Below are positions 1-64,000 of a stretch of 64,000 bases of DNA, in pieces. The translations under genes were made by a program, and so were the position numbers. Below the pieces are notes generated by a model, which saw nothing but the letters and a program-made list of their open reading frames with translations, searched no databases and was not told the origin of the DNA. Every line of letters starts with the position of its first letter. Position 1 is the stretch's first letter. The stretch is taken from the NCBI GenBank assembly GCA_030550015.1, contig JAUQQG010000046.1:1-64000 (forward strand), written 5' to 3'. This DNA is from a bacterium (GTDB lineage Bacteria; Sysuimicrobiota; Sysuimicrobiia; Sysuimicrobiales; Thermofontiviventaceae).

Positions 1-89
1 AATAAGAAGATCTTCTTCATCCACTACCTCAGCCCAGAAGATTTTGCACAACGTCTCGCCACTGGCGACTGGGACCTGGCAACTGGCAT

Positions 90-251
90 TGGCGCGCCCG
101 GCCGGAATCGAACCGGCGGCCGTCGCTCGCGACGCCCTCTCGGGCTGCTCGCTCCTCCTAGGGGTGGCCGCGGCTTACGCCGCTACCCCTAGGACGCGCA
201 CAAAGCAGCGCTGTCACCCCATTCGGTACAGTGGGGGAGTCCCTCCCCCAC
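90..251 (-). ncRNA. Unidentified structured RNA-like element with a tRNA-like 3' end
   Basis: Read on the minus strand, this segment ends in a good T-arm (stem GCCGG/CCGGC, loop TTCGATT, at 101-117), then CGGGCGC, a G and CCA, like a mature tRNA 3' end. No D-arm, anticodon arm or matching 5' acceptor strand was found. Instead there are strong hairpins: 231-251 (9-bp arms, 3-nt loop), 157-193 (9-bp outer arms around a GCGGC/GCCGC inner stem), 134-145 and 121-134. It follows tRNA-Ser and tRNA-Arg on the same strand and could be co-transcribed. It could be an unusual tmRNA-like RNA, a decayed tRNA or a repeat-rich spacer. The conserved tmRNA 5' motif was not found. Confidence 0.3.
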
Positions 252-327
252 ATCCCCCTCAGGTCGTGGGTTCTCTCCTCTCCCCGAGAAGGTACCACAG
301 AGCACCCTTGGGTCCACGTAGAATCCT

Positions 328-404
328 TGGCGCGCCCGGCGGGACTTGAACCCACGACCTTGGGCTCCGCAGGCCCACGCTCTATCCAGCTGAGCTACGG
401 GCGC
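328..404 (-). tRNA. tRNA-Arg (anticodon GCG)
   Basis: The minus strand folds into a full cloverleaf: acceptor GCGCCCG/CGGGCGC with discriminator G and encoded CCA, D-arm GCTC/GAGC, anticodon stem TGGGC/GCCCA with loop CTGCGGA, and T-arm GTGGG/CCCGC. The anticodon is GCG, reading CGC and CGU, and A20 in the D-loop fits arginine identity. Most bacteria read these codons with an ACG anticodon edited to inosine, so unmodified GCG is unusual. It lies 60 nt downstream of tRNA-Ser(GCT), with no promoter of its own evident. Confidence 0.93.
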
Positions 405-464
405 GTCCTAGGGTCATTCTACCAAGGAGCGTCGGAGTAGTAAAGGCACACCGGAGTTCGAAAC

Positions 465-558
465 TGGCGGTGGGGGTGGGATTCGAACCCACGGAGCAGG
501 TTTTCGCCCGCTCAGCCGCTTAGCAGGCGGCTACCTTCAACCACTCGGTCACCCCACC
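465..558 (-). tRNA. tRNA-Ser (anticodon GCT)
   Basis: A 94-nt class II tRNA with acceptor GGTGGGG/CCCCACC, discriminator G and encoded CCA. The anticodon stem is GCCGC/GCGGC with loop CTGCTAA, giving anticodon GCT (AGC and AGU codons). The long variable arm is typical of serine tRNAs. It is the first gene of a minus-strand stable-RNA cluster driven by the promoter at 601-628. Confidence 0.95.
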
Positions 559-600
559 TTATCGAGGGTCTATTCCTGCGGGGATGCGATCCGTGGCTCT

Positions 601-628
601 ATGGTAGCATATCCTCTGCCCATGTCAA
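601..628 (-). promoter_or_regulatory. Promoter of the tRNA-Ser/tRNA-Arg cluster
   Basis: On the minus strand TTGACA (628-623) and TACCAT (606-601) are separated by 16 bp. Transcription would start near 594, about 36 nt before the tRNA-Ser 5' end. The -35 hexamer overlaps the stop codon of the M20 peptidase gene. Confidence 0.6.
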
Positions 629-1998
629 CCAGCCCTGGAACGGTACCTTTCCCCAAACCGTTCCAGGATGAGGGCAATGTGCATGATGCCCTCGAAGAAA
701 TCCCGAAGACGGAGGTTCTCATTTGGCGCATGAATGTTGGCACCTGCGTATCCCACACCCACCCCCACGGCGGGGGTCCCGAACTGGGTACATAGCACAT
801 GCATGGGACCAGTGGCTGCCATCAGGGGTAGGATGAAGGGTTCCTTCTGGTAGACCTCCCGAGCTGTCTCTACGGCGACCTGCACGATCTCCGCATCGAA
901 GGGCGTTTTCGCTGGGTTCTCGATCCCAAGCGGACGGACCTTGATATCCTCAAAGCCATAGCGAGCGAGGTGCGCTTTGATTAACCCTAGGACCTCCTCT
1001 GCATCCTGATTGGGAACGAGGCGGAAGTCCACTTTTGCCATGGCCCACCTGGGGAGCACAGTTTTGGACCCCTGTCCGGTATAGCCGCTGACCAGCCCGC
1101 AGATCGTGCATGTAGGCTCGTAGAGATGGCGGACGAGCAGGTCAAGGCCGTGTTGGTCCAACAAGAACGCGTCGATCCCCAGATCACGGCGGAGCATCTC
1201 CTCGTCCCGGCTTTCAGCGATCCGGCGGAGCTGGTTGAGCTCTTCCGGTGCGGGAGCGACCACACGGTCGTAGAATCCTTCGATACGGATACGCTCCCCT
1301 GGATCCTTGAATGTGGAGAGGGCCCAGACAAGGCGCCATGCGGGATTTGGAACGATCGTCGCCATGGAGGAATGGAGATCCCGGTTGGCGCCTTCGGCCT
1401 CAAGCTCAATGTAGCAGATCCCCTTTACCCCGAGGTAGATGTTCAGGGTATCGGTATGGTCCTTGGATCCTGATTCCCAGATGCACGCATCTGCTTGAAC
1501 GAGATCCCGGTGCTCCCTCACAATCCAAGGAAGATGCGGGCTCCCAATCTCCTCTTCTCCTTCCACGAGGAACTTCACAGTACAGGGAAGCTCTCCCTCA
1601 GTACGGAGCCACGCCTCCACCGCGGCCATGCGGGCGACAATGTTTCCCTTGGTATCCACGGCGCCTCGCGCATAGAGGTTGCCAGAACGAATCTCTGCAG
1701 AAAAGGGGTCGCTCTCCCATTCCTCCAGGGGTTCAGGGGGTTGTACGTCGTAATGATTGTAAAAGAGGAGAGTCCGACTGCTCCGGCCGCGAACTTCACT
1801 GTACACTAGAGGCGGCCCGCCGGGGATGGGGATCAGACGAGCAGGAATGCCACACTCCTCCATTTGGGAGACAAGGAGGTGTGCTGTCTCCACGAGCCCG
1901 ACACCCTGAGCGGAGATACTAGGTTGACGGCAGAGACGCTGGAGCTTGTGGACAAATCGATCCCGGTGATCGGTGATATAGGCCAGGACGTGTTTCAT
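625..1998 (-). CDS. M20 family metallopeptidase (dipeptidase-like)
   Basis: A 457-residue cytoplasmic zinc peptidase of the M20 (ArgE/DapE/carnosinase) superfamily, likely hydrolysing dipeptides or acylated amino acids. Metal-binding motif HYDVQP at residues 82-87, bridging Asp in GAVDTKG near residue 115, and catalytic/metal Glu pair in EGEEEIGS near 146-153. The start at 1998 is chosen because an AAGGAGG Shine-Dalgarno lies directly upstream; the frame stays open further but without initiation signals. It diverges from the HAD phosphatase gene, with about 67 bp between the two starts. The exact substrate cannot be told from sequence. Confidence 0.9.
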   Translation of the reverse strand: MKHVLAYITDHRDRFVHKLQRLCRQPSISAQGVGLVETAHLLVSQMEECGIPARLIPIPGGPPLVYSEVRGRSSRTLLFYNHYDVQPPEPLEEWESDPFSAEIRSGNLYARGAVDTKGNIVARMAAVEAWLRTEGELPCTVKFLVEGEEEIGSPHLPWIVREHRDLVQADACIWESGSKDHTDTLNIYLGVKGICYIELEAEGANRDLHSSMATIVPNPAWRLVWALSTFKDPGERIRIEGFYDRVVAPAPEELNQLRRIAESRDEEMLRRDLGIDAFLLDQHGLDLLVRHLYEPTCTICGLVSGYTGQGSKTVLPRWAMAKVDFRLVPNQDAEEVLGLIKAHLARYGFEDIKVRPLGIENPAKTPFDAEIVQVAVETAREVYQKEPFILPLMAATGPMHVLCTQFGTPAVGVGVGYAGANIHAPNENLRLRDFFEGIMHIALILERFGERYRSRAG

Positions 1999-2065
1999 GG
2001 AGACCTCCTTGGAAGGAGAATTTGCCAGCCAAAGTGAGGTTCCTCTATTCTTTGGAGGGAGGCCC

Positions 2066-2860
2066 ATGGAGTGGCGGCGGATCAAAGGTGTCATCCTGGA
2101 TATGGACGGTGTCCTCTATAGGGGGAGCACTCCTCTCCCTGGGGCAAAGGACCTCATTGAGTTTTTCCAAAAAGTAGGGATGAAATACGTCCTGGCCACG
2201 AACAACTCCGCTCGCACACCTCGTCAGTACCAGCATCACCTCCGGACGATGGGGATCGAGGTTCCTGAAGAGCATATCCTCACTTCTGGGAGGGTTGCCG
2301 CATGGTACCTGAAGCGGCTCGCACCCCAGGGAGGGACAGTCTTTGTAATTGGGGAAGAAGGGTTGCTCCAGGAGATCGCCGCCGCGGGATTTACCCTAAC
2401 CACAGAAGACCCCCAGTTCGTTGTTTGCGGCATTGACCGTGGGTTAACCTACGAGAAACTTGCGATCGCTTGCCGGGCCATCGCCCGCGGGGCAAAGTTC
2501 ATCGGGACCAACGCGGATCCCATCCTACCCACGGAGGATGGATTCATCCCAGGAAGTGGAGCGATCCTCGCTGCGATCACAAGAGCCACCGGCGTGGAAC
2601 CTCTCGTCCTCGGGAAACCCGAGGCGCCTCTGGTGGAGATGGCATTGGAACGTCTGGGTACGGCCCCGGAGGCCACTGCGATCATCGGGGACCAGCTGGG
2701 AACAGACATCCTCGGAGGGAAACGCCTAGGCCTAGTCACCATCCTAGTCCTTTCTGGCGTCTCCCGTCCTGAACAGATCGTAGAGCTAGGAATTACCCCT
2801 GAACTCGTGGTCACTGGCCTGCCGGAGCTTTTAGAGCTCTGGAAGCGCGGGATCTCCTGA
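2066..2860 (+). CDS. HAD-IIA family hydrolase (NagD-like phosphatase)
   Basis: A 264-residue haloacid-dehalogenase-fold phosphatase. Motif I is DMDGVLYRG near the N-terminus (nucleophile Asp), motif II is ATNNSA, and the C-terminal motifs are GKPEAPL (Lys) and GDQLGTDILGG (Mg-binding Asp). This pattern fits the NagD/4-nitrophenylphosphatase/phosphoglycolate phosphatase group, acting on small phosphorylated metabolites in the cytoplasm. The ATG at 2066 has a GGAGGGAGG Shine-Dalgarno; an earlier in-frame ATG at 1997 overlaps the divergent gene and was not preferred. It is followed by a 165-bp gap holding the proS promoter. Confidence 0.88.
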   Translation: MEWRRIKGVILDMDGVLYRGSTPLPGAKDLIEFFQKVGMKYVLATNNSARTPRQYQHHLRTMGIEVPEEHILTSGRVAAWYLKRLAPQGGTVFVIGEEGLLQEIAAAGFTLTTEDPQFVVCGIDRGLTYEKLAIACRAIARGAKFIGTNADPILPTEDGFIPGSGAILAAITRATGVEPLVLGKPEAPLVEMALERLGTAPEATAIIGDQLGTDILGGKRLGLVTILVLSGVSRPEQIVELGITPELVVTGLPELLELWKRGIS

Positions 2861-2972
2861 GGAGTCCAGCGAAAGCCTCCGGCAAGATGTTGCCTAGAGA
2901 CCCGAGGGCGAGGCTAAATTCATTCACCGAGCACCCCCACTGATCGGCTGAATGGCTTTGGAGTCCTGCGCG

Positions 2973-3002
2973 TTGACGCGATTTCGGCGCCTGTGCTAAG
3001 AT
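2973..3002 (+). promoter_or_regulatory. Promoter of proS
   Basis: TTGACG at 2973-2978 and TAAGAT at 2997-3002 are spaced by 18 bp. Transcription would begin near 3009, downstream of the first in-frame ATG at 3001. This supports translation from the later ATG at 3028. Confidence 0.55.
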
Positions 3003-3027
3003 GTACTCACCTACGAGGGAGATGGAG

Positions 3028-4467
3028 ATGGCAGTAGAGAAGCAGGAGTACGTCAAGGCAATCCCTCCCAAAGAGAACCTCTCTGAATGGTACACCGCTG
3101 TCGTCCTAAAGGCGGAGCTGGCCGATTACGCCCCTGTGCGGGGATGTATGGTCATCCGGCCATATGGGTATGCGATCTGGGAGTTGATGCAGCAGGAGCT
3201 AGACAGGCGGTTCAAGGAGACGGGCCATAAGAACGCCTACTTTCCCCTGTTCATCCCAGAAAGCCTCCTCCAGAAGGAAGCTGAACACGTGGCAGGGTTC
3301 GCTCCCCAAGTCGCTTGGGTCACCCAGGGTGGGCAGGAAACCCTGACGGAGCGCCTTGCAGTCCGTCCAACCTCTGAGGCGATCATCTGCACCATGTACG
3401 CGAAGTGGATCCAGTCGTACCGGGATCTCCCCGTGTTGCTCCTCCAGTGGAACAACGTCGTCCGGTGGGAACGGTCCACGCGGCTTTTCCTACGCACCAT
3501 GGAGTTCCTCTGGCATGAGGGGCACACCGTGCACAGGACCGCGGAGGAGGCCGACCAAGAGGCACGTCTCATCCTGCGCATCTATCAGGAGTTCATCGAA
3601 GGCTGGCTGGCGATCCCTGTCCTGGTGGGGAAGAAGACCGACAGTGAGAAGTTCGCTGGTGCCGATTATACCTACACCCTGGAAGTCCTCATGCCAGATG
3701 GGCAGGCCCTCCAGGCAGGGACCTCGCACTTCCTGGGCCAGAACTTCAGCAAGGCGTTTGGGATCAAGTTCCTGGACAGGGACAACCAGGAGAAGTACCC
3801 CTGGCAGACCTCCTGGGCTGTGACAACCCGACTCATCGGTGCCCTCATTATGATCCACGGGGATGACCGGGGGTTGGTCTTGCCTCCTAAGGTTGCACCC
3901 TACCAAGTTGTCATCGTCCCCATCTTTTATGAAGATCAGCAAAATGTCCTCGAAAAAGCACGCGAGCTGGCGCAACGCCTCGCCGGGCGTTTCCGGGTTC
4001 ACCTCGATGATCGCCCAGAGTATACACCGGGTTGGAAGTTTAACGACTGGGAGATGCGCGGCGTGCCCGTTCGCCTGGAAGTGGGCCCCCGGGATGTAGC
4101 CAAGGGGCAAGTCGTCCTTGTTCCTCGCGTGGGGAATGGGAAAGTGAGCGTTCCCGAGGCAGAGGTAGAAGTGCAGGTGGGACGCATGCTGGACGAGGTA
4201 CAGGCGCAGCTGTTCAAGCGGGCGAAGGCCTTCCTGGACAGCCGCATCTTCCCGGCGAGTACAGTGGAGGAAGTGGAAGAGATCATGACGGTGAAGAAAG
4301 GGTTTGCCAAGGTCCTCTGGTGCGGGAAGCTGGTGTGTGAAGAGACCCTCCGAGATCGCACAGGAGCGTCCCCCCGCGTGATCCCCCTCGATGAATCTGA
4401 AACCGGCTCCTGTGTAGTCTGCGGCCAGCCTGCAGGGATCCTCGTTTACTACGCCCGCGCGTACTGA
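3028..4467 (+). CDS. proS: Prolyl-tRNA synthetase, archaeal/eukaryotic type
   Basis: Charges tRNA-Pro with proline. At 479 residues, with no editing insertion between motifs 2 and 3 and a C-terminal zinc-binding-like domain (WCGKLVC near residue 431, CVVCG near 462) ending in YARAY, it belongs to the archaeal/eukaryotic-like ProRS group, not the longer E. coli type. Class II motif 2 is seen around RPTSEAI and VVRWE. The upstream promoter places the transcript start after the ATG at 3001, so the ATG at 3028 (or 3022) behind GAGGGAG is preferred. It is monocistronic and convergent with the EndoQ gene. Confidence 0.93.
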   Translation: MAVEKQEYVKAIPPKENLSEWYTAVVLKAELADYAPVRGCMVIRPYGYAIWELMQQELDRRFKETGHKNAYFPLFIPESLLQKEAEHVAGFAPQVAWVTQGGQETLTERLAVRPTSEAIICTMYAKWIQSYRDLPVLLLQWNNVVRWERSTRLFLRTMEFLWHEGHTVHRTAEEADQEARLILRIYQEFIEGWLAIPVLVGKKTDSEKFAGADYTYTLEVLMPDGQALQAGTSHFLGQNFSKAFGIKFLDRDNQEKYPWQTSWAVTTRLIGALIMIHGDDRGLVLPPKVAPYQVVIVPIFYEDQQNVLEKARELAQRLAGRFRVHLDDRPEYTPGWKFNDWEMRGVPVRLEVGPRDVAKGQVVLVPRVGNGKVSVPEAEVEVQVGRMLDEVQAQLFKRAKAFLDSRIFPASTVEEVEEIMTVKKGFAKVLWCGKLVCEETLRDRTGASPRVIPLDESETGSCVVCGQPAGILVYYARAY

Positions 4468-4485
4468 ATTCCGTTCGTCGAGTCT

Positions 4486-4545
4486 CTCGCGTTGATCGCA
4501 TCCATTGCGTGAATGAAGTTAACCCAGGAACGCAATGAACGCGAG
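4486..4545. repeat. Bulged inverted repeat between convergent genes
   Basis: Between the ends of proS and the EndoQ gene, CTCGCGTT (4486-4493) pairs with AACGCGAG (4538-4545), and CATTGCGT (4503-4510) pairs with ACGCAATG (4530-4537). Nine unpaired bases lie between the 5' arms and none between the 3' arms. It may act as a bidirectional terminator, but no U-tract follows on either strand. The right side also contains three near-direct copies of an AACGCNANG unit. Confidence 0.5.
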
Positions 4546-4559
4546 GAACGCAAAGGACG

Positions 4560-5813
4560 CTAGAAGAGAGTCATCTGAGCAGGTTGAGCCGGGTGCGTCC
4601 CTCCTTCTTCCTCCTCTTTCTCCCCGAACAGGTGGATCTCCCCGTAGACACCGTCATAGCCTGGGAGGATCCTTACCTTCCCCTCGCGCATCCTCCGGAT
4701 CCCCTCCACGATGCGCGGGGATGTGACCCGGGCGATCTCCTCCAGAGGAACATCCATGAGGACAGGGAATTCACCCCCGAAGGCTCGACAGAGTTTGAGG
4801 TACTCCTCGCGGACTCCTGCAGTGCCCGGTTGCGCCCCTACGGCCTCGGCAATGATCTCCTCCAGCGGGATGAGGTTCCGATATGGGATGGCCTTCTCCG
4901 GAACGAACCCTTCTTCCCGGTCTGCAAGTTGCTCCACGCGATGCATCACACCTACGGTGAGAGGGCGTTGGCAGACTGGACACAGGCCGTTCAGGGCCTT
5001 CGTCTCCTTGGGAGAGAGTCGCTGCTGGCAGTTGCGGTGGCCGTCGTAATGGTACTTCCCCTCTTCTGGGAAGAACTCTACGGTAAACAGGAAGCGGGAT
5101 CGGTCTTTCTCCTTGAGAATGCGGGCAAGCTCGAAGTAATCGAGTTCCGCATCGAACACGTTGGCCTCGCGCCCAAGTTTAGCCGGGGAGTGGGCGTCAG
5201 AGTTGCTCACCAGGACGACCCGATCTAGCTGAGAAAGCCGCCAGTTCATGGGAGGGTCGCTGGAGAGACCTGTCTCGATAGCGTAGATGTGTTTGGTCTG
5301 GTCCCGGAAGCACTCCTCCAAAGAGTCGAACCCGGAGTTGCTCCCGAACAGCGAGAACCAGGGAGTCCAGGCATGCGCAGGGATAATCAGGATATCCGGG
5401 GAGAGCTCCACGAGGTACTCCACCATCTTATCCGAGGGGAGGGTCAAAGTGGGGCGCCCATCTGCCATAAGGCTTCCGAATCGCCCGAGCACAGCATTGA
5501 TACGGTCCACGAGCTCAAACGAGGGTGCGAGGATGATGTTGTGGATCTTCCGGAGTCGCCCGTCCTGGGGGTAGATGTTCGAAACCTCTACGGTGAGCAT
5601 GAAATGGATACCATCGTAGGCATACAGCCCGGGTGCAGCTGGCTGGAGCTTAGAACGCAATTCCCGCAGCCATATGGGATGGGTGAAGTCCCCTGTCCCC
5701 ACGAGGTTGATCCCCTTCAGCTTGCACCACCTCGCCAGGTTCTCCACGTCCATATCCTTACTCGTTGCTCTGCTGTGCTTGGAATGCAGGTGGAGATCGG
5801 CAATGATCCGCAT
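4560..5813 (-). CDS. Endonuclease Q family protein (PHP domain)
   Basis: A 417-residue protein starting with a PHP-type metal site (ADLHLHSKHS, residues 5-14) and carrying GDFTHP and NSDAHS motifs as in EndoQ, which nicks DNA 5' to uracil, hypoxanthine, xanthine or abasic sites. A CPVC pair with a second metal-binding segment follows near residues 270-300, also as in EndoQ. The family is known from Thermococcales and some bacteria. The start has AAGGAGG seven bases upstream. It is a single gene, convergent with proS and divergent from htrA, and probably counters heat-driven deamination of DNA. PHP proteins diversify, so the exact activity is inferred. Confidence 0.8.
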   Translation of the reverse strand: MRIIADLHLHSKHSRATSKDMDVENLARWCKLKGINLVGTGDFTHPIWLRELRSKLQPAAPGLYAYDGIHFMLTVEVSNIYPQDGRLRKIHNIILAPSFELVDRINAVLGRFGSLMADGRPTLTLPSDKMVEYLVELSPDILIIPAHAWTPWFSLFGSNSGFDSLEECFRDQTKHIYAIETGLSSDPPMNWRLSQLDRVVLVSNSDAHSPAKLGREANVFDAELDYFELARILKEKDRSRFLFTVEFFPEEGKYHYDGHRNCQQRLSPKETKALNGLCPVCQRPLTVGVMHRVEQLADREEGFVPEKAIPYRNLIPLEEIIAEAVGAQPGTAGVREEYLKLCRAFGGEFPVLMDVPLEEIARVTSPRIVEGIRRMREGKVRILPGYDGVYGEIHLFGEKEEEEGGTHPAQPAQMTLF

Positions 5814-5913
5814 CGCGGTGCCTCCTTAAGTACTCCTTTTGCCATTCGCATCTTGCCGCCCATTCTCCTGCTTTGAAAGCACGCTCTCCTCCCCCAAAGT
5901 GAAACCCCGGTAT

Positions 5914-5942
5914 TTGCACACGCTCGTCCAGTGCGCTACACT
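5914..5942 (+). promoter_or_regulatory. Promoter of the HtrA-like gene
   Basis: TTGCAC (5914-5919) and TACACT (5937-5942) are spaced by exactly 17 bp. The predicted transcription start is at about 5949-5950, coinciding with the GTG that best fits as start codon of the protease. This implies a leaderless or nearly leaderless mRNA. Confidence 0.55.
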
Positions 5943-5949
5943 GGGAGGT

Positions 5950-6939
5950 GTGAAAGGATTCTCTCCTTGGAGCCATTCCACAGAACCGACAGAGGACTTC
6001 CTCGATGCATACTCTCAGGCCGTGATCCACGTTGTGGAGCGCGTTGGTCCTTCTGTCGTGCGGATTACCATGGCTCGCGGAGTACGCACCCCTTGGGGGA
6101 GATACGGAGAGCTCCAGGGCGTGGGGTCCGGTGTCATCATCGCGCCCGACGGGTTCATCCTCACCAACAACCACGTGGTGGAGGAGGCGCAGGAGATCGA
6201 GGTCCTTCTCGCCGATGGACACCAGTACACCGCTGAGATCGTGGGAACCGACCCGCATACCGATCTCGCCGTCGTGCGCATCCCCGCCTCAGGGCTCCCC
6301 GCTGCGACAATGGGGGATTCAGACAGGTTGCGAGTCGGCCAGCTCGTCATCGCCATCGGGAATCCCCTGGGTTTCCAATTCACCGTCACGACAGGCGTGG
6401 TGAGCGCCCTTGGGCGTGCGCTGCGCTCCCAGACAGGGCGCCTCATTGAGAACGTAATCCAGACCGATGCCGCCCTTAACCCTGGTAGCTCCGGAGGTCC
6501 ACTCGTGGATTCCCGCGCAAGAGTCGTGGGGATCAACACCGCGATCATCGCTCCGGCCCAGGGAATCTGCTTCGCTATTCCCTCCAACACAGCAAGGTGG
6601 GTTGCGGGACAGCTCATCACTGAGGGGAAGGTCCATCGCGCTTACCTTGGCATCGTGGGGCAAACGATCCGGCTCCCCCGCCACCTCGTCATTGGCCACA
6701 GGATCTCCCAGGAGACGGGCGTGGCTGTCGTTGCCATCGCCCCTGGGAGCCCAGCAGCCGCAAGTGACCTGTGGGAGGGGGATATCATCGTCGCGTTGAA
6801 CCAAGATCCAGTGGCGACCATCGACGCCCTCCAGAAGGTCCTGGCGCGAACGCCTGTCGGGACAAAGGTTTCCTTATCGGTCCTGCGAGGCGACAAGAAG
6901 TTGGAGATCCCGGTGCAGCTTGCCGAGGCTCCTGATTGA
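5950..6939 (+). CDS. HtrA/Deg-type serine protease with one PDZ domain
   Basis: A 329-residue trypsin-like protease. From the GTG at 5950 the triad is His75 (TNNHVVEE), Asp105 (HTDLAVV) and Ser181 (NPGSSGGP), followed by one PDZ domain at about 235-325. The family degrades misfolded proteins, usually outside the cytoplasm. No signal peptide or transmembrane helix is seen from this start or in the open frame upstream, so a cytoplasmic location is possible. A Shine-Dalgarno at proper spacing is lacking, and the promoter points to a leaderless transcript. It is convergent with the flavoprotein gene, 6 bp away. Confidence 0.88.
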   Translation: MKGFSPWSHSTEPTEDFLDAYSQAVIHVVERVGPSVVRITMARGVRTPWGRYGELQGVGSGVIIAPDGFILTNNHVVEEAQEIEVLLADGHQYTAEIVGTDPHTDLAVVRIPASGLPAATMGDSDRLRVGQLVIAIGNPLGFQFTVTTGVVSALGRALRSQTGRLIENVIQTDAALNPGSSGGPLVDSRARVVGINTAIIAPAQGICFAIPSNTARWVAGQLITEGKVHRAYLGIVGQTIRLPRHLVIGHRISQETGVAVVAIAPGSPAAASDLWEGDIIVALNQDPVATIDALQKVLARTPVGTKVSLSVLRGDKKLEIPVQLAEAPD

Positions 6940-6945
6940 CCAAAT

Positions 6946-8175
6946 TTATAGCCACACGCGCACGAACCCCAGGAGGAACCTCGAGAGGATCCATGCCAGA
7001 GACCTGTCCCGGAGTCCGATTCTCAGGCTGTGGAGCAACACGGGGACGAGGACCCGAGACTGGTAGGCGGTATCCCCGAATACCTCCAAGGCTTCACGGA
7101 GACCTTCCTCCCTCGAGAGGAGGTCAATGGCAGCATCGATTTCCTCATCGCTGAGCTGGTTCAAGATGGACCGGACAAGCGAAGTAAACCAGATCTCCCG
7201 ACCGAACCGCCTTCTCCAGGAGCGTTCATAATCACGGAGGGCACCCCGATCGCCCTTCACATAGCGCGCTGCTGCACTCGCCGCAAGTTCCCCTGCTACC
7301 ATGGCGAAATAGATTCCTCCACCCGAGGTAGCCTTCACCTGTGCTGCAGCATCGCCAACGAGAAGCATACCCGGGAAGAACGACGGCCTCCTTGCTCCCA
7401 GGATGGGGATCCGCCCGGCCAGCTTGTGTTCAACCCGGATTCCCTTGAGTTTCTTCCTGGCGATGGGATGCTCGTGGATGAATCGCTCCAGATAATACAC
7501 AGGTTTGTGCGCCGTATAGGTAGGGTCCACACAGAGCCCAACCCTCGCCCGTTGGCCCCCCAAAGGCATGATCCAGGCAAAGAAGCCGGGCGCAAAATCC
7601 TTCCCAAAATAGAGCTCGGGTGCATCCTCCGACTCCACCGTTGCGCCCTCTACTTGATACTGCAGCCCAAGCACCCACCGACGTTCAAGACGGTACCCGA
7701 GGCTCAATGGGAGGTTTGGAGAAGCGCCCTCCGCATCCACCACGATCCTTCCACGGATGGCAAACGGACGCCCGTTCCTCTCACCTGAGACTTCCATCCC
7801 GTCGTTGACCAATCGGACCCCCAAGGCCCTGGCACCGGTCATCAGGTCGGCGCCTGCTTCCAGAGCTGTCTCTGCCAGTTTTTGGTCGAAACGGTCCCGG
7901 TCGACGATATAGGAATCCACCGCACGCCGGCGAAGGAACGCCTTCCCTCCCTTAGGACCATAGAGAATAGCTGCGCTGACGGCGTTCACCACGATGCCCG
8001 GCGGGAGCGCGAACTCTTCGAACGCGTGGTGCGTGAGCTTTCCGGTGCAGTGCGTGGGCCGGCCGATCTCTTGGTGCTCCTCCAGGATGAGGGTTCGAAG
8101 CCCCCGTAAGGAGGCCGCTCTCGCGGCGGTAACCCCTCCTGGTCCAGCTCCAACCACAATCACATCGTAGTCCAC
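6946..8175 (-). CDS. Geranylgeranyl reductase family FAD-dependent oxidoreductase
   Basis: A 409-residue flavoprotein opening with the FAD-binding GAGPGG motif (residues 8-13) and the family PTHCTGK stretch near residue 40; GDAAAQVKATSGGG near residue 285 is the second FAD motif. Members reduce double bonds of isoprenoid chains on lipids, quinones or chlorophyll precursors. With no lipid or quinone genes nearby the substrate is unknown. The start is GTG at 8175 behind AGGATG. It is a single gene between convergent htrA and divergent DUF192 genes. Confidence 0.83.
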   Translation of the reverse strand: MDYDVIVVGAGPGGVTAARAASLRGLRTLILEEHQEIGRPTHCTGKLTHHAFEEFALPPGIVVNAVSAAILYGPKGGKAFLRRRAVDSYIVDRDRFDQKLAETALEAGADLMTGARALGVRLVNDGMEVSGERNGRPFAIRGRIVVDAEGASPNLPLSLGYRLERRWVLGLQYQVEGATVESEDAPELYFGKDFAPGFFAWIMPLGGQRARVGLCVDPTYTAHKPVYYLERFIHEHPIARKKLKGIRVEHKLAGRIPILGARRPSFFPGMLLVGDAAAQVKATSGGGIYFAMVAGELAASAAARYVKGDRGALRDYERSWRRRFGREIWFTSLVRSILNQLSDEEIDAAIDLLSREEGLREALEVFGDTAYQSRVLVPVLLHSLRIGLRDRSLAWILSRFLLGFVRVWL

Positions 8176-8310
8176 GAATTCATCCTATTCGGGATCTACT
8201 GAAGCGACCCCTGCGGGATCCCCCATGCCGCCCAGGGGGAAGTTGGAGCTGGCTAGAGGAAAATCTTCGGCGTTCCCGAAATGCCAGGAACTGGAAGAAC
8301 GAAGAGTGGT

Positions 8311-8820
8311 ATGATGCGAAGGCACCTCCAACTCTTGAGCCTCCTTGTCGTGGTCGGGTTCCTCCTGGGAGCATGTCTTCCTATGACGGTTCCCCCCTCG
8401 CCCCTCCCTTTCTGTCGCGATCTCCCCAGGCTCGAGTTACGCAGGGCGCAGGTCCAATTCCTTCAGGGGGACCGGAGGGTGACCGTCCAGGTCGAAGTTG
8501 CAGATACCCCGGAAGCGAGGGAGCTTGGGTTGATGTGTCGGACTTCCCTCCCGAAGGACGCGGGCATGCTTTTTCTCTTCGAGGAATCCAGGCCGTGGGC
8601 GTTCTGGATGAAGAACACCCTCATTCCCCTCTCCATCGCGTTCGTCGAGGAGAGCGGGCGCGTCGTGGACATTCAGGACATGGATGTAGAGGCTGATCCC
8701 ACGAATCCCGTCAGAACCTATGCCCCTCCCGTACCCGTGCGATACGCCGTGGAGGTGAATAGGAGCTTCTTCCGGCGGTCGGGGATCACTGTGGGGGCGA
8801 GAATGAAGATCCTCTGGTGA
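8311..8820 (+). CDS. DUF192 family lipoprotein
   Basis: A 169-residue exported protein. The N-terminus has a positive stretch, a hydrophobic core and an LLGAC lipobox, so it should be a lipid-anchored envelope protein. The rest is the DUF192 fold: LGLMCRTSL, GMLFLFEE, WAFWMKNTLIPLSIAF and a closing VGARMKI. No biochemical function is established for the family. The start is ambiguous between ATG 8311 and ATG 8314, neither with a strong Shine-Dalgarno. Its last 35 bp overlap the convergent PIG-L gene. Confidence 0.85.
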   Translation: MMRRHLQLLSLLVVVGFLLGACLPMTVPPSPLPFCRDLPRLELRRAQVQFLQGDRRVTVQVEVADTPEARELGLMCRTSLPKDAGMLFLFEESRPWAFWMKNTLIPLSIAFVEESGRVVDIQDMDVEADPTNPVRTYAPPVPVRYAVEVNRSFFRRSGITVGARMKILW

Positions 8821-9625
8821 TCCAGATTTCCCGGAACGCCTCACCATAGGGGACGCCAATCTTTGTTCCATTCCGCCTAGCCAACCCTCGGAGGATCCGT
8901 ACGGCGAGCCTCCCCCGTACCCCGTGGAATTGGCTCCTGTGCGCAGTGAGCGCCTTCCAGCGCAGGCTCATGACAGGGGTGGTGTCCACCACAACGTTTG
9001 GGCGGCGTGTGCTGAAGCAAAGAACCCTGGGGATGCCTACCTCCCTTGCAGCCGAAAGGACAGCACGCCCAACGGCAAGGTGATCCCGGATCTCTAAGTG
9101 GGAGGGCTCCTCTCCATCGAAAGTCACCACGAGGTCTGGGGCGAACCGTTGCATCATCTCCCTCAGCTGAGAAACCAGGTTCCGCCAATCCAGGAGGCCG
9201 TCCGGATGCCTGAGGAAGATCACCTCCTTGATCCCCAGGATCCTGGCACTTCTTCGTTGCTCCTCCTCACGCAGACGCACTAGCCGCCCCCCTTTCCCAT
9301 TGAGAGGGTTAGGAATGAGGCGCCGCCCAAATTGGTAGTAAATCTTTCCCCCATCTGCGCAGATCACAAGGGTGACAGGAACCCCCAAGCGCGTGAGCGT
9401 TGCCACACTCCCTCCGCAGTACACCTCGGCATCATCAGGATGGGCAACGACCACCAGTGCTCGCTGGACTCCTTTCAGACTTCCCCGCCGGATGAGGAAT
9501 CGCCCGGGTCGGACACCCCCATTGCTCACCATGAGTCGGATGAACAGAAGACCCCACAACATGAAAGAAAAGAACCCAAGAAGGATGAGGACGTTCAACG
9601 TAGGGTGCTGGAGGATGAGCTTCAC
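8786..9625 (-). CDS. PIG-L/LmbE family deacetylase with N-terminal membrane helix
   Basis: A 279-residue protein with a hydrophobic helix at residues 10-33 and the zinc-binding AHPDDAE motif at 61-67; the metal-binding His further on appears to lie in EEPSHLEIRDH. The family N-deacetylates GlcNAc-type sugars (GlcNAc-PI, mycothiol and bacillithiol precursors, lincomycin intermediates). A membrane-anchored form suggests an envelope glycan or glycolipid substrate, but no neighbour helps identify it. The 3' ends of this gene and the DUF192 gene overlap by 35 bp. Confidence 0.85.
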   Translation of the reverse strand: MKLILQHPTLNVLILLGFFSFMLWGLLFIRLMVSNGGVRPGRFLIRRGSLKGVQRALVVVAHPDDAEVYCGGSVATLTRLGVPVTLVICADGGKIYYQFGRRLIPNPLNGKGGRLVRLREEEQRRSARILGIKEVIFLRHPDGLLDWRNLVSQLREMMQRFAPDLVVTFDGEEPSHLEIRDHLAVGRAVLSAAREVGIPRVLCFSTRRPNVVVDTTPVMSLRWKALTAHRSQFHGVRGRLAVRILRGLARRNGTKIGVPYGEAFREIWITRGSSFSPPQ

Positions 9626-9741
9626 CTTTCACCTCCAACGGACCAGGATTACTATCTATTATACTCGAATCAAACCTGCTACACTGGTGGAATTGTCTTG
9701 GGCATTGACGAGACTGGAACTCCCCTCTCTGGAGTGGTAAG

Positions 9742-9794
9742 ATGTAGGATGGATTTCCGCCCCCGCCAAGCAAATGTGGCGGGGGATCCTACAT
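9742..9794 (+). promoter_or_regulatory. Bulged hairpin in the leader of the sensor kinase
   Basis: ATGTAGGAT (9742-9750) pairs with ATCCTACAT (9786-9794), and CCCCCGCC (9760-9767) pairs with GGCGGGGG (9778-9785). A 9-nt bulge sits on the 5' side only and the loop has 10 nt. The Shine-Dalgarno AGGTGG of the kinase begins only a few bases after the structure, so it could affect translation or bind a regulator. It does not match the two-hexaloop ANTAR target. Confidence 0.5.
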
Positions 9795-9807
9795 CCAGGT
9801 GGCGTTC

Positions 9808-11457
9808 ATGCCTAGGGCTCCTGTGAAAGTTTTGAAAGAGCAGCTGGCGCGTAAGTCCGCGGAACTCAGCGCCCTGCGAGAGATCAGCCGGGCGATCAGT
9901 TCTGCGCTGGACCTGGATACCACCCTCACCCTCATCACCCGGAAGACCGCCGAGGTGATGGGGATGGACTCCTGCTCTATCTACCTGCTGGACCCCCAGG
10001 GGGAGTATCTTGTATTGCGTGCAACCACCGGGCTCGCTCCTGAAGCCATTGGCCGCGCACGCCTCCGTTACGGAGAGGGCCTTACGGGGTGGGCTGCGAA
10101 AGAAGGGAAGCCCGTCGCTAGTAGCGACGCCGCCAGCGATCCCAGGTTTGTCTACCTCCCGGAGACCCAGGAGTATCATTTCAAATCCCTCCTAGCAGTT
10201 CCCCTGATCACGGGAGGGAAGGTCCTCGGGGCCATCAACGTCCAGACGACAGCATTCCACGAATATACGGAGGAAGAGGTTGAACTCCTCTCTCTCATCG
10301 CCGATATGGCCTCTGGGGCGCTGGAGAAGGCCATCCTGTACGACAACATGCGGCGTCAAATCATGGAGCTCTCCACCCTTGCGGAGATCAGTAAGACCCT
10401 TACCTCTCCGCTGTACCTAGAGGATGTCTTGAAGCTGATCATGGAGATGGCTGCGCAGATGCTCAATGCGAGGCTCTGCTCCCTCATGCTTCTGGACGAG
10501 GAGAAGGGAGAGCTTGTCCTCACGGTGAGCCAGAATGCCTCAGAGCCGTACCGGAACCGACCAAACCTAAAGGTCGGCGAGGGGATCGCGGGCCTCGCTG
10601 CTCAGACGGCGAAACCCATTGCCGTTTACGATGTCCTGGAAGACCCGCGGTTTGTGTCCAAGGAGATGGCCACCCAGGAAGGGCTCCGTGCGCTCCTTGC
10701 TGTCCCTCTGATCGTGCGGGACCACGTGATCGGCGTGTTCAATTGTTACAAAGAACACCCTCACCACTTCACAGAGGAAGAGATTCGGCTTGCCTCGACC
10801 CTAGCGAACCAGATGGCCTTAGCCATTGAAAACGCCAACCTTGTGGTCAAATCGGCGGTTGTGCGCGAGATGCACCACCGGGTAAAGAACAACCTCCAGA
10901 CCATCGCCATGCTCCTCCGCCTTCAGATGCGCGATGGAAGGGACGTTTCAGGGCGGGAAGTTCTTGTGGAAACGATTAACCGCATTCTCAGCATCGCGGC
11001 GGTCCATGAGATCCTCTCGGTAGAAGGGTTCAAGTTCATCAACATCCGGGAGATGCTGGAGAAGGTCGCCCGCACCGTTGCCCAGAACATGGCCCGCCCG
11101 GACCTGGAATTGCAGATCTCCGTAAGTGGGGACGATGTGTACCTCCCCTCGCAGCAGGCCAGCTCCCTCGCGCTGGTGATCAACGAGCTCATTCAGAACG
11201 CCATTGAGCACGCCTTCAAGGAGCAGGCCAAAGGGAACGTGACGGTCACCCTGACGACACGCGGAGACCGCCTGCTGGTCGAAGTGAGGGACGATGGCGT
11301 GGGACTCCCAATTGGGTTTGATCCGGCTACGGGAAGCGACCTTGGGTTGCAGATTGTGAAGGCGCTTGTGGCAGAGGATCTGAAGGGAGAGTTCATACTG
11401 GAGCGGTGTGACCCGGGGACGAAAGCAACCATTACCCTCCCCAAGCCCAGCTTGTAA
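9808..11457 (+). CDS. GAF-GAF-HisKA_2 sensor histidine kinase (PdtaS-like)
   Basis: A 549-residue cytoplasmic sensor kinase. A short coiled coil is followed by two GAF domains (about 25-175 and 190-345), then a HisKA_2 domain with EMHHRVKNNLQ holding the phospho-accepting His (356/357), and a HATPase_c domain (INELIQNAIEHAF, DDGVGLP). No membrane segment is seen, so it should sense an internal ligand or redox signal. This architecture with an adjacent ANTAR regulator matches PdtaS-PdtaR. The ATG at 9808 has AGGTGG seven bases upstream; a GTG at 9799 is the alternative. Confidence 0.88.
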   Translation: MPRAPVKVLKEQLARKSAELSALREISRAISSALDLDTTLTLITRKTAEVMGMDSCSIYLLDPQGEYLVLRATTGLAPEAIGRARLRYGEGLTGWAAKEGKPVASSDAASDPRFVYLPETQEYHFKSLLAVPLITGGKVLGAINVQTTAFHEYTEEEVELLSLIADMASGALEKAILYDNMRRQIMELSTLAEISKTLTSPLYLEDVLKLIMEMAAQMLNARLCSLMLLDEEKGELVLTVSQNASEPYRNRPNLKVGEGIAGLAAQTAKPIAVYDVLEDPRFVSKEMATQEGLRALLAVPLIVRDHVIGVFNCYKEHPHHFTEEEIRLASTLANQMALAIENANLVVKSAVVREMHHRVKNNLQTIAMLLRLQMRDGRDVSGREVLVETINRILSIAAVHEILSVEGFKFINIREMLEKVARTVAQNMARPDLELQISVSGDDVYLPSQQASSLALVINELIQNAIEHAFKEQAKGNVTVTLTTRGDRLLVEVRDDGVGLPIGFDPATGSDLGLQIVKALVAEDLKGEFILERCDPGTKATITLPKPSL

Positions 11458-11524
11458 GCAGCCCCAATTCTGCTGGAGGTGCCCGCCAAGAGGCAAAAAG
11501 ACTTTTGCCGGAGTGATCTAGGCC

Positions 11525-12100
11525 ATGACGACGTTGCGTGTTCTCATCGTAGACGACGAGGCGATCATCCGGATGGGCCTCCGGGCAATGCTCGAGGAGA
11601 AGGGATATCAGGTTGTTGGGGAAGCCGGGGATGGGAGTAGAGCTGTCGAGCTAGCGCGACTCCTCAAACCCGATCTCATCTTTCTCGACATCAAGATGCC
11701 AGGGATGGACGGGATCGAGACGGCTGCTACCATCATGCAAGACCGGCCCACGCCCATTATCCTCCTGACCGCCTACAGTGACCGAAACTTGATCAACCGG
11801 GCGAAGGAAGCAGGAGTGCTGGCCTACCTGATGAAACCCTTCAAGGAAGCAGATCTGGTTCCCACCATTGAGATCGCGCTCGCCCGCTTCCAGGAGATCC
11901 AGGCGTTGCGTCGGGAGGTTGGGGACCTCAAGGAAACCCTGGAAACACGCAAACTGGTGGAGCGAGCGAAGGGAATCCTCATGAAGCGCTACGGGCTCAG
12001 CGAGGAGGAGGCCTTCCAGCGCATCCAGCGCCAGAGCCGCAACCTCCGCAAACCCATGAAGGAGATCGCCGAGGCCATCATCCTTGCCGAAGAGATTTAA
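11525..12100 (+). CDS. ANTAR-domain response regulator (PdtaR-like)
   Basis: A 191-residue response regulator. The receiver domain has the acidic pocket VDDE (9-12), phospho-acceptor Asp55 (FLDIKMPG) and Lys in LMKPF. A helical linker leads to the C-terminal ANTAR domain (about 140-191), an RNA-binding module that normally prevents transcription termination by binding paired hexaloop hairpins. It lies 67 bp after the kinase gene in the same orientation, so the kinase is the likely partner. RNA targets cannot be assigned from this window. Confidence 0.9.
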   Translation: MTTLRVLIVDDEAIIRMGLRAMLEEKGYQVVGEAGDGSRAVELARLLKPDLIFLDIKMPGMDGIETAATIMQDRPTPIILLTAYSDRNLINRAKEAGVLAYLMKPFKEADLVPTIEIALARFQEIQALRREVGDLKETLETRKLVERAKGILMKRYGLSEEEAFQRIQRQSRNLRKPMKEIAEAIILAEEI

Positions 12101-12192
12101 GTTCAACTCACGGGATCCAGGCCTCTAAACCTTTCGCCGTCATGCCGGTTGATCTTTTGTATCCTCTTGGCCAAGTCCGATCAAATTGCCAC

Positions 12193-12558
12193 CTACCTCC
12201 CTTGCCCCCCAGCGATGGCGCCGACGATGCGCAGGGGTTCTTTGCCAGAGATCACCTCAGGAGGGAGCGGCGCAGTGGGCCCTCGTGGGGTGAGGTCGTA
12301 CTTTCCTGCGAAGAAGCGGAGGTATACGCGCAACCTTAGGATGGCTTTCTCGTCCGAGATGGGGATGGTTTCGTAGAACACGCCCTTGAGAGGTGGATAA
12401 ATCTGTTCTAGCGCATCCAGGACGTCACCCAGGCTGACTGGTGCGTGGGCCGAAGAGTCCCCCCGGTCTATTTTTATCGGTACCACAGGAGCAGAGATCC
12501 CCGCCAGCCGGCGGAGGTGACCTGGTAAGACCACATGCACCAATACGGAGTTTCCCAT
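12193..12558 (-). CDS. MoaD/ThiS-like ubiquitin-fold protein
   Basis: A 121-residue beta-grasp protein whose C-terminus reads AIAGGQGR, close to the xxxGG tail of MoaD/ThiS sulfur carriers but with three extra residues after the double glycine. LRRLAG, SLGDVLDAL and KAILRLRVYL segments fit the MoaD/ThiS fold. It starts 2 bp after the stop of the BNR-propeller gene, so the two are translationally coupled. Such pairs occur in other bacteria but their role is unclear. Carrier function would need trimming after Gly118; without it the protein may not be adenylated. No MoaE, MoeB or ThiF partner is visible here. Confidence 0.75.
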   Translation of the reverse strand: MGNSVLVHVVLPGHLRRLAGISAPVVPIKIDRGDSSAHAPVSLGDVLDALEQIYPPLKGVFYETIPISDEKAILRLRVYLRFFAGKYDLTPRGPTAPLPPEVISGKEPLRIVGAIAGGQGR

Positions 12559-12560
12559 TG

Positions 12561-13679
12561 CTATGGCAATGTCTGTGCCTCGACCGAAAACACCGCCGGG
12601 AGATCTTTCACCAGCGCCTTCCAAGTGTCGCCAGAATCCCGTGAAGCATAGATCTGCCCTCCAGTTGTGCCGAAGTAGATTCCGCATGGTTCCATCTGGT
12701 CCACAGCCATAGCGTCGCGCAGAACGTTCACGTAGCAGTGCCGGTCGGGCAGGCCCTTTCCAAGCGACTCCCAAGTACCGCCCCCGTCTCTACTACGCCA
12801 GACCCTGAGTGCCCCATCAATGGGATAACGGCGCTCATCGCTTGTCATGGGCACGATGTAGACGGTATCAGGGTCATGGGCGTGCACGGCGATGGGAAAA
12901 CCAAAGTTTGACGGTAGGCCTTCGCTTATATCCTTCCACATCTCGCCTGCGTTATCGCTGCGATAAACTCCACCATGTTTCTGCATGAACAGGACATGGG
13001 GCCTAGCGGGGTGCAGCGCCATCTTGTGCACGCAGAATCCTGCCTCCGGCTCAGGATCGGGCGTGTAGGTGGCACGAAGGCCGCGATGGATGGGGCGCCA
13101 CGTATGCCCGGTATCGTCGGAGCGGAAGGCGCCGGCGGCGGAGATGGCAACATACAAACGATGAGGGTCCACAGGGTCGGTCAGGATGGTGTGCAAGCAC
13201 AGCCCACCCGCCCCCGGCGTCCACAGGTGATTGGTGGGGTGTTGTCGCAGGCTTGGGATCTCTTCCCAACGTGCGCCGCCATCGAAAGAATGGAACAGCG
13301 CGGCATCCTCAACACCCGCCAGCACCTTTTCTCCTGCGTCGCCTGGCAGGGGTGCCAGGTGCCATACTTTCCTGAACACCCACGGTGTATTTTCGCCGCC
13401 TAGGTCTTTGTGTGAAGTGAGCGGAGGTTGGTAAAGAAATTGGTTGCTCACGGTCTGCCACGTGCGGCCGCCATCCGTGCTGCGTTGGATAACCGTACCC
13501 GACCACGAGGTCCACAGGGAAGCGTAGAGACGGTCAGGGTCACTCGGGGAGGCCTGCATATGGAAGACCTGCCATCCCTCAAACAGCGGACCGGAGACCC
13601 TCCATCGCCGCCGATCAGCGCTTGAGGTGAGGATGAAGCCTCCCTTGCAGGTTCCGACCAATACGCGAATCCTCTGCAT
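12561..13679 (-). CDS. BNR/sialidase-fold beta-propeller protein
   Basis: A 372-residue beta-propeller with repeated Asp-box (BNR) motifs of the S-D-G-G-x-T-W type, as in sialidases and VPS10/photosystem-stability-factor proteins: STDGGRTW near residue 63, [24 protein letters not shown] and SRDSGDTW. No signal peptide is seen and the catalytic residues of true sialidases were not identified, so a binding or scaffold role is as likely as hydrolysis. The start at 13679 has GGGAGG upstream. It is first in a two-gene operon with the MoaD-like gene, behind a CTAG-centred inverted repeat. Confidence 0.78.
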
Positions 13680-13756
13680 CCTCAAACCTCCCTTGGATGA
13701 GTGGAATACAAACAATAGAACGCCCGCCGGTTTGCTTTTGGAAGTTTTTAAAGAAC

Positions 13757-13778
13757 ATTCTAGACGATACTCTAGAAT
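13757..13778. promoter_or_regulatory. Inverted repeat (candidate operator) upstream of the propeller/MoaD-like operon
   Basis: Perfect 8-bp arms ATTCTAGA and TCTAGAAT are separated by 6 bp. On the minus strand a possible promoter (TTGAAC, 16 bp, TAGAGT) overlaps the first arm, as expected for a repressor site. It lies 78 bp upstream of the propeller start and 41 bp after the end of znuB. A terminator role is less likely because no U-tract follows. Confidence 0.45.
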
Positions 13779-13818
13779 CCTCTTGCTTTCGTTCAACGTA
13801 GAACAGTGGCAACCTCAC

Positions 13819-14619
13819 CTACAGTACGCGACGGGCGAATGCGAGGAGGGCAAAAAGAACGAGGGCCGATAGGACGATAGCCCCACCTGCGGCAAGGTCC
13901 AGGTAGTAGGAGAGGAGGAGCCCCACGATCACGGAACTGACTGAGTGGAGGATGGCAATCCCAAGGGCCTGGCGAAAGTTCCGCGCCACTTGGATTCCCA
14001 CGACAGTAGGGATCACGAGGAGGGCACTGATCAACAGAACGCCCACCAACCGCATCCCTATGACCACTGTGAGCGCAGTGAGCACGGAAAGCAGGAGGTT
14101 GATGGAGTCCACAGGGATCCCGCTGATGCGGGCTGTCTCTTCGTTGAAGGTGATCGCGAACAACTCCCTGTACAGGAGCAGGACAGAGAGGGCGATAGTC
14201 CCTCCGAGGGCTAGGGCGAGCCAGAGATCGGCAGGTGTGACAGTGGTGATACTCCCGAAGAGATAGCCGAAAAGCCCCACGGTGAACCCACGGCCAAGGC
14301 TGATGAGAACCGTGGCCACAGCAAGGCCCCCTGATAGGAACAGGGCCAGGGCTACCTCACCGGGGAGGCGACCGGTGGCCCGCAGGCGGTCGATCCCCAT
14401 CGCTCCGAGCACCGCAACGAGGAGGGCGGCTAGCACAGGGTTGACACCCACGAGCAAACCCACCGCAACACCTGCAAGGGCAACGTGGGCGAGGGTATCG
14501 GCAATGAGGGAAAGGCGACGCAGGACAAGGAAGATACCAATCATGGGGGCGATGGCAGCGATGATGATGCCAGCAAGGAAAGCCCTTTGCATAAAGCCAT
14601 ATTGGAGGAACTCCGGCAC
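13819..14619 (-). CDS. znuB: Zinc/metal ABC transporter permease (ABC-3 family)
   Basis: A 266-residue integral membrane protein with about eight hydrophobic helices and the ABC-3 family pattern (MIGIFLVLRRLSLIADTLAHVALAGVAVG, split over helices 1-2; GLFGYLFGSITTV). It forms the membrane channel for divalent metal uptake with the ATPase upstream and the binding protein before it. The start is GTG at 14619 behind AGAGGTGA. It is last of the zur-znuA-znuC-znuB operon. Manganese cannot be excluded as substrate, but the regulator and the binding-protein ligands favour zinc. Confidence 0.88.
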   Translation of the reverse strand: MPEFLQYGFMQRAFLAGIIIAAIAPMIGIFLVLRRLSLIADTLAHVALAGVAVGLLVGVNPVLAALLVAVLGAMGIDRLRATGRLPGEVALALFLSGGLAVATVLISLGRGFTVGLFGYLFGSITTVTPADLWLALALGGTIALSVLLLYRELFAITFNEETARISGIPVDSINLLLSVLTALTVVIGMRLVGVLLISALLVIPTVVGIQVARNFRQALGIAILHSVSSVIVGLLLSYYLDLAAGGAIVLSALVLFALLAFARRVL

Positions 14620-14664
14620 GCAATCACCTCTTCTACCGCTTTGGCCGGTTCATTCGACAACCTG

Positions 14665-15414
14665 TCAATGCGTGTGGGAAACGATCCGAACCCCTGGTCG
14701 ATATACCTTCGCCAGCGCCTCGCTCTCCAAGAAATCCTCAGGGCATCCGTGGTAGATCAGCTGCCGGTTGAGGCAGGCAAGTTTGGCGACCTCGGATGCG
14801 ATCACTCCCACGTCGTGTGTCACAAGGACCAGGGTTGTCCCCTGCTCGCGATTCAAGCGATGGAGGAGGCGATAGAACTGTTCCTGGGAAGGTGCATCCA
14901 CCCCCACCAGTGGCTCGTCCAGAACGATCAAGTCGGGATGATTCACGAGAGCGCGTGCGATGAGCACACGTTGTTGCTGGCCTAAAGAGAGGTGGCCAAT
15001 GCGGCGGTTCCGCTCGTCGAGCAATCCCAAGAGCTCCAGGACATGCTCAACAGCCTCCCGGTCCGCCTGGGTGAACAACCGCCCCACCCCCTGACGGCTC
15101 ACCCGGCCGCTCGCCACGACCTCCTCCACGGTGGCCGGAAAACGTGGGTCGAAAGCTGTTCCCTGGGGAAGATAACCGATGCGCCACCACTCCTGGAACC
15201 TGGACACATCGGTGCCGAACAAGCGAACAGTCCCGCACGAAGGGCGCAGGAGCCCTAGCATGACTTTGAGGAGGGTTGTCTTTCCTGCCCCGTTCGGCCC
15301 GATGATCCCGAGGAAGTCCCCTTCCTCTATAGTCAGGGTGACGTCGTCGAGGACCCGTTCCCCGTCGTATTCGTAGCAAACACCCGCGAGCTCCACCACA
15401 GGCCTTGCGCTCAT
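14665..15414 (-). CDS. znuC: Zinc/metal ABC transporter ATP-binding protein
   Basis: A 249-residue ABC ATPase: Walker A GPNGAGKTT (39-47), Q-loop in GYLPQ, signature LSLGQQQR (Leu in place of the usual third-position Gly) and Walker B LIVLDEP, then the H-loop His in LVTHD. It energises metal import with the ABC-3 permease. It overlaps the end of znuA by 4 bp (ATGA), indicating translational coupling. Two His residues at the extreme C-terminus (VSHTH) could bind metal. Confidence 0.9.
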   Translation of the reverse strand: MSARPVVELAGVCYEYDGERVLDDVTLTIEEGDFLGIIGPNGAGKTTLLKVMLGLLRPSCGTVRLFGTDVSRFQEWWRIGYLPQGTAFDPRFPATVEEVVASGRVSRQGVGRLFTQADREAVEHVLELLGLLDERNRRIGHLSLGQQQRVLIARALVNHPDLIVLDEPLVGVDAPSQEQFYRLLHRLNREQGTTLVLVTHDVGVIASEVAKLACLNRQLIYHGCPEDFLESEALAKVYRPGVRIVSHTH

Positions 15415-16313
15415 GGTTCACACCCCAGGGCTTCTCGCAGTACCGCGAGGTTCTTCTTCATGATGGTCAGATAACTCTCCCCCCGCGCTTCTTCCTCCAG
15501 AGTGAGCCCCTCAAGAGGGTTGAACCGCAGGACCTTCGCTCCCACCTCCCTGGCCAGGACCTCGGCAGCCCGCAGGCTTACAAGCGTCTCGGTGAGGACC
15601 GCGCGAACGCGCATCTTCCGTGCGAGACCGACGAGTTCCTTCATGCGCGCTGGGGATGGCTCACCTTCGGGGGAGAAGCCTCCGATGGCGATTGCCTGGA
15701 AACCATAGCGCCTGGCCAGATAGTCCAGGAACGCATGGGTCGTCAGAACGGCACGGATTCGGCAGCTACGGAGGGAATTTCGGTATGCACTGTCCAGATT
15801 CCGCAGCTGCCGCGCGTAGCTCTCCTTGTTTGCTTCATACTGCTCCCTTCCAAGTGGATCGATCTGATTGAGGGCGGCGGCGATCTTCTGCACCATCTCC
15901 TGGGCGAGGAGTGGATCGAGCCAGACGTGGGGGTCCAGTTGCCCATCCGCTTTGCGGGAAAGGGGGAGGCCATCTGTCGCATTGAGTACCTTCGATCGGG
16001 GGAGTGTAGCGGCGAGCCGCTCCGCCCACGGATCGAGCCCCATCCCGTGGTAGATGAAGAGCGCTGCCCTGCGCACCTCTGCGACGGCCCGGGGAGAAGG
16101 CTCCCACTCATGCGGCTCGCCCCCTGCAGGGATGAGCGTGGTGACTTCCACGCGTTCCCCGCCAACGGCGCGCGCAAACTCCCCGAGAACATAGAAGCTC
16201 GCCGCGACCGGGATCCTTCCCCCATCGCGGATGGGAGGTCTCGCGCGCAGGGGCAGGATGAAGAGCGCGGCCGCGACAAGGCTGACGAGGACTAAAATGA
16301 AAATCATTCTCAT
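15411..16313 (-). CDS. znuA: Zinc/metal ABC transporter substrate-binding protein
   Basis: A 300-residue cluster A-I binding protein. A hydrophobic segment (4-22) without a lipobox Cys is a signal peptide or membrane anchor. Predicted metal ligands are His68 (GGEPHEWEP), His129 (DPHVWLDP), His193 (TTHAFLDY) and Glu242. The His-rich loop of Gram-negative ZnuA is missing. The ATG at 16313 has AAGGATAAACTG upstream, a Shine-Dalgarno lying within the last codons of zur, so the genes are coupled; ATG 16307 is an alternative. Confidence 0.87.
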   Translation of the reverse strand: MRMIFILVLVSLVAAALFILPLRARPPIRDGGRIPVAASFYVLGEFARAVGGERVEVTTLIPAGGEPHEWEPSPRAVAEVRRAALFIYHGMGLDPWAERLAATLPRSKVLNATDGLPLSRKADGQLDPHVWLDPLLAQEMVQKIAAALNQIDPLGREQYEANKESYARQLRNLDSAYRNSLRSCRIRAVLTTHAFLDYLARRYGFQAIAIGGFSPEGEPSPARMKELVGLARKMRVRAVLTETLVSLRAAEVLAREVGAKVLRFNPLEGLTLEEEARGESYLTIMKKNLAVLREALGCEP

Positions 16314-16317
16314 CAGT

Positions 16318-16734
16318 TTATCCTTCCTGGCAGTCACGGCAGCGCCCGTAGAGCTCCAGCCGGTGCCCGAGGATCTGGAACCCGTTGCGCACGAGAGTCG
16401 CCCCCTCAAACGGGCTCAGGAAGCATCCCTCTACTGGCTCTACCTTCCCGCAGACCTGGCAGATGAGGTGGTGGTGGTGTGTCTCCAAAATAGGCTCGTA
16501 CCGGACTTTGCCGTCCCCGAGGTAAATCTCTTGAACCTTCCGGGCGTGCTTAAGCAACTCAAGGGTCCGATACACAGTGGTCAACCCTAAGGAAGGGAGC
16601 CACTGTTTGGCTCTCTCATGGATCTCCTCCACGGATTGCGTGCACGCACCCTCATAGATTGCCCGGAGGACAGCTTCACGCTGAGAGGTCAGGCGATACC
16701 CTCGTATCTTGAGCTCTTGCCGGAGTTCATCCAT
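16318..16734 (-). CDS. zur: Fur-family metalloregulator, probably Zur
   Basis: A 138-residue repressor with an N-terminal winged helix (RLTSQREAVLRAIY, TTVYRTLELL), the metal-sensing HHHH cluster (THHHHLICQVCG) and two CxxC pairs (CQVC, CRDC) for structural zinc. Being first in an operon with a zinc-type ABC transporter suggests it senses zinc and represses its own operon. The 7-1-7 box 14 bp upstream of the ATG supports autoregulation. No Shine-Dalgarno precedes the ATG. Confidence 0.85.
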   Translation of the reverse strand: MDELRQELKIRGYRLTSQREAVLRAIYEGACTQSVEEIHERAKQWLPSLGLTTVYRTLELLKHARKVQEIYLGDGKVRYEPILETHHHHLICQVCGKVEPVEGCFLSPFEGATLVRNGFQILGHRLELYGRCRDCQEG

Positions 16735-16747
16735 GACAGAAACCTAT

Positions 16748-16762
16748 TGAAAATAATTTTCA
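16748..16762. promoter_or_regulatory. Fur/Zur box of the zur-znu operon
   Basis: A perfect 7-1-7 inverted repeat, TGAAAAT-A-ATTTTCA, the layout of Fur, Zur and PerR boxes. It lies just downstream of the -10 element, where a bound repressor would block RNA polymerase. Confidence 0.8.
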
Positions 16763-16768
16763 TATATC

Positions 16769-16798
16769 AGTGTATCGACCTCCCCCGCCCCCTGTCAA
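16769..16798 (-). promoter_or_regulatory. Promoter of the zur-znuACB operon
   Basis: Consensus -35 TTGACA (16798-16793) and -10 TACACT (16774-16769) with an 18-bp spacer on the minus strand. The predicted start falls at the edge of the Fur-family box. Confidence 0.65.
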
Positions 16799-16864
16799 TG
16801 CTGAGCTTCGAAAAACCTTCCGCTCCAACCAAAACCTCAGCAGATTGTTCGTTCACCGCCCCTT

Positions 16865-16892
16865 TTGTGCAACTCACCGCAGGAAATATACC
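16865..16892 (+). promoter_or_regulatory. Possible promoter of the zinc-ribbon gene
   Basis: TTGTGC (16865-16870) and TATACC (16887-16892) with a 16-bp spacer, 58 bp upstream of the ATG at 16950. The match to consensus is moderate. Confidence 0.35.
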
Positions 16893-16949
16893 GTTCGCCG
16901 CCCTTCCCTTGTCCCCGAGACGGAGCTCCGCCTATGGTGAAGAGGGACG

Positions 16950-17246
16950 ATGATACACGCCCAGGAGCCAAAGCCTGTATGCCCAAGGTGCGCCCGCCGC
17001 TTCACCATCAAGGTGGAGCAATATGGCTATTATTACTGCCGGTCTTGCGGGGGGATCTTCGAGGAACCTACTTCTCTTCCATTCGATGCTGTGGCTGAAG
17101 GCTGGACAGAATCCCTTGTTTCCCTTCAGCGGAGCGGAGACATCATCGTGGTGTCCTTGCCAGACGGCAAGTTGGGTATATGCCTTGTCTCCGCGATCCT
17201 CCAAGAAGCCCGTCCCTCCACGATTCCCGGAAATTCCTCGCGTTGA
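16950..17246 (+). CDS. Small zinc-ribbon protein, function unknown
   Basis: A 98-residue protein with a zinc ribbon near the N-terminus, CPRC then CRSC 17 residues later (about residues 11-34), followed by an alpha/beta-like region without recognised motif. AGAGGG precedes the ATG at good spacing. Its stop at 17246 overlaps the promoter of the downstream tRNA-Ser. It diverges from the zinc regulon and might be related to zinc handling, but no zinc box was seen on its own side. It may also be a chance open frame, although the paired CxxC argues against that. Confidence 0.5.
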   Translation: MIHAQEPKPVCPRCARRFTIKVEQYGYYYCRSCGGIFEEPTSLPFDAVAEGWTESLVSLQRSGDIIVVSLPDGKLGICLVSAILQEARPSTIPGNSSR

Positions 17247-17272
17247 CACCCTTTTCCACCCGGTGCTATACT
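17243..17272 (+). promoter_or_regulatory. Promoter of tRNA-Ser(TGA)
   Basis: TTGACA (17243-17248) and TATACT (17267-17272) with an 18-bp spacer. The expected transcription start at about 17279-17280 coincides with the tRNA 5' end, leaving almost no leader to be removed by RNase P. Confidence 0.75.
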
Positions 17273-17279
17273 CCCCACC

Positions 17280-17369
17280 GGAGAGGTGGCTGAGTGGTTG
17301 AAAGCGCCGGTCTTGAAAACCGGTAGGGGCTAGCGTCCCTCGTGGGTTCGAATCCCACCCTCTCCGCCA
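17280..17369 (+). tRNA. tRNA-Ser (anticodon TGA)
   Basis: A 90-nt class II tRNA: acceptor GGAGAGG/CCTCTCC, discriminator G and encoded CCA, anticodon stem CCGGT/ACCGG with loop CTTGAAA (anticodon TGA), a long variable arm and T-loop TTCGAAT. It reads UCA and probably the other UCN codons. It is preceded directly by its own strong promoter. Confidence 0.95.
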
Positions 17370-17410
17370 CACCCACCTGAGCAGGTATCCCGCTTCTTCG
17401 ACGGTGCCAT

Positions 17411-18655
17411 TCACGGGATTGTCCGGAGCTCCAGCCGCACCGGGTACCATGACCCAGCCTGAGGGGATACTTTAAGTACGAAAGTACGCCGTTCCTGTGG
17501 ACCGAGGAGGAATGTGGCCACGGGAACCTCGGAGAAGGCCGGGATGGGGGTAATCTCATAGATCTGTCCATCGAGGACAAGCGTACTCCCAGCTGCCCCT
17601 CCAACGGGTAGGTAAAAGAGGACAACCGTCCGGCTACGGTCTGAAGGATTGAGGAGCGTGACCAGGATTTCATAGAAGACGCCGTAATTCCCCTTGAGAG
17701 GACGCCCCGTCACTTCCTCCTGGAGGAAAGGTGGCCCGCCAATCTGGAAGGTGAGAGGAGGCTCGCCAGCGGAGTATATCCCCTGAAGTACAACCGTGGG
17801 GTTTTTCACCACCCCCCGGAAGTGGACTCCATCTTCCTCAAGGAGGGTGGGATCCCCCTCCCCTGCTGCCTCCACCCAAAGACGAATAGGGTCCCCAGAG
17901 ATCTGCAACTGGAGGATGCCGCTTGTGACATGTCCTGGGTTCAACCGCTGCGCAGCGATTGCAACCTCTTCGCCAGATGGGAGCGAGACCCAGTATCCTG
18001 TTCCTTGAACGATCCTCGCAAGATAAGTGCGCATTGCCTGGTGACCCGACCGGAGTTCATCTCTGCCCGCTCTCCCCACCCCTCCGATGAGGTGGATCTT
18101 TGAACCTTTCGGTCCTGCGCTCCGGACCTTCACCAGCAGATCAACGGGGATCGCCGCTCCGTTCTTGTGGTGGAAGAGTATCCGCACCGGCTCGCTGAGG
18201 GTGACCTCGGGGAAGAGTACACCCGGCCGCGGGATCCGCTCTGGGCTATTGCTGACGATCAACGTCTGCACTGGCTGGAGCTCCACCCCTTCATTGCGGA
18301 CGGAGGCACGGACCATCACCTCTCCGATGCGTTCCTCTCGCTCCGCGAACCGGATGACCCCTGTGACTTCTTGTTCTTCACCAGGTAGAATGGGTTGAAG
18401 GCCGCTCAGGGCAAGGAGGCGAGGCTCGAAGAGAGGAGAGAGACCCAGGGCCCGGCGGACCTCCCAGAGGAGGGCTTCCACAATGACCTCGGGGGAAGCG
18501 GGACGGCCTGTGACGGATACCTCAACGGCTACCTCAGAGGGCACAGAGAGGGCGTGCGCAGACCCTGGGAAGGAGGCGGCCATGAGGAAACTGGCAACTA
18601 AGAGGATTCCTTGCGCCCCTCTCCGCATAACCGGAGCCAATCGATGCAGGTCCAT
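17411..18655 (-). CDS. Exported protein of unknown function
   Basis: Not recognised. About 414 residues from ATG 18655 (405 from ATG 18628); both give a signal peptide with Arg residues, a hydrophobic core (ILLVASFLMAASF) and an A-x-A-like end (SAHALS). The mature part is rich in beta-strand-like, Val/Ile/Pro-rich segments typical of stacked Ig-like domains, with no obvious catalytic motif; a basic region (DRSRTVVLFYLPVGG) lies near the C-terminus. The frame is open upstream for another 370 codons, but that part is antisense to the GNAT gene and is discarded. It diverges from the GNAT gene. Confidence 0.6.
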   Translation of the reverse strand: MDLHRLAPVMRRGAQGILLVASFLMAASFPGSAHALSVPSEVAVEVSVTGRPASPEVIVEALLWEVRRALGLSPLFEPRLLALSGLQPILPGEEQEVTGVIRFAEREERIGEVMVRASVRNEGVELQPVQTLIVSNSPERIPRPGVLFPEVTLSEPVRILFHHKNGAAIPVDLLVKVRSAGPKGSKIHLIGGVGRAGRDELRSGHQAMRTYLARIVQGTGYWVSLPSGEEVAIAAQRLNPGHVTSGILQLQISGDPIRLWVEAAGEGDPTLLEEDGVHFRGVVKNPTVVLQGIYSAGEPPLTFQIGGPPFLQEEVTGRPLKGNYGVFYEILVTLLNPSDRSRTVVLFYLPVGGAAGSTLVLDGQIYEITPIPAFSEVPVATFLLGPQERRTFVLKVSPQAGSWYPVRLELRTIP

Positions 18656-18811
18656 GGAGTACAGAAAATACGCTGCCCCGCTCAGGAATCCTACCGTTCC
18701 TCTCGGACTCTTTGGGCTTCCAAGAAGGGAAGCACCAGGAAGGGTCAAAAAGTTCTGCCAGGACCCTTGGCTTGCCAGTGCAAACCCGCTGGAAAGGAGG
18801 ACACTAACCCC

Positions 18812-19762
18812 GTGTTTGAGATTGACATCCAACACCTGGGGCCCGAAGCCTTCGGAGAATGGATCAACCTCCTCAACGAAGCGCAGATCCGATGCCCTGG
18901 ATACGTCCCAGTAACAATCCGTTCCGTCCACGCCTGGCCCATGTGCGGGGATTTTCCTCCAGAGGAGACGTTCCTCGCTTCCCTCGGGGGGCTCCCAATT
19001 GGTGCCATAAGCTTCTCCCTGAAGGGAAACCGGGGGATCCTCTCGCACTTCGTTGTACTCCAGGGCTTCCGAAGGCAAGGGATCGGGGGACGACTCCTGG
19101 AGGCTGCCCTGCAGGAGTTGGTCAGGCGAGGTGCCGAGGAGGTCCTTGCGGTCTGCTGGGCCTTTGAACCTTATGCGAAGTTCTTTGCCAAGTTCGGGTT
19201 CTCCCCACGAACTCGCTACCTCAAAGTCGTGTGGGATCTTCCAGGACTTCCCCCCTCTCCTCCACAGGGGAAGATCCGCGAGGCTTCCCCAGAAGACCTC
19301 CCAGCCCTCACGAACCTTTGCGCCCAGAGCTACTTGCCAGAGTGGGCGTGGTTGTGGCCCAGCGAGGAGAAGCTGAAGGCGAGTGTCCAGAATCTGTTTT
19401 CTGCGGCATTCTCTCAACCCGAACGGCGGCGGGTCCTTGTTGCTGTCCAGGATGGCTGTCCCATCGGGGTTACGTGTCCATGGGTAGACGAGTCCTTCGT
19501 TGCCGAAACGGGGATCCAGGAAGGGATGCTGGTCCTTGGAGTTGGCGTGTTGCCGGAATATCGAAAGAAAGGGATTGGAACATCCCTCCTGAGGGCAGCG
19601 CTTGATCATCTCCGGGGATGGGGGATGAAGTACGGCAGCGTGTGGACCATTGCTCCGATGGATTCCGACTCCCCAGCTTTGACATTCTACCGCACCAGAG
19701 GGGGAATAGTCACCGTAGAATGGATGGTCCTCTCCAGGAAGCTCAGGTCCGCTCTTGAATAA
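18812..19762 (+). CDS. Tandem GNAT acetyltransferase
   Basis: A 316-residue protein with two GNAT domains. The first has the acetyl-CoA motif QGFRRQGIGGRLLEAAL (about residues 82-98) and the second LPEYRKKGIGTSLLRAAL near residue 250. Double GNAT proteins acetylate amines of small molecules or proteins; the substrate is not predictable here. The GTG at 18812 is chosen, with AAGGAGG about 11 bases upstream; longer starts would overlap the divergent exported-protein gene. Confidence 0.82.
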   Translation: MFEIDIQHLGPEAFGEWINLLNEAQIRCPGYVPVTIRSVHAWPMCGDFPPEETFLASLGGLPIGAISFSLKGNRGILSHFVVLQGFRRQGIGGRLLEAALQELVRRGAEEVLAVCWAFEPYAKFFAKFGFSPRTRYLKVVWDLPGLPPSPPQGKIREASPEDLPALTNLCAQSYLPEWAWLWPSEEKLKASVQNLFSAAFSQPERRRVLVAVQDGCPIGVTCPWVDESFVAETGIQEGMLVLGVGVLPEYRKKGIGTSLLRAALDHLRGWGMKYGSVWTIAPMDSDSPALTFYRTRGGIVTVEWMVLSRKLRSALE

Positions 19763-19778
19763 AGCGGGGGTGAACAAT

Positions 19779-20489
19779 TTACCTTGAGAGGAACTGGAGG
19801 ATTGTTGCTTTGATATGGGAACCGTACGGTGTGGAAAATAGATGGGTTCCGTGCGCTCTCGTCGGATATACCTTCAACTCCTTCGGGGGAGGGGTGATGT
19901 AGTACATCTTCCTTGCGCTTTCCGAGAAAGGGTGGTCGTATTCCCCGACAATAAAGAGCTTTGGCGCAGTGATGCGAGGGAGGGCACTCCTCGCATCCAA
20001 ACCATAGAACTTCATCGCGCCGGAGAGGACCACCACCCCGTCCACGTGGCGGTGGACCGCGGCCACGAGCGAGGCTGTCCCACCCATGCTCGCACCGATG
20101 AGGAAGAGCTTCGCTGGCTTATCTCGCCTCATGAAGTCGATGGCAGCAAGGGTGTCGAGGTGGAGTTTCCCAAGGATCGAGAAATCACGAAATGCTCCGG
20201 TGCGGCGGAAGTTATAGGTCAGCGCCCGGTAGCCGTGCTTGGACAGCTCCAGGGCGAAATCGTGCCAGATGCGCATGTCCGTCCCGTACATGTGCGAGAG
20301 GACGACAACCCTCTTCCCCTCGCCGTACACTCTCCCCCTCAAGCGAACCCCATCCTGGGCGTGGAACGTGGCTGACGCATAGGGAGGAGGCTGTGCCGCA
20401 TACAGCTTCAGGCCGCCAAGGGAGACAATCACGCAGAGAAGGCTCGCCAGGAGGAGAACGCTTCTGACGAAACGGAACATCTCCCTCAT
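19779..20489 (-). CDS. Alpha/beta hydrolase, membrane-anchored or exported
   Basis: A 236-residue alpha/beta-hydrolase with a hydrophobic N-terminus (9-27) acting as signal peptide or anchor. The triad can be placed at Ser134 (GASMGG), Asp185 (GEYDHP) and His213 (RAHGTHL). The substrate is unknown; esterase or peptidase activity is possible. Its ATG overlaps the stop of the Lon-like gene (ATGA, 20486-20489), so the two are co-translated. Confidence 0.82.
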   Translation of the reverse strand: MREMFRFVRSVLLLASLLCVIVSLGGLKLYAAQPPPYASATFHAQDGVRLRGRVYGEGKRVVVLSHMYGTDMRIWHDFALELSKHGYRALTYNFRRTGAFRDFSILGKLHLDTLAAIDFMRRDKPAKLFLIGASMGGTASLVAAVHRHVDGVVVLSGAMKFYGLDARSALPRITAPKLFIVGEYDHPFSESARKMYYITPPPKELKVYPTRAHGTHLFSTPYGSHIKATILQFLSR

Positions 20490-22987
20490 CCGGATTTCCG
20501 ACGAACTCGCTGATCCCCCTTCTGCTTCCCCCTGCGTTCCTTTTGTATTGATCCAGCCGAGCTTCCTGAATCACTTCCACCGGGACTTTCCTTGGGGACC
20601 TCGGGCCGGGAGAATTGACGCATCCGCTCCGCCATTTCCCTGAGACGACGATCCACGCGGCCATTGATGGAGCCCTCAGGATATCGCCCCTTGTCGTCTG
20701 GCACCCCTGCAGGAAGCCCCGTGAGGATCTCTATCCCTTCCTCTACCGTCCGCACCGCCCAGATATGGAACTGACCGTTCCTCACGGCCTCCACAACCTC
20801 TTCTTGAAGCATCAGGTTGCGCAGGTTCTGATGCGGAATGATGACCCCCTGACGCCCGGTGAGCCCCATTGCCTTGCACACGTAGTAGAAGCCCTCGATC
20901 TTCTCATTGACCCCACCAATGGGCTGGATCTCTCCTTTCTGGTTCACCGACCCCGTTACAGCGATCCCCTGCTGGATAGGGACGCCGGCGAGATCAGAGA
21001 GAAGGGCATAAAGTTCTGCAGAGGCGGCGCTGTCCCCTTCAATCTCCTCATAGAGCTGCTCGAACGTCAAGCTCGCGGAGAAGCTCAATGGCTTATCCTG
21101 GGCGTATTTCCCTCCAAGATAAGAAGCTAGGATGAACACACCTTTGCTGTGGATGCGGCCAGACATCTCCGCTTCCCGTTCGATGTTGATCACCCCCCTC
21201 CCGCCCACGAAGGTGCGAGCGGTAATGCGGGTGGGCTTCCCAAAGGTGTAGTCCCCTACATTCAAGATGGCGAGGCCGTTCACTTGGCCTACCGCTTCCC
21301 CCGTCACATCCACGAGGAGCTGACCAGTTTTGATCATCTCCCGGATCCGTTCTTCGATGCGGTTGCTCCGGAGGATTTTCTCCTCTATGGCCCGCCGGAC
21401 ATGCTGGGCCGATACGACCGCTGATCCCTCCAGGCCAGCCCACGCCGAGGCCTCATAGATCACTTCAATGACATCGTTGAATCGAGTGCTCAGCTTTTCC
21501 TGGTCCTCGGCGATGCGGGCGCTATACTCCACTACTTTCGCCACACCCGAGCGGTCGAAGGGAAGCAAGTTCTGCCGCTGACAAATAGCCCCTATGGCGG
21601 AGGCATAGAGCTGGAGGTTCTCGGGGGTCCGCTGCATATCGACATCGAAGTCCGCGCGCACCTTGAAGAGTTTCCGGAAGTCCTCATCAAGGGTATACAG
21701 GAGCGTGTACACCACTGGACTACCAATGAGCACGATCTTGATGTTCAATGGGATGGGCTCTGGGCGGATGGTCACCGAAGGAACGAGGGTGAGCATCTCC
21801 CCGATGTTCTCAATGCGCACCTCCTGGCTTTTCAGGGCGCGCTTCAGGGCGCTCCACGAGAAAGGGTTCGCCAGGAGATCGCCCGCGTGGAGGATCAGGT
21901 AGCCCCCGTTAGCCACGTGGAGGGCGCCTCGCTTAACCATGGTAAAGTCGGTGGTCATCCCTGAGGGTCCGGGCCGGTATTCAACTTTTCCGAACAGGTT
22001 ATAGTACGTAGGATTCGGCTCGAGGACCACAGGTGCCCCCCGGGTCTCCGCGTGATCCACGAGCAGGTTCACCTTGTAGCGGACCAACGCCTCCGGAGGC
22101 GCAGGGGTGGACTCATCCCGGAAAATGTCGAGATTCTGCAGGACATCTTTTTGGAGCTGGTTAAGGTATGCAAGGACTTTGGGATAGGCCGCATATTTCT
22201 CTTTGAGGCGTGCGATGAGCGGCGCCGTTGTGAAGAGCCCAGTTTCCTCTTCGAGGCGCCGCACTGCTTCCCTGGCTTCTCTCTCCAGGGTTTTGGCCCT
22301 CCGAAGCGCTTCTTCCACTTCCCCTTGGACCTCCCGACTCGCCTGGGTTAGGAGTTCGCGTTCCTCGGGAGGAAGGCGGCTAAAATCCTCTGCGCTCAAG
22401 GGACGTCCCTGCGCGTCCAGGGGGATAGTGAAGATCCCAGTGGATGTCCGTTGGACCAAGAACCCCCGCTCCCTTGCCCGTTGCTCGGTCTCCTGGAGGA
22501 GTGAGGTTACCTTCGCCTCGTAGTACTCCAGGGCCTCCCGCCGCCGGCGTTCGTAATCCTCGCTGGAAAAGACCCGTCGGAGCTCCGTCCTCAGCTCCTC
22601 GACCAGATCCTCCATATCCTTCTGGAATACCCGTCCTGTCCCCGCAGGAAGGCTGATCGTGACCGGCTGGTCTGGCTGCTGGAAGTTATATACATAGCAC
22701 CAGTCCGGAGGGGTGGGTTTCTTTTCCGCCACCTCTCGCACTTTCGCCCGCGCATAGGTGGTGCGTCCAGTCCCCACAGCTCCCGTGATGAAAATATTGT
22801 ATCCAGGTTGTTGCACCGTCAGGCCGAAGTCCAGGGCCCGCACCGCCCTTTCCTGGCCGATAATGTTCTCCGCTGGAGGGATCTCCGCTGTGGTGGTGAA
22901 GGGAAATGTCTCCGGTTCACACGTCCAACGCAGGCGTTCCGGGGGAACGCGATACTGTTCCTGTGCCGCCATTCTGGGTTCTGCCAT
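20486..22987 (-). CDS. Lon-like ATP-dependent protease (AAA_32/Lon_C architecture)
   Basis: An 833-residue protein. An N-terminal AAA-type region carries a P-loop-like GAVGTGRTT (69-77) with Arg in the place of the usual Lys. A helical/coiled-coil insertion (about 130-290) follows, then the rest of the ATPase and a C-terminal Lon protease domain with dyad Ser653 (EGDSAAS) and Lys696 (NEKIEG), the same 43-residue spacing as in E. coli Lon. The tail is basic and disordered. The family degrades unfolded proteins. The ATG at 22987 has AAGGAG five bases upstream. It is operonic with the hydrolase and divergent from csp. Confidence 0.88.
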   Translation of the reverse strand: MAEPRMAAQEQYRVPPERLRWTCEPETFPFTTTAEIPPAENIIGQERAVRALDFGLTVQQPGYNIFITGAVGTGRTTYARAKVREVAEKKPTPPDWCYVYNFQQPDQPVTISLPAGTGRVFQKDMEDLVEELRTELRRVFSSEDYERRRREALEYYEAKVTSLLQETEQRARERGFLVQRTSTGIFTIPLDAQGRPLSAEDFSRLPPEERELLTQASREVQGEVEEALRRAKTLEREAREAVRRLEEETGLFTTAPLIARLKEKYAAYPKVLAYLNQLQKDVLQNLDIFRDESTPAPPEALVRYKVNLLVDHAETRGAPVVLEPNPTYYNLFGKVEYRPGPSGMTTDFTMVKRGALHVANGGYLILHAGDLLANPFSWSALKRALKSQEVRIENIGEMLTLVPSVTIRPEPIPLNIKIVLIGSPVVYTLLYTLDEDFRKLFKVRADFDVDMQRTPENLQLYASAIGAICQRQNLLPFDRSGVAKVVEYSARIAEDQEKLSTRFNDVIEVIYEASAWAGLEGSAVVSAQHVRRAIEEKILRSNRIEERIREMIKTGQLLVDVTGEAVGQVNGLAILNVGDYTFGKPTRITARTFVGGRGVINIEREAEMSGRIHSKGVFILASYLGGKYAQDKPLSFSASLTFEQLYEEIEGDSAASAELYALLSDLAGVPIQQGIAVTGSVNQKGEIQPIGGVNEKIEGFYYVCKAMGLTGRQGVIIPHQNLRNLMLQEEVVEAVRNGQFHIWAVRTVEEGIEILTGLPAGVPDDKGRYPEGSINGRVDRRLREMAERMRQFSRPEVPKESPGGSDSGSSAGSIQKERRGKQKGDQRVRRKSG

Positions 22988-23026
22988 TTCTGCTCCTTCC
23001 TCGCTTCTCGTGGAGTTTCAGGTATC

Positions 23027-23055
23027 TTGTATTTCATTCGTGATCTCTCTATGAT
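23027..23055 (+). promoter_or_regulatory. Promoter of the cold-shock gene
   Basis: TTGTAT (23027-23032) and TATGAT (23050-23055) with a 17-bp spacer. The leader would be only about 13 nt, so the long structured cspA-type 5' UTR is absent. Confidence 0.55.
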
Positions 23056-23074
23056 CTCCTGGGGGAGAGACAGC

Positions 23075-23290
23075 ATGCCCCAGGGGAAGATCAAGTGGTT
23101 TGATGCACGCCGTGGCTACGGCTTCGTTACCGACGAAGCGGGAGATGTCTTCTTGCACCGGCGCATTCTGCAGAAAATCGGGCTGCGCCGTATTGAACCA
23201 GGCAGGCTCGTCGAGTTTGAGTACGAGCTCACGCCAAAGGGAAGGAAAGCCACCTGGATCCGCCTGCTAGAAGCTCCTCCGAGCTCTTGA
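23075..23290 (+). CDS. Cold-shock domain protein
   Basis: A 71-residue single CSD protein that binds single-stranded nucleic acid. It starts GKIKWFDARRGYGFV, with RNP1 as RGYGFV and RNP2 as DVFLHRR (usually VFVH). The last strands and C-terminus (PKGRKATWIRL) are atypical and more basic than in CspA. GGGGGAGAG precedes the ATG at 23075. It is a single gene, divergent from the Lon-like protease. Confidence 0.85.
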   Translation: MPQGKIKWFDARRGYGFVTDEAGDVFLHRRILQKIGLRRIEPGRLVEFEYELTPKGRKATWIRLLEAPPSS

Positions 23291-23393
23291 GTACAGCCAC
23301 CTGGAACTGGTCCTGGTCACACCTCTTGACGAGATGTTGGTGCTGAAGTACGCGGCATTCCGTCCAAACTTGTGCTATACTAACGTTACGGTA

Positions 23394-23425
23394 CCCTTAT
23401 GCAGGGCAGAAAATGGCGATAAGGG
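23394..23425 (+). repeat. Hairpin upstream of the Pro/Gln-rich protein gene
   Basis: CCCTTAT (23394-23400) and ATAAGGG (23419-23425) form 7-bp arms around an 18-nt loop, extended by GGT/ACC with one bulged base. It lies between a probable -10 element (TATACT with upstream TGTGC, 23371-23381) and the ATG at 23450, so it would be in the leader RNA. Confidence 0.35.
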
Positions 23426-23449
23426 ACCATGGAGGGGACGGGGGAGATC

Positions 23450-23848
23450 ATGAAGAGGTGGCAGAGAGTCCTTCTCGCAGGTGCCGGCCTCCTGGCCGCA
23501 GGAGGTGTGGGGTTTTACCTTGGCTCTGGGCTGCACGCGGCCTCAGCCGAGGTCGCGTTCACGCAGGTTCAGGTGCCACTCCAGGAGTTCATTCCACTTC
23601 CCTTCCCCGGGAGACAACCACAAGGCCAAGCTCCTGGTCAAAGCCAGCAGGATTGCGTACCAACCATCCTGTTCTATCACCAGGGTAGGCTCTACCAGCT
23701 CCAACCAGGCCCTGAGGGACAACCAGGGGTACCGGGGTCTCCCCCGGAGTTCTTTTACCTCCGCCCCTTCGGCCAGCAGGCTCCGGGGTTCCCAACCCCC
23801 CGCCAGGCTCCTGCACCGAACTTCCGCCCACTCGTCCCTCGGTTCTAG
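23450..23848 (+). CDS. Exported proline/glutamine-rich small protein
   Basis: Not recognised. A 132-residue protein from ATG 23450 (GGGGGAGATC upstream); an ATG at 23429 is the alternative. The N-terminus is a signal peptide (KRWQRVLLAGAGLLAAGGVGF, shortened here in meaning to a basic start plus hydrophobic core) ending near HAASA. The mature chain is rich in Pro, Gln, Gly and Phe, with one Cys and a central PTILFYHQGRLYQL segment. The low-complexity flanks suggest an unstructured envelope protein. Confidence 0.55.
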   Translation: MKRWQRVLLAGAGLLAAGGVGFYLGSGLHAASAEVAFTQVQVPLQEFIPLPFPGRQPQGQAPGQSQQDCVPTILFYHQGRLYQLQPGPEGQPGVPGSPPEFFYLRPFGQQAPGFPTPRQAPAPNFRPLVPRF

Positions 23849-23909
23849 ACATCCCGGCGAAATCTTTGGGTGAGGTTTTGCTGAGATCATCGACGGGGAG
23901 GGATCGTCC

Positions 23910-24116
23910 TTGCGGGAGCGAGATCGTGAGCTCCGCCGACGGCGACATCGAAAAGAAAAGTTGAGGAAACTCCGGAAGAAGTACACAAGTGCACAAAGCG
24001 AAGCGGAACGCCAGGCCATCTGGGCGAAGGTACAAAAGATTGCACCATGGCTCACTCTTCAAGAGTTCCTCGCCCCTCTGACACCGCAGCAAACGAGCCC
24101 CAGCAAGATCCCTTGA
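23910..24116 (+). CDS. Small basic protein (DUF6800-like)
   Basis: A 68-residue protein starting at TTG 23910 with GGGAGGG seven bases upstream. The first third is very basic and helical (RDRELRRRRHRKEKLRKLRK), followed by a short amphipathic helix and a Pro-rich end. It resembles small conserved proteins I recall as DUF6800, often seen in Planctomycetes-type genomes; that match is from memory and unproven. The highly basic helix suggests RNA or DNA contact. The stop codon lies in the loop of a strong hairpin (24098-24132). Confidence 0.6.
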   Translation: MRERDRELRRRRHRKEKLRKLRKKYTSAQSEAERQAIWAKVQKIAPWLTLQEFLAPLTPQQTSPSKIP

Positions 24117-24132
24117 CGAGATCTTGCAGGGG
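24098..24132 (+). terminator. Hairpin enclosing the stop codon of the small basic protein
   Basis: CCCC-A-GCAAGATC (24098-24110) pairs with GATCTTGC-A-GGGG (24120-24132): 12 paired bases with one A/A mismatch and a 9-nt loop that contains the TGA stop. No U-tract follows. It may stabilise the mRNA end or terminate weakly ahead of pyruvate kinase. Confidence 0.45.
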
Positions 24133-24197
24133 ACCACAAGGATACCAAGAAGTACGGGAATGACCAGATCTTTCCATGGGCGAGGAAGATCGCTGTG

Positions 24198-25661
24198 ATG
24201 GTACCAGAAGCGTTCTCGGATGTCCCCAAGCTTCCCCGACGGACTAAGATCGTCGCCACCTTGGGCCCCGCTACCAGCACCCCTGAGCGCATCCGGGAGC
24301 TTCTCTCTGCAGGGGTTGACGTAGTGCGTTTGAACTTCTCCCACGGAACTCCTCAGGAGCATGCCCGCATGGCACAGATGGTACGGGAAATGACCCAGGA
24401 GATGGGGAAGACCGTTGCCATCATGCAGGACCTCCAGGGGCCTAAGATCAGGGTAGGAGAGTTTCCGAATGGTACTGTGTTCATACCAGCGGGAACGACG
24501 GTCAGCCTGACGACGCGCGCGGTCCCCGGTTCCGCTGATGTGATCCCACTCCTCTATCCCTCCCTATCCCAAGACGTCAAGCCGGGAGATCGCATCCTCC
24601 TCGATGACGGGAACCTGGAGCTGGTCGTGGAAATTTGCGGGGAGGATACGGTCCAATGTCGGGTTATCCGTGGTGGACCCCTTTCCAGCCACAAGGGAGT
24701 GAACTTCCCTGACACTCGCCTCCGCCTCCCCTCCTTGACTGAGAAGGACATTGCTGATTTACAGTTCGGCTTGGGGATGGGGGTAGACTACGTCGCGCTG
24801 AGCTTCGTGCGAAGGGCCGAGGATCTCCTTCACGTGCGACGTATCCTCCGGTCCCTTGGCGCTCTTGAGGTCCGGCTCATTGCCAAACTTGAGAGGGCGG
24901 AGGCCATCGAAAACCTCGATGAGATCGTGGAAGCAGCCGATGGGGTTATGGTGGCGAGAGGAGATCTTGGGGTGGAGCTGGATCCAGAGCGCATCCCCAT
25001 CCTCCAGAAGGTCATTATCCGCAAGGCCAACCAAGTCGGGATCCCTGTGATCACCGCTACCCAAATGCTGGAGTCCATGGTCCACCATCCTCGCCCTACC
25101 CGAGCGGAAACCTCAGACGTGGCCAACGCCATCCTTGACGGAACCGATGCAGTCATGCTCTCGGCAGAGACAGCGACAGGGAACTATCCAGTGGAGGCGG
25201 TCCAGATGATGGACCGGATCGCCCGTGCTGTGGAAGCAAGCCCCGAATACCGCTACGGCAGACGGGCAGATCCGCAACGGATCACCCATGCCTTTGCTGT
25301 CGGGCAGGCAGCCTGTCATCTTGCCGAGGAACTCGACGTTAAGGCCATCGTAGTCATCACCCGGTCTGGAAGGACCGCAGAGATGATCTCCACCAATCGC
25401 CCACGCCAACCCCTCATCGCCTTCACGGAAACTCTCGCGGTAGCCAGGCGCCTCTCCCTGTGGTGGGGGGTTCAGCCGGTTCTGACCGCATTCCAACGCG
25501 ACACGGATACGATGATCGCCCATGTGGAAAGGGAGCTCGTCACTCGTGGCCTCGTGAACCCCGGAGAAACCATCGTCTTAGTCGGCTCGGCTCCCATCAT
25601 CGCACGAGGGAGGACGAACTTCATTAAGCTCCATCGCGTGCGCGGGCCTCGCCGTACTTAG
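24198..25661 (+). CDS. pyk: Pyruvate kinase
   Basis: Converts phosphoenolpyruvate and ADP to pyruvate and ATP, the last step of glycolysis. At 487 residues it has the full catalytic barrel (TKIVATLGPAT, RLNFSHG, signature region with AKLERAEAIENLDEI, MVARGDLGVEL, TQMLESM, SAETATG) and the C-terminal alpha/beta domain (HLAEELDVKAIVVITRSGRTA). The phosphohistidine extension found in some Firmicutes is absent. The start is ATG 24198 or GTG 24195, behind GAGGAAG. Confidence 0.95.
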   Translation: MVPEAFSDVPKLPRRTKIVATLGPATSTPERIRELLSAGVDVVRLNFSHGTPQEHARMAQMVREMTQEMGKTVAIMQDLQGPKIRVGEFPNGTVFIPAGTTVSLTTRAVPGSADVIPLLYPSLSQDVKPGDRILLDDGNLELVVEICGEDTVQCRVIRGGPLSSHKGVNFPDTRLRLPSLTEKDIADLQFGLGMGVDYVALSFVRRAEDLLHVRRILRSLGALEVRLIAKLERAEAIENLDEIVEAADGVMVARGDLGVELDPERIPILQKVIIRKANQVGIPVITATQMLESMVHHPRPTRAETSDVANAILDGTDAVMLSAETATGNYPVEAVQMMDRIARAVEASPEYRYGRRADPQRITHAFAVGQAACHLAEELDVKAIVVITRSGRTAEMISTNRPRQPLIAFTETLAVARRLSLWWGVQPVLTAFQRDTDTMIAHVERELVTRGLVNPGETIVLVGSAPIIARGRTNFIKLHRVRGPRRT

Positions 25662-25753
25662 AGGGAAAGAAAAGAAATCCTGGACCACCACCGGGAAGGG
25701 ATCGGGCGGGGAAAAGAGAAAATGGCAATACAACCGCACCTCGGAGGGCTGCG

Positions 25754-26026
25754 ATGCATGAGCGGTTGTGGGAGATCTATGAGCAGCTCTGCCTCGTGGA
25801 GTATCGGCCTCTCCATGAATTCGTTCGTAGGCTCAAGGCTGGCGAGTTCGGGGAGTTCCGGAGAGAGGAAGTCGTGGACTTCCTCCGTTGGATTGAGGGG
25901 AACATGCTCCAGAACATTCAGTTGAAAGCCATGGAGAGCCCAGCCTACGCGGAAATGGCCGAGCATGTCAGCGAGGAAACACAGCGGTTGTTCGAAGAGC
26001 TCATCGCCGAATACGAACGGGGCTAA
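25754..26026 (+). CDS. Small helical protein of unknown function
   Basis: Not recognised. A 90-residue acidic, strongly helix-forming protein (MHERLWEIYEQLCLVE, REEVVDFLRWIEGN, EETQRLFEELIAEYERG) without Cys pairs or a membrane segment. GGAGGG lies eight bases before the ATG. It follows pyk by 92 bp in the same direction and is convergent with the M29 aminopeptidase gene. Confidence 0.65.
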   Translation: MHERLWEIYEQLCLVEYRPLHEFVRRLKAGEFGEFRREEVVDFLRWIEGNMLQNIQLKAMESPAYAEMAEHVSEETQRLFEELIAEYERG

Positions 26027-26068
26027 GGACCCCCCAAAGCACACACCAACCGAAGTTTCGTGAGGTAT

Positions 26069-27175
26069 CTAAGCGATCAGAAACCTCCCGTCCCGGTAAA
26101 TGAGCTCTCCGTCCCCGTAGACCTCCCCTCCCCGTCGGAGATCACAGATCATGTCCCAGTGTAGCCCTGAGATATTCCGGGAGCCTGTTTCAGGGTAACC
26201 ACTCCCGAGCGCCAGGTGGAACGTCCCTCCGATCTTCTCATCGAAGAGAATGTTCTTGGTGAAGCGCTGAATCCCATCGTTAAGTCCAAAGGCAAACTCG
26301 CCCACGTATCTTGCCCCTGGGTCGGTATCGAGCATGGAGTGCAAAAGCTCTTCTCCTTTGGACGCCTCCGCCTTCACTACCCGGCCAGACTCGAACCAGA
26401 GCCGGACATCGATCACCTCACGCCCATGGAAGATCGCCGGGAAGGTGAACCGGACGTGCCCATTCGCTGAATCCTCCACAGGACCGGTAAAGACCTCCCC
26501 ATCGGGAAAGTTTTTATCCCCGAAGGCATTGATCCATCGCCGCCCCTCCGTAGAGATGGTCAGGTCGACATCTGGAGCGACGATGCGGAAGGTGCGGATC
26601 TTCTCCAGAAACCTGGCGATGCGGTCCTGGCGGGCCTTCACCTGCTCCCACGCTGTGATGGGGTCGTCGTGCTCCAGGAGGCAGGCGCGGATGATAAACT
26701 CCTCGTAGTCCCGCAGGGACATGTCGGCCTCTTGCGCATCGGCGTTTGTGGGGAACTGGGTGACGCACCACCGTAGCTCCCCTTTGGCCGACCGCTCCAG
26801 GAACCTCTGGCTGAGATCTCGGGTGGCCTCCTGCCGGATTGCGAGGCGTGCCGGGTCAATATTGGAAAGGCTCCGAGTGTTCCAGTATCCCAGGATCGTC
26901 AGGTACGCATCCACCTTTTCCATCTCGAACTTCTCCACCTCGGAGACGAACCTGAGCTGCTCCTCAGAGGCATACCGGTAATAGGTCTCCTCGATGCCCT
27001 CAATGGCCACGCGGGTATAAGGGTGTGCACCAACCTCGAGTGCCTCCCGGTAGACGGCAAGAATGAGGGGAGCGGTCAGGGTTGTCCCCCCGATTCGAAG
27101 GAGATCCCCCTTCTGAAGGCGCAGGGAGTAGTGTACGAGGACCTTCGCCCACTTCTCTAGGTACCGGTTCTCCAT
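26069..27175 (-). CDS. M29 family aminopeptidase (thermophilic type)
   Basis: A 368-residue metalloaminopeptidase of family M29 (AmpS/aminopeptidase T), releasing N-terminal residues from peptides with two metal ions. The C-terminal half holds the family features: GEVFTGPVEDSANG, GEFAFGLN, NILFDEKIGGTFHLALG and HWDMICDLR, carrying the Glu, His and Asp ligands. The family was first described in Thermus and bacilli. It starts 2 bp after the clpP stop, so the two peptidase genes form an operon. Confidence 0.9.
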   Translation of the reverse strand: MENRYLEKWAKVLVHYSLRLQKGDLLRIGGTTLTAPLILAVYREALEVGAHPYTRVAIEGIEETYYRYASEEQLRFVSEVEKFEMEKVDAYLTILGYWNTRSLSNIDPARLAIRQEATRDLSQRFLERSAKGELRWCVTQFPTNADAQEADMSLRDYEEFIIRACLLEHDDPITAWEQVKARQDRIARFLEKIRTFRIVAPDVDLTISTEGRRWINAFGDKNFPDGEVFTGPVEDSANGHVRFTFPAIFHGREVIDVRLWFESGRVVKAEASKGEELLHSMLDTDPGARYVGEFAFGLNDGIQRFTKNILFDEKIGGTFHLALGSGYPETGSRNISGLHWDMICDLRRGGEVYGDGELIYRDGRFLIA

Positions 27176-27177
27176 CT

Positions 27178-27786
27178 CTATCCTCCTATCGTCTCCACTT
27201 TGACCTTGCGGGGACGGATAACATCGTCGATGATCCCGTAGCTCTTGGCCTCCTCTGCCCCCATCCAGAAGTCACGGTCTGTATCTCGCTCAATGCGCTC
27301 CAGTGGCTGGCCGGTATGCTTCGCGAGGATCTCTTGCAGGAACCGCCGGAGGGTGAGGACTTCCTGCGCCTCGATGCTGATGTCTACCGCACTTCCTCGG
27401 ACGCCACCCCAGGGCTGATGGAGCATGATGCGCGAGTAAGGAAGAGCGAAGCGCTTCCCCCTTGCCCCTCCCGCGAGGATGACCGCGGCCACGCTGGCAG
27501 CAAGACCCACGCAGATCGTGGAGACATCTGGGCGAAGGTATTGGATGGTGTCGTAGATCGCTAGGGCTGCTGTCACGACCCCCCCGGGGCTGTTGATGTA
27601 CAATTGGATGTCCTTTTCGGGATCCTCGCTCTCCAGAAAGAGCAGCTGGGCAATTACCACGTTGGCTGTCGCATCGTCGATAGGGCCGCCTAGGAAGACG
27701 ATGCGCTCCTTCAGGAGTCGTGAGTAAATGTCGTACGCACGTTCCCCACGAGGTGTCTGTTCCACTACAATGGGGATCAGCGTCAT
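27178..27786 (-). CDS. clpP: ATP-dependent Clp protease proteolytic subunit
   Basis: A 202-residue ClpP. The triad is Ser98, His123 and Asp172, aligned with S97/H122/D171 of E. coli. The nucleophile motif reads GLAASVAAV instead of the common GQAASMGA, while MLHQPWGG is standard. It forms the tetradecameric chamber served by ClpX or ClpC, which are not in this window. GGAGG lies nine bases before the ATG. A short perfect inverted repeat lies 32 bp upstream. Confidence 0.93.
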
Positions 27787-27817
27787 CCTCTCATGCCTCC
27801 TTGGTACACAACATCCC

Positions 27818-27834
27818 TATATCCTCGGGATATA
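27818..27834. promoter_or_regulatory. Inverted repeat upstream of clpP
   Basis: TATATCC (27818-27824) and GGATATA (27828-27834) around a 3-bp centre, 32 bp before the clpP start. It does not match CIRCE or the CtsR consensus, and could be an operator or part of the promoter. The remaining 250 bp up to the BMP genes show no gene or other clear signal. Confidence 0.35.
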
Positions 27835-28085
27835 CGTGTTTGCTGGGCACAGAATACCCATGCCTCCCAGCGAGACCTTACCAAAAGAATTCGCTGGAGC
27901 GACCAGGAGATAAGGACAACCGGAGCAGGAGGCCCGCCTCCCCATTATAGGGCGCACGCTGAGAAGGGTCAATGGAAGCGGATTCCTCTCAAAATCCGTT
28001 TTGTGGATTTGGGCAAGGAGACCTCGGGGTCGGATGTCGTGAATAGGCTACTCCCAAGGCCCTCACGTGATGCCTGGGGTCTCTG

Positions 28086-29171
28086 CTACTTCTTGGGAAT
28101 TTGTCCTACCACCCCTTCCACGAACCAGTCCATGGACAGTTGCTGCTCATCGGAGAGGCGAGAACCCTGAGGAATTCGCACCCTCCCTTCCTGATCCTTA
28201 ATGGGACCAGCAAAGAAGTCGAATTTCCCCTGTACAATGGCCTTTCTCCTTGCTTCCACGAGCTGGCGAACGGACGCGGGAACTAAAGGGCTAAAGGGGG
28301 CGATATCCACAACCCCTCTCTCCATCCCCCACCAGAGGTCCTCGCTCTTCCAGGTCCCGGCGCGAACGTGTTCGAGGATGTAGACATAGAGGGGACACCA
28401 ATTCCACACGGCCGCTGTGAGGTGGTTCCTACCCCCAAATTTGCTCATGTCCGAGTGATAGCCGATGGCGTACTTGCCGCGCTTGCTGGCCGCCTGGACT
28501 GCGGCCGGTGAATCCTGGTGCTGGGCCAGCACATCGGCCCCAAGGTTGAGAAGGCTCTCTGCAGCTTCGCGCTCGGTCCCAGGGTCGTACCACGTATTTG
28601 TCCACACGACATGCACCTTCGCCTTGGGATTGACCGCCCGAACACCGAGGGTAAAGCTGTTGATTCCTCGCACGACCTCCGGGATCGGGTGGGCGGCGAC
28701 ATAGCCGATGAGGTGCGTCTTTGTCATTTTCCCAGCTACGAGCCCTGTGAGATACCTGGCTTGCTCGATGCGGCCGAAGTAAGTCCCCACGTTCTTTGCG
28801 CGTTTGAACCCTGAAGCGTGCTCAAAGATGGTATTGGGGAACTGCCGTGCAGCTGCAATGGTCGCATCCATATACCCATAACTGGTCGTGAAGATGACCT
28901 TGTACCCGCGGCGTGCGAGATCGACGATCACGCGCTCCGCATCGGCCTCCGAAACGTTCTCCACGTACGTAGTCTCCACACCTTTCACCTGCTTCTCTGC
29001 GCACCGACGGCCTTGATCGTGAGCATAGGTCCACCCTGCATCACCTACGGGACCCACATACACGAACGCTGCACGGAGTTTCCCTTGGCCCACCCCTGGA
29101 AGAGGAAGGAATAATGCCAAGAGCAAGAGGACGAGGAACCCTCCAAAAATCCGTTGCCATCCTACCCCCAT
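28086..29171 (-). CDS. BMP-family ABC transporter substrate-binding protein (copy 1)
   Basis: A 361-residue binding protein of the basic membrane protein (BMP/Med/PnrA) family, typically nucleoside receptors. It has a signal peptide (FLVLLLLALFLPLPGVGQG) without a clear lipobox, the N-terminal motif FVYVGPVGDAGWTYAHDQGR and a VWTNTWYDP/EREAAESLL region. It ends with the same 15-residue tail (MDWFVEGVVGQIPKK) as copy 2. GGAGGG precedes the ATG. It is the last gene of the transporter operon. Confidence 0.88.
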   Translation of the reverse strand: MGVGWQRIFGGFLVLLLLALFLPLPGVGQGKLRAAFVYVGPVGDAGWTYAHDQGRRCAEKQVKGVETTYVENVSEADAERVIVDLARRGYKVIFTTSYGYMDATIAAARQFPNTIFEHASGFKRAKNVGTYFGRIEQARYLTGLVAGKMTKTHLIGYVAAHPIPEVVRGINSFTLGVRAVNPKAKVHVVWTNTWYDPGTEREAAESLLNLGADVLAQHQDSPAAVQAASKRGKYAIGYHSDMSKFGGRNHLTAAVWNWCPLYVYILEHVRAGTWKSEDLWWGMERGVVDIAPFSPLVPASVRQLVEARRKAIVQGKFDFFAGPIKDQEGRVRIPQGSRLSDEQQLSMDWFVEGVVGQIPKK

Positions 29172-29216
29172 CCCTCTCCCTCCTTCTGTTGCTCTCCTTG
29201 CAAGAAGTATGCATCG

Positions 29217-30293
29217 CTACTTCTTGGGAATCTGCCCTACCACCCCTTCCACGAACCAGTCCATGCCCATGAGCTCCTCGATGCGCATGGCCTTGCCTGC
29301 AGGGATACGCACCTTCCCGCTCTGGTCCTTAATCGGTCCGGTAAAAACTAGCCTCTTCCCGGAGATGATCTCTTGCTTGCGGCGTTCCACCAGCTTCCGG
29401 ACATCGGTGGGAACCATTGGTCCAAGTGGCGCGAGGGCAACGATCCCTTCCTTCATCCCCCAAAGGATATCCTCACTCTTCCACGTACCCGCCCGGACGC
29501 GCCTGACGATCTCGACATAAAGGGGGCCCCAATTCCACACGGCCGCTGTGAGGTGGACCTTAGGGCCGAACCTGCTTTGGTCAAAGTTCGCGCCCACAAC
29601 GTAGACATTGTTCTGCGCGGCGAGTTGAACCGTGGCAGCGGAGTCCTGGTAGTGGGCAAGGAGATCCACCCCCACATTCAGTAGGCTCTGTGCCGCCTCT
29701 CGCTCATGCGCAGGATCAAACCACTTGTTGACCCATACCACCCGGACCTTGGCCTTCGGGTTGGTCTCCCGCACCCCCAGGGTGAACGCATTGACGATGC
29801 GGATGACCTCCGGGATCGGAACCGGGGCTACGAACCCGATATCCCCCTTCTTGCTCATCCTCCCGGCGACAAGCCCGGCGAGATAGAATGGTTCCTCCAG
29901 CTTGCCCATATAGGTTCCCACGTTCTTCGCCCGTTTGAATCCTGTGGCGTGCTCGAAGATGACGTCGGGGTGCCTGGCTGCTACTTTCAACACGGCGTCC
30001 ATGTACCCAAAGCTCGTTGCGAAGATGACCTTAACCCCGCGCCGGATCATCTCCTCCATAACACGCTCCACATCAGCCTCTGCGACACTCTCCGCAAAGG
30101 TCGTCTCGACATACGGCAAAGTCCGCTCCAGGTACTTCCTCCCCTGGTCATGGGAAAAGGTCCATCCATCATCGCCAATTGGGCCGACATAGACGAATCC
30201 GACCTTTAGCTTCGCACCTTGGGCGAAAAGTGCGCCGGGCACAAGCAGCATCCCGGCGAGAAGAAGGACAATGGCGTACTTCCATTCTTTCAT
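29217..30293 (-). CDS. BMP-family ABC transporter substrate-binding protein (copy 2)
   Basis: A 358-residue tandem paralogue of the downstream copy, with signal peptide (AIVLLLAGMLLVPGALFAQG), FVYVGPIGDDGWTFSHDQGR and an identical C-terminal tail. The two copies diverge over most of their length, yet short islands are almost identical in DNA. ATG 30293 is chosen because GGAGGG lies six bases upstream; the ATG at 30299 would overlap the Shine-Dalgarno. Two receptors for one permease set suggest different ligand preferences. Confidence 0.88.
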   Translation of the reverse strand: MKEWKYAIVLLLAGMLLVPGALFAQGAKLKVGFVYVGPIGDDGWTFSHDQGRKYLERTLPYVETTFAESVAEADVERVMEEMIRRGVKVIFATSFGYMDAVLKVAARHPDVIFEHATGFKRAKNVGTYMGKLEEPFYLAGLVAGRMSKKGDIGFVAPVPIPEVIRIVNAFTLGVRETNPKAKVRVVWVNKWFDPAHEREAAQSLLNVGVDLLAHYQDSAATVQLAAQNNVYVVGANFDQSRFGPKVHLTAAVWNWGPLYVEIVRRVRAGTWKSEDILWGMKEGIVALAPLGPMVPTDVRKLVERRKQEIISGKRLVFTGPIKDQSGKVRIPAGKAMRIEELMGMDWFVEGVVGQIPKK

Positions 30294-30317
30294 CTGCATC
30301 CCTCCTCTCTCGCGTTT

Positions 30318-31247
30318 TCATCCTGACCGCGTGTAGGGAATGCTCAGGGCGGCTGGAGCCCCAAGCCGCTTGCGTGCTGTTTCCCGCGTCGCCAGGATGA
30401 GGACCACAATGGTAAAGAGATACGGCGTCATCAACAACAGGTAGGTGGGCAACGCGCTTCCCATCGCCTGGACATGAAGTTGGAGGGCGTTTACGCCTCC
30501 AAACAGGTAGGCCCCTCCCATCGCTCTGAGAGGGTCCCATGTGGCGAAGATAACGAGGGCTACTGCGATCCAGCCACGGCCTGCGGTCATATTCTCGATC
30601 CACATCGCTGTATATGCCGTGGAAAGGTAAGCCCCTCCTAACCCCGCCAGCATCCCCCCAAGTGTAACACAGGCATACCGCACGCCTTCAACGTTCACGC
30701 CCATCGCATCGGCGGCCTCGGGGTGCTCCCCAACTGCCCGGATGTATAGACCCCACCGCGTCCGGTACAGAACCCAGGAAGCCAAGGGAATAAGCAGGTA
30801 GGTGAGGTACACCAAGATATCCTGGCGGAAGAGAACGGGACCGAGAACGGGGAGATCGTTGAGAACGGGCAAGGGGAAGGGTCGAAAGCTCTCCGCCGGC
30901 ACGCCGATGTAGCGCTTACCCAAGAACCCGCTCAGGCCGGTCCCAAAGATCGTGAGGGCTAGCCCGCTCACAACTTGGTTCGCCCGTAGTGTGATCGAGA
31001 GAAGCCCGTGAATAAGACTGACGAGGCCTCCAGCCAGAAGGGCTGCAAGGACACCAAGCCATGGGATCCCCGTCATGTGGGTTACCACGAACGCCATGAG
31101 GGCTCCTACGAGCATCATCCCCTCTACCCCTAGGTTGAGTACGCCACTCCGTTCTGCGAAGATCTCCCCAAGGGTCGCGTAGAGAACGGGCGTACCCGCC
31201 CGGACAGCAGCTGTAAGGACTGGTATAAGGAGAGCAGCGATTTCCAT
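30318..31247 (-). CDS. BMP-type (nucleoside) ABC transporter permease 2
   Basis: A 309-residue BPD_transp_2 permease with about eight hydrophobic helices and the family motif region ERSGVLNLGVEGMMLVGA. With the other permease it forms the channel of a BmpA/NupNOPQ-type importer. ATG 31247 begins at the natural family start; an earlier ATG at 31298 overlaps the preceding gene and adds 17 unrelated residues. Confidence 0.87.
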   Translation of the reverse strand: MEIAALLIPVLTAAVRAGTPVLYATLGEIFAERSGVLNLGVEGMMLVGALMAFVVTHMTGIPWLGVLAALLAGGLVSLIHGLLSITLRANQVVSGLALTIFGTGLSGFLGKRYIGVPAESFRPFPLPVLNDLPVLGPVLFRQDILVYLTYLLIPLASWVLYRTRWGLYIRAVGEHPEAADAMGVNVEGVRYACVTLGGMLAGLGGAYLSTAYTAMWIENMTAGRGWIAVALVIFATWDPLRAMGGAYLFGGVNALQLHVQAMGSALPTYLLLMTPYLFTIVVLILATRETARKRLGAPAALSIPYTRSG

Positions 31248-31281
31248 CTCGACGTCACCCAATGTCCGTAGTACGCTGGTC

Positions 31282-32307
31282 TCACTTAGCCACTCCATTG
31301 GAGCGCATCAGGGCGTCGCCCCCTAGCACGAAGAAGAAGATCAATCCTTGGAGGAGGTATACCACGGAGACAGGGACTCCCATGGCGATCTGTAAGGAGT
31401 CCCCTCCCAGAAGGAGTCCCCCCAGGAGAAAGGAGACCAAAACTGTAGCCCAGGGATTCAACCTAGCAAGCCAGGCGACAAGGATCGCTGTGTACCCGTA
31501 CCCCGGAGAGATCCCTCGCTGCAACCGCCCCTGAATTGCTGCAACCTCTCCAACTCCTGCTAGGCCAGCAAGCCCGCCAGCGACCACCATGGTAAGAAGG
31601 ATATTCTTAGCCAGGTTCATCCCAGCGTAACGCGCGGCGGAAGGGTTGTCCCCGATCACCCGGATCTCAAACCCCCACCGTGTCCTCCCGAGGATCAGGG
31701 AGACCAGGAATACTCCAACGAGCCCCAGGAGAAGCCCAAGGTGGATCCGTGTCCCTGGGATTGTCGGAAACCGAGCCGACCCCGGGAAGAGCGGGGTGAG
31801 AGGGAACCCCAAACTCACCGGGTCCTTCCATGGACCATAGATGAGATAGTCTACCCAGAGAACGGCCACATAGTTGAGCATGAGTGTGGTGATCACCTCG
31901 TTCACATTGAGGTACGCGCGCAACACACCAGGGATCCCTGCCCAAAGCGCTCCTGCAACGAACCCAGCGGTGATCATCAAGGGGATCACCCATTGTGGCT
32001 CCTGCCGGAAAGGAAAGAACAGGGCGACCCAGGTGGCCCCAATGGCCCCGAGGTGAAGCTGGCCTTCTGCACCGATGTTCCAAAGCTGCATCTTCGCCGG
32101 GAGAAGCACGGCAAGGGAGGTCAAGATCAGAGGTGTAGCCTTGACGACGGTCTCTGTGACTCCCCACCAGCTCCCGAAGGGACCCTCCAGCATTACCACG
32201 TATGCCTTTATGGGGTTGAGCCCGGCGATGGCCAAAAATGCCGCGCCCACCGTGAAGGCGAGGAGCAGGGAGAGTGCTGGACGCAGTACGATCCAAACTT
32301 TCCACAT
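31282..32307 (-). CDS. BMP-type (nucleoside) ABC transporter permease 1
   Basis: A 341-residue BPD_transp_2 permease with about nine helices and the family motif LWNIGAEGQLHLGAIGA. The ATG at 32307 has GGAGAG just upstream; the open frame extends upstream to 32436 across the end of the ATPase gene but without initiation signals. It partners with permease 2. Confidence 0.87.
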   Translation of the reverse strand: MWKVWIVLRPALSLLLAFTVGAAFLAIAGLNPIKAYVVMLEGPFGSWWGVTETVVKATPLILTSLAVLLPAKMQLWNIGAEGQLHLGAIGATWVALFFPFRQEPQWVIPLMITAGFVAGALWAGIPGVLRAYLNVNEVITTLMLNYVAVLWVDYLIYGPWKDPVSLGFPLTPLFPGSARFPTIPGTRIHLGLLLGLVGVFLVSLILGRTRWGFEIRVIGDNPSAARYAGMNLAKNILLTMVVAGGLAGLAGVGEVAAIQGRLQRGISPGYGYTAILVAWLARLNPWATVLVSFLLGGLLLGGDSLQIAMGVPVSVVYLLQGLIFFFVLGGDALMRSNGVAK

Positions 32308-32386
32308 ATCTCTCCACCGACAACCGAGGGAACATCGAAGTAGTTCCCAGCGAAACCTTCTGACTGAGGTTTCACCGGAGGCCAGG

Positions 32387-33937
32387 TCAAAAGACTCTTG
32401 CCGGGATCCTTCGTTCTCCTGCCATGAGAAGGGCAATTTCCTCTAAGTCTACCCCTTCCCTTGGAAAGACTCCCACTATCTCGCCCTCGTGCATCACGCC
32501 AATACGGTCGCTCAGGGTCAGGATTTCGTCAAGGTCCTCCGAGATAAGCAGAATCGCCGTTCCGGCCTTCCTTTGCTCCATCAAGATCCGGTGCGTCGCT
32601 TCCGTGGCAGCCACATCGAGTCCGCGCGTAGGGTGAAACGCCACAATCAAGCGGGGAGCGATATGGATCTCCCGGGCCAGGATCAGTCGCTGGAGGTTCC
32701 CTCCAGAGAGGAATCGGACAGGAACCTCCCTGTCCGGGACGAGGATACCAAACTGGGCGATGAGATGGTCCGCAAGGCTGCGTGCCGCGGCGAAGTCCAG
32801 GAGGGGTCCTCGGCAGTAGGGAGGGGTATTGTAGTACCTGAGCAGAAGGTTCTCTCTCACGCTCAGGCCGGGAGCTACCCCCATCTTCAGCCGGTCCTCA
32901 GGGATGTAGCTGACCCCGTAGCGAAGGATCTCCATAGGTGAACGGTTGGTGACATCGCGTCCAAGGATACGCACGCGACCACTCGTAGCGGGTCGCAGGC
33001 CCATGATCACCTCCCCAAGCTCTCGCTGTCCATTGCCAGCGACTCCGCCGATGCCAAAAATTTCCCCCGCACGTACCTCAAAAGAGATCCCCCGCAGCGC
33101 AGGCAGGCCCCGGTCGTTTCGTGCCTGGAGGTTCTCTACTTCGAGAACCACGGGACCAGGGGGAACCGGGTCCCGAGTGGTTTGGAGGGATGTCTCTCTC
33201 CCTACCATCATCCTGGCAAGCTCCTCTTTCGTTGCTTGCGCCCGTTCCAAGGTCCCCACAACTCGACCTGCACGCAGGACCGTGATACGGTCAGCTAGAG
33301 CCATTACCTCGTCCAGCTTGTGCGTAATCAAGACGATGGATCGCCCCTCCGAAGCAAGTTGCCTGAGGGTGCTAAACAGGTTCCGCACCTCGAGAGGCGT
33401 CAGGACAGAAGTAGGTTCATCGAGGATGAGAATCCTCGCCTCCCGGTAAAGAAGTTTTAAGACCTCCACGCGTTGTTGTTCCCCGACACTGAGCTGCCAG
33501 ACCTTGGCTCTCGGATCTACCTGAAGCCCGTACCGCCGGGAGAGCTCCTCGATCCTCCGGGCAAGATCCTGACGAAGCACAAAAGGACAGGAGTCCATCC
33601 CCATGAGGAGGTTCTCCATCACGGAGAGAGAAGGGACAAGCGTGAAGTGCTGGAAGACCATCCCAATCCCGTGGGCGATGGCATCCCGGGGGGATCGGAA
33701 GACAACACGGCGGCCATCAAGGTAGATCTCTCCCTCGTCGGGACGGTAGAAACCATACAGAATCTTCATGAGGGTACTCTTCCCTGCACCGTTCTCCCCC
33801 AGCAGGGCATGGATCTCCCCCCGTCGCACCTCAAAGGAGACGCGGTCGTTCGCCACGACCCCGGGAAATCGCTTGGTGATGCCGACCATTTGGACGAGCG
33901 GGGGATCCTGGTAAATAGGTTTGGACACGCGCGTCAT
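32387..33937 (-). CDS. BMP-type (nucleoside) ABC transporter ATPase, two ABC domains
   Basis: A 516-residue fused dimer of ABC domains (NupO/RbsA type). Domain 1 has Walker A GENGAGKS, signature LSVGEQQRV and Walker B ILILDEP. Domain 2 has a degenerate P-loop (GVAGNGQRE), signature LSGGNLQR and VAFHPTRGLD in place of Walker B, the usual asymmetry of this group. It is the first gene of the operon ATPase-permease-permease-BMP-BMP. The ATG at 33937 follows AAAAGG closely; a GTG three codons later is possible. Confidence 0.9.
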   Translation of the reverse strand: MTRVSKPIYQDPPLVQMVGITKRFPGVVANDRVSFEVRRGEIHALLGENGAGKSTLMKILYGFYRPDEGEIYLDGRRVVFRSPRDAIAHGIGMVFQHFTLVPSLSVMENLLMGMDSCPFVLRQDLARRIEELSRRYGLQVDPRAKVWQLSVGEQQRVEVLKLLYREARILILDEPTSVLTPLEVRNLFSTLRQLASEGRSIVLITHKLDEVMALADRITVLRAGRVVGTLERAQATKEELARMMVGRETSLQTTRDPVPPGPVVLEVENLQARNDRGLPALRGISFEVRAGEIFGIGGVAGNGQRELGEVIMGLRPATSGRVRILGRDVTNRSPMEILRYGVSYIPEDRLKMGVAPGLSVRENLLLRYYNTPPYCRGPLLDFAAARSLADHLIAQFGILVPDREVPVRFLSGGNLQRLILAREIHIAPRLIVAFHPTRGLDVAATEATHRILMEQRKAGTAILLISEDLDEILTLSDRIGVMHEGEIVGVFPREGVDLEEIALLMAGERRIPARVF

Positions 33938-33969
33938 CCTTTTCGAAGGACTTCCCCCTTACAAGAATT

Positions 33970-33986
33970 GTTCGTATTAGTCGAAC
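33970..33986. promoter_or_regulatory. Inverted repeat upstream of the nucleoside transporter operon
   Basis: GTTCG and CGAAC arms separated by TATTAGT, 33 bp before the ATPase start. The CGAAC half-site recalls the PurR PurBox core of Gram-positive purine genes, which would fit a nucleoside importer, but arm spacing differs and no PurR is seen. On the minus strand TTGCCA (34038-34033) and GAATAT (34015-34010), 17 bp apart, could be the promoter. Confidence 0.35.
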
Positions 33987-34108
33987 ACTAACCGATCCTT
34001 CCCGTTTCTATATTCGCATAGAAAGATCCCCCTGGCAAGAGAAAAACCTTGTGTTCTCAAGGATCTGACGATTTCCCTGTTTTGCATGGATCAGGGAGGC
34101 AAGGATTT

Positions 34109-34183
34109 GTTCGCCTTTTTGGCCCTATGGGAAGCTGAACCCCCTCGGAAGCATAGAGAGGACTCTGTAGAGAGGCGGCGAAC
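34109..34183 (+). promoter_or_regulatory. Possible structured leader of carbamate kinase
   Basis: The 310-bp region 33938-34247 holds no gene. Within it GTTCGCC (34109-34115) pairs with GGCGAAC (34177-34183), enclosing a CTATG/CATAG helix (34125-34129 with 34152-34156). Farther upstream AGATCC (34024-34029) and GGATCT (34061-34066) form another helix. It does not match a riboswitch class I can recognise, and could be chance folding. Confidence 0.3.
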
Positions 34184-34247
34184 GGAGTGTTTGTCTTCTT
34201 GTGGACAAGGATATTCCCCATACCGGTGATCACAGGAGTGTCAACCG

Positions 34248-35186
34248 ATGCACAAGCTTGCGGTAGTCGCGATTGGAGGGAACTCGCTCATCAGGAACGA
34301 AGCCCATCAAACCGTCCCCGACCAGTGGGGAGCAATTGGAGAGACGTGTGGACATCTCGCGGCAATGATTGCAGCAGGATGGGACATCGTCATCACCCAT
34401 GGCAACGGACCTCAAGTGGGGTTTGCCCTCTTGCGCGCGGAACTTGCCAGTGATCTCCTGCATCCTGTCCCCCTGGACCTGTGCGTCGCGGATACCCAGG
34501 GATCGCTTGGCTACATGATCCAGCAGGCCCTGCGTAATAACCTATTGCGCCTTGGGATCCGACGATCCATCGTTACGGTCGTGACCCAGGTCCTGGTGGA
34601 CCGTGATGACCCCGCCTTCCTCAACCCAACGAAGCCTGTAGGTCCCTTTCTCACCAGGGAGCGGGCGGAACAGTACCGGAAGGAAGGAAAGGCGGTGATG
34701 GAGGACGCTGGGAGGGGCTGGCGTCGCGTCGTCCCTTCTCCCCGCCCCCGGGAGATCCTGGAGATGGATGCCATTAGAGCCCTCCAAAGCGCGGGATTCC
34801 TGATCATCGCGGCGGGAGGGGGAGGGATTCCGGTGATCTGCGAAGAGGGAGGAGCTCTGAAAGGAGTAGAGGCTGTCATTGACAAGGATTTAACAGCAAG
34901 CCTTCTCGCCATCGGCTTGCGCGCGGACCTCTTCCTTATCTCAACGGCTGTCGACCAGGTCGCCATCCATTACAGGACGCCACAGGAGCGCTGGCTCACC
35001 GAGATGACCGTGGATGAGGCACGCCGCTATCTCCACGAAGGGCATTTCCCTCCAGGAAGCATGGGCCCTAAGATTGAGGCAGCCATTCAGTATCTGGAGG
35101 CGGGAGGCAAGATGGTTCTCATCACTTCTCCTTCGGCAATTGGAAAGGCGCTTGAGGGAGAGGCGGGAACGCGCATCCTGCCGTGA
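34248..35186 (+). CDS. arcC: Carbamate kinase
   Basis: A 312-residue amino-acid-kinase-fold enzyme interconverting carbamoyl phosphate plus ADP and carbamate plus ATP. Motifs: AIGGNSLI near the N-terminus, THGNGPQVG, VDRDDPAF, VVPSPRPREI, AGGGGIPV, VIDKDLTASLLA and GSMGPKIEAA, all typical of ArcC. Genes for ornithine carbamoyltransferase or arginine deiminase are not in the window, so it may serve purine, allantoin or cyanate breakdown. The ATG has AGGAG nine bases upstream. npdG follows 12 bp later. Confidence 0.93.
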   Translation: MHKLAVVAIGGNSLIRNEAHQTVPDQWGAIGETCGHLAAMIAAGWDIVITHGNGPQVGFALLRAELASDLLHPVPLDLCVADTQGSLGYMIQQALRNNLLRLGIRRSIVTVVTQVLVDRDDPAFLNPTKPVGPFLTRERAEQYRKEGKAVMEDAGRGWRRVVPSPRPREILEMDAIRALQSAGFLIIAAGGGGIPVICEEGGALKGVEAVIDKDLTASLLAIGLRADLFLISTAVDQVAIHYRTPQERWLTEMTVDEARRYLHEGHFPPGSMGPKIEAAIQYLEAGGKMVLITSPSAIGKALEGEAGTRILP

Positions 35187-35198
35187 AGGAGGTACTCC

Positions 35199-35864
35199 TT
35201 GCCCCTCATGCGACGCAAACGGATCGCCATCATCGGGGGGACGGGACAGGAAGGGTTCGGACTGGCCCTCCGCTGGGCCAGAGTAGGACATCGGATTCTC
35301 ATAGGCTCCCGCAGCCCACACCGAGCTGAGGATGCAACCCGAAGACTCCTCTCGCTCATCCCCAGTGCTCAAGTTCAAGGCCTCCCCAACGAGCAGGCGG
35401 CAGCACAAGCCGAGATCGTTGTTCTCACCATACCCTATAGCGCCCAGGGGGGAATCTTGCCAGCCCTTCGCGAAGCTGTCCGTGGGAAGATCGTGGTTGA
35501 TGTCACGGTCCCGCTCCTCTCCAAACGCCCTTTGGTGGTCGACCGGCCAGCGGCAGGGTCCGCAGCCGAACGGGCCAAGCAGCTGCTCGGAGAAGAGGTC
35601 CAACTCGTCTCTGGGTTCCACACAGTGAGCGGTTACCTCCTCTCCCGCCTCGATGAACCTCTCGAGGGAGACGTCTTGATCTGTGGAGATGCAGAGGAGG
35701 CCAAGCAAGAAGTGATCGCTCTTGCCCAGGACCTTGGGGCAAGGGGCTTCAACGTCGGGCCTCTCCGGAACGCCGGGGTACTTGAACACCTCGGCGGCCT
35801 GCTCATCGGCCTTAACCTTCTCTACAAGCGCCGGGCTATTGGGATCAAACTGACGGGGATCTAG
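35199..35864 (+). CDS. npdG: NADPH:F420 oxidoreductase-like protein
   Basis: A 221-residue Rossmann protein with IIGGTGQEGFGLALRWA at the N-terminus (NADP-binding), GSRSPHRAE for the phosphate of NADP, VVLTIPYSA, and the family stretch VSGFHTVSGYLL. This matches F420-dependent NADP reductase (NpdG). Whether the organism makes F420 is not shown here, and some relatives use other partners. TTG 35199 is preferred because AAGGAGG is six bases upstream; ATG 35208 is too far. It is co-directional with arcC. Confidence 0.8.
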   Translation: MPLMRRKRIAIIGGTGQEGFGLALRWARVGHRILIGSRSPHRAEDATRRLLSLIPSAQVQGLPNEQAAAQAEIVVLTIPYSAQGGILPALREAVRGKIVVDVTVPLLSKRPLVVDRPAAGSAAERAKQLLGEEVQLVSGFHTVSGYLLSRLDEPLEGDVLICGDAEEAKQEVIALAQDLGARGFNVGPLRNAGVLEHLGGLLIGLNLLYKRRAIGIKLTGI

Positions 35865-35872
35865 GCAAGTCG

Positions 35873-37132
35873 CTATTCCCGCACTTGGCCGGAGCCAAGG
35901 ACAACAAACTTCTTTGTGGTTAACTCCTCCAGACCCATGGGACCGCGGGCATGGAGCCGGTCGGTGCTGATCCCGATCTCTGCCCCCAGGCCAAACTCCC
36001 CTCCATCCACAAGGCGGGTGCTCGCATTTACCAGGACAGCAGCGCTATCCACGGCATAGACGAATCGCATGGCCCGCCCGTAGTTCTCTGTAACGATGGC
36101 ATCAGCAAGGCCAGTGCTGTAGCGCTGGATGTGGGCAATGGCCTCCTCAAGACCGTCCACCACGCGCACTGCCAGGACTAGGTCCAGATATTCGGCGGAC
36201 CAGTCATCTTCGGTGGCTTCCTTCACGTGGGGGGTAACGGCGCGTGTCCGTGGACAGCCCCTGACCTCCACTCCAGCCGCCTCCAGTTCTGGGATAACGC
36301 GGTGGAGGAACTCTTGCGCGATTGCCTGATCCACGAGGAGCGTCTCCATGGCATTGCAAACGCTCGGGCGTTGCACTTTGGCATTCAGCACAATACGGAG
36401 AGCCTTCTCCTGATCGGCTTCCCTGTCCACATAAACGTGACAGACCCCTTTGAAGTGTTTAAGGACAGGGACCCTGGCGTTCTCCACCACGGCACGGATC
36501 AATGCCTCGCTCCCTCGTGGGATAACTAGGTCAATGTACTCGGGGTGCCGGGCAAGTTCGATCACCGCCGCATGGTCCGTTGTCTCAAGCGTCTGAACGG
36601 CGCTGGCAGGCAGACCGGACGTCGCAAGAGCATCAGAAAGGAGCTGCACCAGCATGCGATTCGAGTGCACCGCCTCGCTCCCTCCCCTGAGGATCGCAGC
36701 ATTGCCCGCCTTCACGCAGAGACCAGCTGCGTCCACTGTGACGTTCGGCCTTGCCTCATAGATCATGGCGATGACGCCGATGGGCACGCGCATCCTGCCG
36801 ACCCACATCCCGTTAGGACGGCGCCACATTCCTTCTATCTTCCCCACTGGGTCTTCCAGCGCAGCAATCTGGCGTAGCCCAGCAGCCATTCCCTGGATCC
36901 GCTCCGGGGTGAGACGTAACCGATCAACAAACGCTTTGCTTGCCCCGGAGCGCTCGGCCCGCTGAATGTCCTGAGCATTCGCTTCGAGAATCCGCTTTTG
37001 TTGAGCCTCTAGGGCGTCGGCCATGGCAAGGAGGGCCTGGTTCTTTGCCGCCGTAGACGCCGCGCGCAAGAGATTTGCTGCCTCGCGAGCAGCCCTCCCT
37101 TTGATCAACACCTCTTCAACGGGATCGCGCAC
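35873..37132 (-). CDS. proA: Glutamate-5-semialdehyde dehydrogenase
   Basis: A 419-residue NADPH-dependent aldehyde dehydrogenase-type enzyme reducing glutamyl-5-phosphate to the semialdehyde in proline synthesis. Family features: IGVIAMIYEARPNVTVDAAGL, ILRGGSEA, VIPRGSE, VPVLKHFKGVCHVYVD, the catalytic Cys in QRPSVCNAMETLL, and STRLVDGGEFGLGAEIGIST. The GTG at 37132 follows a GGGGAGGGGG Shine-Dalgarno and overlaps the last 17 bp of proB, so the two are coupled. Confidence 0.93.
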   Translation of the reverse strand: MRDPVEEVLIKGRAAREAANLLRAASTAAKNQALLAMADALEAQQKRILEANAQDIQRAERSGASKAFVDRLRLTPERIQGMAAGLRQIAALEDPVGKIEGMWRRPNGMWVGRMRVPIGVIAMIYEARPNVTVDAAGLCVKAGNAAILRGGSEAVHSNRMLVQLLSDALATSGLPASAVQTLETTDHAAVIELARHPEYIDLVIPRGSEALIRAVVENARVPVLKHFKGVCHVYVDREADQEKALRIVLNAKVQRPSVCNAMETLLVDQAIAQEFLHRVIPELEAAGVEVRGCPRTRAVTPHVKEATEDDWSAEYLDLVLAVRVVDGLEEAIAHIQRYSTGLADAIVTENYGRAMRFVYAVDSAAVLVNASTRLVDGGEFGLGAEIGISTDRLHARGPMGLEELTTKKFVVLGSGQVRE

Positions 37133-38285
37133 TGTTTCCCCCTCCCCTCTCCTCCATGAGGGATCGATGGACCACCATGTTATCGCGATGGACAGCCTCC
37201 TCATGTCCCTTGTAGCCCAGGAAGGCTTCAATCTGGGAGGTCCGTAGGCCCTTGATGCGTTCCAGCTCCGCCTTGCTATAGTTCACAAGCCCCCGTGCGA
37301 CCTCCCTCCCCTCCAGATCCGCAATGACCACCAGGTCCCCAGACTGGAAGTCCCCCAGTACCTCCTTGATCCCCGAGGGGAGGAGGCTCTTCCCCCGGTG
37401 AAGGGCAGCCACCGCGCCTGGGTCTACTATCACCGTCCCTCTTGGAGTCGCGCCAAATGCCAGCCAGCGCCTCCGGCTCGCCAACCTCCTTCCCGTGGGG
37501 AGGAACAGTGTCCCCAGAGGTTCCCCAGCGAGAACCCTCTGAACAGGCTGGGATGTGTCGCCGTTCACGATCACAACGGCTACTGCCGATTCCGTCCCGA
37601 TGCGCGCAGCCTGGATCTTCGTGAGCATCCCGCCAACGCCTATGGGAGAGCGTGTCTTGTGGGCCAGCTGCTCGATCGCCTTATCGATGCGCTCGACCAG
37701 AGGGATCAGAGAGGCTTTTGGGTTCCTCCTGGGGTCATCATTGTAGAGGCCATCGACATCCGAGAGGATCACCAGGAGGTCGGCATCGATGAGGCTCGCC
37801 ACGAGGGCGGAGAGGTTGTCATTGTCTCCGATTTGGATCTCCTCAGTGGCGACGGCATCGTTCTCGTTCACGATGGGGAGAACCCTTCTCCGGAGAAGGG
37901 TGAGGAGCGTGTTCCTTGCATTGAGGTAGCGCCGCCTGTCCTCCACGTCCTCCCGTGTCAGCAAGACCTGAGCTATGGGAATGCCAAATTTGGCGAATGC
38001 TCGTCCGTAGGCGGCCATCAGGATTGGCTGCCCAATGGCAGCGAGGGCCTGGCGGAGGGAAATGCCTCGCACGGGGAGGGAAAGACCAACATGAGCGGCA
38101 CCCGTGGCAATAGCCCCAGAAGAGACCAGCACGACTTCCCGACCCTGGCGGTGAACCGCGGCAACATCCGCAGCGATGGCAGAAAGGCGGGAACGATTGG
38201 GTTCCCTGCCACCCCCCGTCAGGGTGCTCGTCCCCACCTTGACGACAACGCGCCTTGCCTTGGTACACCACGTGCGATGATCCAT
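37116..38285 (-). CDS. proB: Glutamate 5-kinase
   Basis: A 389-residue enzyme with an N-terminal amino-acid kinase domain (RRVVVKVGTSTLTG, LVSSGAI, NENDAVATEEIQIGDNDNLSA, LLVILSDVDGLY) and a C-terminal PUA domain (about 280-370, RGTVIVDPGAVAAL). It catalyses the first, proline-inhibited step of proline synthesis. A promoter (TTGCAA, 16 bp, TTATCC) near 38348-38375 gives a leader of about 50 nt to ATG 38285. It forms an operon with proA; proC is not in the window. Confidence 0.92.
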   Translation of the reverse strand: MDHRTWCTKARRVVVKVGTSTLTGGGREPNRSRLSAIAADVAAVHRQGREVVLVSSGAIATGAAHVGLSLPVRGISLRQALAAIGQPILMAAYGRAFAKFGIPIAQVLLTREDVEDRRRYLNARNTLLTLLRRRVLPIVNENDAVATEEIQIGDNDNLSALVASLIDADLLVILSDVDGLYNDDPRRNPKASLIPLVERIDKAIEQLAHKTRSPIGVGGMLTKIQAARIGTESAVAVVIVNGDTSQPVQRVLAGEPLGTLFLPTGRRLASRRRWLAFGATPRGTVIVDPGAVAALHRGKSLLPSGIKEVLGDFQSGDLVVIADLEGREVARGLVNYSKAELERIKGLRTSQIEAFLGYKGHEEAVHRDNMVVHRSLMEERGGGNSARSR

Positions 38286-38438
38286 GTACCCAAAAGCCGC
38301 CCTCCTTGCTGCACTCGTGCAAAGGATCTCGTGGTTAGCCATTAGGATAACACTCGAGGTTGCGGGTTGCAAGGCAGGAGCCTTCCATGGTTCTCCCAAA
38401 TAGGCACCGGCATAGGTCAAACGGCGTTTTCTGGGTAC

Positions 38439-39509
38439 CTAACTCCAGATGCCTGGGATGGTGGCTCCACAGGTTGGGCACTTCCCATGGGGGCTGAGGC
38501 GGTTGAGAGGAATGTGATACCCCCATCGCCGAATCAGGAGGGTCTTGCAGTGAGGGCAATAGGTGTTTTCATATTCCCCGACCATCCCCGGAAGATTGCC
38601 CGCATAGACATAGCGCAACCCCGCCTCTTGCCCGATACGGGCGGCCCGGATGAGGGTTTCCGGAGGGGTGTTCTCTGGGTCAGTCATCTTATAGTCCTTG
38701 TGGAAGGCAGTGACATGCCAGGGGATGTCCGGGGAGACAGAGGCGATGAACTCCGCGGCAGCACGAAGTTCTTGGTCAGAGTCATTCCAGCCAGGGATCA
38801 CGAGGGTGACCACCTCTACCCAAAACCCCATCTCATAAGCCATCTTGATGGTATTCAGGACGTTCTCCAGGGTCCCGCCAAGAGTGCGGTAATTCCGATC
38901 GTTCATTGTCTTTAAATCGATCTTGTAGCCATCGCACCAGGGACGAAGGTACTCCAGGACCTCTCGCGTGGCGTTGCCGTTGCTCACATAGAGAGCCCTA
39001 AGACCCTCCCGCTTGGCCAGGCGGAAGATCTCTACCGCCCATTCCGTGGTGATAAGGGGCTCGTTGTAGGAACTGCCCACAATTTGTGCCCCATATCGCT
39101 TTGCGAACTGAACGATCTGCTCAGCCGAAATCTCTACAGGCTCAACCCCGGCGATAGGATCCCTTAACGCTTGGCTGGTCAGCCAGTTCTGGCAGAAGGA
39201 GCAATGGAAGTCGCAACCGAGCATTCCGAAGGTGAGCGTTTGGGAACCCGGGAGGAGGTGGAAGAAAGGCTTTTTCTCTGTGGGGTCGCACTGGAGGGCA
39301 GCGACGTATCCCCAGGGGACGTAGAGGGTGCCTCCACGATTGAACCGTACCTTGCAGATCCCCCGGTTCCCATCAAAGATCACGCATCGATGGCCACATG
39401 CGTAACACCGCACTTTTCCCTCCGGCAGGGAGTCGTAAAGCTCCCCAGGCCGAGTGAGCCCATCAAGGAGATCCGCCAGGGTTCTCAGACGAGCCGTCCG
39501 CGTCACCAT
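38439..39509 (-). CDS. amrS: AmmeMemoRadiSam system radical SAM enzyme
   Basis: A 356-residue radical SAM protein: the iron-sulfur cluster motif is CDFHCSFC (CxxxCxxC) near residue 99, preceded by an N-terminal CYACGHRC cluster and followed by a C-terminal CPHC/CPTC ribbon. This matches AmrS of the AmmeMemoRadiSam set, related to pyruvate-formate-lyase-activating enzymes. The usual AMMECR1 and MEMO partners are not adjacent. Its modification target is unknown. Confidence 0.87.
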   Translation of the reverse strand: MVTRTARLRTLADLLDGLTRPGELYDSLPEGKVRCYACGHRCVIFDGNRGICKVRFNRGGTLYVPWGYVAALQCDPTEKKPFFHLLPGSQTLTFGMLGCDFHCSFCQNWLTSQALRDPIAGVEPVEISAEQIVQFAKRYGAQIVGSSYNEPLITTEWAVEIFRLAKREGLRALYVSNGNATREVLEYLRPWCDGYKIDLKTMNDRNYRTLGGTLENVLNTIKMAYEMGFWVEVVTLVIPGWNDSDQELRAAAEFIASVSPDIPWHVTAFHKDYKMTDPENTPPETLIRAARIGQEAGLRYVYAGNLPGMVGEYENTYCPHCKTLLIRRWGYHIPLNRLSPHGKCPTCGATIPGIWS

Positions 39510-39589
39510 AGCCTGCGATTCTATTGTACACCATTCTCCAGCCAGTCGGAGGATATCCTCAGGGGATCCCCGGCAACCATTCAGACATT

Positions 39590-41305
39590 TTAACGGAATG
39601 TTTCGAGCTCGGCAGAGAGAGCATCGAGGAGGGGGACCACCACCTCCTCCTCAAAAGAAAATTGCCCGCCCGCCGCTGCAAAGAGCGCTGGGAGTGGACA
39701 CGTCCCTCCCAGCGCTAAAGCTTCCCGGTAGCGAGATACGGCATCTCGATAGTCTTCGCGTGATCTCAACCACACTTGCAAGGCGCCGAGCTGGGCGATT
39801 CCGTACTCAATGAAGTAGAAGGGATAGAGGAAAATGTGGCGCCAGCGATGCCACCAGAAGTCCCGCGCTTCCTCATACCCTTTCCAGTCTACCACTGGCC
39901 AGAACCGTGAGTGGATCTCTCTCCACGCTCTCTTCCTCTCCTCGGAAGTATGGTCTGGATGTGTGTATATCCAGTGCTGGAAGGCGTCGACCATTGCGAC
40001 GACAGGCAAAAGGAAGAAGATCTCCTCCAGGCGGTACCGGTAAGCCCTGCGGGCATCCCCTGGGTTCGGATAGAACATATGGAAGTACGGCGCTGCCAGT
40101 AGTTCCATCCCCATAGAGGCAACCTCGGCAAATTCAAGAGGTGCATGGCGGTAGGGAAGCAATGGTTCTTCTCGCGTGAGGAATGTGTGAATCGCGTGCC
40201 CCGCCTCGTGGAGGAGGGTGCGCACATCACGATCGAGGCCTGCGGCGTTCATAAAGATAAAGGGCCACCGGCGCTCGGAGAGCTCGCTCTGGTATCCTCC
40301 TGGAGCTTTCCCTTTTCGGGTCTCTAGATCCAGCAGGCCCTGCTCGCGCATAAACCGGAAATACGCCGCGAACTCAGGGTCGATCTGGCGAAACACCTCT
40401 TCCGCGCTGTCCAGGAGTTCTCTGACTTGCCTAAAGGGACGGAGCGGCGGACGTCCTAAGGGATCAACATCGAGATCCCATGGCCGCAAGTCCTCGACGC
40501 CGAGGAGAGCCTGCCGTTCTCGCAGGAGTCTCTCTACCCTCGGGACGACGTGGTTCTCCACGACGGCGTGGAAGCGGAGGCAGTCCTCCGGGGTATAGTC
40601 AAATCGCTCATAACGACGAAAGACGTACTCCAGGTAGGTGAGGAACCCGGCGTTCTCTGCAATCTGCTGTCGCACTTTTCGAAGATCCTCAAAGATCGCT
40701 TCCAGCGCTTCTCTCTCCTGGAGCCAGCGTCCAGTGATCAGTCCCCAGGCCTCCTGGCGGGTGGAGCGGTCCGGATCCTCTAAGACCTTGGCGATCTGCT
40801 GGAGTGTTCGCTCCTCCCCTCGGTAAATCACCGTCATCCCCCCGGTGATCTTCTGGTAGCGTTGTTTCAGCTCGGCCTCCTGGATTTCCAGAGGGATGTT
40901 CTCTTCGCGAAAGAGGGCAACGCGGTTTTCCATCTTTCTGTCGAGGAGGCGGTACCGCTCTGGAAGGCTCCGCCGGTGTGGGTTTTGTACATAGACTTCC
41001 TCCAGGCGATGCCACAGGAGTTTGACCTTTGGTTCAACCTCGCGGACAAATGTAAGGTAAGCTTGTTCTCGCTCGGGATCGTCAGTCTGAGAGGTCATGG
41101 CGATGTAGCGGCGTGTCCGCTCTTCAGCCACACACGCCATAAGCTCGCTTACATCCTCAAGCCACCGCTCCAATGCTTCCACCGAATCAGGCTGGGTAGC
41201 CAGAAGGATCTGGCCCACCCGCTCGATTTCCTCCCATCGCCCCATCTCCGCGTCAGGGGGGACGAATCTGCGAGGGAACGATTTCCTTGGATCTCCCACG
41301 CGCAC
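39590..41305 (-). CDS. M3 family oligoendopeptidase
   Basis: A cytoplasmic zinc oligopeptidase of about 571 residues (PepF/M3B type). The zinc motif is LLHEAGHAIHTFL near residue 380, with the third-ligand helix in LEFAEVASMGMELL; SRFWPVVDWKGYEEARDFWWHRWRHIF is shared with M3 peptidases of thermophiles. It hydrolyses short peptides. The frame opens at a TTG at 41353, but GTG 41305 behind GAGAGG agrees better with the family N-terminus. Confidence 0.87.
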   Translation of the reverse strand: MRVGDPRKSFPRRFVPPDAEMGRWEEIERVGQILLATQPDSVEALERWLEDVSELMACVAEERTRRYIAMTSQTDDPEREQAYLTFVREVEPKVKLLWHRLEEVYVQNPHRRSLPERYRLLDRKMENRVALFREENIPLEIQEAELKQRYQKITGGMTVIYRGEERTLQQIAKVLEDPDRSTRQEAWGLITGRWLQEREALEAIFEDLRKVRQQIAENAGFLTYLEYVFRRYERFDYTPEDCLRFHAVVENHVVPRVERLLRERQALLGVEDLRPWDLDVDPLGRPPLRPFRQVRELLDSAEEVFRQIDPEFAAYFRFMREQGLLDLETRKGKAPGGYQSELSERRWPFIFMNAAGLDRDVRTLLHEAGHAIHTFLTREEPLLPYRHAPLEFAEVASMGMELLAAPYFHMFYPNPGDARRAYRYRLEEIFFLLPVVAMVDAFQHWIYTHPDHTSEERKRAWREIHSRFWPVVDWKGYEEARDFWWHRWRHIFLYPFYFIEYGIAQLGALQVWLRSREDYRDAVSRYREALALGGTCPLPALFAAAGGQFSFEEEVVVPLLDALSAELETFR

Positions 41306-41386
41306 GACACCGCCTCTCACAGGAGTTTTTCCCAGGTTTGGGTCTTCGCCCAAAACCCGAAGAATCGGATGAAGAAGTACCTTCCC

Positions 41387-42670
41387 TCAAGAGAGGATAA
41401 GCTGTTGGAGGGCCTCTTTGAACCCAGGGAAGGAGATCACGATGCAGTCGGTCTCCTCTATCATCACGGGTTCCTCGCTCAGCAAACCTGCAATGGCAAA
41501 GGCCATAGCGATACGGTGGTCGCCGAAACTGTGGACCCTCCCTCCGCGGAAGCGTCCTCCCCGGATGACTAAGCCTTCAGGAAGTTCCTCCACGGTGATC
41601 CCAAGGGCCCTCAGACCTATAGCGATCGCCGCGAGGCGATCTGACTCCTTTACCCGCAGCTCGCCGGCCCCTTCAATCACCGTCTCCCCCTCCGCGACAG
41701 CAGCAGCGATGCACAGGATAGGAATCTCGTCAATCAACCGGGGAATCCGATCCCCCTCAATGCGTACCCCTCTGAGGGGACCCCCGCGCACGAAGATCTC
41801 ACCCACTGGTTCACCACCGACCTCCCCATGGGGGATCACCTCAACCTGGGCACCCATCTCTCGCAGAACCTCTAAAGCCCCGGTCCTTGTGGGGTTCAAT
41901 CCGACATTCTGAATCACCACTTCCGCTCTGGGATGCGCGGCCGCGGCAACGATGAAGAACGCTGCAGAGGAGAAGTCTCCAGGTACCTGAATCTTCGTAC
42001 CGTATAGCCTTTCTGGTGGTTTCACTGTAACCCACTGCGTGCCCCGGGACACCTCTGCCCCAAAAACCGTGAGCATCCGCTCAGTATGATCCCGGGAGGG
42101 AATAGACTCTCTGATGGTTGTAGAACCCTCCGCGTAGAGCCCCGCGAGAAGCACCGCAGACTTGACCTGGGCGCTGGGAACAGGGAGGGAGTAGTCAATG
42201 CCACGGAGGTTTCCCCCGTGGATCGAGAGAGGGGCATACTTACCCCCCATCCTCCCTTCAATCCTCGCACCCATCTCCCGCAGGGGAACCACGACACGAT
42301 CCATGGGCCGTCTCCGCAGGGAGGCATCACCGGTCATCACTGTGTAGAATGGCTGGCCCGCAAGGATCCCGCAGAGGAGACGCATGGTCGTCCCGGAGTT
42401 CCCTGCATCCAGAACATCCTCCGCCTCCCTGAGACCACGAAGGCCTACCCCGTGGACGACCAGTCGATGTGCCTCCTCCTCGATGGGAACCCCCAAGCGT
42501 CGCATACAGCGAACCGTCTGGATGCAGTCCGCAGCCCACAAGAACCCTTCCACCACCGTTTCCCCTTCTGCAATGGCACTGAGCATAACCGCGCGGTGAG
42601 AGATGGATTTATCTCCGGGGGGGAAGATGCGCCCGCGCAGCCTAGGCGCAGGGGTAACTACGAGATCCAT
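41387..42670 (-). CDS. aroA: 3-phosphoshikimate 1-carboxyvinyltransferase (EPSP synthase)
   Basis: A 427-residue enzyme joining PEP to shikimate-3-phosphate. Motifs: PPGDKSISHRAVML, LDAGNSGTTMRLLCG, LRRRPMDR, VPSAQVKSAVLLAGL, GDFSSAAFFIVAAA, DEIPILCIAAA and RVKESDRLAAI. The LDAGNSGTT and VPSAQVKSA segments resemble class II-type sequences, so glyphosate sensitivity cannot be assumed. It is last in the aro operon, separated from aroH by a strong hairpin. AAGGA precedes the ATG. Confidence 0.95.
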   Translation of the reverse strand: MDLVVTPAPRLRGRIFPPGDKSISHRAVMLSAIAEGETVVEGFLWAADCIQTVRCMRRLGVPIEEEAHRLVVHGVGLRGLREAEDVLDAGNSGTTMRLLCGILAGQPFYTVMTGDASLRRRPMDRVVVPLREMGARIEGRMGGKYAPLSIHGGNLRGIDYSLPVPSAQVKSAVLLAGLYAEGSTTIRESIPSRDHTERMLTVFGAEVSRGTQWVTVKPPERLYGTKIQVPGDFSSAAFFIVAAAAHPRAEVVIQNVGLNPTRTGALEVLREMGAQVEVIPHGEVGGEPVGEIFVRGGPLRGVRIEGDRIPRLIDEIPILCIAAAVAEGETVIEGAGELRVKESDRLAAIAIGLRALGITVEELPEGLVIRGGRFRGGRVHSFGDHRIAMAFAIAGLLSEEPVMIEETDCIVISFPGFKEALQQLILS

Positions 42671-42706
42671 TTCGTCCTTTTCGTCCTCCTGGCTATTTTC
42701 GGGGAG

Positions 42707-42734
42707 CCGGCAAACGTCTAGAGACGTTTGCCGG
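42707..42734 (-). repeat. Near-perfect palindrome between aroH and aroA
   Basis: Arms CCGGCAAACGTCT and AGACGTTTGCCGG (13 bp) around a 2-bp centre, 6 bp after the aroH stop. No U-tract follows on the minus strand, so it is more likely an RNA processing or stability element, or a protein site, than a terminator. Confidence 0.55.
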
Positions 42735-42739
42735 GGTAC

Positions 42740-43114
42740 TTATGCGTTGAGGTCTGGTCGGAGGACCTCCGCTCCTCGCAGGTACACGTGGACGATCTCC
42801 TCCTGGGACTTCGTCGTGTTCACCAGCATGAGAACCCGGATACAGCGAGGGAGGGCGTCTGGAACATCCAACTCCTGTGCGCAAAGGAGTGGAACGGTCA
42901 CCCACCCGAGGGCACGGCCTGCCTCCGCCGGAAATGTGGCATCAAGATCTGGAGTTGCTGTGAAGATCACCGCGGCAATGTCCCGCGCGTGGATCCCATT
43001 CGCCTTGACCATCTCTTGAAGGAGCTCTTTGGTCGCGGAGAGAATGGCCTCCTCTGTATTCTCTGATGCGACGGTGGCACCTCGAATCCCTCGCATCTCC
43101 ATTGCCCCCTTCAT
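42740..43114 (-). CDS. aroH: Chorismate mutase, AroH class
   Basis: A 124-residue monofunctional chorismate mutase like the B. subtilis enzyme, forming prephenate for Phe and Tyr. Seen are [21 protein letters not shown], the active-site Glu/Arg region [36 protein letters not shown] and [14 protein letters not shown]. The family start MxxRGIRGAT suggests ATG 43096 or 43102 as alternatives to 43114. It lies 3 bp after aroQ. Confidence 0.92.
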
Positions 43115-43117
43115 GTC

Positions 43118-43564
43118 CTACCTTGCTCCCTCCCTGATCAAATGGATCGCTGCACGCAGGCCCAAGAGGTAGCTGTATGGACCGAACCCCATCACTTGTC
43201 CCCTGCATACCGGAGACAGGACAAGCCTGTGACGGAACTCCTCCCGTGCGTGAAGGTTGCTCAAGTGAACTTCGACCACAGGGATGGAAAGGCTCGCGAT
43301 GGCATCCCTGAGCGCGTAGCTATAGTGCCCTAACGCTCCGGGATTGATGACAACAGCATCCACAACATTCCTGGCCTGGTGGAGGCGGTCAATGATGGCA
43401 CCTTCGTGGTTGCTCTGAAAGAACTCCACCTCTACGCCCTCGGCCGCCGCAAGAGCCAGGAGACTCTGGTTGATCTCCTCAAGGGTCTGCCGTCCATAGA
43501 TCTCCGGCTGGCGCTCTCCCAGGAGGTTCAGGTTAGGACCATGTACCACAAGGATCCTCGCCAT
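43118..43564 (-). CDS. aroQ: 3-dehydroquinate dehydratase, type II
   Basis: A 148-residue dodecamer-type dehydroquinase. Catalytic features are [16 protein letters not shown] with the active-site Arg and Tyr, [29 protein letters not shown] and [16 protein letters not shown]. It converts 3-dehydroquinate to 3-dehydroshikimate, the step after the AroB half of the upstream fusion. Its start overlaps the end of that fusion gene by 32 bp. Confidence 0.95.
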
Positions 43565-45137
43565 CCCTCAGGACCTCCTCAAGGATTGAGGTAGGAACGT
43601 CTTCGACGATCTCCACGTGCCCAATGGCTACAGGCAAAGCGAACCGGAGCTTCCCCCCACGTGCCTTCTTATCCAGGGCCATCGCCTCGAGTACTTTCAT
43701 AGGCTCGACGGCTCTGGGCCTTGTGGGGAGACCTATGTGACGCAGGAGCTCCTCCTGACGACGGGCACTTTCCTCAGGGAAGAGCCCCATTCGCCTTGCA
43801 ACCTCTGCTTCTAAGGCCATCCCAATGGCAACGGCCTCCCCGTGCCTGTACCGGAATCCCGCGGCAACCTCAAGCGCGTGCCCGATGGTGTGCCCATAGT
43901 TTAGGACCATCCTTCTGTTTTGATCCCGCTCATCCTCCTCGACGACATGAACTTTCACAGCAACAGCTCGCTTTATGCTCTCGACCAGCGGGTTGGTCTC
44001 AAGGGAGAGAATCCGGCGATGGTTCTGCTCCAGGTGGAGGAAAAGGTCAGGGTCGCCGACTACCCCTGCCTTGACCACTTCCGCCAAGCCTGCACGAACT
44101 TCCCTCTTCGGGAGCGAGCGGAGGAAGGCTACATCCGCCATCACCATGTGGGGTTGGTAGAACGTTCCCACGAGATTCTTGGCTCTAGGATGGTTGACCG
44201 CTGTCTTCCCCCCAATGCTACTGTCCACTTGAGCGAGGAGGGTGGTAGGAAGATGCACGAGGGGGATCCCCCGCATATAGGTCGAAGCGACGAATCCCCC
44301 CACATCTCCGATGACGCCTCCGCCCATTGCGACAAGGATGGAGCTCCTATCTATGCGGGAAGAGGCAAGGCAATCATAGAGGCGCTGCGCTGTACGTAAG
44401 CTCTTGGTCCTTTCCCCAGAGGGGATTGTGATCACCGTCACTTCGTATCCCGAGGCCTCCAGAGCTCTCACCACCATCTCTCCATAGCGGGCATGGAGAT
44501 CTCGATGGGTGAGGAGAGCTACTCTCCGCCCAGAGGCGATTTTCCCCAACGCCCAGCCGAGCAAGCTCACAATTCCCTCTCCGACGTGCACGGGGTAGAC
44601 TCGTTCCCGGGTGCGCACGGTGAGCGTCTCGCACACCCTTTCGCCAAGGCGGTCAAGGCACTCGTTGACGACATCCTCCAGTTCTTTCCCTGTTACATCC
44701 AGGACGATATCGGCATCCCGATAGAGCGGCTCCCTCTCTCGGAGAAGGCGCAATAGGTTTCCTTGGACGTTTCCGGCCAAAAGAGGCCTCCCCTCCGCGC
44801 TTCCCAGGCGTGCAAGGAGCGCCTCTGGCTCAGCAACAAGGGAGATCACGACCCCTGCCTCCCGGAGAAGTTTCCGGTTCTCTGGGCGCAGGACTACCCC
44901 TCCTCCTGTGGCGATGACCTGCCTCTCTCCCAGGCAGACCTCCCCAACGACCTGGGATTCCAGGTGACGGAAATACGCCTCCCCTTGACTCTGAAAGATC
45001 TCCGGGATCGTTCGCCCCTCCCTTGCTTCTACCAAGCCGTCCGTATCCACAAAAGCCCACCCAAGGCGCCCAGCAAGCCTCTCCCCCACCGCGGTCTTCC
45101 CTGTTCCCATGAACCCGATAAGAACGATGTTTCTCAT
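43533..45137 (-). CDS. aroKB: Shikimate kinase / 3-dehydroquinate synthase fusion
   Basis: A 534-residue bifunctional protein. Residues 1-170 are shikimate kinase: P-loop GFMGTGKTA (8-16), [17 protein letters not shown] and [10 protein letters not shown]. From about 175 it is dehydroquinate synthase: [71 protein letters not shown] (metal His) and [10 protein letters not shown]. The two steps are not consecutive in the pathway. Its ATG overlaps the aroC stop by 4 bp. Confidence 0.95.
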
Positions 45138-46252
45138 TCTTTGATCCGTTGCCTATACTCCTCGTAACTCTTTTTGATGTCAGAAAGGTGATCGCCACCG
45201 AACTTCTCCAGCACCGCATCGGCAAGGACAATGGCAACCATTGCCTCGGCCACAACTCCTGCTGCAGGAACCGCGCACACGTCGCTGCGCACGACGACCG
45301 CCTCGACAGGTTCCTTCGTGATGAGGTCCACCGAGCGCAGCGGCTGTAGCAGAGTAGAGAGGGGTTTCATGGCGATGCGGACAACGATGGGCTCCCCGGT
45401 GCTCATTCCACCTTCGATTCCCCCCGCCCGGTTCGTCCCGCGGTAAAACCCCACTCCCTCCTCCCAGAAGATCTCGTCATGAGCTTGCGAGCCCGGTGTG
45501 CGTGCCACGGCGAACCCAAGACCAATTTCCACCCCTTTGATGGCGTTGATGGACATCAAGGCCATAGCGAGCCGTGCATCGAGCTTCCGATCCCAGTGCA
45601 CGTAGCTCCCTAACCCCGGGGGGACGCCCAGGGCAACTACCTCCACAATGCCTCCCAGCGTATCTCCTCTTTCCCTCGCGACGTCGATCGCGGCCATCAT
45701 CTGGCGAGCTGCGTTCGGATCGGCACAGCGCACCTCCGAAGCCTCTGCCGCCTCGCGGAGTTCCTCCCAGCGCTTTGGGCGCCATGTTGCTGCCACTCCA
45801 CCAATTTCTGTAACGTGGCTCAAAATCGAGATCCCTAACTCCTCCAGGAACCGTCGACAGACAGCTCCGGCCGCCACCCGCGCGGCCGTCTCCCTAGCGC
45901 TCGCCCGTTCCAGGACCCGGCGCACATCTCGAAAGTTGTACTTCAATGCACCTGTGAGATCTGCGTGACCAGGCCGCGGCCTTGTGATATCGGGTTCATC
46001 TGGACGCCAATCCCGGTTGGCTATCCACAAGGCGATGGGAGCACCGCTGGTCTCTCCCCGGATCACGCCGGAGAGGATCTCTGCACGGTCCTGTTCGATG
46101 TTCATCCTCGCCCCACGCCCATATCCCAGTTGGCGTCGCTTGAGTTGGACATGAATGTACTCTTCGTGGATGGGCACACCCGCGGGCATGCCCTCTAGGA
46201 TCGCGATAAGACCTTTCCCGTGCGACTCCCCAGCGGTGTAGAAGCGAAGCAT
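45134..46252 (-). CDS. aroC: Chorismate synthase
   Basis: A 372-residue FMN-dependent enzyme making chorismate from EPSP. The N-terminal signature [70 protein letters not shown] and [13 protein letters not shown] are all present. ATG 46252 behind GGGAGGAG fits the family start; the frame continues upstream into aroE. It sits between aroE and aroKB. Confidence 0.96.
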
Positions 46253-46256
46253 CCCT

Positions 46257-47147
46257 CTACTCCTCCCTTTGGTGTGCCCAAAGGCCAACCACCTGCTTCA
46301 TCACAGCGATAGGGGCAGGGCGCCCCGTCCAGATCTCAAAGCTTCTCGCCCCCTGGTAGACGAGCATCGACAAGCCGTTCACCGTTTTCGCCCCCCGCTC
46401 CCTCGCCATTCGCAGGAACGGCGTCTCAGGAGGGTGATAGACGAGGTCCACGACCACCATCCCCTCATGGAAGACGGTAGGATCCTGCAACGGGGACCCT
46501 TCCCCCTTCATCCCAAGACTTGTAGCCTGCACAACGAGGTCGCAGGAGGGAAGCAGCTCCTTCACTTGCTTTCCTTCGAGGGGGAGGAAGAAGAATCGGA
46601 CCTGTGGGAACAACCTCGCCAGATCATCTGCCAGCCGCCGGGCCCGCGCGAGGGTACGGTTCAGGATGATTACCTCCTCTGCGCCTTCCCGCGCCACGGC
46701 TGCACACACCGCCCTCGCACCTCCACCCGCCCCCAAGACTGCAACTCTCCGCCCCGTTGGGACAAACCGCGCTTCCGAGCGCAGCGCTTCGCGAAAGCCA
46801 CTCACATCGGTGTTGTACCCCAAACACTTCCCCTCCACGATGTGGATCGTATTCACAGCACCGATCATTTTTGCCTCCTCCTCCACCTCATCGAGGAGGG
46901 GCAAGACAGGCTCTTTATGGGGAATTGTCACATTCACCCCCACGACACCGAGCGCCCGCAAACCACGGATGGCATCTGGTAACAAGGAAGGGGACACGGG
47001 GAATGGAAGATAACACCAGTTCATGCCGTAGTGCGCGAACGCAGCGTTGTGCATGGGTGGGGAGAGGCTGTGCGAGACAGGATCCCCAATGATCCCCACG
47101 ACCCTCGTCTCTCCATCGATCCTCCAATGCTCAGGTATTCCCATCAT
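46257..47147 (-). CDS. aroE: Shikimate dehydrogenase
   Basis: A 296-residue NADP-dependent enzyme reducing 3-dehydroshikimate. Motifs: [29 protein letters not shown] (catalytic Lys), [16 protein letters not shown] (catalytic Asp), [14 protein letters not shown] (NADP-binding), LNRTLARA and [11 protein letters not shown]. First gene of the aro operon; tandem ATG codons without a clear Shine-Dalgarno, preceded by a consensus promoter. Confidence 0.95.
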
Positions 47148-47160
47148 GGCTAGCGTTGAG

Positions 47161-47242
47161 AACCTTGCCTTCCTACGATCAGGACGATCTCTGGGTTGTT
47201 TCGATTATATGCAAACCCCACAGGCTTCGCAACCTTGCCTTC
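47161..47242 (-). promoter_or_regulatory. aro operon promoter with paired direct repeats
   Basis: On the minus strand TTGCGA (47232-47227) and TATAAT (47209-47204) are 17 bp apart. GAAGGCAAGGTT occurs twice, at 47242-47231 overlapping the -35 and at 47172-47161 in the leader, 70 bp apart. The spacing and position suggest binding sites for one regulator. The divergent MFS gene starts 53 bp beyond. Confidence 0.6.
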
Positions 47243-47294
47243 TGTGAGGAAACTCCCAGGGGTCGACTGGGGAGCTGTGGAATCTGACCATGGG

Positions 47295-48662
47295 ATGATG
47301 GGAACCCTCGCGAAGGTCCAGACACCACACCATGGGATCACCCGGGTTCTCTACGGCCTCGGGAGCCTTGGGGGAAGCCTTTTGCTCCAGACAGTCCTCC
47401 TCTGGATCTTTTTCTACTATTCTCCACCTCCAGGTTCAGGGCTTCCGCCACGTGTAGCTCCGGGCCTCGTAGGGGTGGCAATGGCGGCAGGACGTCTCAT
47501 CGACGCTCTTGCCGATTTGCCTGTGGCGTTTTGGAGCGACCGGGTGAGGACAAGGTGGGGAAGGCGCAAGCCATTCATCGTCTTGGGCTCTCCCTTTCTC
47601 GTCCTGAGTTTTTTCCTCCTCTGGTCCCCGCCAAAACCCCACCTCGCTCTCGAGAACTTTCTCTACCTGACGCTCCTTCTGTCCTCCTTCTTCTTCCTGT
47701 TCACGCTGGTCATGAACCCGTATGCAGCGCTCCTCCCTGAGATCACCGCGGGAGGGAGAGGGAGAGTTACCACCGCGGCATGGCAGGCAGCGTTCAACCT
47801 TATCGGTGTCGGCGGAGCCTTTGTGCTCTCTTCTTGGCTCTCTATGAGATATGGATTCCCCCGCATGGCTCTCATCCTCGGTGGCCTTGCCCTTCTCGCC
47901 CTGTGGGCCGCAGGAAGCGTACGGGAGGAAGAGCTCGCGGAAGGTGCATGGGGAATCCGGCAGGTTAGGCAAGTTATCCGAGAGGTCCTCGCGATGAAGA
48001 GCTTCCAGATCTACCTTGTAGGACTGAGTTTGATGTGGTTCGGGCTGAGCATGGTCAACCTCTCCCTCGTCTACTTCATTACCATCCTCATGGGTCTCCC
48101 CAAAGAAAAGACAGGTCATGTGCTGGCGGTCTCCCTCCTATGCACCCTTGCGGGGACACCCCTTGTTCCCTGGACCGTCAAAACCTTGGGGAAACGCAGG
48201 ACCCTCCTTGCGGCCCTTGGGGTCATCTTGTTTGTTTTGCCTTTGCTCTCTACGCTTGGGCTGTGGCCCTTCCCCCTCAGCCCTGCCGTGCAGGGGTACC
48301 TTCTCGTCGCGGCATCAGGGCTTCCTCTCGCAGTTCTTTTCGTCCTCCCCAATGCTCTCCTCGCAGACATCGCTGAGGATCACGGTAAGACTCGTGGGGT
48401 GCGACACGAAGCTCTCTTCTTTGCGTTCCAGGGACTTGTATTTAACGGAACGACAAGCCTCGCAGCGGCAACCCTTGGGGGAATCCTCCAGGTGCTTGGG
48501 TACGCACCACCACATGCGCTTGGCCTCCGGGCGGTCCCGATGGTAGCCGCCGCGTTTGTTGCCACTGGAGCGATTGTATTCCTTCGCTATCCAGAGAAGG
48601 AACTTTACTCCTTCAAGAAGAGCTGTGGGGCACGCTCGAGCTCGGCCAAGATCGCCAAGTAA
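47295..48662 (+). CDS. MFS transporter, GPH (glycoside/sugar:cation symporter) type
   Basis: A 455-residue membrane protein with about 12 helices. DALADLPVAFWSDRVRTRWGRRKPFIVLGSPF, given in parts, is the signature loop between helices 2 and 3 of the GPH family (MelB, sucrose transporters): D-x-x-x-D-x-P-x-A-x-W-S-D then RTRWGRRKPF. MNPYAALLPEI is also family-typical. The substrate is probably a sugar or glycoside. The start is uncertain (ATG 47295 or 47298, weak Shine-Dalgarno). Its end overlaps convergent rsgA by 58 bp. Confidence 0.8.
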   Translation: MMGTLAKVQTPHHGITRVLYGLGSLGGSLLLQTVLLWIFFYYSPPPGSGLPPRVAPGLVGVAMAAGRLIDALADLPVAFWSDRVRTRWGRRKPFIVLGSPFLVLSFFLLWSPPKPHLALENFLYLTLLLSSFFFLFTLVMNPYAALLPEITAGGRGRVTTAAWQAAFNLIGVGGAFVLSSWLSMRYGFPRMALILGGLALLALWAAGSVREEELAEGAWGIRQVRQVIREVLAMKSFQIYLVGLSLMWFGLSMVNLSLVYFITILMGLPKEKTGHVLAVSLLCTLAGTPLVPWTVKTLGKRRTLLAALGVILFVLPLLSTLGLWPFPLSPAVQGYLLVAASGLPLAVLFVLPNALLADIAEDHGKTRGVRHEALFFAFQGLVFNGTTSLAAATLGGILQVLGYAPPHALGLRAVPMVAAAFVATGAIVFLRYPEKELYSFKKSCGARSSSAKIAK

Positions 48663-49549
48663 CTGGCATACCGCTCTGGGTGAACCTTTCCTTCTTCAAC
48701 CCCTCGCTTTACAGCACACCCAGGCTCGGCGACATGCAAACAATCGGGAAAGGTGCAGGAGCCCCGAAGAGCTCGGATCTCCGGGAAGAGGTCTTGGAGC
48801 CTTTCGCGGGGGATGTGGAGGACCTCAAGAACTTGGACCCCGGGTGTGTCCACAACAAAGCCTCCAGAGCTGAGAGGGAGCAACTCAGCCGTTGTTGTAG
48901 TATGCCGCCCTTTTTGTGCGCGCGCGCTGATCTCCCCAACACGCCGGCCGAGCCCAGGCTGGATGGCGTTGAGTAGGCTACTCTTTCCCACCCCCGAAGG
49001 ACCCACGAGGATGGAGATGCGATCCCGGAGGATGGCTTTCAGGTGGTCCAACCCCTCTCCGGTGCGCGCGCTCGTGAATACAACCTGATAGCCTATGGCA
49101 CGGTAGCGCGCTGCGAGCTCTTCCGGGATGCCAAGGTCGACCTTGTTCAGACACAGGATGGGCACCAAACCCTCAGCCTCTGCAAGGACAAGGAAGCGGT
49201 CGATGAAGGCAGGTGAAGGATCAGGAGCACGAGCAGCAAACACGACCACTGCCTGATCCACGTTCGCGGCGAGTACTTGGCGGATCTTCGGGTTGCGTGG
49301 GGAGGCCTTCGAAAGGGTAGAAGCGCGTGGGAGGATCTCCTCAATCACCCCCGTCCCATCCGGCAGCAGAGTGATCGTCACGTGATCGCCCACAACCACG
49401 GGACTTGTCTCCATGCGACGTTCCCTTTTCACGCGCCCGCGCAGCACGCACTGGACCGTTCTCCCGCCAGTGTACACAAAACAGAACCCACCAACCACCT
49501 TGACCACTGTGCCCTGAACCCTCTCTTGAAGAAGAGCTGGAGGGCACAT
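48605..49549 (-). CDS. rsgA: Ribosome small subunit-dependent GTPase A
   Basis: A 314-residue circularly permuted GTPase for 30S subunit maturation. An N-terminal OB-fold is followed by G4 NKVD, G5-like TSA, G1 GPSGVGKSSL, G2 KGRHTTT and G3 DTPG, then a zinc knuckle (C-x6-C-x-H-x5-C, as in CTFPDCLHVAEPGC). It lies 11 bp after gyrA on the same strand. The last 58 bp overlap the convergent MFS gene. Confidence 0.93.
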   Translation of the reverse strand: MCPPALLQERVQGTVVKVVGGFCFVYTGGRTVQCVLRGRVKRERRMETSPVVVGDHVTITLLPDGTGVIEEILPRASTLSKASPRNPKIRQVLAANVDQAVVVFAARAPDPSPAFIDRFLVLAEAEGLVPILCLNKVDLGIPEELAARYRAIGYQVVFTSARTGEGLDHLKAILRDRISILVGPSGVGKSSLLNAIQPGLGRRVGEISARAQKGRHTTTTAELLPLSSGGFVVDTPGVQVLEVLHIPRERLQDLFPEIRALRGSCTFPDCLHVAEPGCAVKRGVEEGKVHPERYASYLAILAELERAPQLFLKE

Positions 49550-49560
49550 ACTTCCCTTGA

Positions 49561-52008
49561 TTACTCCTCCTTTCCCGAAACCTTGGCGACGGCAGCTACC
49601 CTATCATCTTCGCCAACCTTGATGATCCGCACACCCTGGGCGTTGCGACCCATGATCGAGAGATCTTTGCCGGGACACCGGAATACAATCCCTTTGGTCG
49701 TGACAATGAGGATCTCGTCCTCGTCGTCAATGGCGCGGATGGTCACAACGTGTCCGTTCTTCCTCCCGATCCGGATATTTCGGACACCCTTGCCGCCGCG
49801 GCGCTGGAGTGGATACGCCTCCACGGGGGTCCGCTTGCCGTATCCCAGATCGGTAACTGTGAGCAACGTCCTCCCTTCATGGACCTCGGCGACGCCGACA
49901 ACCTCATCCCCCTGGCGCAGCCGGATGGCCCTCACTCCCCGAGCGGCCCGTCCCATCTCCCGGATGTCCTTCTCGTGGAAGCGGATGGCCTGTCCCAGAC
50001 GCGTTGCGAGCACCAGTTCCTTTGTCCCATCTGTGTGGCGTACCCCTACCAGCTCATCCCCCTCGTCAAGGGCCACAGCGATCACCCCTGCCCGTCTGGC
50101 ATGGATGAACTCCATGAGACCCGTCTTCTTAGCAAACCCATACTTGGTCACCATGAAAAGATGACCAGCCTCCTCAAAGCTGCGCAGCCCAATGACCGCA
50201 TTGACGCGTTCTCCTCCTGAGATTCCCACGAGGTTTGACAGCGCAACCCCCCGCGCAGTGCGTCCTGCCTCTGGGACCTCATAGGCCTTGAGACGGTATA
50301 CCTTCCCGCGATCTGTGAAGAAGAGGAGGAAGCTATGGTTGGTGGTCACGACGGCATGTTCCACCACATCCTCCTCCCTGGTCTCCATCCCCATGATGCC
50401 CCTCCCGCCACGACGCTGGCTACGGTAGACATCAAGGGGCTGCCGCTTGATATACCCGAAGCGCGTCAGGGTGACCACCACAGGCGTGTCAGCGATGAGG
50501 TCCTCTGCCTCCAGTTCTGCTTCCTTGGCCAGGATTCGCGTACGTCGCTCGTCCCCGTACCTCTCCTTGATCTCCAAGAGCTCCTGGCGAACGATCCCAA
50601 GGATCTTACGGGGATCGAGAAGGATCTCGCGAAGGGAGGCGATGCGCTTAAGGAGTTCGCGGTGCTCTTCTTCGAGCTTCTCCCGCTCGAGAGCCGTCAG
50701 GCGCTGCAGGCGCATCTCCAGGATAGCGTCGGCCTGGACCTCCGAAAGACCAAACTTCGAGGCGAGTCCTTTCCTCGCAGAAGGGACATCCTTGGACTTC
50801 CGGATGAGGGCAAGGACCTCGTCCAAATGCTGAAGCGCAATGTGCAAACCCTCCACGATATGCAGGCGCTGCTCAGCCTTGGATAGCTCGTGCCGAATCC
50901 TGCGCTCCGTCACCACTCTCCGATGCTCGAGGTAATGAGTAAGCAGTTCTTTCAAGGTGAGGATGCGCGGGATGCCGTCCACCAGTGCGAGCATAATCGC
51001 CCCAAAGCTCGTCTGCATCTGGGTGTGTTTGTAAAGCTGGTTCAGAACGATCTGGGGGTTGGCATCCCGGCGGAGCTCAATGACGATCCGTAACCCCTCA
51101 CGGTCGCTCTCGTCGCGGAGGTCGGTGATCCCCGTCACCTTCTTCTCCCGGACGAGGCCCGCGATGCGTTCAATAAGAGCCGCCTTGTTGACCATGTAGG
51201 GGATCTCGGTGACCACAATCGCCGTTCGTCCGCCCCGCAACTCCTCAATGGTGGCCTTTGCGCGGATGGGGATGGAACCCTTCCCCTTCAGGTACGCATC
51301 CCGGATGCCTTCCTTCCCCAGGATGAGCCCTCCCGTAGGGAAGTCCGGCCCCTTGACGATCTTCAAGAGGTCCTCAGGATCTGCGGCATAGCCTTTCTCT
51401 GGGTCCCACCGGTCCACAAGGTAGACAAGGGCATCCACCAGCTCGGAGAGGTTGTGGGGAGGGATGTTCGTAGCCATCCCCACCGCAATCCCACTTGCCC
51501 CGTTCATGAGCAGGTTGGGGACGCGCGCCGGGAGCACCGTGGGTTCCATCATGGTCTGGTCAAAGTTGGGCATGAAGTCCACGGTCTCTTTGTCGATGTC
51601 CGCCAGCATCTCCATGGCAATGGAAGAAAGCCTAGCCTCGGTATAGCGCATCGCCGCAGGAGAGTCCCCGTCCACAGACCCGAAGTTCCCCTGCCCATCC
51701 ACCAGTGGGTACCGGAAGGAAAACTCCTGGGCCATCCGCACAAGTGCTTCGTAGACAGGGGCATCCCCATGAGGATGGTACCGGCCCATGACATCCCCAA
51801 CGATACGGGCGCACTTCTTGTAGGCGGCATCCGGGCGCAATCCTAACTCCAGCATCCCGTAGAGGATCCTGCGCTGAACGGGCTTGAGACCGTCGCGCAC
51901 GTCCGGGAGTGCCCGGCTCACAATCACCGACATGGCGTAATCGAGGTAGGAAGCTTTCATCTCCTCCTCGATGGGCCGCGGGATGACCTTGGACTCCTCC
52001 ATTGCCAT
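49561..52008 (-). CDS. gyrA: DNA gyrase subunit A
   Basis: An 815-residue GyrA. The catalytic Tyr lies in AMRYTEARL, and the quinolone region reads [18 protein letters not shown] with Ala and Glu at the positions of E. coli Ser83 and Asp87. The C-terminal pinwheel starts with the GyrA-box [11 protein letters not shown], which identifies gyrase over topoisomerase IV. It introduces negative supercoils with GyrB. GGGGAAG precedes the ATG; it lies 154 bp after gyrB, and that spacer holds no gene. Confidence 0.96.
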
Positions 52009-52162
52009 TGCTCTTCCCCTCAGTTTTCTTGGGTTCTCAGGGCACGCCGTCCCCTTTTGGAAAGCCTTCTCTTTGTTCCCTCTCGAGGTTCTCTAGGAGT
52101 CTTCCCAATGCCTGGAAAACCTGAGAAGCAACAGCAAACACATGACGCATTTGCTGGACCCC

Positions 52163-54446
<2,284 letters not shown>

Positions 54447-54473
54447 CTCCATACCTCCCCTCGTTCCCCTCTG

Positions 54474-54794
54474 CTATTCCCCTTCCCTACTCGCGACGAC
54501 GAACCGGATATCTTCAAGGACCTTTGCTCCAACCCTGCGATGGATTTCCTCTATGAGCTCTTTGCGACGCAGGGAGAGCTCTTGCGCCCAGACAGGGTGG
54601 CTCGTGACCACGATAAGGACGCCGTTTTGGACAGATCGAGCCCAGGCAACCCGTGCTACCTCCTGGCCAACTACTTCCTCCCAGAGGTGTTGCGCGAGCG
54701 CAGCAGCCGCAATCCTTGCCCACTCCTGACCAGGTCCACTGCGGCGAAGGACTTCTTGAATGGGAGTTAGCTCCGAACGCCTTCTCCGGCCCAT
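54474..54794 (-). CDS. dciA: DciA-like protein (DUF721)
   Basis: A 106-residue DUF721 protein: IQEVLRRSGPGQEWARIAAA, LWEEVVGQEVARVAWA and GVLIVVTSHPVWAQELSLRRKELI. DciA helps load the replicative helicase in bacteria lacking DnaC or DnaI. Its position between recF and gyrB, close to oriC, is as in Actinobacteria. It overlaps the end of recF by 28 bp. Confidence 0.83.
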   Translation of the reverse strand: MGRRRRSELTPIQEVLRRSGPGQEWARIAAAALAQHLWEEVVGQEVARVAWARSVQNGVLIVVTSHPVWAQELSLRRKELIEEIHRRVGAKVLEDIRFVVASREGE

Positions 54795-55882
54795 TGGGAG
54801 ACCCTCCCTGCATGGATGGAAAACACCTTCGCCGTGAGTCCTTCCAGCGCTGGAGATGGGAGAGAGGTTGCTGTCACCAAGACCTGGGGACCATGCGCGA
54901 CCCGCGCAAGTAACCCAGATTGGCGGTTAAGGTCAAGTTCAGCAAGGACGTCATCGAGGAGGAGCACGGGCTCCTCCCCCAGCTCCTGGCGGAAGACTTC
55001 CCACTCCCCAAGCCGCCAAGCAAGCATGGCTGCTACCTGTTGCCCTCGTGACCCGTAGGCGCGCAAGTCAAGCCCACCCACACGGAATACAACCTCATCC
55101 CTGTGTGGGCCGGTGAGCGTTGACCTACGCTGTTCCTCCAACTTCCGGAATCGCTTTAGGGCAGCTCGTCCAGCTTCTCCTACCTCCTGTGAGGTGGTGC
55201 CGTCCCAAGAAGGAAGAAAGTGCACCTCAAGGGACTCCTGTCCTCCTGTGAGCTCTTGATAGGCCTGGCTCACAAGGGGAGCTAAGCGCCTCAGAAAGCC
55301 ATGCCTTCGTACAGTAAGGACAACCCCATGGAGAATAAGCTGCTCATCCCATGGTTCGAGCTCTCGGAAAAACCCCTTTCTGAGCAGGGAGTTCCTTTGG
55401 TGGAGAGCGCGTCCGTAGCGGACGAGCGTACCATAGTAGGGGCGACTCACTTGCACCAGGGCCTCGTCCAGGAGCCGTCGGCGGAGAGCTGGCGCCCCCT
55501 GCAAGACCTCCTGGTCGTGGGCCCATGCAAGGATCACGGGGATGTGCCCTAAGAATTCCCCACGCGATACTCCCTTCCCATTGACGCGGAGCTCCTTAAA
55601 GAAGCCGGGCACTCGCCAGAGCATAACATCCAGGGATTCCTCACGCGTCCCGTGTCGGACGCGGGCTCGTAAGAGCGCGCGCTCTTGGAAGCAGTTGATC
55701 ACCTCCGCCTCCTTTCGTGCCCGCGGCGATCTTCCTGTTGCCACCATGTAAACGGCCTCAATAAGACTTGTCTTCCCTTGGGCATTGCCCCCGATCAAGA
55801 AATTTAACCCCTCCCCAGGATCTATTCGCACATGGCCAAGGTTCCGGAACCCCTGGGCCTCGAATTCCAGGAGAGTAGCCAT
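54767..55882 (-). CDS. recF: DNA replication/repair protein RecF
   Basis: A 371-residue SMC-like ATPase that loads RecA at gaps: Walker A GGNAQGKTSLIEA (32-44), signature YGSRGQQVAAML, Walker B LLLDDVLAELD. FRNL and the early EFEAQGF strand fit RecF. It lies 38 bp after yaaA in the replication cluster. Confidence 0.94.
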   Translation of the reverse strand: MATLLEFEAQGFRNLGHVRIDPGEGLNFLIGGNAQGKTSLIEAVYMVATGRSPRARKEAEVINCFQERALLRARVRHGTREESLDVMLWRVPGFFKELRVNGKGVSRGEFLGHIPVILAWAHDQEVLQGAPALRRRLLDEALVQVSRPYYGTLVRYGRALHQRNSLLRKGFFRELEPWDEQLILHGVVLTVRRHGFLRRLAPLVSQAYQELTGGQESLEVHFLPSWDGTTSQEVGEAGRAALKRFRKLEEQRRSTLTGPHRDEVVFRVGGLDLRAYGSRGQQVAAMLAWRLGEWEVFRQELGEEPVLLLDDVLAELDLNRQSGLLARVAHGPQVLVTATSLPSPALEGLTAKVFSIHAGRVSQWAGEGVRS

Positions 55883-55920
55883 CTCTTCTCACCTAATAAT
55901 ATCAAACTTTTGTTCGGTAT

Positions 55921-56136
55921 TCAAGGGACGGAAACGATATACGTCCCTCTGCCCTCTACCTCCACAATGTCTCCTGGGTATAGGGTACGTCCACGACGGC
56001 GCTCTACCTCCCCATTTACCCGGACAAAACCTTGGGCAATGAGGACTTTCGCCTGTCCACCGGTCTGGACGATCCTGGCCCACTTGAGGAATTGGCCCAG
56101 CTCAATCGTAGGAGTATGGATAAGAACCCTATGCAT
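55921..56136 (-). CDS. yaaA: S4-domain protein YaaA
   Basis: A 71-residue RNA-binding S4 protein: IELGQFLKWARIVQTGGQAK then IAQGFVRVNGEVERRRGRTLYPGD, as in YaaA/RlbA between dnaN and recF. Its role is probably ribosome-linked. It overlaps dnaN by 8 bp. Confidence 0.88.
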   Translation of the reverse strand: MHRVLIHTPTIELGQFLKWARIVQTGGQAKVLIAQGFVRVNGEVERRRGRTLYPGDIVEVEGRGTYIVSVP

Positions 56137-57238
56137 AGATCCGCACAGGGGCGAGGATGTAGAGATAATCCTCGAAGTCGGTAGGACGCAATACCCCAGG
56201 GCTTAATGGGCCAGTGAGGTCAAAGAAGACATATTCAGAAGAGATGATCGTCAGGGCATCCAAGAGATACCTGGCGTTAAAGGCAACCTGGATAGGCTCT
56301 CCAGACGATTCCACCTCTACCTCCTCTCGGGCCCTGCCTACCTCAGGTGTGTTCGATGTGACGATCATTGTGTTTTGAACGGTATGGATCTGCACGACAT
56401 TGCTGGAATCCCTCGCGGTGATACTCGCCCGCCGGACAGCTGCCAGGAAGTCGCCTGTGGCCACGCGGATGCGTTGTTTGTACTCATGGGGAATGATCTG
56501 CTCATAATTGGGAAATGTCCCGGCTATGGTCCTTGTGAGGATCCGCACACGGGGGAGTAAGAAGGCTACCTGCCCACCGGCCATCGCGACCTCTACATCC
56601 CCAAGGATGCCTCCCAGGGCTCTCGTTAGTTCGTGCATGGCCTTCTGCGGAAGAATCACGTTAAGCGACCCCTCTGCGGCCTCAGAGAGTGTTGTTTTCC
56701 TCAGCGCTAACCTTCCCCCATCGGTTGCCACCATCCGTGCATCCCGCCCAGAAACAACGAAGTTGATCCCTGTAAGGTGAGGGCGTGTCTCGTCCGTGCT
56801 GCATGCGAAGATAGTCTGCCGGATCATTGTACGAAGGAGGTCCGCAGGAAGACGGCAGATGGGCTTTTCTCCCACCTCAGGGATGGAGGGGAAATCTTCT
56901 GGGGCCATCCCCATGATCTCAAAGGAGCTTCTTCGACAAATGATCTCTGCTTGGGTTGTCCCTACCTCCGACCGGATTTCCACCTCATCGCTTGGGAGGT
57001 TATTGAGGATCTCGACAAGGAGCTTAGCTGGGAGGGCAAGCGCCCCTCCCTCCTCAACAAACGCGGGAACCGTCGCCTGGATCGCCACTTCGAGGTCCGT
57101 GGCTGAAAGGTTTACTCCCTCGGCCCTGGTTTGGAGGAGGATCGTCCCTAAGATCGGCATCGTACTCCTAGTAGAAATGGCCCGGGAGACAAGCTGAGTC
57201 CCCCACTCAAGGTCCTTCTGGGTACTCCGAATTCGCAT
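56129..57238 (-). CDS. dnaN: DNA polymerase III sliding clamp (beta)
   Basis: A 369-residue clamp of three similar domains that encircles DNA and holds polymerase III. Family features include MPILGTILLQ, LSATDLEVAI, LPAKLLVEIL, ATDGGRLALRK, FPNYEQIIP and the terminal APVRIYA (usual MPMRL-like end). ATG 57238 with GGAGG eight bases before it is preferred over GTG 57253. Confidence 0.95.
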   Translation of the reverse strand: MRIRSTQKDLEWGTQLVSRAISTRSTMPILGTILLQTRAEGVNLSATDLEVAIQATVPAFVEEGGALALPAKLLVEILNNLPSDEVEIRSEVGTTQAEIICRRSSFEIMGMAPEDFPSIPEVGEKPICRLPADLLRTMIRQTIFACSTDETRPHLTGINFVVSGRDARMVATDGGRLALRKTTLSEAAEGSLNVILPQKAMHELTRALGGILGDVEVAMAGGQVAFLLPRVRILTRTIAGTFPNYEQIIPHEYKQRIRVATGDFLAAVRRASITARDSSNVVQIHTVQNTMIVTSNTPEVGRAREEVEVESSGEPIQVAFNARYLLDALTIISSEYVFFDLTGPLSPGVLRPTDFEDYLYILAPVRIYA

Positions 57239-57253
57239 CCCTAAATCCTCCAC

Positions 57254-57500
57254 TCCTCCCCCTCTAGTATTTTCATAGAAATAGATTCACCGTAGGCGTA
57301 GTAGTCCCTGTGTACTCTGGGGAGAAAGGCTCTCTTAGAAGAGGGGGTGCCTCATAGAGAAAATACACCCACAGAAGAAGCTGTGGGAGATCATTGAATT
57401 GGTTGTGGGGAACTTCTCCCCTTTCCACACATCCTGAAGTCACAAGCACCTCCTGTGGACATCTTTCCTACTTATCCACATGTTTCCCCCAGATCCACAA
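57254..57500. other. dnaA-dnaN spacer with one DnaA box
   Basis: 247 bp without a gene. A perfect DnaA box TTATCCACA lies at 57472-57480 (plus strand), with weaker GATCCACA and TGTGGA elements nearby. CCCACAG/CTGTGGG (57368-57387) forms a 7-bp hairpin. It may be a second part of the origin or control dnaN expression. Confidence 0.6.
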
Positions 57501-58847
57501 CTACTCTCCTCTTCGGAATTGCTCTATCAAAGCCTTGATGGAGGCGGCAAGATGTGGATCCTGGCTCATCACAGCCTTCACACGCTCGCACGCGTGGAGC
57601 ACTGTCGTATGATCTCTACCCCCAAACTCCTGGCCGATCTGGGGGAGTGAAGCGTCAGTAAGCTCTCTAGCGAGATACATGGCTACCTGCCTAGGGAAAG
57701 CCACGCCTTTGGTGCGCCGCTTCCCTCGCATCTCTTCTACCCGGATGCCGAAGTATTCGGCGACGACTTTCTGGATCGCCGCGAGTGTAACAGGTTTCAC
57801 CCTTGAGGGGGGGAGGATATCAGCTAGGGCTTCCGCTGCGACCTCCACAGTGAGGGGGAGTGAGGCGTGGGTAGCGTAAGCGACGACCCGCACAAGGGCC
57901 CCTTCTAGCTCGCGGATGTTGCTTTGGACTTGTTTGGCGATGAACTCCGCGACCTCGTCGGGGAGGTTGATGGCGTCGATCTCAGCCTTCTTCCTGAGAA
58001 TGGCAATCCTTGTTTCCAGGTCAGGCGGCTGAATGTCCGCGATCAAGCCCCACTCAAAACGCGAGCGAAGGCGGTCCTCTAGCGTGGGGATCTCCTTTGG
58101 GGGGCGGTCGCTTGTAATCACAATCTGCTTACCAGCCTCATGGAGAGAGTTGAAAGTATGGAAGAACTCCTCCTGGGTTCGCTCCTTCCCCGCAAGGAAT
58201 TGGATGTCGTCGATGAGGAGGACATCGACACTCCGGTACTTGTTCCGAAATTCCAGTGTTTTATCGTCACGAATCGCATTGATGAGCTCATTCGTGAACT
58301 TCTCGGAAGAGGCATACACAACACGGTAATACTGCCGATTTTGCAGAACATGGTGCCCAATGGCCTGGAGGAGGTGCGTCTTCCCGAGACCCACACCACC
58401 ATAAATGAAGAGGGGGTTATAAGCCTTCGCCGGTGCTTCGGCGACGGCGACCGCCGCCGCGTGTGCGAAACGATTTCCCGTCCCAACCACAAAGGTGTCA
58501 AAGGTATACTTGGGGTTCAAGGGGATTGCCTCTGTCGCCCGGACAGGTCGCCGGGCTTCGGCCACAGTAGTTACGGGTATGGGCTCCTCGGCTGCGACGC
58601 TGAATTGGACCTTTACGCTCCGCTGGAGGATTCCTTGGAGGATGCTTGTAATGAGCCCGATGTAGCGGGACTCTAGCCATTCCTTGGCAAACTTGCTGGG
58701 GACGGCAAAGATGAATGTCTCCCCTTCGAGCGCAACCGGCTCCACCGCTTTGACAAACGATTCATAGGTTGGCTTGCTGAGGAGTCCCTCCATCCTCTTA
58801 AGGGCTTCCTGCCAAACATCCTCGACAGCGAAGTTGGAAACGCTCAC
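57501..58847 (-). CDS. dnaA: Chromosomal replication initiator DnaA
   Basis: A 448-residue initiator: domain I (EDVWQEALKRMEGLL), a short linker, domain III AAA+ (YTFDTFVVGTGNRFAHAAA, Walker A GGVGLGKTHLL, Walker B VLLIDDIQFL, sensor RSRFEWGL) and domain IV with the box-binding GGRDHTTVLHACERV. GTG 58847 behind GGGGGAGGAGC fits the family start. It opens the origin at 59.87-60.13 kb, 1 kb upstream. Confidence 0.96.
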   Translation of the reverse strand: MSVSNFAVEDVWQEALKRMEGLLSKPTYESFVKAVEPVALEGETFIFAVPSKFAKEWLESRYIGLITSILQGILQRSVKVQFSVAAEEPIPVTTVAEARRPVRATEAIPLNPKYTFDTFVVGTGNRFAHAAAVAVAEAPAKAYNPLFIYGGVGLGKTHLLQAIGHHVLQNRQYYRVVYASSEKFTNELINAIRDDKTLEFRNKYRSVDVLLIDDIQFLAGKERTQEEFFHTFNSLHEAGKQIVITSDRPPKEIPTLEDRLRSRFEWGLIADIQPPDLETRIAILRKKAEIDAINLPDEVAEFIAKQVQSNIRELEGALVRVVAYATHASLPLTVEVAAEALADILPPSRVKPVTLAAIQKVVAEYFGIRVEEMRGKRRTKGVAFPRQVAMYLARELTDASLPQIGQEFGGRDHTTVLHACERVKAVMSQDPHLAASIKALIEQFRRGE

Positions 58848-58945
58848 GCTCCTCCCCCTCCTGGGCAAACCTATTTTAAGTCCCAAACAAACCTTGCGAA
58901 TAGATTTGGCTGTGGCTACCTAATCCCTGATCTGCGCCGGATATT

Positions 58946-59779
58946 TTAGGGTTTAAAGACCTCGTCGAGGTATGCGATGCCTTCCTCGGTCAAAGTGCGT
59001 TTTCCTCCTCCTTTCGTGGTGACTAGCTGTAGGCTCTCCAGGATCTGGAGTTCTCGGTAAGCCGTGCTGTGGCTAATCCCAAGCTCCTTGGAGAGGGTGG
59101 TCGGGCCCACCGACCCGAGCTCGGCAATGAGGAGGAGGATCTTCTTCTGGCGCGGTGTGAGTGGCAAGCGGTGCGTGTGTGGTGGGGGTGACGCAGGGAG
59201 CCCTGGAGCGATCCGGCCATGAGGAAGGCGCTTTTCCATCTGTAATGTCACCACAGTACCATGCTCTAAATTATCTTCAATGGTGATGGTCCCACCAAGG
59301 AAGCTCAGTTGCTCCCTGGCAACAGGGAGACCAGACCCCACCCCTCGGATGAACCGCTTCATCTCCCTAGTTGCTGTTGTAAAGCCAGGGAGGAAGGCTT
59401 TCTCTTTGTCTTTAATCCCTGGACCTCTATCGGAGATCCGGATAGTGTTTCCATCCTCAAGAATGGTGATCACGGCATCCTGGAAGTAGGCGTGGATCAG
59501 GTTCTCGATGATCTCCCGGATCACGACATAAGGGATGCGCCCCCCCCGCTCCCGGGAATAGTTATACGTTTTGCTGGCAAGCTCCCCGACCAGTTCATGG
59601 AAATCGGACGAGGAGAGGGAGATAACCTGTGGGGTGGCCTGGGGAGAGTCGTAAATCGCCAGACGCACTTCAGGACCTCCTTCTGGTATCTCCTCCTCGC
59701 GGTGACGCCCCCGGTCGCGGAGGAGGCGGAGGAAAAGATCTTGTAAGGTGGACCTGTCCTCCCGTGCGTGCGCCTCCAT
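58946..59779 (-). CDS. HATPase_c and winged-helix protein beside oriC
   Basis: A 277-residue protein. Residues about 85-195 form a GHKL ATPase (N-box REIIENLIHA, G1 SDRGPGIKD, GVGSGLPVAREQLSFLGG, HGTVVTLQ), like anti-sigma kinases or histidine kinases but with no His phospho-acceptor domain. Residues about 208-277 are a winged helix (TTLSKELGISHSTAYRELQILESL) ending near YLDEVFKP. ATP- or kinase-dependent control of a DNA-binding module is inferred. It lies between dnaA and oriC; the target is unknown. Confidence 0.78.
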   Translation of the reverse strand: MEAHAREDRSTLQDLFLRLLRDRGRHREEEIPEGGPEVRLAIYDSPQATPQVISLSSSDFHELVGELASKTYNYSRERGGRIPYVVIREIIENLIHAYFQDAVITILEDGNTIRISDRGPGIKDKEKAFLPGFTTATREMKRFIRGVGSGLPVAREQLSFLGGTITIEDNLEHGTVVTLQMEKRLPHGRIAPGLPASPPPHTHRLPLTPRQKKILLLIAELGSVGPTTLSKELGISHSTAYRELQILESLQLVTTKGGGKRTLTEEGIAYLDEVFKP

Positions 59780-59872
59780 AAATTTGCCACCTCCTCAAAA
59801 ACTCCTACTAAGACCCACAAAGGACCTCCTTCCAAGTTCGCGTTCTGTGATAGTTCAAGAATACATCGTGGT

Positions 59873-60132
59873 TGTGGATAACTTTGGAAAGGCGCGCCGT
59901 TCCATTCGCTCCTGGCATCGAGGTTCCCTGTCGAACATAGGGACGTATTCTTGTATGCGGGGAGGGGTGTACCGGTTATCCACAGGTGTGGAAAATCTTG
60001 TGGATAACCAGCAATGATTCCTCGAAGGGGTCGCTTAAAAGTTCACCTGTTCTTCCGAGGAATTGGGGATAAGGCAGTCGGCAGCCCAAGAAAATGTGGA
60101 TAATTCATTGGCTTATCCCCAGCCTATCCACA
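59873..60132. other. oriC: Replication origin oriC (DnaA box cluster)
   Basis: Perfect DnaA boxes TTATCCACA or complement at 59873-59881 (-), 59976-59984 (+), 59999-60007 (-) and 60095-60103 (-), plus one-mismatch boxes at 60064-60072 (-), 60113-60121 (+) and 60124-60132 (+). The gene-free interval 59780-60250 lies where genes diverge, so replication would run outward in both directions, co-directional with transcription. A DnaA-trio was not confirmed. Confidence 0.85.
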
Positions 60133-60168
60133 TCAGTGGTATCACGGTGTGTTACGGCACGGTTGCGG

Positions 60169-60198
60169 TTGAATGTGCCGCAGGGTTTATGGTATAGT
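60169..60198 (+). promoter_or_regulatory. rpmH promoter
   Basis: TTGAAT (60169-60174), 18 bp, TATAGT (60193-60198). The transcript would start near 60205 with a leader of about 45 nt to the rpmH start. It adjoins the last DnaA box. Confidence 0.65.
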
Positions 60199-60250
60199 AG
60201 ATAGGCAAATTTCGGGCTACCAGATCCCCGTTTGGAAAGGGGTCAGTGGA

Positions 60251-60388
60251 TTGCCTAAACGGACGTATCAACCCAAGCGCCATCGACGGAAGAGGGTTCA
60301 TGGGTTCCTCGCCCGTATGGCCACGCCGGGAGGACGCAATGTCCTCCGGCGAAGGAGGGCCAAGGGGAGGAAGAGGCTTACGGTGTGA
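60251..60388 (+). CDS. rpmH: 50S ribosomal protein L34
   Basis: A 45-residue basic protein: [28 protein letters not shown], read across the protein in pieces, then [12 protein letters not shown], the full L34 length. It starts at TTG 60251, eight bases after GGAAAGGGG. The rnpA frame is open across the whole gene, beginning at a GTG just upstream (60246). Confidence 0.93.
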
Positions 60389-60746
60389 GCGGCTGTTGTC
60401 AAAGCCCTTTGATCGGCTTTCCCAGAGCAGAGATTTCCAGCGGGCCTACCGGTTTGGGCGCAGGTATAGCGGCGATTCCTTCTTGGTTTACGTGCTGGAC
60501 CGAGGGGGGGCAGGTCTCCGGGTCGGGATCGTGGTGGGCCACCGGCATGGCGGGGCAGTTGAAAGGAATAGACTTCGACGGAGGATTCGGGAGGCTGTGC
60601 GGAGGCTCGCCCCATTCCTGAAAGAGGGAGCGGATGTAGTGATCATCCCCCGCGCCGGCGCCATTGAAGGGAAGGAACGGTTTTCGGATTTCGTGAGCAG
60701 CTTGGCTGAGGTCCTTTCACAGGCTGGCTTGCTCATGGAAGCGTAG
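60339..60746 (+). CDS. rnpA: Ribonuclease P protein component
   Basis: Protein subunit of RNase P for tRNA 5' maturation. The core runs from [19 protein letters not shown] through [29 protein letters not shown], the RNR signature. Start candidates: ATG 60339 (GGGAGG five bases upstream, 135 aa, chosen), TTG 60399 (family-like start) and GTG 60246 (166 aa, overlapping all of rpmH as in Thermus). The N-terminal extension is Gly/Arg-rich. Confidence 0.9.
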
Positions 60747-60767
60747 CCCAGGGGGATAGGAGGAAGT

Positions 60768-60989
60768 ATGCGGCTAAGCTTGCGGGAGATCCTCATCGTG
60801 GCGATCCGCGGCTACCAGAGGTTTCTCTCTCCTTATCTACCTCCCTCCTGCCGATTCTATCCTTCTTGCTCGCAGTACGCCCTTGAGGCGGTGAGCAAGT
60901 ACGGGGCCATCCGGGGTTTGTGGCTTGCCCTCCGGAGGTTGTTGCGGTGTCATCCATTCCACCCGGGCGGATTCGATCCGGTGCCATGA
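60768..60989 (+). CDS. yidD: Membrane protein insertion efficiency factor YidD
   Basis: A 73-residue Yid[37 protein letters not shown] (in pieces), [30 protein letters not shown]. Three conserved Cys and an N-terminal amphipathic helix are present. AGGAGGAAGT precedes the ATG. It assists YidC and lies 10 bp upstream of it. Confidence 0.94.
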
Positions 60990-60999
60990 GGAGTACACG

Positions 61000-61692
61000 A
61001 TGTTTCAAGGTCTTGTCCATCTAATCACCAATGCACTCCACTTTTTTTATGGCTTCACCAAGAGCTATGCCTTAGCCATTGTCCTCCTTACCCTTGTAAT
61101 CAAGTTAATCCTCCACCCTCTCACCCGTACCCAACTGAAGTCCATGAAGGGGATGCAGATGCTCGCCCCTAAAATGGAGGAGCTCCGCCGGAAATACAAG
61201 GATGATCCCCAGCGTCTCAACAAGGAGCTCATGCAGCTCTACCGTGCCCATGGGGTAAACCCCTTTGGAGGATGCCTCCCTATGCTAATCCAGCTTCCAG
61301 TCCTCTGGGCGCTCTTTCGCGCACTTTATACCCCCGGACTATTCAGCGGGGCAACCATCTTTGGGATTCCCCTTGACGCAGTCCCGCGGCTCTCGGTGGA
61401 AGTACTTACGAAACACCCGATCTGGATGATCTTTCCCATTCTCGTTGGAGCCACGACATACCTACAGCAGCACCTCACAGTCACAGACCCAGCGCAAGCG
61501 CGCATGTTTGTTTTGATGCCCCTCATGGTTGCCTACTTCGCAACCCTCATGCCCATCGGTGTCTCGGTATATTGGATCGTCTCCACCCTGGCCTACCTTG
61601 TGGAATATCTCATCGTGGTTGGCCGGCCACGGCTACAGGCGCAGCGGTCTGCTCCTGCGAGAGTTGTACAGAAAGGAGCGAGGCGAACGTGA
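61000..61692 (+). CDS. yidC: YidC/OxaA membrane protein insertase
   Basis: A 230-residue short-type insertase (SpoIIIJ-like): about five helices, FTKSYALAIVLLTLVIKLILHPLT with the conserved basic residue and QLKSMKGMQMLAPKMEELRRKYKDD in the cytoplasmic loop, then CLPMLIQLPVLWALFRAL. No large periplasmic domain or lipobox is seen. GAGGAG precedes the ATG. It overlaps jag by 4 bp (GTGA). Confidence 0.93.
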   Translation: MFQGLVHLITNALHFFYGFTKSYALAIVLLTLVIKLILHPLTRTQLKSMKGMQMLAPKMEELRRKYKDDPQRLNKELMQLYRAHGVNPFGGCLPMLIQLPVLWALFRALYTPGLFSGATIFGIPLDAVPRLSVEVLTKHPIWMIFPILVGATTYLQQHLTVTDPAQARMFVLMPLMVAYFATLMPIGVSVYWIVSTLAYLVEYLIVVGRPRLQAQRSAPARVVQKGARRT

Positions 61693-62354
61693 AGGAGCTG
61701 GAAGAGACCGGGCGGACCGTCGATGAGGCTGTCGAGAAAGCCCTTCGCACGCTCGGGGTGGACCGGGATGAGGTAGATGTGGAGGTCCTGGAGGAAGGAA
61801 GCCGTGGGGTCTTCGGGTTCGGCGGGAAGGAGGCGAGAGTCCTCGTCCGCGTCCGCCAGGACTATGCAAAGCTTGCAGGAGAGATTGTGGGGCGCATCAT
61901 CAAAGAGATGGGATTCCAAGGGAAGATCCAGGTCAAGAGGTCGAGGGAGTCCATCGAAGTTAGTGTGGAGGGGAGAGACCTTGGAGTCCTCATTGGAAAG
62001 CGGGGCCAGACCCTAGATGCCTTAGAATACCTCACCACCCTGATCCTCTCCCGGCGCGCGGGGAAACGTCTTCAGGTCACGGTGGACGTGGAGGGGTATC
62101 GAGAACGCAGGAGGAAAGCCCTGGCAGTCTTGGCAAGGCGGGTAGCAAGGCGTGTGGTTCAGGAGGGGCGAGAGATTCCCTTGGAGCCCATGAGTGCAAG
62201 GGATCGCAGAGTCATCCACATGACCCTCCAGGATCACCCCCGCGTGTACACCTATAGCGAGGGGGCTGGGGAACAGCGAAGGGTGGTGATCGCCCCCAAA
62301 CCCCACAACAAGGAGACGGCATCTCCTCACCAAGGTGAGGGAGGCGGGATGTAA
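61689..62354 (+). CDS. jag: Jag/KhpB RNA-binding protein
   Basis: A 221-residue protein: Jag-N domain (1-50, ETGRTVDEAVEKALRTLGV, RGVFGFGGKEARV), KH domain (GVLIGKRGQTLDALEYL, with the GxxG as GKRG) and R3H domain (PMSARDRRVIHMTLQDHPRVYTYSEG). It binds RNA and affects cell shape or sporulation in Firmicutes. The GTG start overlaps the yidC stop. RsmG follows. Confidence 0.93.
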   Translation: MKELEETGRTVDEAVEKALRTLGVDRDEVDVEVLEEGSRGVFGFGGKEARVLVRVRQDYAKLAGEIVGRIIKEMGFQGKIQVKRSRESIEVSVEGRDLGVLIGKRGQTLDALEYLTTLILSRRAGKRLQVTVDVEGYRERRRKALAVLARRVARRVVQEGREIPLEPMSARDRRVIHMTLQDHPRVYTYSEGAGEQRRVVIAPKPHNKETASPHQGEGGGM

Positions 62355-62356
62355 GC

Positions 62357-63097
62357 GTGCTCCATGCGGATTTCCGTGGGGAAGGCGACCCCCTTGCTCT
62401 TCTCCGCAGGGGCGCCTATGAACTGGGCATCTCCCTCCTCCCCGACCAGGAAGCACAATTCCAACGTTACATCGAGCTTCTCCTTACTTGGAATCCCCGG
62501 CTTGGGTTGACGGCCCAGACAGACCCTGAAGAAATTGTGATCCATCACTTCCTTGATTCCCTTCTTGTGTTAAAAGGAACAGACTTCCCGAGCGGGTCCG
62601 AGGTCCTCGATGTTGGATCAGGGGCAGGGTTCCCGGGGGTACCTCTTGCGATTGTACGCCCCGACATCCAGGTGATCCTCCTAGAGGCGTCCAGGCGGCG
62701 CGCTGCATTCCTTGAGCGCCTCGCCTGGACACTGAAGGTCCCCCTCCAGGTGATCTGGGGGAGAGCGGAGGATATCGCCCACAACCTCAACTGGAGGGAG
62801 CGATTCCCCCGCGTGGTTTCCAGGGCAGTAGCTCCTCTCCGAGTCCTTCTGGAATTTTGCCTTCCCTTCGTGGAGGTAGGGGGGATCGGCGTCTTCCTTA
62901 AAGGGAAGCGTGCAGACGAGGAGATAAGGGGCGCAAGGAGGGCCTTGCAAATATTGGGTGGGGGACCCCCTTTGTCGATCCCTGTAGCGCTTCCTTTTAC
63001 AGACCTCGTGCGTGTAGTTGTCGTCGTTCCCAAGGTTACCTCCACGCCGACTGGGTATCCCCGCCGTCCTGGGATCCCATCCAGGAGACCCCTGTAA
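62357..63097 (+). CDS. rsmG: 16S rRNA (guanine527-N7)-methyltransferase
   Basis: A 246-residue GidB/RsmG: TWNPRLGLTAQTDPEEIVIHHFLDSLL, in parts, then the SAM motif VLDVGSGAGFPGVPLAI and later FPRVVSRAVAPL. It methylates G527 in 16S rRNA. The C-terminal extension is Pro/Arg-rich. The GTG start at 62357 lies 2 bp after jag. Confidence 0.94.
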   Translation: MLHADFRGEGDPLALLRRGAYELGISLLPDQEAQFQRYIELLLTWNPRLGLTAQTDPEEIVIHHFLDSLLVLKGTDFPSGSEVLDVGSGAGFPGVPLAIVRPDIQVILLEASRRRAAFLERLAWTLKVPLQVIWGRAEDIAHNLNWRERFPRVVSRAVAPLRVLLEFCLPFVEVGGIGVFLKGKRADEEIRGARRALQILGGGPPLSIPVALPFTDLVRVVVVVPKVTSTPTGYPRRPGIPSRRPL

Positions 63098-63159
63098 GGG
63101 CAGGATGTTTCACCACTCTAGCGAAATGGTTTGAAGAAGTGCATCTTAGGGGTCCAACC

Positions 63160-63942
63160 GTGGGAATAGTTCTAACAATTGTCAACCAGAAGGGCGGGGT
63201 GGGGAAGTCCACCACGGCAGTGAACTTAGGAGCCTGCCTCGCTGAACGGTCCCACCGGATCCTTCTCATCGACATGGACCCCCAGGCAAATGCGACGAGC
63301 GGGGTGGGGGTGCGGAAACGGGATGTCGTTGTCTCGATGTACGATGTCCTTATTCGCGGTGAGCCCATGGAAGGGGTCATTCTCCCAACGCCCGTGATGA
63401 ACCTGGACCTCGCACCGGCGAGCATCCACCTAGCAGGGGCAGAGGTGGAGCTTGTCACAGCCCCAGGGAGAGAAGGGAGGCTTCGAGCTGCGTTGTCTCC
63501 TCTGCGGGAGAAATACGACCTCCTCCTCGTGGACTGTCCCCCATCCCTTGGTCTATTGACAGTGAACGCCCTTGTCGCCGCGGACGAGACCATCATCCCA
63601 ATCCAGTGCGAATACTACGCCCTTGAAGGGCTCTCCCAGCTTGTGGATTCCATTGCCCTCGTCCGACGGCACCTCAACCCCAACCTTCGCATCGGAGGGG
63701 TGCTCTTGACGATGTACGACGCGCGGACGAACCTCTCCCAACAGGTTGTCGACGAGGTCCGGAGGTATTTCAAGGAGAAAGTATTTGAGACGGTGATCCC
63801 CAGAAGCGTCCGGTTGGCAGAGGCCCCCAGCTACGGGCAACCGATCATCCTCTATGATTCTTCGTGCCGGGGGGCAGAGGCATATAGAAACCTCGCAAAG
63901 GAGGTAGAATCTCGTGCCGGTCTCCTCACACGAGTCCCCTGA
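63160..63942 (+). CDS. parA: Chromosome partitioning ATPase ParA/Soj
   Basis: A 260-residue ParA with the deviant Walker A KGGVGKST near residue 12, IDMDPQANATSG, VDCPPSLGLLTVNAL and PIQCEYYALEGL. Together with ParB it segregates origins. The GTG at 63160 with TTAGGGG seven bases upstream fits the family start. It overlaps parB by 29 bp. Confidence 0.95.
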   Translation: MGIVLTIVNQKGGVGKSTTAVNLGACLAERSHRILLIDMDPQANATSGVGVRKRDVVVSMYDVLIRGEPMEGVILPTPVMNLDLAPASIHLAGAEVELVTAPGREGRLRAALSPLREKYDLLLVDCPPSLGLLTVNALVAADETIIPIQCEYYALEGLSQLVDSIALVRRHLNPNLRIGGVLLTMYDARTNLSQQVVDEVRRYFKEKVFETVIPRSVRLAEAPSYGQPIILYDSSCRGAEAYRNLAKEVESRAGLLTRVP

Positions 63943-64000
63943 TCGGGGCGGCCGAAAAAAGGGAGGGTTGGGGAAGGGGCTTGCAGCCCTCTTTCCTGGA
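63914..64000 (+). CDS. parB: ParB family protein, N-terminal fragment
   Basis: Starts at GTG 63914 behind AAGGAGGT and runs off the window after 29 codons. It reads RKKGGLGKGLAALFPG, the usual N-terminus of ParB, which carries the ParA-stimulating Arg/Lys patch and the LGKGLAAL motif. parS was not found nearby. Confidence 0.88.
   Translation, partial: MPVSSHESPDRGGRKKGGLGKGLAALFPG

Follow-up and report, generated by a model that had tools for sequence, protein, structure and literature searches.

What does a MoaD-like small protein with a C-terminal Gly-Gly (GG) do beside a BNR beta-propeller, and are the three residues that follow its GG a property of the system? Most of what is known about bacterial relatives of ubiquitin comes from a few biosynthetic pathways, and a GG-tailed protein that keeps one conserved partner across many phyla provides a test of the boundary between sulfur carriage and protein tagging. 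The window (the whole stretch of 64,000 nucleotides analysed here) contains such a pair, with the following features.

12561-13679, minus strand: BNR (Asp-box) beta-propeller, 372 aa, with matches to BNR, Sortilin-Vps10 and PSII_BNR in Pfam
12556-12563, minus strand: junction, consisting of the propeller stop codon (12561-12563), a 2-nt spacer and the small-protein start codon (12556-12558)
12193-12558, minus strand: small protein (P0001), 121 aa, predicted MoaD/SAMP1-like beta-grasp; ATG at 12558, stop codon 12193-12195
12205-12210, minus strand: codons of Gly117-Gly118 (GG), invariant in 77 of 77 aligned partners
12196-12204, minus strand: codons of the Gln-Gly-Arg (QGR) extension after GG, not present in 73 of 76 homologues

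The small protein and the propeller

The propeller gene is located upstream of the small gene on the same strand, with a gap of 2 nt. Translation of 12193-12558 on the minus strand yielded a 121-aa protein ending with EPLRIVGAIAGGQGR* (GAIAGG-QGR), in agreement with the coordinates, strand and AIAGGQGR tail reported in a preliminary description of this DNA. The small protein did not generate hits at E 0.1 in Pfam or NCBIfam, including the ThiS/MoaD model PF02597, which did match the carriers of more distantly related pairs of this type (G013:C24 and G035:C44), and a contig search with its sequence alone gave no match. The AlphaFold2 model, generated with an alignment of database homologues as input, had a pLDDT of 86.9, with values below 50 in the tail (residues 117-121). 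Its best Foldseek matches were 2l52 (E 3.8e-5) and 3po0 (E 9.5e-5), SAMP1 of Methanosarcina and Haloferax, followed by CysO, Urm1 and MoaD of the mycobacterial and human molybdopterin synthases. In this model, the small protein is predicted to have the beta-grasp fold of MoaD/ThiS carriers. Residue 85 (12304-12306, minus strand) is Gly, and the corresponding residue is Cys in 73 of 76 homologues.

PDB entry 3b7f matched residues 4-368 of the propeller in a sequence search (E 1.2e-72), and the AlphaFold2 model of the propeller (pLDDT 91.3) showed TM scores of 0.88/0.89 to 3b7f in Foldseek, xyloglucanases and sortilin being much weaker fold matches. The propeller belongs, by full-length sequence and by fold, to the 3b7f-type BNR propeller family. 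By inspection, no signal peptide was evident in either protein. The pair is publicly annotated as 'MoaD/ThiS family protein' and 'exo-alpha-sialidase', and the sialidase (GH33) or glycosyl hydrolase label carried by such propellers in databases is by name only.

Upstream of the pair, a metal uptake operon encodes a Fur-family regulator, a ZnuA-like binding protein, an ATPase and a permease (13819-16734, minus strand). On its other side, a GAF-GAF-HisKA_2 sensor kinase is followed by an ANTAR response regulator (9799-12100, plus strand), a two-component pair of the antitermination type. The neighbours of the pair in the window are thus the ANTAR regulator and the Znu-type ABC transporter, with neither CysM nor JAMM beside it. 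A link of the pair to zinc was considered and rejected, as the Fur-ZnuA-ZnuC-ZnuB order on the same strand was kept in 0 of 19 related loci.

Conservation and genomic context of the pair

Both genes were present in the same 20 of 100 relatives and were always adjacent; the small protein was never found without a close propeller homologue. A scan of a database with one genome per species (84,980 species) detected at least 80 propeller loci. The small gene was downstream in all 77 listed loci with sequence remaining, the other three of the 80 ending less than about 300 bases past the propeller, and the stop and start codons overlapped as ATGA in 60 of the 77. The listed loci are from Rokubacteria, Acidobacteria, Chloroflexi, Planctomycetes, Verrucomicrobia, Actinobacteria, Nitrospira, Gemmatimonadetes, Proteobacteria and others. 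Cultured strains in which the pair occurs include Edaphobacter aggregans DSM 19364 (L113), Acidipila rosea (L076) and Anaeromyxobacter oryzae (L115). In a domain-wide sample of 343 genomes outside the window's order, 30 genomes carried the propeller at 32 loci, and 26 of these loci were paired with a carrier. The propeller mostly came first; five loci were carrier first, an order also seen in Pseudomonas, Burkholderia, Mitsuaria and Cupriavidus, and one was convergent, so that adjacency persists through three gene orders. Pairwise distances of the two proteins co-varied (Mantel r 0.57, 0 of 2000 permutations), and no match to the pair was found in phages. The carrier and the propeller are an old and real conserved two-gene unit, and the tight coupling noticed in the window recurs in 20 of 20 relatives having the small protein and in 77 of 77 listed loci.

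Carrier-less propellers also exist: 6 of the 32 domain-wide loci and eight more distant ones, and copies in Rhodobacterales and Streptomyces likewise have no adjacent carrier. H163, H218, Q233, H235 and R321 are invariant in carrier-linked and carrier-less copies alike, and comparison of linked with unlinked copies revealed no carrier-specific propeller residues. The retention of these residues in carrier-less copies indicates that the propeller can function without a carrier linked to it. K12 does not vary among close propellers and hardly varies among distant ones. One carrier-less propeller, in Rhodobacter, adjoins the ergothioneine genes egtB/egtD (L054:1589-5116).

In about 20 of 111 listed loci, across phyla, the pair was flanked by ECF sigma factor (DUF6596), YCII, VOC and SRPBCC genes, often abutting. 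This recurrent ECF sigma (DUF6596)-YCII-SRPBCC/VOC-propeller-carrier module is found among loci L059-L138 and L160-L167 (for example, L075:2705-7821 and L167:4624-8275); YCII genes otherwise occur about once per megabase in related genomes. Judging from their domain make-up and the YCII neighbour, the flanking sigma factors probably belong to ECF42. ECF42 sigma factors with YCII neighbours were linked to oxidative and antibiotic stress in the parts consulted of PMC8999054, which contained no mention of a MoaD or BNR gene, and a paper on ECF sigma factors of S. meliloti (PMC6180224) names neither gene. The ECF42-YCII neighbours suggest a stress-related use of the pair.

C-terminal glycines, masked tails and the E1 and JAMM enzymes

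GG was invariant in 76 complete listed homologues and exactly terminal in 73 of them; the remaining three ended with GGG, GGCD and GG plus 14 residues. Among the domain-wide pairs, 22 of 26 ended exactly with GG and four carried 1-4 extra residues. A homologue without GG, which the preliminary description had named as grounds for rejecting its interpretation, was found once, in the actinobacterial genus Nonomuraea (LPALA*), and every other partner examined kept GG. Extended tails were found in 7 of the 20 pairs in the window's order and in 3 of the 76 listed database homologues (Fisher p 0.0005, for sets that may overlap). On this distribution, the QGR mask is a local trait and not a feature of the family, and the blocked tail is not supported as a defining property of the pair; masking is mostly seen on the other carriers of the genome. 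Long or fused tails were present in L003, L004 and L017. In L017/L169 (G036:C49), one of the seven extended cases of the order, the carrier continues in frame past GG, which is thereby internal, into a hydrophobic protein (ORF L017:2673-3368, plus strand). The fusion partner, which has no Pfam match, looks DoxX-like and membrane-bound by inspection, and this carrier is either a processed polyprotein or the result of a lost stop codon.

Six of the seven other carriers in the window's genome are masked or fused (loci L146-L153). They are listed by contig below; the names ThiG and sulfite reductase come from reading of the sequence.

C42: CysO-like carrier, tail AMAGG-EPPVWSRE, masked
C26: carrier, tail IAGG-TILAL, masked
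C50: carrier, tail LSGG-VVPKLVQKTRRLIC, masked
C66: MoaD-MoaE fusion
C6: fusion of ThiS with a putative ThiG
C56: putative sulfite-reductase-like protein fused with ThiS
C65: carrier ending with AMAGG, the sole exposed tail among the seven

The CysO-like carriers of related genomes are also masked. These carriers bear on whether the small protein is an ordinary MoaD of molybdopterin synthase, as its fold resemblance to the MoaD of the mycobacterial and human enzymes might suggest. Such a role is disfavoured and highly improbable, given that the genome has a separate MoaD fused to MoaE, that the family never occurred without the propeller in 100 genomes, and that the ThiS/MoaD Pfam model was unmatched. 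The earlier statement that Mo-cofactor genes are lacking holds locally, for the part of the window scanned, but not for the genome, which carries the fusion on C66.

A search of the genome for an E1 and a JAMM protease, as proposed in the preliminary description, found one of each. The E1, encoded on contig C6, is a full ThiF(MoeB)-rhodanese protein with GxGGxG, two CxxC motifs and a rhodanese domain. The JAMM protease has an intact HxHx7Sx2D motif, and its gene adjoins those of PLP enzymes near the CysO-like carrier. Strong JAMM matches were obtained in 3 of 3 genomes with masked tails; among the 20 genomes in which the pair has an exposed tail, they were obtained in 8 and missing in 12, a difference that does not decide the matter (p 0.09). 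Pair-bearing genome G126 had no ThiF match, and G214 had only a weak one. In Deinococcus, DRJAMM cuts a MoaD-MoaE fusion and thereby exposes the Gly of MoaD (PMC8832034), and in Thermus a single E1, TtuC, serves several carriers (PMC3980101). With these two precedents, the masked carriers of the genome and its intact JAMM make trimming of QGR plausible, yet not special to the pair. The tail might instead reflect an assembly error or neutral drift without processing, in which case the protein may be inactive in this organism. The GGGGGG run within the tail codons and the Gly in place of the near-invariant Cys85 are consistent with such an origin, which nevertheless seems quite unlikely, as the excess of extended tails in the order (7 of 20 versus 3 of 76, p 0.0005, in possibly overlapping sets) and the masking of the genome's other carriers both speak against it.

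Proposed role of the pair and comparison with known systems

We tentatively propose, with a probability of about 0.45, that the shared E1 activates the small protein as a GG-tailed carrier, for which the propeller is the dedicated acceptor or target. The first step in the window's genome would be removal of QGR, with the one good JAMM, encoded at the locus of the CysO-like carrier, as the most likely protease. The shared E1 (ThiF/MoeB plus rhodanese) would then adenylate the C-terminal Gly and convert it to a thiocarboxylate, on the model of TtuC in Thermus. The activated tail would finally come into contact with and be handed to the cytosolic BNR propeller as acceptor or effector, comparable to MoaE for MoaD and CysM for CysO. 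Activation of the glycine is favoured by the near-absolute terminal GG, the predicted carrier fold and the shared E1, and a receiving role of the propeller by the fixed partnership. Strict dependence is opposed by the carrier-less propellers with the same invariant residues, the one GG-less partner and the one pair-bearing genome without an E1 match.

The same carrier could alternatively act as a SAMP/Urm1/TtuB-like modifier whose glycine is joined to target lysines; the propeller would then be an adaptor or the first protein to be modified. The best fold matches are archaeal modifiers (SAMP1), TtuB and Urm1 are both carrier and modifier, with TtuB becoming conjugated to the enzymes it partners (PMC3980101), a JAMM is present in the genome, and K12 would offer a nearly invariant lysine. 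Protein tagging is nonetheless rather unlikely: no E2/E3-like gene was seen recurring beside the pair, and 12 of 20 genomes lack a strong JAMM, the enzyme that a tagging system would be expected to use for deconjugation. Ranked below it, and unlikely as well, is a non-covalent association in which the small protein would serve the propeller as a structural or regulatory subunit, GG being retained for binding independently of any E1 reaction. This would accommodate the Nonomuraea partner, the tails of L003, L004 and L017, which are long or fused, the conservation of the propeller with or without a partner, and the pair-bearing genome without an E1 match, but if no carboxylate chemistry is involved, an exact terminal GG in 73 of 76 listed homologues has no easy explanation. 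Taken together, delivery of sulfur or an acyl group to the propeller is the most likely role, ahead of tagging and of a non-covalent subunit. The idea of a distinct sulfur-carrier or tagging unit is thus retained as a carrier-propeller unit far wider than the window, sulfur and tag not being separable by sequence. With less confidence than the main proposal, the pair may represent a widespread ubiquitin-like system in which a SAMP1-like modifier or sulfur donor has a cytosolic BNR propeller as acceptor, operates in ECF42 stress modules, and yields a sulfur product or tags proteins.

No paper on the carrier-propeller pair was found in the literature searched, whose coverage mostly left out subscription journals, and Iyer et al. 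2006 mention neither a propeller nor a sialidase. Carrier-acceptor and modifier systems are already known, and the propeller as partner is undescribed in that literature. The pair may offer the first functional handle on many 'exo-alpha-sialidase' proteins encoded beside a 'MoaD/ThiS family protein'.

The propeller is of the same family as 3b7f, which is Reut_B4987, a putative BNR glycosyl hydrolase of Ralstonia eutropha; that entry contains a propeller without a carrier, and the word 'putative' is in its title. We know of no established function for this protein. ECF42-YCII modules house the pair in about 20 of 111 listed loci, whereas the window's own genome has no YCII gene. SAMP1 of Haloferax and Methanosarcina and Urm1/TtuB resemble the pair in beta-grasp fold, GG tail, an E1 shared with sulfur-carrier pathways and a JAMM in the genome; the small protein differs in its identity of 24% or less in structural alignment and in a gene tied to a propeller. 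The MoaD-MoaE molybdopterin synthase shares the MoaD-like fold, GG and the carrier-acceptor logic, but the pair has no adjacent Moco gene or MoaE, the MoaE of the genome being fused to its separate MoaD. CysO-CysM-Mec+ and other JAMM-linked masked-GG carriers are alike in placing a carrier beside its acceptor and in their masked tails, and a locus of the CysO type, with PALP-family CysM-like enzymes and the JAMM, exists at C42 in the window's genome; the acceptor of the pair, in contrast, would be a propeller, with neither JAMM nor CysM adjacent.
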